Below, piece after piece: positions 1 to 28,506 of a stretch of 28,506 nt of DNA; positions within the stretch are counted from its first letter, which is position 1; each line of letters starts with the position of its first letter. Location of the stretch: positions 1 to 28,506 of the IMG/VR virus record IMGVR_UViG_3300031963_005004, one strand, 5' to 3'. The notes below the pieces were generated by a model that had not been told where the DNA came from, searched no databases, and worked only from the letters and a program-made list of their open reading frames with translations. Origin of the DNA: a virus. The position numbers and the translations under genes are program-made.

Positions 1-524
1 CCAGCGGCATTCATGCTCGCCACAGTGATTACTACATTCGCCGTGTGCGGAACGATAACAAAGACCCTATCACAGCCTTTCTACAAGGTCAGGGAGTACC
101 TTCAGAAGCGGATGTGATGAAGCCTCACGATACAACTATCTTTAGCTTTCCTATGAAGGCTCCAGACGGTTGTGTTACACGAGATGAGTTGGACTCTTTC
201 ACTCACCTTAAGTTGTGGCTAACCTATCAACGTCACTGGTGTGAGCATAAGCCCTCAGTAACTGTGTATGTCAAGGAAGCAGATTGGCCCTCAGTTGGTG
301 CTTGGGTGTGGGAACACTTTGATGAGATTAGCGGCATTAGTTTCCTACCGTGGGACGGTGGTAGCTACAAGCAAGCCCCTTATGAAGAGATTGATAAGGA
401 AACTTATTTGAAGTTGAAAGAGGCTATGCCTGTGTCTGTTGATTGGGAGACATTCCTAGAATATACAGACAACGTTGAAGGTGCTCAGCAACTAGCGTGT
501 GTCGCTGGTGTCTGTGAAATCTGA
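1..524 (+). CDS. nrdJ: Adenosylcobalamin-dependent (class II) ribonucleotide reductase, C-terminal part
   Basis: The start lies outside the window; the frame is open from base 3 and ends at TGA 522-524, giving about 173 visible residues. The first visible residues (SGIHARHSDYYIRRVR) match the C-terminal region of monomeric class II ribonucleoside-triphosphate reductases. The last residues, ending LACVAGVCEI, carry the C-x4-C pair expected as the redox-active C-terminal dithiol that re-reduces the active site. The enzyme makes deoxynucleotides from ribonucleotides using coenzyme B12 and works aerobically or anaerobically. In phages it boosts the dNTP supply for replication. A GTG at 45 would be an internal start and is not the real one. 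The gene ends inside the sigma-factor frame, so the two are probably co-translated. The assignment is from recalled family sequence, not from a search. Confidence 0.85.
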   Translation, partial: SGIHARHSDYYIRRVRNDNKDPITAFLQGQGVPSEADVMKPHDTTIFSFPMKAPDGCVTRDELDSFTHLKLWLTYQRHWCEHKPSVTVYVKEADWPSVGAWVWEHFDEISGISFLPWDGGSYKQAPYEEIDKETYLKLKEAMPVSVDWETFLEYTDNVEGAQQLACVAGVCEI

Positions 525-1026
525 AGATGAGTTACTAATAGCTGAAGCGTTAGGGGGGAGTCAGGAAGCTTTCTCCTCCCTAACAACTAAATATTGGAAG
601 CGTATATTTAGTTTCTTACGTAAGAGGGTTAACGACAATGCACTAGCAGAAGATTTAACCCAAGATACGTTTGCCGCAGCCTTTAGGTATCTCAAGACGT
701 TTCGTGGTGATAGTCAGTTCTATACTTGGCTATGTACAATTGCCATCAACAAGGCCTCTAGAAGGCCGTTTGAGAGCATAAAAACAGAAGTTGATAGTGT
801 GACTAGTGTTACCCCTGAAACCCTGTTAAATACGAAGCAAGAGTTTCACCAGTTGCTAGACATGATAGGTGATTTACCAGAAAAACAACGTAAAGCACTG
901 TATATGAAACATGCTCAAGGAATGTGCTACAATGACATTGGTGTAGCCCTTGCATGTAGTTCTAAACATGCTAAAAACTTGGTGTACAAAGCTAAGAAAA
1001 CTTTGAGGAGTAGGTATGAGCAGTAA
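499..1026 (+). CDS. ECF-family RNA polymerase sigma factor
   Basis: This 175-residue protein has the two-domain layout of group 4 (ECF) sigma factors. Region 2 spans about residues 24-90 (AFSSLTTKYWKRIFSFLRKR, then LAEDLTQDTFAAAFR and FYTWLCTIAINKASRR). Region 4 spans about 124-173, with the helix-turn-helix around residues 143-165. There is no region 1 or 3. It should bind host core RNA polymerase and direct it to specific promoters. It overlaps the end of the reductase gene. Possible starts are GTG at 499, 508 or 514, and none has a convincing Shine-Dalgarno, so translation may rely on coupling to the reductase stop at 522-524. It is the main regulator candidate in the window and sits at the end of the rightward unit, a good position for a middle-to-late switch. 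That role is inference. The family call is strong. Confidence 0.9.
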   Translation: MSLVSVKSEDELLIAEALGGSQEAFSSLTTKYWKRIFSFLRKRVNDNALAEDLTQDTFAAAFRYLKTFRGDSQFYTWLCTIAINKASRRPFESIKTEVDSVTSVTPETLLNTKQEFHQLLDMIGDLPEKQRKALYMKHAQGMCYNDIGVALACSSKHAKNLVYKAKKTLRSRYEQ

Positions 1027-1186
1027 TGAAGAGAGTTACCGAATGATGGAGGCACTAAGACGCTATATGCGGCTTAAGGTGTACGAGACAGATAAGACAG
1101 TGGAAATTGTCTTACAGTTTAAGACAGAAGACGGTAAGGTGCATCAGATTTGTAACAGCTTTATGGAGAAATCAAATGGAAGTTGA
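1016..1186 (+). CDS. Small hypothetical protein (56 aa) after the sigma factor
   Basis: An ATG at 1016 opens a 56-residue frame ending at TGA 1184-1186. The protein begins MSSNEESYRMMEALRRYMRL and continues as mixed charged sequence with a beta-like middle (TVEIVLQFKTEDGKVHQI). It overlaps the sigma-factor stop by 11 bp and the next gene by 11 bp, which fits a translationally coupled row. A GGAG-like signal (TTGAGGAG) lies at about 1003-1010, about 5 nt upstream of the ATG. I do not recognise the family. Because small partners of ECF sigma factors are often encoded just downstream, a sigma-binding role is possible but has no sequence support beyond position. Confidence 0.6.
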   Translation: MSSNEESYRMMEALRRYMRLKVYETDKTVEIVLQFKTEDGKVHQICNSFMEKSNGS

Positions 1187-1364
1187 TGTGATTGAAGAAC
1201 ACGAAGATGGCAGTGCAACAGTGGTGTTAAAAGACATTGAACCCCGCATGATGCAGTTGTTGTTACAAGAGGGTCTTATCTCATTGATGAAACGAGAGAT
1301 TGATCGTCTAGAGAAAGAAGACAAGATTCCAGCTTTACTAAAAAGGAACCCTGATGCAGTATGA
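1176..1364 (+). CDS. Small hypothetical protein (62 aa)
   Basis: The chosen start is ATG 1176, preceded by GGAG at 1165-1168 with 7 nt spacing. The longer frame from 1107 has no such signal and overlaps the upstream gene heavily. The 62-residue product begins MEVDVIEEHEDGSATVVL. It reads as an acidic beta-hairpin half followed by an amphipathic helix rich in Leu, Arg and Lys (MMQLLLQEGLISLMKREIDR). No family recognised. It overlaps the next gene by 11 bp, again suggesting coupled translation of the sigma factor, two small proteins and the DUF3310 protein. Confidence 0.65.
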   Translation: MEVDVIEEHEDGSATVVLKDIEPRMMQLLLQEGLISLMKREIDRLEKEDKIPALLKRNPDAV

Positions 1365-1635
1365 TGAAGTTATGGCTACTCAATATGGTGGCAACCACTA
1401 CAAAGACCGTGCCATTCAGCCTTGGGAAGTGTGGGAAGCGTATGATATGAATGGTTGGGAAGCTAGTGCCCTTAAATACTTGCTACGCTACAAGGATAAG
1501 GGTAAGCCACTAGAAGACTTACATAAGTGTATGCATAACATTCAGTATCTAATTGCTAAGGAGGAACGTAAAATTAGAGCAAAAGAGAATACTAGTAATG
1601 TTATGGAACACATGAAAATGATGTTAACTAAATGA
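1354..1635 (+). CDS. DUF3310 family protein (possible nucleotide-kinase-like)
   Basis: Residues about 8-70 match the DUF3310 pattern: QYGGNHYKDRAIQPWEVWEA, then WEASALKYLLRYKDKGKPLEDLHKCMHNIQYLI. This family is common in phages and includes the region shared with T7 gp1.7, a nucleotide kinase needed for dideoxythymidine sensitivity. Here it sits downstream of a ribonucleotide reductase, which fits a role in nucleotide metabolism, but catalytic activity cannot be read from the sequence. ATG 1354 is preceded by AAGGAA about 6 nt upstream; ATG 1372 is an alternative that would trim six residues. It is the last gene of the rightward unit, with the terminator hairpin starting right after its stop. 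Confidence 0.8.
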   Translation: MQYDEVMATQYGGNHYKDRAIQPWEVWEAYDMNGWEASALKYLLRYKDKGKPLEDLHKCMHNIQYLIAKEERKIRAKENTSNVMEHMKMMLTK

Positions 1636-1662
1636 AGAAAGGGGCGCAATGCCCCTTTTCTT
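1636..1662. terminator. Bidirectional Rho-independent terminator between convergent units
   Basis: The perfect stem GGGGC (1641-1645) / GCCCC (1651-1655) with loop GCAAT is extended by AAA/TTT and flanked by an A-rich left arm and T-rich right arm. It can therefore stop both rightward transcription after the DUF3310 gene and leftward transcription after the virion lysozyme. It lies exactly at the convergence point of the two units. Confidence 0.85.
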
Positions 1663-2350
1663 ATTTATATTTACCTTTTAATTCTTCAATGTAGTCTTTG
1701 ATGGGTTTGTTAAGGTGTGGATTAGTCTTTAATGCAGCACCTTTAAATCCAAGTGTCTGAGCTAAGTTACGTGTAGGGTCAGCACGTAATACTTTTAATG
1801 CTCCCGCAGCCCCAAGTGCATGTGCAAGATGAATGCGAGATTCAGTAGGTACAAAACCAGACTTTTGTAAACTAGCCTCATTCTTCTTAATCAGTACATC
1901 AAATAGTTTGTCCTGTGCTTCAGGACTAAACACATCCTTATCAGATAAACCAGCATCTTTCAAATTATCTTTGATAGTGCCTGACAAAAACTGATACTTA
2001 CCAACAGCCCCTTTGTTTTGTTTACTACGTTCTTCACTAAGTTTCAACACTTCTGCAATTGGAAGTTGTGAGATGTTTTTACCACCATACTTAGTAGGGA
2101 TAGATTTATCTCCACCCTTACCACCGTAGCCAAACACGGCATCATATCCAGCTTCACCACCCTCACTCTTACCAATAACTTCTTTAAACCTCTCTACAGG
2201 GGTTTTCTTAACCTCTACTTTGGCAGGAGTTTCTAAAGGTGCAACTTGTTGTTGCTGTCCCCCTCGTAACTTAGACAAAGCAGACTCAAAACTAAAGTCA
2301 CTAACAGTAGTCCTAACTTTCGATAAAGCTTGTTCAAAATCAAATTCCAT
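1661..2350 (-). CDS. Virion-associated lysozyme-like peptidoglycan hydrolase
   Basis: A 229-residue protein with a lysozyme/transglycosylase-like core from about residue 50 to 228. Residue E63 in KSEGGEAGYDAVFGYGG is the likely catalytic acid, GKYQF lies at 117-121 and FSPEAQDKL at about 141-149, a motif set seen in phage lysozyme-fold hydrolases. It probably opens the cell wall locally during DNA ejection, since it is the last gene after the internal virion proteins rather than in the lysis cassette. The first 30 residues contain a duplicated motif, FDFEQALSKVR (3-13) and FSFESALSKLR (19-29). The start ATG has GGAG 7 nt upstream and lies 2 nt after the stop of the preceding gene. In T7 the lytic domain is at the N-terminus of gp16; here it is a separate gene. 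Confidence 0.7.
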   Translation of the reverse strand: MEFDFEQALSKVRTTVSDFSFESALSKLRGGQQQQVAPLETPAKVEVKKTPVERFKEVIGKSEGGEAGYDAVFGYGGKGGDKSIPTKYGGKNISQLPIAEVLKLSEERSKQNKGAVGKYQFLSGTIKDNLKDAGLSDKDVFSPEAQDKLFDVLIKKNEASLQKSGFVPTESRIHLAHALGAAGALKVLRADPTRNLAQTLGFKGAALKTNPHLNKPIKDYIEELKGKYK

Positions 2351-2352
2351 AG

Positions 2353-4635
2353 TTATTCTCCGATTGTATAACCAGATTTAATTGCACGATCAATTACAAC
2401 ATCACGACCTACACCTTGCTGTTCAGCCATACGATCAATTTCTGTCTGGGACACAACTTTTTGATTTGGTGTTGTTGTAGATTGAGTAGCAGGTGTAGTA
2501 GTAGTTTGAACAGCAGTAGAGGCTGCGTTAGCAAACGAAGCTGTGAAACTATCACTCACCATACCTTCTTTGTTGAATGTTTCTATAAATTGTTTACGTA
2601 ACTTTTCAATAGGTTCTTTTGTAATCTGTGATTGAATACGTAATACATTATCAACTTGTGCTAGTTGACTATTTAATTTAGTGGGCTTAATATCGGCTCT
2701 AATATAGTCTTTTAGTCGTGCTTGTTCTTGTGCTGTTGCACCGTCTTTAGGTAACACTGTTGTCTGCACACGTAGCTGACTAGTACCCCTGTCATCCACA
2801 AACTTTATATCTCTACCCTTGCTGTTAGGAGGCGGGTTTTGAGACTTTAAGTTATTAAACTCTGTTTTAGCAATGTTACCATAGCCATTTTGACCATATA
2901 CAAACAATTGTCCTTGATATGTTGTACGTTCTTTTAATGCCGACATTTCTTCTGTGGGCACTTTACTCATAGCATTTGTTACTGTGGTAGGTGCTTTAAA
3001 GAACAAATCAGCGTTAGCAGCGATAGACATACCACTAGTTACCATTGAAAAAACATCATCTTGGGTAATGACTTCATTCTTTAGTAGTTTGTTAGTAAGT
3101 TTATCTTGTACTTGTTTAAAGTTTATTAACGCAGCCGCTGATTGCGATACTGTTTTTGGTACAGACGTAACATTATCTTGTAAATAAGTGTCTACTTCTT
3201 TAGACAAAGTAATCCACTCTTGTTCCGGTACACCACGCATTGCAGCAGAAGACAGCTTACGAAGGTATTGTAACTGAGCTACTGCTTTAGGATACCGTGC
3301 TACAGTGGTACTAAAAGTTTTTTCATCACTTACTAGTAATTCCTGTACAACGTTAGGTGGAATTTGCAGTGTCTCACCAATAGTTCGTACAAGTGTTAAA
3401 CGTTGCTGTGCTGTTTTAGTATAATCATCAGAAGACATTAACGCCAACAATGGAGCAGTTGCTTCAGTTGTATAATACTTACGGCTATTTTGATACCATG
3501 ATTCTAAGTCAGAACGTGCTTGACGGGCCATAGCAGGATCAACAACACCGTTGGAAATAGCGGTTTGTAGTTTTGTATTAGCATCTGTGTATTCTGTTTC
3601 TAACAAACTTAAAATACCAGCTTGAGATTCTGCAATAACTTTCTGAAATTGAGGACTAGTTCTAATGTTATCCGGAATAGTGTTTGCAGCAATTTGTGCT
3701 TTACTTACACCTAGCTCAGCTAATTTAGAATAAACTACACCTTGCTGTTCTAGTGTACGACTTTCAAATTTAGCAGTAGTTAAAGTAACGTAGTTTTGTA
3801 GTTGTGAACCACCTGTTTTTAAAGCCTGTTCTGCGGCAGCGCCAGCACTTTTAGTTGCTACCGCTAAATCAGCTAACCGTAAACGAGTGTCATCATCAAA
3901 AGTGTTGTACTCTTGATTTGCCCTTGTTTCTGATACGCCACCTGCTTTACGGTCTTCTACGTAAGCCTTACGCTGTGCTTCACGCATAGCAGCAGCATTC
4001 TTGGCAGCAGCTTCAGCTTGTTTTTCAATAAAGTTTACGTCTTCATACAAACGAGAAACACTGTATAAATCTAAGTTTTGTTTGCCAGTAACTTCAGCAG
4101 CAATTTGTCTAAAGTTATTTGCCATTCCCGGCATTTCACTAATATACTGCTTTAAGATTTTCTCTGATCTAACCATAAATTCTTTATAGCGTTCAGGCAT
4201 ACTATCACGAGCAGTAGTTACTCGTTGTTGCTCAGCCCGAAAACGTGCAAGAACATCACTCTCTTGTTTTTGTCCAAACAAAGTAGCCTGTACTTTTGCC
4301 TCTTCAGGATCAGCACCAGATAAAATAGCACCAGCACGAAACTCATCTACTTGTTTAGGTAGGTCAGCCTTGCCTCGTTCTAATGCTGCTTTAGCATCAA
4401 TATCGCTTTGTTTTACAGCGTCAAGTTCTGCTTGGAAGCCACTAACAGATTGTTTTAAATCTTCAGATAAACTAGCAGCTTGCCCACCCTTATACGCATC
4501 CCAGATAGTGCCGCCAACAGTTTCAATAGCACCTGCTACTGCTTGTCCTGTAGATTTAATAGCTTGGATAGCAGCAGAAGGATCAGCCATTGCTGGCTCA
4601 ATGTTTCTAGTAATGTTTGCTTGATATGTTGCCAT
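2353..4635 (-). CDS. Internal virion (ejection) protein, gp15-like by position and size
   Basis: This 760-residue protein is close in length to T7 gp15 (747) and lies in the ejection-protein block. The sequence is dominated by Ala/Gln/Lys-rich helical and likely coiled-coil segments (for example about residues 45-130 and 190-300). It ends with a Thr/Gln-rich linker (repeated TTTTPATQSTTTP) followed by a short predicted helical tail ending in SGYTIGE. The Thr-rich linker before a small C-terminal module suggests a flexible tether. No catalytic motif was seen. Its expected role is as a component of the inner core that forms the DNA-ejection channel across the envelope; this follows from synteny, not from recognised homology. 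Confidence 0.6.
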   Translation of the reverse strand: MATYQANITRNIEPAMADPSAAIQAIKSTGQAVAGAIETVGGTIWDAYKGGQAASLSEDLKQSVSGFQAELDAVKQSDIDAKAALERGKADLPKQVDEFRAGAILSGADPEEAKVQATLFGQKQESDVLARFRAEQQRVTTARDSMPERYKEFMVRSEKILKQYISEMPGMANNFRQIAAEVTGKQNLDLYSVSRLYEDVNFIEKQAEAAAKNAAAMREAQRKAYVEDRKAGGVSETRANQEYNTFDDDTRLRLADLAVATKSAGAAAEQALKTGGSQLQNYVTLTTAKFESRTLEQQGVVYSKLAELGVSKAQIAANTIPDNIRTSPQFQKVIAESQAGILSLLETEYTDANTKLQTAISNGVVDPAMARQARSDLESWYQNSRKYYTTEATAPLLALMSSDDYTKTAQQRLTLVRTIGETLQIPPNVVQELLVSDEKTFSTTVARYPKAVAQLQYLRKLSSAAMRGVPEQEWITLSKEVDTYLQDNVTSVPKTVSQSAAALINFKQVQDKLTNKLLKNEVITQDDVFSMVTSGMSIAANADLFFKAPTTVTNAMSKVPTEEMSALKERTTYQGQLFVYGQNGYGNIAKTEFNNLKSQNPPPNSKGRDIKFVDDRGTSQLRVQTTVLPKDGATAQEQARLKDYIRADIKPTKLNSQLAQVDNVLRIQSQITKEPIEKLRKQFIETFNKEGMVSDSFTASFANAASTAVQTTTTPATQSTTTPNQKVVSQTEIDRMAEQQGVGRDVVIDRAIKSGYTIGE

Positions 4636-7600
4636 TTATTTCTCTCCGTATGGATTTGTTACTAGTAATCTATTTTTATGACTAGATAGTTCTGATGCCC
4701 ACTTATTAAATGCCTCTCGACCAACTGTGTCGTACCTTGTTTTTTCACGGGTAAACTGCAAGATTACCTTTTGATCTGCCAATGGTAGTGGAGCAACAAC
4801 AGCACTTGCTGCACGATAGTTCGTATTCATTGCTTCAATATCCCCTGCTAAGTATGCTTTTCTAGCTAGGTTTTCATAACGCATAACTGCATCAGCATAC
4901 TTCTTCATTGTTGATGTATAACTAGACTTAGTTTCAAACACGGTACTGCTTTCATATGCCTCAGTACTTTGAAAACCAAGTCCTTGTGCTAGCAGTTCAG
5001 GCCAACTTAGTTGTGCTAAAGGATCACCTCGTTTACTTAACACCATACCGTTAGCATGATAGGCCCAATATGCCTTATCTATGTTACGCCATGTACTAGA
5101 CAGTGTAGCAAAAGAAGTAGACACGGTTCTAGAAAAATCACCTAGTGTCCACTCATCTTTTTGTAAGTAGTCTTTAAAGATTACAGGGAGTTCCAATGCA
5201 GCCGTTAGTGTTGATCCTGTAGGGCCAGCTAACTTGTATACATCTACACTACCACCTTTAAATAAATCGTACACAGCATCTGCTAAGTCTTCATACCATT
5301 GAATTGAAGATAGGCGGCTACCTAACGCAATATTTGTTCTTTCGCCAGTAATTGTTTCACCAATAGTAGAAATAATACCTGCGAGAACACCTTGAGTTAA
5401 GTATTGTTTTTGTTGTTCACTTAGTGTACCGTTAAGTTCTGCACCTAACCAATCTTCAATAAAATCAGGGGTGGCGTTATTATTAATACCGTATAACAAG
5501 TAACTACCTAACGTTAGTTTTAATGCTTCTGACCCAGAAAGAGTCATTGATTTTTTACCTACCAGAATACTTGATTGAGCAGCAATGTTTGTGCCTAGTC
5601 GAATGTTGTGCTGCAAGAATTGCAAAGGAATACCTAGTGTTCCTTGGGCATACCTAGCATCATTAACACGAGACATATTCATAGATAAATCGTCAGCACG
5701 AGTAACAATAGTTGCAAGCGCACTATCAGTGTCCCAAGCAGTTCCGGGATTAGCTTCAACAAACTCTCTACGAGCAATTTCAAAAGCACCTACTCGGTTA
5801 ATTTCTTCACCTTTATTAAAGAACATCATCTGTGCTTGGTTAAACTTAGCTTTGTTTTTACTAAAAATATTAGTAGCGCCATCAGCACCGTTATAGATAG
5901 AAGATGCACCAATATTGTCAAGTAAGCCAACACGTTTAATAGCCGCAGCAACTCGTGAAAAGTCACTTGTAGATAGATCAGTTGTTTTACCTACCTCAGT
6001 AGCTTTATGTAACCATTTCCAAACAGAAGGATTGTCTGAAGTTAATGCCGCTAAAATAGGACGAATTGAAAACGCAGCTTTTAGTCCGTGCTTAGGACTA
6101 ATTGTAGTTGCCAACAACATACCTGACGCTTGCACAACAAGCTGAGCAGGACTAAACAAACCCAACATAAATGTTGAGTTAGTTGATTTAGCCCAATTAA
6201 CTAAGTCTGTTTGCCGCAACCACTGTCCTACGTGAGCAAAACCGGGAGTGCTAATATTGCCTGTTAAATTATTAACAGCGTGTTGTAGGATACGTTCATC
6301 ATCAGTCTTAGTACTTAACTGAGCTAAAATAAAATCTTTATTTGCAATCATACGCCGAGCTTGTGGCTCTTGAAGTGCATATCCTTTAACGTTTTTAACA
6401 ACATTAAAAAATACTTCATCCGCAGATTTAGCGTTGTCTTTATCTATATTACTAATAACATCTTCGTATGTGTTGTACCAACGTTGAATGGCATTCCTAC
6501 GGAATTCATTAGTAGCTGTAAATCTAGCTGTGTTACTAATCTCAGCTTCAAGACTAGCTAACGGGCCTTTAATCTCAGCAGCAGTAGACCCTGTGCTAAT
6601 AGATTTAATTGCTTCTTCACTACGACCTGACCAGAATGTTTTACCGTCAGACACAGCTTCACGACCACCAACCCCTGTTACATCACGGAAGTAGTTATCG
6701 TCAATTCGGGTGTAGTTAAATTTAGCACTAGTGCCATCGTACTTTCCGTTATTAAACTCATCTGCTAATTTAGCAGCATCTTGTTCATATGATGCAAGTG
6801 CTTTACTAACATCATCAGCAGAAATAAGAGCGCCACCTTTACGTTTATCTATTAGTGAGTTAAATCCTTTTACATAAGCACTAGCGTCTTTTTCTGTTAC
6901 AGAAGAACGAATAGCATACGTTACTTCAGTTTCTACATCATCAATTAGTTGTGTGCCTTTTAATTTGATCCAGTATTCATCGGTATAGATACGTGCATAT
7001 GCACCGTCTACTTTACCGACAGTGTTCATAATATCGCCAACACGAGATTTATTAGGAGCAACAGCAATAGTAGTAATGCTTCCTTTACGTCCTTCAATTG
7101 TTTGTGCCTTTAAATACTGATAGATTTGTACACCACGAGAATCTAATTCTTTAGCTACATCTGGCGTGACCGTAACCATTTTATTATTCTCTACGTCATA
7201 AACATTTTTATTTAATACATCATTTAATGTTTTAGATTTAGCAGGGCCAGATAACTCGCCTAGTTCATCTAGTCCTACAAATACATTATTATATCCTGAT
7301 GCAGTTAAATACTCACTTAGTGCTTTATCTTTAACGTAATGTTGAATATTACGCATAGTACGATAGGCATAGTAGGCTTCTTGTTCAGCCGCACTTACAA
7401 CACCTTGAGACTGGAGTTCTAGCACAGTCATGTCACGCTTAAGTGTTTCTGTGCGAATCAAAGCGTTGTTAACTTTGTCAATGGAATCACCATTTAATTT
7501 ATCAAAACTTTGCTTAGTAAAGTCTGTAAATAAACTATTAAATTTCGTAGCTTTATACATAGAAGTTAAAGCTGGACTATAAATACTATTAGGTGTTGCT

Positions 7601-10035
7601 AAACGTGGGTTTAGTTTACCTAATGTTAAATTCATTTTGTCTAGCTCAGCTTCGCTAATTTTACCAATGTCTTCAGTAAACGTAGGCATGTCTGCCACTT
7701 GACGGACATAGTAACCTGTAGGAGGAGCACTACGTGCTTCAACTAAATTAATTTTATTAGCTACTGATTTTTCAAGTTTAAGTAATGCTCGGTCAACGGT
7801 TGGGTTAACTACTACAGACTTATTGCCCGGAAAAATACGAATTAAATCGCCCTCTGTAGGAATAGTTTTACCGTTAACAACAATTTGCTTAGTTAAGGTT
7901 ACCTTTAATCCTTCACGAGCAATTTCTTCGTTAATACCAAACCATTCAGATAGTGCAGTATCCTTATCCCCAAAACCTAACACTTCTTTAAATGTTTTCC
8001 AAAGTTCAGATAAAAGGGTAGTGTTTTTATATTTAACACTATTAAGATAAGCTGCTACTTTAGGTAGTTGGTTAATTGACCACAAACCAGATGTTGAAAA
8101 CTCGTGTAAGTCTTTGGTTAAGTACTTTAAGTATCCTTTTAACTCAGCGTCAGCAACACTTTCAATTTTACTTGCAACAGTTGTTCGTAGTGCTTCTAGT
8201 TTAGAAACAGATTTACCTAGTGGTGTTGACGGATTTAACTTACCATAGTCAATACGGCTAGTAGTTACAGCATGAATAAGCTCATGTGTAAACACGTTAC
8301 TATTGTTATTTCCATTGTAAACAGCAATGGTATTAGTATTAGCTAAATAGTGTGCAGTACCATCACCTTGATTCACTACTACTTTAGTATTTTTAGGAAG
8401 TGTTTTTAATAGTTTGTCAACAACAAGTTGTTCTGTCGGAGTTGCTTTATCACGAATAGAAGTCCACACCTCATCAACAAGGGGTGTTGTTTTATTAGTT
8501 TTAGTTACAGTTTCAGCATATGCAGCACTACCTTCGGCTTTAGGAGCGTAGTTAAACAAGGGTAGTTTCTGTACCTCACTTACTTTAGCACCTTGACTTA
8601 AACGTGGCGCATACTTAGCTTCATCTAAAGTTTTAAACGCTGCATTAATGTCTACATTAGCAAGGTCTAGTTTATTAGCAATATCAGCAGGTGTACCACC
8701 AACAGGTACTACTTCTAAAGTACCACGCTTCCAATCTTTATAGTAGTTTAATGCTTCTTCTTCAGTTGCAAAAGGTTTTCCACTAGCATTCCCATACACT
8801 GCGTCTAAAGTAATTTTACCAGACTGCTCGTTTACATTAATAGTACTAGTAACAACTGATGGGTTATTTTTACTTGAGTAGATACGTTCTAATCTAGCTT
8901 TAGTAGCCATTAATTCTGACGGTTCTACACCACCTGAATTTAAACTTAATTCAATTTCTTTTAACGTGGTGGCTGTACGTTCACGTAGCGTAGTTTGAAT
9001 GTCTGATGACAGACCTGTAGTATCGTCAGGTACTAGTGTCTTGGTATTAATAGCAGCTTCAGCAGCTTCTCCTTTAGACACACCCAACACACTAACATCA
9101 TTGGTTAGTTTGTTAGCTACATCTACAGCAGCTTGTTCACCCATACCAATCTTGTTTGCTACATTAATGGCTTTGGTTGTAGCTAATGTAGCCCTGAATC
9201 CAGCTTTAATTAAAGCAGAAACACCTAGTGAGTCTAGTGTACCAAACACAGACTCAACACCGGGACTAAGGACTAGACCACTTTCAATAGCTTTTAAAAC
9301 ACGAAATGCGTCAGCTTCTCCTACAGCAGAAACTAAACGATTACGCCATGTGTTTACAATTTTACCCCGATCACCCTCATCAACTACACGCAACACATCT
9401 ACCATATTATTTACAGATGATGCAAACGTAATTGATCGACTTCCTTGGAAACCTAAATTTTCTAATTCTTCGTTAATAACAGGGGATAGTCGTGACCAGT
9501 CTTCTACTGTAGTTAAACCAATTGCGTCTTGTGCAAATTGTGACACAGGCCCACGTTGCGATAATCCTTCTAATGCGGTTTCAATTACAGCACGAGAAGC
9601 TAAATTAGCTTTATATAGTTGAGCATCACGCAACACTTCTTCTTTAGATTTACCTGTTTGAATCATAATGCGCTCTAATGTTGCTTCTGCAATAATAGAA
9701 ACATCATCATGGTATGATGCAGCTAAAGGAGTAGTTTCAATATCTCTAATTTGTTTAATGGCTTCTTCAACAGCCGGGGCATTACCTTGTTCTGCTAGTG
9801 GAATTGTAGCACCTTTTAAGATGCGTACATTCTCATTGCGTTCAAACTTAGCACGTTCAGCAGCAACATATGCTGGCCCCATTACAGCCATTTGTTGTGC
9901 TATGTCTTGTGACGACTGAGCATCATTAGATGCTAGTAATGTTAGTGTTGGATTAACGCTAGGAATTTGAGCATAGTTGGTAGGCTCAGCTTCTTCAAAT
10001 AAGAAATCGTCAGCTTGTTCGTTAAATAAGTCCAT
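4636..10035 (-). CDS. Giant internal virion (ejection) protein with zincin metalloprotease motif
   Basis: At 1,799 residues this is the largest protein in the window, longer than T7 gp16 (1,318). It occupies the gp16-like slot, between the gp14-like and gp15-like genes. The mid-region has HELIH at residues 584-588 (context VFTHELIHAVTTS) and LHEF with E645 about 57 residues downstream. This HExxH...E layout matches gluzincin-type domains of large phage polyvalent proteins. Upstream residues (about 555-580) form the short strands usually preceding the helix. Around residues 1285-1315 a hydrophobic stretch (MLGLFSPAQLVVQASGMLLATT) could interact with membrane. The start ATG has AGGA 5 nt upstream. 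Likely role: ejected with the genome, forming the channel. The protease part could cleave host or virion proteins; activity is inferred from the motif only. Confidence 0.7.
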   Translation of the reverse strand: MDLFNEQADDFLFEEAEPTNYAQIPSVNPTLTLLASNDAQSSQDIAQQMAVMGPAYVAAERAKFERNENVRILKGATIPLAEQGNAPAVEEAIKQIRDIETTPLAASYHDDVSIIAEATLERIMIQTGKSKEEVLRDAQLYKANLASRAVIETALEGLSQRGPVSQFAQDAIGLTTVEDWSRLSPVINEELENLGFQGSRSITFASSVNNMVDVLRVVDEGDRGKIVNTWRNRLVSAVGEADAFRVLKAIESGLVLSPGVESVFGTLDSLGVSALIKAGFRATLATTKAINVANKIGMGEQAAVDVANKLTNDVSVLGVSKGEAAEAAINTKTLVPDDTTGLSSDIQTTLRERTATTLKEIELSLNSGGVEPSELMATKARLERIYSSKNNPSVVTSTINVNEQSGKITLDAVYGNASGKPFATEEEALNYYKDWKRGTLEVVPVGGTPADIANKLDLANVDINAAFKTLDEAKYAPRLSQGAKVSEVQKLPLFNYAPKAEGSAAYAETVTKTNKTTPLVDEVWTSIRDKATPTEQLVVDKLLKTLPKNTKVVVNQGDGTAHYLANTNTIAVYNGNNNSNVFTHELIHAVTTSRIDYGKLNPSTPLGKSVSKLEALRTTVASKIESVADAELKGYLKYLTKDLHEFSTSGLWSINQLPKVAAYLNSVKYKNTTLLSELWKTFKEVLGFGDKDTALSEWFGINEEIAREGLKVTLTKQIVVNGKTIPTEGDLIRIFPGNKSVVVNPTVDRALLKLEKSVANKINLVEARSAPPTGYYVRQVADMPTFTEDIGKISEAELDKMNLTLGKLNPRLATPNSIYSPALTSMYKATKFNSLFTDFTKQSFDKLNGDSIDKVNNALIRTETLKRDMTVLELQSQGVVSAAEQEAYYAYRTMRNIQHYVKDKALSEYLTASGYNNVFVGLDELGELSGPAKSKTLNDVLNKNVYDVENNKMVTVTPDVAKELDSRGVQIYQYLKAQTIEGRKGSITTIAVAPNKSRVGDIMNTVGKVDGAYARIYTDEYWIKLKGTQLIDDVETEVTYAIRSSVTEKDASAYVKGFNSLIDKRKGGALISADDVSKALASYEQDAAKLADEFNNGKYDGTSAKFNYTRIDDNYFRDVTGVGGREAVSDGKTFWSGRSEEAIKSISTGSTAAEIKGPLASLEAEISNTARFTATNEFRRNAIQRWYNTYEDVISNIDKDNAKSADEVFFNVVKNVKGYALQEPQARRMIANKDFILAQLSTKTDDERILQHAVNNLTGNISTPGFAHVGQWLRQTDLVNWAKSTNSTFMLGLFSPAQLVVQASGMLLATTISPKHGLKAAFSIRPILAALTSDNPSVWKWLHKATEVGKTTDLSTSDFSRVAAAIKRVGLLDNIGASSIYNGADGATNIFSKNKAKFNQAQMMFFNKGEEINRVGAFEIARREFVEANPGTAWDTDSALATIVTRADDLSMNMSRVNDARYAQGTLGIPLQFLQHNIRLGTNIAAQSSILVGKKSMTLSGSEALKLTLGSYLLYGINNNATPDFIEDWLGAELNGTLSEQQKQYLTQGVLAGIISTIGETITGERTNIALGSRLSSIQWYEDLADAVYDLFKGGSVDVYKLAGPTGSTLTAALELPVIFKDYLQKDEWTLGDFSRTVSTSFATLSSTWRNIDKAYWAYHANGMVLSKRGDPLAQLSWPELLAQGLGFQSTEAYESSTVFETKSSYTSTMKKYADAVMRYENLARKAYLAGDIEAMNTNYRAASAVVAPLPLADQKVILQFTREKTRYDTVGREAFNKWASELSSHKNRLLVTNPYGEK

Positions 10036-10045
10036 ATCGTTCCTA

Positions 10046-10486
10046 TTATTGTTTCAAAGGACTGTTAGGCCCACTCCAACCACCATAGCCTTCTTGAAAA
10101 ATTGTACCGGACATTTTACCGATTGATCCAAAAATTGCAGCATTTGTTGATGCTTCAGCACCTGCAATAGCTGCATTAGTAATAGCTGTATTTTCAGTTG
10201 CAATATCGGACATATAACCCAAATTACCAGCCAACTGAGAACCTACACTAGACACACCACCAGCTAAACCACTACCACCCATACCACCTGTTTGTGCTGC
10301 TGTGTTAACCATAGATGCTTGTGCTAATCGTGCTTCACGAATTTGTTGACGAACATTACGAATGTTTTGCACTTCTGCTTTACGTGCTTCAGCACGATAT
10401 TGTTCTTTTTGTGCTCGACCTGCTTGTACTGTACTATAAACAGTTCCTACTGCCGCAGCAGCAATAATATATGGTAATGCTGGCAT
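10046..10486 (-). CDS. Internal virion protein, gp14-like
   Basis: A 146-residue protein with a short hydrophobic N-terminus (LPYIIAAAAVGTVYSTVQAG), then a strongly basic helical region rich in Ala, Arg and Gln (EARKAEVQNIRNVRQQIREA), then a Gly/Ala/Ser-rich half. This composition and its place right upstream of the large ejection proteins match T7 gp14-type small internal virion proteins, which form the outer-membrane part of the ejection channel. It is shorter than T7 gp14 (196). AAAGGA lies about 8 nt upstream of the ATG. Call is by architecture and synteny. Confidence 0.65.
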   Translation of the reverse strand: MPALPYIIAAAAVGTVYSTVQAGRAQKEQYRAEARKAEVQNIRNVRQQIREARLAQASMVNTAAQTGGMGGSGLAGGVSSVGSQLAGNLGYMSDIATENTAITNAAIAGAEASTNAAIFGSIGKMSGTIFQEGYGGWSGPNSPLKQ

Positions 10487-10487
10487 T

Positions 10488-10772
10488 TTAAATTTCCTTT
10501 AAAACAATGTTTTGAGTTTCAGTTTCACCAACTTTATTAAAGCCGTAATAAACACAAAACTTATCTACTTTAGTATTTACTTTATCATAGTAAGACCACA
10601 GTTCTGTGTGCCCTTTGTTTTGTAAATATGCAACTAAATTATCAACTTCAACTTTAAATTTTTTGTGTATTGACAATGACCAATTATAAAAATGATGGTG
10701 CATAAAAGGAATATTGTCTACCCACTCAATTAGTATTACAATAGAATCATCTTTGTAAAATTCTTCATACAT
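10488..10772 (-). CDS. Small protein resembling the end of a GNAT acetyltransferase fold
   Basis: A 94-residue protein whose C-terminal half (KVDKFCVYYGFNKVGETETQ) resembles the final helix-strand of GNAT N-acetyltransferases, where a Y-x-GF-x-x-VGE pattern is common. The N-terminal half has an HHH run and aromatic residues but no clear acetyl-CoA pyrophosphate-binding (Q/R-x-x-G-x-G/A) loop, so it may be catalytically inactive or a divergent short form. It overlaps the tail tube B stop by 8 bp and lies directly before the gp14-like gene. Similar GNAT-like genes occur near structural genes in some marine podophages as I recall. Function unknown. Confidence 0.5.
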   Translation of the reverse strand: MYEEFYKDDSIVILIEWVDNIPFMHHHFYNWSLSIHKKFKVEVDNLVAYLQNKGHTELWSYYDKVNTKVDKFCVYYGFNKVGETETQNIVLKEI

Positions 10773-13011
10773 TGGTGTTACCTATGAATGTTCCTGTCCA
10801 ACCAACAATTTTCATATCTTTACCATCTTGTGCAGTGAATTTAAACTGCACTGCCTTACCCCTACCACGAAGTTTATTCTTAGAGATAACTAGCGGATAA
10901 CCATCATCAAATGTGCTACCGGGGTCAGTAAAGTATGGGCGTAGTTGACGATAGACTTCTACTTCAGCAGCCCATTTACCGGGGTAACTGTTATCTGTAA
11001 AGTCCCAACGACTTTGCATTTTACAAGCACTTTGGTTTAGTGGGTTGGTGTTGCTGTCAAATGAAGTTTCAGTGCGCTTCATAAACACTGTTAGATATTG
11101 ACCAGCCATAGCCCTTGCAGGGCCATTGCCACCCATGTTATATCCTGTAATAAAGTAAGATGGTTGTTCAACACCAGCAGTGTTAAAGGTATACCAGTCT
11201 TTAAACTTAGTAGCACTATCTCGTGTATTGTCAAAGTCAGCAAATGTTACTGAGTAGTTGTCACTAGTAACTGGATGTAAAGCTAGTATTTTGTAAGACT
11301 TACGTGTACCCGACACGTTAGCTACGTTAGCAACCACTGTATCTGTACTAGCAATAACACTATCTACACCAGCAATAACGTTATACTCATTACTAATGGA
11401 TGTTGTTTCTTTAGTGACCTCAATGGATAGAGGAATAACACCTGTAGTTGTGTCCAGAGAAAACCAGTACCAACTATTTAAGCGAGCATCAAAGGCAAGA
11501 ATAGTGTCTTTATTGAATCGACCACTACTAGTAGATGTATTAATTGAGTTTGAATATAACCAATAAATAGTTTTATTTGTAGCATTATACGATCCTTCAG
11601 CATATAGTTTACCTAAGATTGGAATGTCTTGATAAAAGGTTTTGATGTTCTTTTCACTAATGTTAGTAGCTGTGTACTCTACAGCATTAGTGGCGCTTAC
11701 AACGTAAATGCCGTTAGTGCTCCAATAGAGCACAGTGTCTTCTACAGCCACAACGTTCTTACCGCCAACACAACTTACAGATGATACACGATCAACTGCA
11801 TAGTTAGATGCTTTGAATCCTTGGTCAACACCAGAAATAAACCACACACCGTTAGTAGCAAACACCATAATGCCTCTACCTAGTGGTTGTAAAGATACAA
11901 TTTCACCAGCTTCAGGGATTTCAATAGTGCCGCCATCATCATCTTCTAAGTCACTAATAACTTCAGATGTGGGATCGTTGGTTTGGTAGCAATTACCAAC
12001 CTTGTCAATGTTATCTAACACCTGACTAAAAAACACAGTTCCTAGTAAGTCAGATGTAGGCATACCTGCATACCATGTCCTACCTGCAAAGAAGGCACAC
12101 ACTTTAGGACGATATACAATGTCTTCAAACGGGTCAATGATGAAATGCCCTTTAGGGGCAGGAGAGTTACCAAAGTCTTGTTTGTTTAAGACTTCACTGT
12201 CAAAATCATCGTTAGTATCCTTACCATAAATCCAACTCTTAGTGTTAGCTGGATACTTACCTAGTGTTGGGTCACCTAAACTACCGCCATTGTCTATACG
12301 ATAGGCATCAATTTGTGTGTCAGTCCAACCTTGATTATACAAGTTGTACTTAACATCATCAATGTCAATGCCTAATGCAACCCACTCAGCCTCTGTATAC
12401 TCTTTACTAATAGGCACAATGTTACCGGCATTGTCAATTAAAGTAATACCTTTAAAGTCTCGAATTTCTAAATCTAGTGTCTTAACTGTAAATGTACCCC
12501 AAGCATTCTCATCACCGGGGACAGGCTCGTAACTTACTAGTAATGGTAAGGTATCTGAACTAGTAATAATAAGTTTACCATACGTAGATGCAAAGCTACA
12601 AATTCCTGTACCAACAGTATTGGGATTACCGGGAACCTTGTAGCTTTGTAAATCAATAGTAAATGCTGTATTGCGTGATGCACTAACGCTACCTGTAGCA
12701 GCGTTATAAAAGTTTAAGTAACGACCTGTCTGAGCTACAATAAAATCCCTATTACCACTACCAGCTACAGTAGTCCATGTGCCTGTTGTAAAGGCCCATA
12801 AATCTTTACTGTCAGCACTGATAGCAGCAGCATATAGGTTATACCCATCTTCGTAGTCAAGTCCATTACGGCGTTCAATAACACCGTCAACTTGTGGGAT
12901 TACATTTACACCTTCTTTGTAACTATTTTTAGGCGTGATAAAATAGCCGCCTTCAGTGACTAGACCACCTACAAACGTAAACGCATCATTTACTGAGGCT
13001 TGTGCTGCCAT
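10765..13011 (-). CDS. Tail tubular protein B (gp12-like)
   Basis: A 748-residue protein, similar in length to T7 gp12 (794), and the second tail-tube gene after the gp11-like gene. The N-terminal region (GGLVTEGGYFITPKNSYKEG, then GVIERRNGLDYEDGY) matches the start typical of podophage tail tubular B proteins. The rest is rich in beta strands with aromatic and Asn/Asp/Gly turns, such as GIMVFATNGVWFISG and DTVLYWSTNGIYVVS, consistent with the beta-propeller of the nozzle. It builds the tip of the short tail, to which fibres attach and through which DNA exits. Start ATG is preceded by AGGGGA. The assignment is strong from motif recall and synteny. Confidence 0.85.
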   Translation of the reverse strand: MAAQASVNDAFTFVGGLVTEGGYFITPKNSYKEGVNVIPQVDGVIERRNGLDYEDGYNLYAAAISADSKDLWAFTTGTWTTVAGSGNRDFIVAQTGRYLNFYNAATGSVSASRNTAFTIDLQSYKVPGNPNTVGTGICSFASTYGKLIITSSDTLPLLVSYEPVPGDENAWGTFTVKTLDLEIRDFKGITLIDNAGNIVPISKEYTEAEWVALGIDIDDVKYNLYNQGWTDTQIDAYRIDNGGSLGDPTLGKYPANTKSWIYGKDTNDDFDSEVLNKQDFGNSPAPKGHFIIDPFEDIVYRPKVCAFFAGRTWYAGMPTSDLLGTVFFSQVLDNIDKVGNCYQTNDPTSEVISDLEDDDGGTIEIPEAGEIVSLQPLGRGIMVFATNGVWFISGVDQGFKASNYAVDRVSSVSCVGGKNVVAVEDTVLYWSTNGIYVVSATNAVEYTATNISEKNIKTFYQDIPILGKLYAEGSYNATNKTIYWLYSNSINTSTSSGRFNKDTILAFDARLNSWYWFSLDTTTGVIPLSIEVTKETTSISNEYNVIAGVDSVIASTDTVVANVANVSGTRKSYKILALHPVTSDNYSVTFADFDNTRDSATKFKDWYTFNTAGVEQPSYFITGYNMGGNGPARAMAGQYLTVFMKRTETSFDSNTNPLNQSACKMQSRWDFTDNSYPGKWAAEVEVYRQLRPYFTDPGSTFDDGYPLVISKNKLRGRGKAVQFKFTAQDGKDMKIVGWTGTFIGNTNV

Positions 13012-13020
13012 TATATCCCC

Positions 13021-13278
13021 TTAAACAGTAGAGTCTTCTACTTCAATGTTACGTTGCTTTGCAATTGCTAAGATACGTTCTTTACGTGTAAACAAACCTT
13101 TAAGTTCATCAGGTACTTGGCCACGCATTGAGTAACGTGCTTGGTATAAACCCATTGGAGTACGATCAATGGCTAGCTTATTTATAATACCACTCTCTGC
13201 ACGTTCTTCTTTACGTTCTTTAGCTGCTAGCTTCTTCTCTTGATGCTTTTCCATAACTTTATCGTAGGCAGTGGTCAT
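13021..13278 (-). CDS. Small basic hypothetical protein (85 aa) between tail tube genes
   Basis: I chose ATG 13278 because it overlaps the stop of the 50-aa gene upstream in an ATGA junction; the ATG at 13296 would add six residues inside that gene. The protein starts MTTAYDKVMEKHQEKKLAAK, followed by a Lys/Arg/Glu-rich helix, then a less charged part (RTPMGLYQARYSMRGQVPDE) and a basic end (FTRKERILAIAKQRNIEVED). Probably helical. Not recognised. Its place between tail tube A and B genes in the late unit suggests a virion or assembly role. Confidence 0.65.
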   Translation of the reverse strand: MTTAYDKVMEKHQEKKLAAKERKEERAESGIINKLAIDRTPMGLYQARYSMRGQVPDELKGLFTRKERILAIAKQRNIEVEDSTV

Positions 13279-13427
13279 TTCATTTCGCCTTTCCATTTGT
13301 GCTTGTTAACATCTTTCATTTCTTCAGGCATTTTATACTTAAGTTTTACTTCTACTTCTTCTACTTTAGGAGCCTGATTCAATACTTCTTTAACCTGCTT
13401 ATTAACACTTTTTTGTTTAGTAGCCAT
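13275..13427 (-). CDS. Small hypothetical protein (50 aa)
   Basis: This short frame fills the gap between the tail tube A gene and the 85-aa gene. Start ATG 13427 has GGAAGG about 7 nt upstream, and the stop TGA overlaps the next ATG (ATGA). The product begins MATKQKSVNKQVKEVLNQAP and ends KHKWKGEMK. It is Lys-rich with an alternating acidic/hydrophobic middle (KVEEVEVKLKYKMPEEM). No family recognised. The strong ribosome binding site and tight coupling argue that it is a real gene. Confidence 0.65.
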   Translation of the reverse strand: MATKQKSVNKQVKEVLNQAPKVEEVEVKLKYKMPEEMKDVNKHKWKGEMK

Positions 13428-13430
13428 ATA

Positions 13431-14135
13431 TTACCTTCCGTAATTAACTCGTGTGTTATATTTAACTTCACCGTTTTCATTCTTCCAGCTATCGTTACGC
13501 ATTGCCATACGACCTCTGGTAGCCTTACGTTCTTCTCTAGCATTACTCTGTTGCTTTAAGTTAACGAATGCTTGACTCTTGGCTTCAGCTAACAACGTTG
13601 GAAAGAACTTCTCTGGAATAGATGGAACAAAGTTATCTGTGTGTGTCCAGCTAGCTTGCTGTGTACCATATGCGCTACTTTTGCTAGCTTGCAATGTATT
13701 GTCTACAGTGCTGTTGTACCCATCAAAAATTAAAAACTGGTCATCGTAACTAGTCCAGTATTGCGGGTCTTGGTTAATAACATATCCATTAGCGTTAATA
13801 ACTCCGGGCTGTGCAACACGGTTACTAATAATGTCATTAAATGTTTGTGGGTCTACCCACTGCACTTCTTTTTTATTATATTTAATCCATTTAACTTTAT
13901 TCCATGTGTCTGGAATTTTCATCTTTGTAGGGTTATTAGTATCCCCTACTGCTTGTAGTGGTGCAAGCTGAAATAGAAAAGGCCAGTCACGCTGGCTTAG
14001 TAATTCAAAGTAGGCTTCTTTAACAAGTTCGGCTACTTGTACAGCTTCAACCGTTTCATCAATACTGCTTACAGGGTCTGAATCCAGTGCAGAAAGAATG
14101 TTCTGCGTCATATCCAATAGAGATAGCTTTGCCAT
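13431..14135 (-). CDS. Tail tubular protein A (gp11-like)
   Basis: A 234-residue protein in the slot between capsid/decoration genes and tail tube B, a little longer than T7 gp11 (196). The N-terminal region (MTQNILSALDSDPVSSIDET then AELVKEAYFELLSQRDWPFL) is characteristic: a helical part with the R-D-W-P-F-L motif, followed by a beta part beginning about residue 60. It forms the ring between the portal and the tail nozzle and closes the head. The C-terminal portion is Arg/Asn-rich (KATRGRMAMRNDSWKN), as expected for the end that contacts neighbours. Confidence 0.85.
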   Translation of the reverse strand: MAKLSLLDMTQNILSALDSDPVSSIDETVEAVQVAELVKEAYFELLSQRDWPFLFQLAPLQAVGDTNNPTKMKIPDTWNKVKWIKYNKKEVQWVDPQTFNDIISNRVAQPGVINANGYVINQDPQYWTSYDDQFLIFDGYNSTVDNTLQASKSSAYGTQQASWTHTDNFVPSIPEKFFPTLLAEAKSQAFVNLKQQSNAREERKATRGRMAMRNDSWKNENGEVKYNTRVNYGR

Positions 14136-14145
14136 CTAACACTCC

Positions 14146-14727
14146 TTATGCTGGATCAATTAAGGAAGCACTTAAACCAGCTTCTAACACTGTAATTGCT
14201 GTAGATGAGGTAGTACCATCACCACCAACATAAATTGAAAGCACATCGTTATCAGCTAAACTAGCATATCCTGTAGCTGCACAGTGTAATGTATCTGCAC
14301 CGTTAGTGTATTTAGCTACAACCATCTTACGTGTAGAGGGTGTGCCGTTTACAGCATAGTGAAAGTTATATTTAGCTTGTGCAGCAGCAGAAGCTGTTGT
14401 AAATGATACCCAGAAATTAAGTTGATACTCACCGGGTTCTGTAACTGTAATTTCACCATTAGCTGCGGATAATGTCATGTTAGCATTACCGTTAGCAGTC
14501 CACTCACCAGAAGGATTTAACTTAGCTGTAGCACTAGCGGCTGGAAGTGTCTGTGCGGTACTACCACCTGAAATGTAGATTTCACCGTAAGCATGACCAG
14601 AAGGAAATACCCACACACCGCTGCCACTACCATTAGCACGATATACCTTACCACTAGCAGCAGTGGATACACCTTTAGGCTCGTGTATTTGAGGGTCAGT
14701 GAGCACTGCGTGTTGAATATTAGCCAT
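14146..14727 (-). CDS. Putative capsid decoration or head-fibre protein with jelly-roll-like C-terminus
   Basis: A 193-residue protein. The N-terminus (HAVLTDPQIHEPKGVSTAAS, then GKVYRANGSGSGVW) matches a conserved virion-anchor segment that I recall from phage fibre-like proteins. From about residue 45 to the end it alternates beta strands (GEYQLNFWVSFTTASAAAQ; YNFHYAVNGTPSTRKMVVAK; ASLADNDVLSIYVGGDG), resembling a C1q/TNF-like jelly roll. It is therefore probably a surface decoration or short head fibre. It has GGAG 7 nt before the ATG and follows a terminator hairpin, so expression is likely reduced relative to upstream genes. The fold assignment is inference from strand pattern. Confidence 0.55.
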   Translation of the reverse strand: MANIQHAVLTDPQIHEPKGVSTAASGKVYRANGSGSGVWVFPSGHAYGEIYISGGSTAQTLPAASATAKLNPSGEWTANGNANMTLSAANGEITVTEPGEYQLNFWVSFTTASAAAQAKYNFHYAVNGTPSTRKMVVAKYTNGADTLHCAATGYASLADNDVLSIYVGGDGTTSSTAITVLEAGLSASLIDPA

Positions 14728-14744
14728 CTATTTCTCCAAAAGAA

Positions 14745-14783
14745 AAGAGGGGCGACCGGGAACCCCCAATCCAAACCCCTCTT
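14745..14783 (-). terminator. Rho-independent terminator after the 167-aa virion protein gene
   Basis: Read on the minus strand, AAGAGGGG (14783-14776) pairs with CCCCTCTT (14752-14745) and is followed by a T-rich tail (TTCTTTT). The loop is long and contains further G/C runs that may pair. It lies between the stop at 14792 and the next start at 14727, so it likely terminates a fraction of late transcripts here. Confidence 0.65.
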
Positions 14784-14791
14784 ACATTACA

Positions 14792-15295
14792 TTAGGCGTA
14801 CTGAACGACTAGAGTTGCAGTGCCAGCAGTGAAGTTGTTAGCCTTAGTGAAGAACACTTTAACACCTTGTGTAGCGTCATCATAGCTGTCGGTAAGAACA
14901 GTAGGATTACCACGGTTGTCAGCATTATCACCAACAGCTAGAGCACCATCAGCAACAATCACAGCACCAGCTAGCAAAGCAGCAGGGGCTTGAGCAGTTA
15001 GAATGGCATCCACATCAGCAGTGTCGGCTTCATCATGGCCTACAGACAACGTACCGCTGTCAGAAGAAGTCCATGCAGTGCCTACTTCTAGATATGCAGT
15101 TTGAAACACAGCATTCTTAGGTAGGCGAATGAAAGCACCAGATTCACCAAATGTAGATTGATAGGTAACGCTTAGACGAGCTTCTTTTAAGTTACCTTCA
15201 GTTTTAACAACACCAGCAGCTTGACGCTCAGGGATGTTAGCACCAAAACCGACAACTAGGCCATCGGCGTTAGTCCATGTAGATTTACGAGTCAT
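14792..15295 (-). CDS. Putative head decoration/structural protein downstream of capsid
   Basis: The product is 167 residues from ATG 15295, which has AAGGAA about 8 nt upstream; a longer frame to 15328 would run into the terminator hairpin and is rejected. The protein starts MTRKSTWTNADGLVVGFGAN, then EGNLKEARLSVTY, and is beta-rich with Ala/Gly/Asp segments ending KVFFTKANNFTAGTATLVVQ. It follows the major capsid gene and is separated from it by a strong terminator. Position and size suggest a capsid decoration or minor structural protein, but I do not recognise a named family with certainty. Confidence 0.6.
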   Translation of the reverse strand: MTRKSTWTNADGLVVGFGANIPERQAAGVVKTEGNLKEARLSVTYQSTFGESGAFIRLPKNAVFQTAYLEVGTAWTSSDSGTLSVGHDEADTADVDAILTAQAPAALLAGAVIVADGALAVGDNADNRGNPTVLTDSYDDATQGVKVFFTKANNFTAGTATLVVQYA

Positions 15296-15318
15296 TTTAA
15301 ATTCCTTTATATATGAGT

Positions 15319-15350
15319 TAAAAAACACTAGGAGAAAATCCCCTAGTGTT
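15319..15350 (-). terminator. Strong Rho-independent terminator after the major capsid gene
   Basis: On the minus strand the arms AACACTAGG (15350-15342) and CCTAGTGTT (15332-15324) pair perfectly around a GGATTTTCT apex, followed immediately by a run of T. It lies just past the capsid stop at 15358, so it should enrich short transcripts ending after capsid and lower expression of everything downstream. This matches the need for far more capsid than tail protein. Confidence 0.85.
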
Positions 15351-15357
15351 AGTTAGT

Positions 15358-16314
15358 TTAGATGGTGGACTTAGAGATAACAGACACTAAGCACTCAGGG
15401 CGATATAGCTTGAGGCCAAAGCGTGCGTTCATCACATACTCGTCACGGCGTAGGTCTTTGTTACGCTCGTATTCAACACGAGGCATTTGACGATAAGCAC
15501 CAACGAAAGGAGTTAGATCACCACCAACAGACATAAAGATGTTAGTCACAGGGGATGCTGGAGTAGAAACACCACCAATAGCTGTGTCAGTAGGGGTAGC
15601 TAGGAAGTTAGAAACATAAACGTCAAAGCCGAAAATGTTCTTAACGAAACGCATACCAGTAACTTCGTTCACAAAACCACCGTTAACAATACCACCGAAT
15701 TGTGGGTTGTTAATGAAAGCTTGTGCACCAACCAATTGGTTGAACACATACTCTTGTGATGGGTCAATAATTGCCACACGAGTACCACCAGCTTGTGCTT
15801 TGTCTAGTGCAAACTTAGCCTTAGCAAAGTCATCTAGAGATAGCACAGTGTTAGTAGAACCAGAAGCAATAAAGCGGTGTGAAGCACCGTTAATGCTGTT
15901 AGCATCGTTTAGAGTTTGTGTGTTAGCTAGAGAGAAAACAGAAGTTTCCAAGTTCTCGTCTAGAGCACGGCGCATCTTGGTAGGGAACATACCAATGAGT
16001 TGCTGAGCGTAGTAGCTATCTTGCTTAGCCTTGTCAGTGATGTAAGTTGCAGATTCAACGTAACGATCAATGGTAAAGTTGAATTCACCAGTGTCCATTG
16101 CGTCATACACAACAGGGGTTAGTTCAGCAGTCTCTCGCATTGGGAGTTCACCAACGGAAGGGATTGTGAATTGGTTGCCATCAGGGAAACCGTTTAGCAT
16201 ACGCACGTAGCGTGTGCCCATGAGTTGTTCTTGTAGAACGTCTTTTAGTTCAGCAGACCAAAGTTCTGCACGAACGAGGTTTTCATTAACCTTTGCGTAA
16301 TCAACACCAGCCAT
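15358..16314 (-). CDS. Major capsid protein
   Basis: A 318-residue protein, similar to T7 gp10A (345), directly after the scaffold gene and before decoration genes. Its features fit an HK97-fold capsid: an N-terminal arm with helix (VNENLVRAELWSAELKDVLQ), an E-loop-like segment (IPSVGELPMRETAEL), a long middle helix region (YITDKAKQDSYYAQQLIGMF), and late P-domain strands with VEYERNKDLRRDEYVMNARF. No frameshifted extension is evident. GGAG lies about 7 nt upstream of the ATG. The codon usage seems slightly more GC-rich than neighbours, as expected for a very highly expressed gene. Confidence 0.88.
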   Translation of the reverse strand: MAGVDYAKVNENLVRAELWSAELKDVLQEQLMGTRYVRMLNGFPDGNQFTIPSVGELPMRETAELTPVVYDAMDTGEFNFTIDRYVESATYITDKAKQDSYYAQQLIGMFPTKMRRALDENLETSVFSLANTQTLNDANSINGASHRFIASGSTNTVLSLDDFAKAKFALDKAQAGGTRVAIIDPSQEYVFNQLVGAQAFINNPQFGGIVNGGFVNEVTGMRFVKNIFGFDVYVSNFLATPTDTAIGGVSTPASPVTNIFMSVGGDLTPFVGAYRQMPRVEYERNKDLRRDEYVMNARFGLKLYRPECLVSVISKSTI

Positions 16315-16324
16315 TTAATTCTCC

Positions 16325-17059
16325 TTATTGACCAAAATATAAGGTCGGGTTTTTAGAAACAGTTTGTTGTAACTTATATTGAAACTCTTGTGACCAGTAA
16401 GTGTTAGGATCATCTTTACGGACTTTAGTAGCCCATTCTTTTGTTCCTTCTATCTTACTACGATCACCGCCATTTGAAGTTACGGAAGTGGTATTTACTG
16501 AATTGTTATCAAAGTTATTTGCTGGAAGGAATGACCCACCACCGAACAAAGATACAAACTCAGTCGGATCAGTCGCAGCTAGTTCCATAAGGATACGGGC
16601 TTTATCAGGAGTTGAAGCTTTATGCTTAAACATCTGTTCTGCTTTATCACCAAACTTCTCTTTCATAAGAGCATCAGCTTTAAGCAAATTGCCTGTCTTA
16701 GTATCTTGCTGTTTACGACCCTCTAACGTCTTCTCTACAAGCTGTTGCACAACATCAGGGGTTAGACCCTGTACAGGAGGATTGTCGGCCTCTGGTGCAC
16801 CACTTTGCTTTGACATACGTTCCAAAACTTCATCAATAGTTTTAGCTGAAGCAGCTTGCTCACGTAGTTTACGATTTTCCTCTTTTAAGGTTTCAATAAA
16901 CTGGTCAGCGTTATTATAAGCTTTAGCTAACTCGTCTGGAGTTTTGTATTTTTGCGTTTCACCCACAAGTGCAGTGAAAAGCGATCCATCAGTTGTCGCT
17001 GCTGGTTGGTTAGTGGAAGAATTGTCTGTCTCACCACTAAAAATTGTTGCATTGGTCAT
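16325..17059 (-). CDS. Capsid scaffolding (assembly) protein
   Basis: A 244-residue acidic, helical protein encoded just before the major capsid gene. Key segments are an N-terminal disordered Asn/Thr-rich part, a coiled coil around residues 40-85 (DQFIETLKEENRKLREQAAS), a Pro-rich linker, a second helical region (VVQQLVEKTLEGRKQQDTKT), and a C-terminal basic and aromatic tail (YWSQEFQYKLQQTVSKNPTL) that probably contacts capsid. It is shorter than T7 gp9 (307). The ATG is preceded by GGAG with 8 nt spacing. It should guide procapsid formation and then leave. The call rests on position and composition. Confidence 0.75.
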   Translation of the reverse strand: MTNATIFSGETDNSSTNQPAATTDGSLFTALVGETQKYKTPDELAKAYNNADQFIETLKEENRKLREQAASAKTIDEVLERMSKQSGAPEADNPPVQGLTPDVVQQLVEKTLEGRKQQDTKTGNLLKADALMKEKFGDKAEQMFKHKASTPDKARILMELAATDPTEFVSLFGGGSFLPANNFDNNSVNTTSVTSNGGDRSKIEGTKEWATKVRKDDPNTYWSQEFQYKLQQTVSKNPTLYFGQ

Positions 17060-17081
17060 GCGAAGTTCTCCTAAAAATTGG

Positions 17082-17099
17082 TAGCCTTAGAGTAGGCTA
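17082..17099 (-). terminator. Small hairpin before the scaffold gene
   Basis: TAGCCT (17082-17087) pairs with AGGCTA (17094-17099) around a six-base loop. On the minus strand it is followed by ACCAATTTTTAGG, so it could be a weak terminator after the 83-aa gene or an mRNA end-protection hairpin. Too short to be sure. Confidence 0.4.
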
Positions 17100-17110
17100 A
17101 TTAAAAAATG

Positions 17111-17362
17111 TCACCTTTTAGCTGTATCTGGTAACATTGACATGATAAACTCATATGCTTTAATTTGTCCTAAGTTGTACGCTAGTTTAGCATAATGGTT
17201 AGGACAATCAAAGTCATCTTTTTTAATATTACTAATATCTTCTTTTAAAGATAATAGTGTTTTATATAAAGCTTCTAATGTATAACTACTATTATTCCAA
17301 GCTTTAATAAACTCTTCATTACTACTATCTTTAGGTTTATTATTTAATAATACTTTATTCAT
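17111..17362 (-). CDS. AT-rich small hypothetical protein (83 aa) between portal and scaffold
   Basis: An 83-residue Lys/Asn/Leu-rich helical protein (MNKVLLNNKPKDSSNEEFIK, then YTLEALYKTLLSLKEDISNI and YAKLAYNLGQIKAYEFIMSM). The family is not recognised. AAGGA sits 7 nt before the ATG. The gene and its 43-bp upstream spacer are visibly more AT-rich than the portal and scaffold genes, and a small hairpin follows it. This is the profile of an inserted 'moron' cassette with its own expression signals. A virion role is possible given its place but unsupported. Confidence 0.65.
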   Translation of the reverse strand: MNKVLLNNKPKDSSNEEFIKAWNNSSYTLEALYKTLLSLKEDISNIKKDDFDCPNHYAKLAYNLGQIKAYEFIMSMLPDTAKR

Positions 17363-17405
17363 TATATATTCCTTATATTAGTTTATATATAATATACTAC
17401 CACAA
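17363..17405 (-). promoter_or_regulatory. AT-rich spacer, possible internal late promoter
   Basis: This 43-bp gap after the portal stop is almost entirely A/T on the minus strand (GTAGTATATTATATATAAAC, then TAATATAAGGAATATATA before the ATG). It contains TATATT and TATATA hexamers that could serve as a -10 element, but no convincing -35. It might provide a separate promoter for the 83-aa gene and the scaffold/capsid genes. Confidence 0.3.
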
Positions 17406-19163
17406 TTACTGAGGCATGTCAACATCTGGCCCTTCAGGGCTAATTGTGGCCTCAGTTTGAATGTCTTCAGATACCTGATTCATTAGTCGTTGTGTTTCAG
17501 CTTGTTCAAAAATCATAGCATTGTCTTGAACAATACGATAGTTCTGCCAACCTAAATTCTCTTCCAAAGCTTTAGCAATAGCTTTACCACTGATATGAGC
17601 AGCCACAGTTGGCATAGCTTGTACAGCAGCCATAGTTTGTGACAATTCTTGAATGAATCTTGCTTGTTCACCATAATGACGAGCACCTAAAGGATAGATT
17701 TTACCAGCAGCCATTAGGTCATCTTTTGTAACGTCTACAAAGGATTCAGTACCATAATCTTCGTCAATTGAACGAATACGCTCAACACCTTCAAAGTTAC
17801 GTACAGCTTCAGCTAACATGCCGTTTAGTAGAGGTTCTAGGATGTTTCGTTCAAACCAACTCACCTTGCTTTGAAAAATACGTCCAGCAGCGTTCTCTAA
17901 GCTTTGTACTTCGTACTTTGTCTTCTCACCGGGGGTACGGATACCCATAGCCTGTTTAGGCGCTCCTGCAAGCTCTTCCATACGGTTCATAAGCTCATTA
18001 ATCTGCATGTCAGCCTGTAATGCTGTAGCATCAGGACGTAAGAAAGTTAAACTACCTTCGTCACCAACGAACACAGTGGCTCCGGGTTCGTATTCAAACT
18101 CTTCCACAGTGTTACCACCGACCACCATAACAGGGTAGGCAATGAGGTCAAATACGTCTGCCTTCAAGTTTTCCAAATGGTCAATTCGGTATTGCATACC
18201 AACCAACTGGTCTAGTGGCCCTTGTGCCCAAAGGTTATCTGTACGTAATCTCCAACCACAATGGAACATGGGTTTGCTACCTGTCCACATTGGATTAGGT
18301 TGTTTACGTAAAATCCACTTACGATCAATAACTGTAATTAACTGGTTGCGTAAAAGCAGCTTCTTTTCAGGATCATAAATGTCTCCCCAAAACTCTAGCA
18401 ACTCAACCATGTCACTTTCTAGGTATTCGTCAGCACTACCAAAGCCATCAATAGCCATGTTCAATTCTTTCTTGAACTCTGGATCATCACGATAGTTTTG
18501 ACGGAACTGTAAAGCTTTGTTTAACACTTCTTTGCTGTAGTTTAGTGCTGGCTTAGTCTCAATGTCAGTCATCAAGTCGCCTAGTGATTTAAGCATACGG
18601 CGCACTACAGGGGTCTTATCAAAGGTTTCAGCCAACGGATTAAACACAATGTCTGTAGGATTAATGCGATAGGCTTTAGGGCCAATGTAGCGACTAACTA
18701 CATTACCTGTAGCGTCACTAATAACATCACGTATATAATCATATGTGACAACTACGTTACCAAAATCAATGTAGTCGTAAACTAGTTGAGAAACAAGAAG
18801 TTGAAAGTTAGAAGCTTTTAGCTTCTGTTTCATGTAGTTAGTAATGGCATAACGCTTTTTAGTTAACTCTTCACTTTTATCAGTGGCTTCCCAAAAAAAC
18901 CAAGTCTCAGATGGGAACAACGCAGCCATGTAGTTGGCATGTAAGTTGTCCCTAATCTGAGTTAGTTTAGGAGTTACTGTAGAGTTTTTCCAAGGGAGTT
19001 TACTATTACTAGTTTTACGTGTATCAGTGGCAAACAAGTAGTTACGTAACTCTTGTTGGTCTGATTTCCATACCGAACGGTTAGTGTCCCACTTAACCCA
19101 CATATCAGCAATTTTATTTGCTAGGCTATCGTTATCAAAACTTACTTGTACGTTTTCGTTCAT
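17406..19163 (-). CDS. Portal (head-tail connector) protein
   Basis: A 585-residue protein downstream of the large terminase gene, slightly longer than T7 gp8 (536). The N-terminal part (LANKIADMWVKWDTNRSVWK, then NLHANYMAALFPSETWFFWE) and central part (LENLKADVFDLIAYPVMVVG; QAMGIRTPGEKTKYEVQSLE) match podophage portals. The latter region includes the T-x-G-E-K-T-K-Y-E motif preceding the crown helices. The C-terminus is Gln/Glu-rich. Twelve copies form the ring through which DNA is packed and ejected. GAGGA lies about 4 nt before the ATG. High confidence from motif recall and synteny. Confidence 0.88.
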   Translation of the reverse strand: MNENVQVSFDNDSLANKIADMWVKWDTNRSVWKSDQQELRNYLFATDTRKTSNSKLPWKNSTVTPKLTQIRDNLHANYMAALFPSETWFFWEATDKSEELTKKRYAITNYMKQKLKASNFQLLVSQLVYDYIDFGNVVVTYDYIRDVISDATGNVVSRYIGPKAYRINPTDIVFNPLAETFDKTPVVRRMLKSLGDLMTDIETKPALNYSKEVLNKALQFRQNYRDDPEFKKELNMAIDGFGSADEYLESDMVELLEFWGDIYDPEKKLLLRNQLITVIDRKWILRKQPNPMWTGSKPMFHCGWRLRTDNLWAQGPLDQLVGMQYRIDHLENLKADVFDLIAYPVMVVGGNTVEEFEYEPGATVFVGDEGSLTFLRPDATALQADMQINELMNRMEELAGAPKQAMGIRTPGEKTKYEVQSLENAAGRIFQSKVSWFERNILEPLLNGMLAEAVRNFEGVERIRSIDEDYGTESFVDVTKDDLMAAGKIYPLGARHYGEQARFIQELSQTMAAVQAMPTVAAHISGKAIAKALEENLGWQNYRIVQDNAMIFEQAETQRLMNQVSEDIQTEATISPEGPDVDMPQ

Positions 19164-19172
19164 ATTGTCCTC

Positions 19173-20696
19173 TTAGTAGGCTACGCCACCAAATTTAGAA
19201 TTAAATGCAATGATGTTTGATTTCTTACCCCATGACCTGCTAGATACTGGGGATTTACAAATCTCAACACAAGCCGCTAAAGCATCTTTAACGTCATCAT
19301 GCTCAGGGTTATTCATAATGAGTTCTTCTTCTAGCACTTGGCAGTTACCGCCTTTGTAGTGCCAGATTTGATTGTTGGTATAACGGGGTTCTAAGATAGA
19401 AGCAATGCGCTCTGCTTTGTTCATAGTCTTAGGGGGGTTATACTCATCAATGGTAAACACAATGTTTTGACTACGCATGTAGTCACGGAACTGGCTTACA
19501 ATGAGTCGCTGTGCAGCTACAATCTCACAACGCATCTTTTTAAATCGCCACTTCCTAAACACTGATTCAGCCCTATCGTACATAACAGAAATCTTGTTTG
19601 TTTTAAATCTGTCAATATCAAGGACATAATAGTTATTATCTTCGTCTACACCTACCACAGCAATAACAGTATAGTCTGAGTTGTTACTGACTGTGTAAGC
19701 AAAGTCCATAGCTGCATACACATGGAGAAGCTTATCACCAAAGTACCAAGCACCGCTAAAGTTTTCAATCTTATCCCTTTCATAGTAGTTAAACCTACTA
19801 CGGTCAATAAGCTGTGTTTCCACAGCATTAGGGTTATTGTAGTATTGGGCATAAAACTGAGTAATATCCAAATACTTTGCTTTTTTACGGGCTAATTCTT
19901 TTTGGTCAAAACCAAAAGTCTTACCATCTGTACGCCGTTGTTTAGGCCATAGGAATTCACCATTAGTCTCGACAACACGTTCGAATGTTTCGTACACTTC
20001 CAACTCGACTTCTTCGTCCTTATCCTCATCATAGTAGGACTCATTCATTTCCATCATATCTTTGTACAAGTCACCGGGATGGTAACGTGTACCTACAGCC
20101 CACTCTTTAGCACCAGTAGATTCAATGGAGGATAATTGTGAATAGAATGCCCTTACTTGGTCACGTCCAATTTGAGAATAGGCATTATCAGGGACTACTA
20201 CGTCATCTAACACAGCAACAGAACAATGCAACCCTGTTACGTTAGCTGTAATACCTGCTGCTTTAATAGTTGCATCACGAATACCCTCTGCTCTACGCTT
20301 AGGGTGGTCAACACTAATCTCATCCGCAGCCCAACGCTCTCGTTTACCTTCCATTTCATTAACCATCTCAGGCCAATAGAAACGGTAAATATCAGATAAT
20401 AGAATGTCTTTAACAGCTTTTAATTGTTTTTCAGCCAAGTTAGCTGTAGCAGATACATATAACACTGTAGCTTCAGGATGCTTAGTAATGTGGTGTGCCA
20501 CACGATAGGCAATCATTGCACTCTTTTGGTGGTCACGAGGAAGCAACACAAGTTGGTTATCCTTAGCATCTTGACGTTGCCACCAAGCACACAACTCCTC
20601 ATGCACTGAACCCAACACACGATGGGGTGCAACAAGACGAATAAATGTAAGCAAGTCAGCTTCTGCCGCTTGCTTTACTAGTTCTTTTTCAGTCAT
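19173..20696 (-). CDS. terL: Terminase large subunit
   Basis: Two starts are possible: ATG 20702, or ATG 20696, which forms a TAATG junction with the preceding stop and is preferred. The protein is 507 residues. The ATPase part has a Walker A-like motif LPRDHQKS at about 52-59, a Walker B VAVLDD at about 160-165, and a GTRYH coupling motif near 200. The C-terminal nuclease part begins around AAMDFAYT (first acidic residue about 325), with LDIDRF as the next strand and VKDAL near the end as the last acidic site. It packs DNA into the procapsid and cuts it. T7 gp19 is 586. Strong assignment. Confidence 0.93.
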   Translation of the reverse strand: MTEKELVKQAAEADLLTFIRLVAPHRVLGSVHEELCAWWQRQDAKDNQLVLLPRDHQKSAMIAYRVAHHITKHPEATVLYVSATANLAEKQLKAVKDILLSDIYRFYWPEMVNEMEGKRERWAADEISVDHPKRRAEGIRDATIKAAGITANVTGLHCSVAVLDDVVVPDNAYSQIGRDQVRAFYSQLSSIESTGAKEWAVGTRYHPGDLYKDMMEMNESYYDEDKDEEVELEVYETFERVVETNGEFLWPKQRRTDGKTFGFDQKELARKKAKYLDITQFYAQYYNNPNAVETQLIDRSRFNYYERDKIENFSGAWYFGDKLLHVYAAMDFAYTVSNNSDYTVIAVVGVDEDNNYYVLDIDRFKTNKISVMYDRAESVFRKWRFKKMRCEIVAAQRLIVSQFRDYMRSQNIVFTIDEYNPPKTMNKAERIASILEPRYTNNQIWHYKGGNCQVLEEELIMNNPEHDDVKDALAACVEICKSPVSSRSWGKKSNIIAFNSKFGGVAY

Positions 20697-20956
20697 TACC
20701 ATTTAACTTTATCTGCCCAATATGCAGCACTCATCTTGCCTTTGGCAATGTTACTAGCATGTCGTGCTTTAAAACTTTTTTGTCGTGCTGTAGGTTGTTT
20801 ATCACCAGTCACACCTTGTTGACCAAAACGAATAGTTTTTACTTTGTCGCCTTCTTTAGCAACTACTACGTGTGATTTAGTAGCATGACTAGGTGTGCGT
20901 TTAGGTTTATTAAAACCAGATACACCAGCACGTTCTAATCTTGGGTCTTTAGCCAT
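20696..20956 (-). CDS. Small basic conserved phage protein (DUF6321-like)
   Basis: An 86-residue strongly basic protein starting MAKDPRLERAGVSGFNKPKR, then SHVVVAKEGDKVKTIRFGQQ, and ending NIAKGKMSAAYWADKVKW. I recall this pattern as a small family common in aquatic podophages and myophages (DUF6321, from memory). The function is not known to me; the basic beta-hairpin core and the aromatic C-terminus suggest binding to nucleic acid. AAGGA lies about 6 nt before the ATG. It overlaps the terminase large subunit start, so it is late-expressed and translated with the packaging genes. Confidence 0.75.
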   Translation of the reverse strand: MAKDPRLERAGVSGFNKPKRTPSHATKSHVVVAKEGDKVKTIRFGQQGVTGDKQPTARQKSFKARHASNIAKGKMSAAYWADKVKW

Positions 20957-20965
20957 GTATATCCT

Positions 20966-21196
20966 TTAACGATATTTAGATGTTTTAGAAGCAATTTTTT
21001 TAGGTTGTGCTACAAACTGTTTGCCTTTAGCATTTCCTTTAGCTTTAGCTTTATTAGTAGCAGCTTTTTCAGAAGAAGAAAGTGCATCCCAAGCAGCATC
21101 AGGTAAATATCGTTTTTTACCTTTAGATGGTTTACCATCAGATGTTCGCCACTTTTGTGCTGTCCACTCCTTTAAAGATTGTTGTGGATTTTTCAT
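20966..21196 (-). CDS. Small Lys-rich conserved phage protein (DUF5872-like)
   Basis: A 76-residue protein, MKNPQQSLKEWTAQKWRTSD, then KRYLPDAAWDALSSSEKAAT, ending KKIASKTSKYR. The central YLPDAAW-x-AL-S-x-x-EKAATNKAK block and the basic tail match a recurrent small phage family (DUF5872-like from memory). Highly basic overall. Its ATG overlaps the stop of the preceding 48-aa gene (ATGA). Function unknown; the charge suggests DNA or RNA contact. Confidence 0.7.
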   Translation of the reverse strand: MKNPQQSLKEWTAQKWRTSDGKPSKGKKRYLPDAAWDALSSSEKAATNKAKAKGNAKGKQFVAQPKKIASKTSKYR

Positions 21197-21339
21197 TTCT
21201 TTTTCTTAGGCGGTGTATGGCTAAGTTTTTGACTCTTTTCAGAGTGTTTTGCTCCAGTATGTAACTGGCTGCCCATCTTATGAATTGGGCCTTTATATTC
21301 TTTGCCACTTGGTAAATAGTGTTTAGCAGTTTTACTCAT
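21193..21339 (-). CDS. Small basic hypothetical protein (48 aa)
   Basis: A 48-residue frame with ATGA junctions at both ends: its start overlaps the 59-aa gene stop (21336-21338) and its stop overlaps the 76-aa gene start. The protein begins MSKTAKHYLPSGKEYKGPIH and ends with a Lys run (PPKKKK). It is His/Lys/Ser-rich without a hydrophobic core, so it may be disordered until bound. Not recognised beyond being typical of this cassette. Confidence 0.7.
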   Translation of the reverse strand: MSKTAKHYLPSGKEYKGPIHKMGSQLHTGAKHSEKSQKLSHTPPKKKK

Positions 21340-21515
21340 GATTTATACCCTCCACCTTTAGCTTTGTATTCTTTAGCTAACAACTGTGCTTTACGTGCTG
21401 ACCACTCACCGGGATCACCACCTTTAGTGCCAGCTTTAATTTTTTTAAACAACTCTTTACGCATAGTTGGTTTTGTATAAACATTAGCAGAATTAACTTT
21501 TGATTTGGGTTTCAT
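21336..21515 (-). CDS. Small basic conserved phage protein (59 aa)
   Basis: A 59-residue frame linked by ATGA junctions to the HNH-like gene before it and the 48-aa gene after it. The sequence has the segments YTKPTMRKELFKKIKAGTKG and PGEWSARKAQLLAKEYKAKG followed by GGYKS. I recall this pattern (TKP-x-x-R...GGxPGxWSARKAQLLA-x-EY...GGGY) from many marine podophages and myophages, always as an unannotated small protein. Basic and probably two helices. Function unknown. Confidence 0.75.
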   Translation of the reverse strand: MKPKSKVNSANVYTKPTMRKELFKKIKAGTKGGDPGEWSARKAQLLAKEYKAKGGGYKS

Positions 21516-21781
21516 TTCATTGTTCCATTCTTCTTACGGGCAAAACTACGATTAGCACTCTTACTAGTAACACGTAAATTACCACGACTAGCACTGCCAC
21601 CTTTACTTAGTGGCTTTTTGTGGTCTACATCTTTACCGTCACCTTTGCTAACCTTACCTTCACGCTCCAACATACGGCGTGCACCATTACGTTTAGCCCG
21701 ATCTTTTTTTACATCCTCTTTACCATCATACTTTTCGTATTGTTTTTTATAATCACGTTTACCGTTGGTCATAAATGGCAT
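21512..21781 (-). CDS. HNH-endonuclease-like small protein
   Basis: An 89-residue basic protein. The C-terminal half carries the core of an HNH fold: DVDHKKPLSKGG at 51-62 (D53-H54 would be the first metal/catalytic pair), GNLRV with N68, and KSANRSF with N77. The classic third His and the Cys zinc pairs are missing, so it belongs to a reduced form of the family seen near phage packaging genes. HNH proteins next to terminases often assist DNA cleavage during packaging. Start: ATG 21781 forms a TAATG junction with the small terminase gene; ATG 21772 is an alternative. Confidence 0.65.
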   Translation of the reverse strand: MPFMTNGKRDYKKQYEKYDGKEDVKKDRAKRNGARRMLEREGKVSKGDGKDVDHKKPLSKGGSASRGNLRVTSKSANRSFARKKNGTMK

Positions 21782-22260
21782 TATCGTTTACCTCCAATTA
21801 CAATTCCTAAACGAGCCATATCACCTGCAATACGACTAGGGATAGGGGGTAGTTCTACCTCTTCCTTTTTAGGCCTTCCTACGGGCTTTTTAACGGCTTC
21901 TGAGGCATATCCTTTATCAGCCAACCACTTAGCAGCAGCAGTGCCTCCCGGTTGTTTAGCATGACTCTTCATTTGATTAATTGCTTCTGAACGCAACTTT
22001 ACTTCTAGTTCGGCTTGCCACTTATCTACATGTGGTTTAATTAAAGCATGGTTACGTACTTCAAGCCAGTGTTCCCAATCCCCAAGCAATAGTTGTGCAG
22101 GTTGGTATTCTGAAGGATCACGACAATCAAGAAATACATCTTTCCATTCTTGTAATGTATATACAGGTTTAAACTTAACATCAGGACGAGCAAACTCTTT
22201 AAAGAGTTGTAATATTACTCGCTTGCCGCTGCCATCAAGGAACTTGGTTCGGTCAACCAT
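21781..22260 (-). CDS. Terminase small subunit (putative) with AT-hook-like motif
   Basis: A 159-residue protein. The middle region, QLLLGDWEHWLEVRNHALIK then KWQAELEVKLRSEAINQMKS, followed by AAAKWLADKGY, matches helical podophage small terminase/DNA-packaging proteins, and the location four small genes before the large subunit fits. Residues 124-132 (KKPVGRPKK) form an AT-hook-like GRP motif, suggesting minor-groove binding to AT-rich DNA. It would recognise the packaging site and recruit the large subunit. GGAG 6 nt upstream supports ATG 22260. The family assignment is by position and recalled similarity. Confidence 0.65.
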   Translation of the reverse strand: MVDRTKFLDGSGKRVILQLFKEFARPDVKFKPVYTLQEWKDVFLDCRDPSEYQPAQLLLGDWEHWLEVRNHALIKPHVDKWQAELEVKLRSEAINQMKSHAKQPGGTAAAKWLADKGYASEAVKKPVGRPKKEEVELPPIPSRIAGDMARLGIVIGGKR

Positions 22261-22481
22261 TCGATACTCCTAATCATTTGTTTAGGTATTTGATTACGTC
22301 TAGCTATTTCACCATTACTAGTAACTGCTTGCGTAAGAATAATACCTTCGGGGCCATCATAAACAACCCACCCTACTTGCTTACATAACACTGGCACATA
22401 CACAAATCCTTCGTCTTGAAATGTCCATGCAGTTACATCTAATTCAGATGCATCTTCCCAAATTATGTAAGCGAGCTTCAT
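22215..22481 (-). CDS. Conserved hypothetical phage protein (88 aa)
   Basis: An 88-residue protein with a beta-rich core: MKLAYIIWEDASELDVTAWT, then FVYVPVLCKQVGWVVYDGPE followed by GIILTQAV, then IPKQMIRSIEWLTE. The pattern of short strands resembles a small barrel, and I recall similar unannotated proteins just before podophage small terminases. It overlaps the small terminase gene by 46 bp and its ATG overlaps the stop of the preceding 55-aa gene (ATGA). Function unknown. Confidence 0.65.
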   Translation of the reverse strand: MKLAYIIWEDASELDVTAWTFQDEGFVYVPVLCKQVGWVVYDGPEGIILTQAVTSNGEIARRNQIPKQMIRSIEWLTEPSSLMAAASE

Positions 22482-22645
22482 TTTTTAGCTTTATTTTTAG
22501 CAGTTCGTTCGCCTCGTTTTGGCAGACTTTTACCTGCTTTAGACATAGCAATTGCTACAGCTTGCTTTTGACTTTTACCACTATCCATTTCTTTTTTAAT
22601 GTTTTTAGAAATAGCTGATTTACTTTTACCTTCTTTTAATGGCAT
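22478..22645 (-). CDS. Small basic phage protein, DUF6496-like (55 aa)
   Basis: A 55-residue frame with ATG 22645 one base after the endolysin stop and TGA overlapping the next ATG. The segment SKSAISKNIKKEMDSGKSQK, then QAVAIAMSKAGKS, matches the DUF6496 pattern (S-x-x-I-S-x-N-I-K-x-x-M-x-x-G-x-x-QKQAVAIALSKA), a very common small phage and microbial protein of unknown function. AAGGA lies about 9 nt upstream. The Lys-rich tail (RTAKNKAKK) again suggests nucleic-acid contact. Confidence 0.75.
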   Translation of the reverse strand: MPLKEGKSKSAISKNIKKEMDSGKSQKQAVAIAMSKAGKSLPKRGERTAKNKAKK

Positions 22646-22646
22646 T

Positions 22647-23102
22647 TTAGATTCCTTTTAAATAAACTGTTTTACCGTTACGTTTAACGGCGGTTAATAC
22701 TTCTTGTTTTAAATCATCTTTATCATAACTAATATGTACCCAACCACTGTGAGGATCACCCTCAGTGTAAAATTCTAATATTAATTGCGTAAATTTAATA
22801 TTATTTTGGACATATTGCGCTAAAACTTTGTTGTCTAATCCAAGAACTTCAATGTCTGCTGCCATGCCTAATACATGGTCACTAGTAGCACTACCACCTA
22901 TAGCTACATTTAACTGTGCTGAACGATAACCACTAGTTACAGTAATGGGGCCAAACTTATCCCGTATGGGTTGCAGCACGTTAGTAACCAGTTGTTGTAA
23001 ATTTTCAACGACACTAGAGGAAGGAGTATTATTAATGCCACGGCGTATTGCTGTCTCTGATTTAATTAATTCTTCAAGTGTAAAGTTATTGGATAGTTTC
23101 AT
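22647..23102 (-). CDS. Endolysin, M15 family peptidase (D-Ala-D-Ala type)
   Basis: A 151-residue single-domain zinc peptidase. The fold signature is clear: TVTSGYRS at about 54-61, the SDHVLGMAADIE motif at 74-85 giving zinc ligands H76 and D83, and WVHISY at 121-126 giving ligand H123; E110 is a possible catalytic base. M15A enzymes cleave peptide cross-bridges in peptidoglycan. No signal peptide is visible, so release depends on the holin genes directly upstream. The start overlaps the holin stop (ATGA). This is the main lysis enzyme, separate from the virion lysozyme at the other end of the late unit. Confidence 0.88.
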   Translation of the reverse strand: MKLSNNFTLEELIKSETAIRRGINNTPSSSVVENLQQLVTNVLQPIRDKFGPITVTSGYRSAQLNVAIGGSATSDHVLGMAADIEVLGLDNKVLAQYVQNNIKFTQLILEFYTEGDPHSGWVHISYDKDDLKQEVLTAVKRNGKTVYLKGI

Positions 23103-23509
23103 TTATTACTCCGCATATCTGCTAATTTTTCAACAGTTCTACCGCCAAAATAAGCTAAGAAAATAATTTGTCCCCATTGACCTAGTAACTGTACGTATGA
23201 TTCTTGTGCGTTATATCCATAAGCACTCATCATTGTAAATACAAAGTATGCTACAAAAATTGCAATAAGGGCCATTGGTCGAATGTTTTTAGACAACCAA
23301 GAATCTGACCCCATGTCAGCTTGCCACCTATTTGATACAGCAGTTTGTTCTATCTCATATAGTTTAGTGTCGTTAGTTAATCTAGCTAACTCACCATCCT
23401 GTGCCATTTTAGCTAAATCAAGTTGTGCTTGTGCTTTAGCTTGCGGATCAGGAATAAGTTTATCTATAAGTTTAGTACCAACATCTAATATTGCAGCTAA
23501 TGGAAACAT
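23099..23509 (-). CDS. Holin-like membrane protein (3TM holin family type)
   Basis: A 136-residue protein with the segment KLIPDPQAKAQAQLDLAKMA at about 17-36, a charged helix, and two clear hydrophobic segments at about 77-97 (RPMALIAIFVAYFVFTMMSA) and 107-122 (WGQIIFLAYFGG). The PDPQAKA motif, the R-P-M-A entry to the membrane segment and the C-terminal WGQ...YFGGRTVEK motif are typical of the holin family used by gene transfer agents and many phages. It directly precedes the M15 endolysin with an ATGA overlap. AGGAAGAG lies upstream of the ATG. Confidence 0.8.
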   Translation of the reverse strand: MFPLAAILDVGTKLIDKLIPDPQAKAQAQLDLAKMAQDGELARLTNDTKLYEIEQTAVSNRWQADMGSDSWLSKNIRPMALIAIFVAYFVFTMMSAYGYNAQESYVQLLGQWGQIIFLAYFGGRTVEKLADMRSNK

Positions 23510-23521
23510 ATACTCTTCCTA

Positions 23522-23977
23522 TTAAAAATATACAACGTAAATATAAATACCATACAATATTAGTATAGCCAAAATAATAAATGCTACAGATAGAACTATA
23601 ACGTCAATCAAATCACTTATTTTTTGTTTGCGAATTAGTGCATTTCGTGCAGCAATTTCTTTATTTCTACGTCTACGGCTAGCAGCTTGTGCTTGAAACT
23701 TTATCCAATCTTCCCAAAGACCGGGGCGACCTGCATATATCATACGTTCACGTAACTCAGTCTCTTGGGCATTAAGCTGCTCAAGAGCCATAAATTCTTC
23801 CATATCCGAACGATCACCATTTTTATTTGTTTTCTTAGTAGCTTTTTCTTGTATTTTTGCTTTATTATCAAAATAATCAAAAACTTTACCACCAATAGCT
23901 GATAGTTCTTTACCGTTGTTTAATGCAGTTTTAATAACTTGAAAAGCTGCATTAGCAGCAGCAAGTTCAGCAATCAT
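23522..23977 (-). CDS. Tail-anchored membrane protein in the lysis region (unknown family)
   Basis: A 151-residue protein with a cytoplasm-like N-terminal part (IAELAAANAAFQVIKTALNN, then GGKVFDYFDNKAKI), a middle helix ending in ERMIYAGRPGLWEDWIKFQA, a basic run RRRR at 101-104, and a single strongly hydrophobic segment at 124-149 at the very C-terminus. I recall close relatives in many podophages and marine myophages, unannotated. The location between a one-segment membrane protein and the holin suggests a role in lysis timing or envelope disruption. C-terminal anchoring is unusual for a spanin. ATGA junction with the upstream gene. Confidence 0.7.
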   Translation of the reverse strand: MIAELAAANAAFQVIKTALNNGKELSAIGGKVFDYFDNKAKIQEKATKKTNKNGDRSDMEEFMALEQLNAQETELRERMIYAGRPGLWEDWIKFQAQAASRRRRNKEIAARNALIRKQKISDLIDVIVLSVAFIILAILILYGIYIYVVYF

Positions 23978-24189
23978 CTGTTATTCCACCACGTTACACA
24001 AACAGTAGAAAGACCAACAATAAATAATAAAGGTTTAGCTATTTTAGAAATCCATTCTAAAACAACAAATGCCCCTTGTGCTGCATGAAAAGCGTTTACT
24101 ACATCTTTAGTATTTTGTGCAACTGTATCAACTTTGTTTTCAACAGCAATAAGTCGCTCATAAATTTCTTTGTGGCTTATTTCAGACAT
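23974..24189 (-). CDS. Small one-segment membrane protein, possible holin/antiholin
   Basis: The start is taken as ATG 24189, which forms a TAATG junction with the stop of the preceding gene; the longer frame to 24207 would lie inside it. The 71-residue protein has an N-terminal coiled-coil helix (HKEIYERLIAVENKVDTVAQ) and one membrane segment at about 50-66 (AKPLLFIVGLSTVCVTW), ending in a short polar tail NNR. This design resembles XhlA-type and other small holin partners. It is the first gene of the lysis set, so it may be the actual holin with the 136-aa protein as partner, or the reverse. Confidence 0.7.
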   Translation of the reverse strand: MSEISHKEIYERLIAVENKVDTVAQNTKDVVNAFHAAQGAFVVLEWISKIAKPLLFIVGLSTVCVTWWNNR

Positions 24190-25706
24190 TATACAGGGTC
24201 TTTCCAATAGTCAAATAACATGTCAGTAACAGTTCCAGTAAAACTTAAACTACGTAAATAAGCATACCACTTATCGGTATTACTACCTAAAGTATAACCT
24301 TTAATAATTAAAAACTGAGACTCTGCATCTTGTAAACTATTACTAGTAGCACCATTTGCTTTATAATATTGTAACAACATATCAGTTACTGTTCCTGTGT
24401 AACCACGTAACTGTAAACTATCATAAATAGAATTTGTAACTGGATAAAAATCCCAACCTGTATTATTGCCAGCATTTACGTTATTATTAGTAACATAAGC
24501 TTCAAATATTGCACCGCCTGTAGCGTTAATGTCTCGGATGGTCAAATAGTTGACACTGTTTGTATCGCTTGAGTCGGATAAAGTAGCTTGCGTTCCCGGC
24601 GTTGTGGATTGAAGAAACTTTTGGTTTGTACCTGCGGTGAGAAGTGCTCCGACTGTATTTGTTGTGCCAGATTTGAGTTGCAACGTGCCGTTAGTCATTG
24701 TCAAGTTGCGAGTTGAACCAAGCGTCAGTGCATCTTGCATTGCCCAAGTGCCGCCAATACCATTGAACCTAATTGGGTTGTCAATAGTTTTTCCGTTAGT
24801 GGTAATAGTTTGTGATGTGGTTGCAACAAAAGTCCATATGTTAGTGCCGCTAGTAACAGTCATACCCGTAGAAAGCACTAAATCACCATAAATTTGCGGC
24901 GCAATGTTAGCAATTGTTGAACCAGAAAACCCAGTGAAATCCAGTGTTCCGTACACACGGTTTCCAGTACCAAGTGAAATAATATCCACACCAGCTTTAA
25001 AATACATATTAACTGCATTTGCAGCAGTTCCGTCAGTGGTAGTAGACCCTCCGGTTATAGTGCGAGTTTGTCCGGCTGTGCCAACCCCGGTGAATTCAAC
25101 CGTCCTTGTTCCGGTCATGGTCAAACCTGTCGATATGGATGTTGTCCAAACCGATGCGTTTAAGCCCGTTATAACCATCTTACCAGTACCAAAAGCCATT
25201 ACCCTAGTGTTAGTATTGGAAGAAGTAAACAAACCACTAGTTAACGTATAGCTTGCCAAATCTAATGTGCCAGCGGTTAGTGTGGTTACACGGGTAGCAC
25301 CAGTAGTTAGTGCACTTCCAAGTTGCCAACTACCACCTACACCGTTAAAGGTAATAGATGCTGAAAGACTAACGCCATTAGTAGTGATTGTGTTGCCAGT
25401 TGTTGTAGCATTAAATGTAATTAAACCTGTAGCATTCCAAACAGTTGCTGCAACTAAAGACATAGAACCACTAATAGTAGGTGTTCCACTTCCAGAAAAT
25501 GTTACTGTACCTGCGGACACTGTAATATCTAAGCAAGTTAATGCTCCAGTTAGTGTAACTGTATACGTACTAGCTTGGTCAAAAAATACAGAATCAGCAG
25601 CAGTGGGAACGGATGCCCCACTAGCTCCGCCAGAAGATGCTGACCAGTTAGTTGTAGATGAAGTATTCCATGTCCCCGTTCCACCAACCCAATATCTGTT
25701 TGCCAT
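24189..25706 (-). CDS. Beta-repeat virion protein, probable tail fibre or surface protein
   Basis: A 505-residue protein starting MANRYWVGGTGTWNTSSTTN, a start shared by many phage surface proteins I recall. The body alternates short strands in solenoid-like repeats with recurring GGSWQLG/GGTWAMQ, ALT-x-G-x-TR and T-x-GTL-x-L units, typical of autotransporter-like beta-helices. The last 80 residues carry a duplicated motif, YTGTVTDMLLQYYK and FTGTVTDMLFDYWK. GAGGAG precedes the ATG. Base composition between about 24530 and 25200 looks more GC-rich than its surroundings. Likely a receptor-interaction or fibre component that was acquired as a module; direct role unproven. Confidence 0.65.
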   Translation of the reverse strand: MANRYWVGGTGTWNTSSTTNWSASSGGASGASVPTAADSVFFDQASTYTVTLTGALTCLDITVSAGTVTFSGSGTPTISGSMSLVAATVWNATGLITFNATTTGNTITTNGVSLSASITFNGVGGSWQLGSALTTGATRVTTLTAGTLDLASYTLTSGLFTSSNTNTRVMAFGTGKMVITGLNASVWTTSISTGLTMTGTRTVEFTGVGTAGQTRTITGGSTTTDGTAANAVNMYFKAGVDIISLGTGNRVYGTLDFTGFSGSTIANIAPQIYGDLVLSTGMTVTSGTNIWTFVATTSQTITTNGKTIDNPIRFNGIGGTWAMQDALTLGSTRNLTMTNGTLQLKSGTTNTVGALLTAGTNQKFLQSTTPGTQATLSDSSDTNSVNYLTIRDINATGGAIFEAYVTNNNVNAGNNTGWDFYPVTNSIYDSLQLRGYTGTVTDMLLQYYKANGATSNSLQDAESQFLIIKGYTLGSNTDKWYAYLRSLSFTGTVTDMLFDYWKDPV

Positions 25707-25708
25707 AA

Positions 25709-25879
25709 TTACTCCTCAACAGACTCGTCAACTACAATGGGGGGATTCTTGACAAAAGCATCCCACTTGTCATATCTAGCTTGCTTCATGGCTTCAATTT
25801 CAACATCAGTCAAGCCGTGATCGTCAGCTAAATGCAAAGCATCTGTAAACCCATTAATAGTAAAATCAATTTTTATCAT
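25709..25879 (-). CDS. Small acidic hypothetical protein (56 aa) after the tail spike
   Basis: A 56-residue frame with ATG 25879 and TAA 25709-25711, filling the space between the spike and the beta-repeat protein. The product starts MIKIDFTINGFTDALHLADD, then GLTDVEIEAMKQARYDKWDA, ending VVDESVEE. Acidic, with a beta start, a helix with a Trp, and a disordered acidic tail. Small acidic proteins next to fibre genes are often fibre-assembly helpers, but I see no family match. The next gene's GAGGAG ribosome site lies over its last codons. Confidence 0.6.
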   Translation of the reverse strand: MIKIDFTINGFTDALHLADDHGLTDVEIEAMKQARYDKWDAFVKNPPIVVDESVEE

Positions 25880-25894
25880 GTACTGCTTTCGTAA

Positions 25895-27547
25895 TTACAC
25901 TTGGTAAGAAAGTTCAATGTACAAGTCTGCGCTGCCACTGGTGTACTTTGAAACTAAAAGTGTTGCCTGTCCTGTGGTTGTTTGCTCAAATAGACTGATG
26001 TAATCAGTTCCAGCAATTGCACGAGTAGTAATGCTACCAGTGGCTGTTGTAATTAACGCAAATGAAACAGCACCAGCCGAACGAAGGTCAGTGGTAGAAT
26101 TTACATTCCAAGGTAGTCCCCGAATAAATGTTTGATTACCAGCAGTCATACCTGTGGTGGTTATGTTTGTAAGAGAGATGGTCACAAATACTCGGTTGCC
26201 AATTCTTGTGTACAAGCCACTGGCAGTACCAATGGTTGCAACATTACCCGCTGATTGGTCATCTGCTAATATTGGGGTAAAAGTTCCAGTTTCGTAATAT
26301 CCTAGCAACTCGCTTACTAATGTTCCAGCAGTTGCTGTTCCGGGGTTTGGAAGAATAAACCCTCCCGGATAAGACCGTGGTGTATTTGCAATTTGAGAGG
26401 TGGCCCTTAATTCAGCAACGTAAGTGCGTTCACCACTGTCTACAAGACCAGTTGTAGTGCTAGACAACGAAGCAAAACCAAAAACAGTGGAGTCTAAACT
26501 TCTGGTCGTTAGATTCATCCCTAAAGTACATGCTTCTGCATAAACTTGGTGAAAACTATTTCCGTTAGAATTCAAAGTGTACAAGGTTGGATTTCCAACA
26601 ACAATGCCTGTTCCACAGCTAGAAACTTCTGGTTGGATAAATCTATTGTCGCTACCTATCCACATTGAGATGCCTTCACCAAACGAAGAAAAAACGCAGT
26701 GGTTAACTTGGTTTAGGTTAGCTCGTTGATTGTCTGTACTACCAATGGTTGTGCCGAGCCAAATACCGCTGTTAGTGTTTGAGCTACCGCCTCCATTAGC
26801 TCGGCAATGGTTGATCTGGTTGTAGTAAGGGCCAGCCACACCAGTGATGCCCTTAATCATAATTGCTGATGTGCGGTAGTTTGCGTTGTTAGTTACGCCA
26901 TCGTTGTACGTAAATGTTCCGCTACCTACGTTGGTAATAATCGCATTGTCAACAACACATGATTGAGCACCTTCTAAAAATATCCCTGCACCAGTGCAGT
27001 TGTTCATGTTGATTCGTGCATTGAAAATCTTTGCATAAAGAACAGAAGTGGTTGGGACAGTTACAGAGGGGCTGGTTGATGTGCGAATGGCAAACCCGTT
27101 TGCTGTTTGCTTAAATGTTGCATTAGCATCAAACTGAAGAATGGTGTTTGGATAAATCTTAATACTGGTTACGGCGTATGTCCCTGCATCCACATACACA
27201 GTTTTACCACTTGTAAAACATGCATCAACGGCGGCTTGAATTGCAAATGTGTCGTCTGCTACCCCATCACCCACAGCATCAAAGTCTTTAACACTCACCC
27301 TATTTAGTATTGCTAAATCTGAAAGAACTACTACTTCACCATTAAGGTAAAGTTTACTTGCATAGAATTGATCCACATTCAAAATTGAATTGTCATCCAT
27401 GTCTAGGTTGGCCAGCATGTTATTTGGGCCAGTACCATCTCGGCTGAGAGTGTTTTCAAATGCGGCTTCGATGAGGTCTGAATTATCATTCAGCGCATCA
27501 ATAGACCCATATCTACTCCCAATAGTGTTCAGTGTTAGTTTTGCCAT
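25895..27547 (-). CDS. Tail spike/fibre with pectate-lyase-like beta-helix
   Basis: A 550-residue first gene of the leftward unit. Residues 1-75 (MAKLTLNTIGSRYGSIDALN, then NNMLANLDMDDNSILN) form a virion-binding N-terminus seen in podophage fibres. From about 84, VKDFDAVGDGVADDTFAIQA is the hallmark of right-handed beta-helix pectate-lyase-like spikes, and helical rungs continue to about 390. From about 405, YYETGTFTPILADDQSAGNV then GLYTRIGNRVFVTISLTNI matches a C-terminal receptor-binding or trimerisation domain found in many fibres. It probably binds or degrades a surface polysaccharide. The ATG has AGGA about 7 nt upstream. No catalytic residues could be assigned with confidence. Confidence 0.85.
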   Translation of the reverse strand: MAKLTLNTIGSRYGSIDALNDNSDLIEAAFENTLSRDGTGPNNMLANLDMDDNSILNVDQFYASKLYLNGEVVVLSDLAILNRVSVKDFDAVGDGVADDTFAIQAAVDACFTSGKTVYVDAGTYAVTSIKIYPNTILQFDANATFKQTANGFAIRTSTSPSVTVPTTSVLYAKIFNARINMNNCTGAGIFLEGAQSCVVDNAIITNVGSGTFTYNDGVTNNANYRTSAIMIKGITGVAGPYYNQINHCRANGGGSSNTNSGIWLGTTIGSTDNQRANLNQVNHCVFSSFGEGISMWIGSDNRFIQPEVSSCGTGIVVGNPTLYTLNSNGNSFHQVYAEACTLGMNLTTRSLDSTVFGFASLSSTTTGLVDSGERTYVAELRATSQIANTPRSYPGGFILPNPGTATAGTLVSELLGYYETGTFTPILADDQSAGNVATIGTASGLYTRIGNRVFVTISLTNITTTGMTAGNQTFIRGLPWNVNSTTDLRSAGAVSFALITTATGSITTRAIAGTDYISLFEQTTTGQATLLVSKYTSGSADLYIELSYQV

Positions 27548-27555
27548 TAATAGTC

Positions 27556-27571
27556 CTAATAAACTTATTAG
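27556..27571. repeat. Inverted repeat next to the tail spike start
   Basis: CTAATAA (27556-27562) and TTATTAG (27565-27571) are perfect inverted arms separated by AC, lying just upstream of the tail spike ATG and next to its ribosome-binding site. It could be a dimeric-protein operator or an mRNA structure controlling the first late gene. Confidence 0.4.
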
Positions 27572-27615
27572 TAATGTACCCGCAAAGGGGTGATAGTTAG
27601 TTAATGAGATGCTTA

Positions 27616-27638
27616 GACCTTATATATATACAAAGGTC
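27616..27638. repeat. Hairpin GACCTT/AAGGTC with AT-only loop
   Basis: GACCTT (27616-27621) pairs with AAGGTC (27633-27638) around an 11-base loop of almost pure TA. It lies in the leader of the leftward unit. No T-tract follows on either strand, so a terminator is unlikely; an operator or a leader RNA structure is more plausible. Confidence 0.4.
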
Positions 27639-27771
27639 ATCATATTGAGTAATTTACGTAAACGCATTTAAACGAGTTTTACGGCGTTTTGTGGCTGTTA
27701 GGCTACTACCCCCTTACCTACCCCCTAAAAAGCTGTTAAAACCCTTTTAAAATCAATTTAAACACGATAGT

Positions 27772-27785
27772 GGTGGGTGGGTGGG
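27772..27785 (+). other. G-quadruplex-capable tract, plus strand
   Basis: GG-T-GGG-T-GGG-T-GGG has single-base loops, the most stable arrangement for a parallel G-quadruplex; the first run has only two G, so either two full tetrads or three with one vacancy could form. Confidence 0.5.
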
Positions 27786-27857
27786 AATCTTTTTAATGAA
27801 ATGTTCTGGAACAGTTAATTATTATGAGATAGTTTTAAGGGTTAGTGCAATATAAAA

Positions 27858-27875
27858 CCAACCCCCCAACCCCCC
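27858..27875 (-). other. G-quadruplex-capable tract, minus strand
   Basis: On the minus strand this reads GGGGGGTTGGGGGGTTGG, i.e. two runs of six G plus a GG. It borders the left edge of the AT-rich region and could form a two-tetrad quadruplex or a barrier for polymerases. Confidence 0.45.
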
Positions 27876-27895
27876 TTTTTGAAATTGAACATGGT

Positions 27896-27943
27896 TATAT
27901 ATTTATATAAGTATATATTTATATAAGAATATAATTATATAAG
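27896..27943. repeat. Three tandem 16-bp AT iterons
   Basis: Two exact copies of TATATATTTATATAAG lie at 27896-27911 and 27912-27927, followed by AATATAATTATATAAG at 27928-27943, which keeps the TATATAAG end. A more degenerate unit follows to 27959. The only regular G marks each 16-bp step. Tandem iterons at the edge of an AT-rich stretch are typical of replication origins. Confidence 0.65.
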
Positions 27944-27974
27944 CATATATTAATATATATACTATAGTATTATA

Positions 27975-28024
27975 TATATATAGTATATTATTACTTTAGT
28001 ATTACATGTATATATAGTATATTA
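27975..28024. repeat. Pair of identical 16-bp AT elements
   Basis: TATATATAGTATATTA occurs at 27975-27990 and again at 28009-28024, 34 bp apart (about three helical turns). It is distinct from the tandem iterons just to the left. It may be a protein-binding site within the origin-like region, although low sequence complexity lowers certainty. Confidence 0.45.
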
Positions 28025-28308
28025 GTATATAACAGTTTATATATTATATATACCCCCATATTATATATTATTAATAGTTAATATATTATATATTATTATA
28101 TATATCAAGTATTTACCTATTATTTATATATTATTACTAGTAATATTATATTGAATATACCTATAATATATTGATAATAATTGAATACATACGTACTACA
28201 CTACTTACCCTCTATATATAGGGGCGTTTTAGGTACGTACTAAGGTACTCATAATGGCTCTTATAGGGTTTCCAGCCTACCCAACTAATCATTAAGTATT
28301 CATTTTAG

Positions 28309-28341
28309 TTGTAAGGTTCGTGTAAGTATTCTGTAGATAAT
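28309..28341 (+). promoter_or_regulatory. Early promoter 1: 18-bp direct-repeat box plus -10
   Basis: TTGTAAGGTTCGTGTAAG at 28309-28326 contains two TGTAAG half-sites 11 bp apart. Nine bases later GATAAT (28336-28341), followed by GG, is the -10 element. No TTGACA-like -35 is found 16-18 bp upstream of the -10; the direct repeats occupy that space. This is the geometry of promoters activated by OmpR/PhoB-family regulators. It points rightward. Confidence 0.65.
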
Positions 28342-28359
28342 GGAGGGCAACCAAGCGGC

Positions 28360-28375
28360 GTTGCAGTAATGCAAC
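28360..28375 (+). ncRNA. GTAA-tetraloop hairpin in early leader 1
   Basis: GTTGCA (28360-28365) and TGCAAC (28370-28375) pair perfectly around GTAA, a GNRA-type tetraloop. It lies in the transcribed leader from promoter 1, preceded by AAGCGG and followed by CAAAT and the next promoter box. It is not followed by a T run, so it is probably not a terminator. It is an RNA structural element, not shown to be a separate RNA gene. Confidence 0.5.
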
Positions 28376-28380
28376 AAATC

Positions 28381-28413
28381 TTGTAAGTTTCGTGTAAGGT
28401 TGACGTGTATAAT
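28381..28413 (+). promoter_or_regulatory. Early promoter 2: same box with consensus -10
   Basis: TTGTAAGTTTCGTGTAAG at 28381-28398 differs from copy 1 at one base. Exactly nine bases later lies TATAAT (28408-28413), followed by GG. The TTGACG at 28400-28405 is only two bases from the -10 and cannot be its -35. Identical geometry to promoter 1 strongly supports function. Confidence 0.75.
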
Positions 28414-28418
28414 GGAAA

Positions 28419-28471
28419 GCATACGATGCAAGGTGTGATCGGACACTAAGCGGGTGTTGTGAAAAGACAAC
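28419..28471 (+). ncRNA. Three-hairpin leader between promoters 2 and 3
   Basis: Downstream of promoter 2, GCAT/ATGC (28419-28429), GTGT/ACAC (28433-28446) and GTTGT/ACAAC (28456-28471) can fold in a row. The last one is preceded by AAGCGG and followed by CAAAT, like the hairpin after promoter 1. Conserved RNA structures right after early promoters could act in antitermination or RNA stability; this is inferred from structure only. Confidence 0.45.
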
Positions 28472-28480
28472 AAATGTTCT

Positions 28481-28506
28481 TTGTAAGTTTCATGTAAGCT
28501 TCGCAT
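28481..28506 (+). promoter_or_regulatory. Early promoter 3 box, cut by the window end
   Basis: TTGTAAGTTTCATGTAAG at 28481-28498 is the third copy (one change from copy 2). Only eight bases remain before the window ends, so the expected -10 at about 28508 cannot be seen. Confidence 0.55.

Follow-up and report, generated by a model that had tools for sequence, protein, structure and literature searches.

The DNA analysed here (the window) is a linear fragment of 28,506 bases from the IMG/VR collection, ending at position 28506. Sequence comparison identifies it as part of a cobavirus-like podovirus (Zobellviridae relatives). Its terminase is 51–57% identical to those of the cobavirus-like podoviruses Celeribacter P12053L and Lentibacter ICBM1, the Methylophilales phages MEP401/402 and a spring-water phage, and the opposed structural and replication operons and the CobT/CobS-like genes agree with this placement, the latter being putative and read off the translations of relatives only. 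The structural genes run leftward from 27547, opening with a tail fibre-like gene of 550 aa (25895..27547, minus strand), an arrangement kept in relatives. At the left end of the window, genes for a ribonucleotide reductase and for an ECF-type sigma factor with Sigma70_r2 and r4_2 domains (499..1026, plus strand) end a rightward operon; the sigma factor is also present in five further records of the same group (group A). The gap between the divergent operons holds an array of direct repeats oriented rightward, immediately preceded by a terminator-like hairpin with a T-rich tail (28209..28224, plus strand; one found against 0.5 expected). Part of this gap (27900–28199) has an A+T content of 84–91%, possibly representing a replication origin, and a similar AT-rich stretch is seen in MW202697 (L016, around 9400–9700).

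The array consists of three 18-bp boxes, TTGTAAG-N4-RTGTAAG, starting at 28309, 28381 and 28481, exactly as reported in a preliminary description of this DNA. Box 1 (TTGTAAGGTTCGTGTAAG, 28309..28326, plus strand), an element also found in relatives, comprises two half-sites 11 bp apart and is the proposed binding site of a host response regulator. It is followed after 9 nt by the −10 hexamer GATAAT (28336..28341, plus strand), and box 2 (TTGTAAGTTTCGTGTAAG, 28381..28398, plus strand) is followed at the same distance by TATAAT (28408..28413, plus strand), so that both complete copies have the 9-nt spacing to a KATAAT-type −10 noted earlier. The −10 of box 3 (TTGTAAGTTTCATGTAAG, 28481..28498, plus strand) falls past the contig end; in the relatives L004, L006, L008 and L010 this box continues as cttcgcatg-TAAAAT, i.e. 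again with N9. The full box-to-−10 pattern has two exact matches in the window, compared to a chance mean of 0.33 even when up to three mismatches are allowed. The repeat unit is longer than first noted, approximately TGTAAG(G/T)TT(C/G)R, and GTT is frequently repeated after the second half-site. The leaders following the two complete promoters (28349–28380 and 28421–28480) each end in a small hairpin right before the next box, with stems GUUGCA-UGCAAC and GUUGU-ACAAC, which are only modestly more stable than shuffled sequences (z −1.9 and −1.5).

A normal −35 element had been described as missing, and a sigma-70 consensus scan of the window indeed returned no promoter using GATAAT at 28336–28341 or TATAAT at 28408–28413. 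The sole sigma-70 candidate offered near the boxes, TTGACG-N16-TACGAT, overlaps promoter 2 and was rejected since it is absent from the other copies. A functional −35 hexamer is absent both from the copies in the window and from the consensus of all box promoters.

In the close relatives L004, L005, L008, L010, L012, L013 and L028, the corresponding gap contains one to four boxes, with tandem copies kept at this locus. Downstream of the boxes, these relatives encode a conserved 170-aa ORF followed by ORFs reading as CobT/CobS-like. The relatives, rather than the window itself, thus support the placement of the array before the early operon, in line with the original proposal that it precedes the first genes. 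No box was found in the cultured or complete relatives MEP401/402, Alcaligenes phage QDWS535, MW202697 and MW202796, and BLAST searches of phage isolates, with the intergenic region and with the promoter as queries, gave nothing useful.

Next, the promoter was searched for across viral contigs. A scan for box plus −10 matched 11 contigs and a looser version 45, while the box alone (TTGTAAGNTTSRTGTAAG) was found in at least 119 contigs against 26 for a reversed control pattern. From these, a set of 78 non-redundant boxes was selected without reference to the −10, some of them originating from the earlier scans. As the −10 played no part in this selection, it provides the fairer test of spacing. 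Of the hexamers with at most one mismatch to TATAAT, 16 lie at N9 and seven at N10, against zero to two at every other offset from 0 to 49; at up to two mismatches, the counts are 19 for N9 and 32 for N10, against a background of about four. A direct scan gave the same picture, with box-N9/10-KATAAT in 36 viral contigs and box-N11/12 in none. The N9 spacing predicted to be conserved is therefore retained, and N10 is permitted as well. Among the N9 promoters, 18 of 19 have an A 8 nt after the −10, mostly as CA, and this initiator is conserved 7–8 nt past the −10. On this basis, transcription is predicted to start at A28349 and A28421 in the window. Judged from these sequences, the box defines a promoter class and is not a local repeat or a peculiarity of the lineage of the window. 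In one viral contig of 57% GC (L096, 860–1000), copies of the box on opposite strands lie a short distance apart, and more TGTAAGGTT-type half-sites are found nearby.

The layout of these promoters is that of an OmpR/PhoB-family site in place of the −35: direct half-sites with a period of about 11 bp, a fixed distance of about 10 nt to a sigma-70 −10 (N9 or N10 only) and no functional −35. The response-regulator type of site suggested in the preliminary description is thus supported by both the 11-bp repeat and the spacing. A location between about −38 and −22 would suit a repressor as well, and the boxes might be operators overlapping the −35 region. This is highly improbable, because the consensus lacks a usable −35, so that the promoter would be weak even when unrepressed, and the spacing is confined to 9 or 10 nt, as for an activator contacting the polymerase.

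An ECF promoter had been considered less likely from the start, and this judgement holds. Some ECF −35 elements read TGTAAC, and since the phage encodes an ECF sigma factor, the boxes could be −35 elements for this or another ECF sigma. Yet the half-sites lie 9–10 and 20–21 nt from a −10 of the sigma-70 type, where an ECF promoter has its −35 about 15–17 nt from the −10, and the box promoter is also present in phages in which no sigma gene was found. An ECF reading of the boxes was also rejected because it does not hold across the copies. In addition, a better ECF-like motif, TGACMTTT-N14-TCTAAG, precedes the structural genes. One copy, TGACCTTT-N14-TCTAAG (27612..27639, minus strand; conserved in relatives), is located upstream of the tail-fibre gene, and a second, TGACATTT-N14-TCTAAG (17086..17113, minus strand; in G003, G008 and G009), upstream of the scaffold and capsid genes; both are candidate late promoters. 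One or both places keep the motif in G002, G003, G008 and G009, and G014 has the variant TAACATTT with ACTAAG; the reversed control gave only rare matches in the 14 records searched. From its sequence and position, TGACMTTT-N14-TCTAAG is likely the late promoter of the phage's own ECF sigma, and together they form a candidate phage-encoded switch to late transcription. Because the sigma factor appears to have this promoter of its own, the early boxes are unlikely to be its target, and the ECF explanation as a whole is extremely improbable.

The box promoter is shared by at least four unrelated phage groups. Besides the relatives of the window, it is found in another podovirus-like group (L007, L011, L020 and L045), in T5-like phages (L019 and L049) whose terminase is about 47% identical to that of Vibrio phages with genomes of 112–118 kb, in L048, which is related to Alcaligenes phage QDWS535 (58%), and in the L085 group, of which the primase resembles those of Pelagibacter phages HTVC103P/115P. 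A protein comparison of the sequences from these groups identified no gene common to all and no shared regulator; the matches identified between groups were the terminase, the ribonucleotide reductase and an HNH-like protein. The OmpR-type DNA-binding domain (Trans_reg_C) was found in none of 28 phage records, most of them fragments. As unrelated phages have the promoter in common but no regulator, the simplest account is that the regulator is encoded by the host. The preliminary description had left open a host or a phage activator, and this is now narrowed to the host. The alternative is an activator of a non-OmpR fold, encoded by the phage or carried in the virion, which binds the repeat in the manner of lambda CII. 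CII binds TTGC-N6-TTGC, and activators of this type also use direct repeats flanking the −35; moreover, most phage records are fragments, so that the gene for a differently folded activator may have escaped detection. Such an activator is nonetheless unlikely, given a promoter common to at least four unrelated groups that have no regulator gene in common, and given that an early promoter has to act ahead of phage gene expression.

To compare the box with known regulator sites, the E. coli pstS and arnB sites were read from the K-12 sequence. At pstS (CTGTCATAAAACTGTCAT-N10-TATAAC), the layout is TGTCAT-N5-TGTCAT-N10-TATAAC, with half-sites 11 bp apart replacing the −35 as in the phage box. The PmrA/BasR box YTTAAK-N5-YTTAAK at arnB (half-site CTTAAGGTT; CTTAAG-N5-GTTAAT-N10-TAAAAT) is likewise an 11-bp direct repeat, but the second base of its half-site is T (CTTAAG) where the phage has G (TGTAAG). 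N9 is common in the phage promoters, whereas both E. coli sites have N10, one base longer. The Pho-like comparison made initially is therefore borne out for the geometry and not for PhoB as the candidate: the window has TTGTAAG and RTGTAAG instead of the Pho regulon half-site CTGTCAT, and TGTCAT at pstS differs from TGTAAG(G/T) in two of six bases. It follows that PhoB itself, which would make early transcription responsive to phosphate, is decidedly unlikely as the regulator, despite the 11-bp repeat and near-equal −10 distance at pstS and although host PhoB control is established for cyanophage genes (PMC10976474).

A closer match is offered by MisR of the beta-proteobacterium Neisseria, part of the CpxR/CpxA-like MisR/MisS system, for which a single 15-bp consensus, KWWWTGTAARGNNWH, with the core TGTAARG has been published (PMC7286886). 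Base for base, the phage half-site TGTAAG(G/T) is closer to this core than to the PhoB half-site TGTCAT. TGTAAGG fits the core, while many phage half-sites carry a T at the last position (TGTAAGT) and fall outside it. The flanking W positions of the consensus, which is Neisserial whereas the phage host may be unrelated, are only partly matched by the phage boxes. A difference in layout is seen at gonococcal ompA, where the main MisR site lies upstream of the −35 hexamer, whereas the phage box replaces the −35. A search of open-access papers for a description of the 18-bp box gave the MisR consensus as the sole match; the papers in which TGTAAG or TGTAAGGTT appears were unrelated. A CpxR/MisR-like regulator would, as a guess from these half-sites, be a better choice than PhoB. 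A cultured phage of Alcaligenes is related to one of the box-bearing phages; this ties the box only weakly to a beta-proteobacterial host, as the Alcaligenes phage itself has no box. The most specific guess at the regulator would accordingly be a CpxR/MisR-like protein of such a host.

When 84,980 species genomes were scanned with a strict pattern, the exact box followed by N9–10 and TATAAT, 13 sites were found. Every site belongs to Bacillota and has N10 as in E. coli; with only Bacillota matched, no host candidate is named. Several of the 13 sites precede ABC-transporter operons, and at several the same 8-kb stretch also contains a regulator-like ORF. All four regulators tested, three genomic and one from viral contig L031, have a receiver (Response_reg) and a Trans_reg_C domain. 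From this gene neighbourhood, the box is plausibly used by an OmpR-type regulator at the Clostridial loci. Five Clostridial ABC-transporter operons (L060, L061, L063, L066 and L068) have the exact TTGTAAG-N4-RTGTAAG-N10-TATAAT promoter in common, and in each the gene for an ATP-binding protein precedes a large permease-like ORF; OmpR-type regulator genes lie near three of them (L060, L061 and L068).

The tandem promoters are thus probably sigma-70 early promoters activated by a host response regulator of the OmpR/PhoB family that takes the place of the −35, the binder being deduced from the geometry and the Clostridial loci. The box, its spacing, the −10, the initiator and the position before the early operon are visible in the sequences compared, and we infer that the binder activates rather than represses. 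In the proposed mechanism, the host's main (sigma-70) RNA polymerase would transcribe the early promoters, with the boxes as their upstream half. Two regulator subunits in head-to-tail orientation would occupy the TGTAAG(G/T)TT half-sites, one at about −38 to −33 and the other at about −27 to −22, and the bound regulator would replace the −35 element and contact sigma region 4. The polymerase would then melt the −10 and start at the A of the conserved CA about 8 nt on. Tandem copies might raise the output or buffer against mutation, and the late genes would subsequently pass to the phage's own ECF sigma. A more specific version, which is possible but doubtful, is that the activator is a host envelope-stress regulator of the CpxR/MisR type, of which the phosphorylation is raised by phage adsorption and DNA entry. 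An alarm for membrane damage would then trigger the early genes, an arrangement that many phage groups with hosts of one kind would have evolved independently. Early transcription may be tuned to host stress, as suggested initially.

Phage early promoters are usually regarded as strong and independent of activators. Host control of phage genes by this regulator family does have a precedent: cyanophage genes, including the DNA polymerase gene, are under host PhoB control, and host-regulator sites have been demonstrated by gel shift in Synechococcus phage S-PM2d (PMC10976474). S-PM2d and the pstS gene of Prochlorococcus phage P-SSM2 thus have host OmpR/PhoB-family sites on phage genes, as proposed here. 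In the cyanophages, individual genes are induced under phosphate starvation and the boxes are variable and hard to predict, whereas the phages described here have another half-site at a rigid distance (N9 or N10) from the −10, before early operons, often in tandem and in several unrelated groups. What seems new compared to cyanophage PhoB control is therefore the rigid early-operon promoter with its other half-site in several unrelated groups, though the literature search covered open-access papers only and a prior description is possible. Should these unrelated phages share an early promoter that lacks a −35 and depends on a host response regulator, as appears to be the case, the onset of infection would be coupled to the sensory state of the host. 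If the regulator senses stress or nutrients, as it seems to, the physiological state of the host could set the speed at which infection starts. TTGTAAG-N-TT-S-R-TGTAAG could also serve as a sequence tag by which many uncultured phages are assigned to a common host group or regulator.
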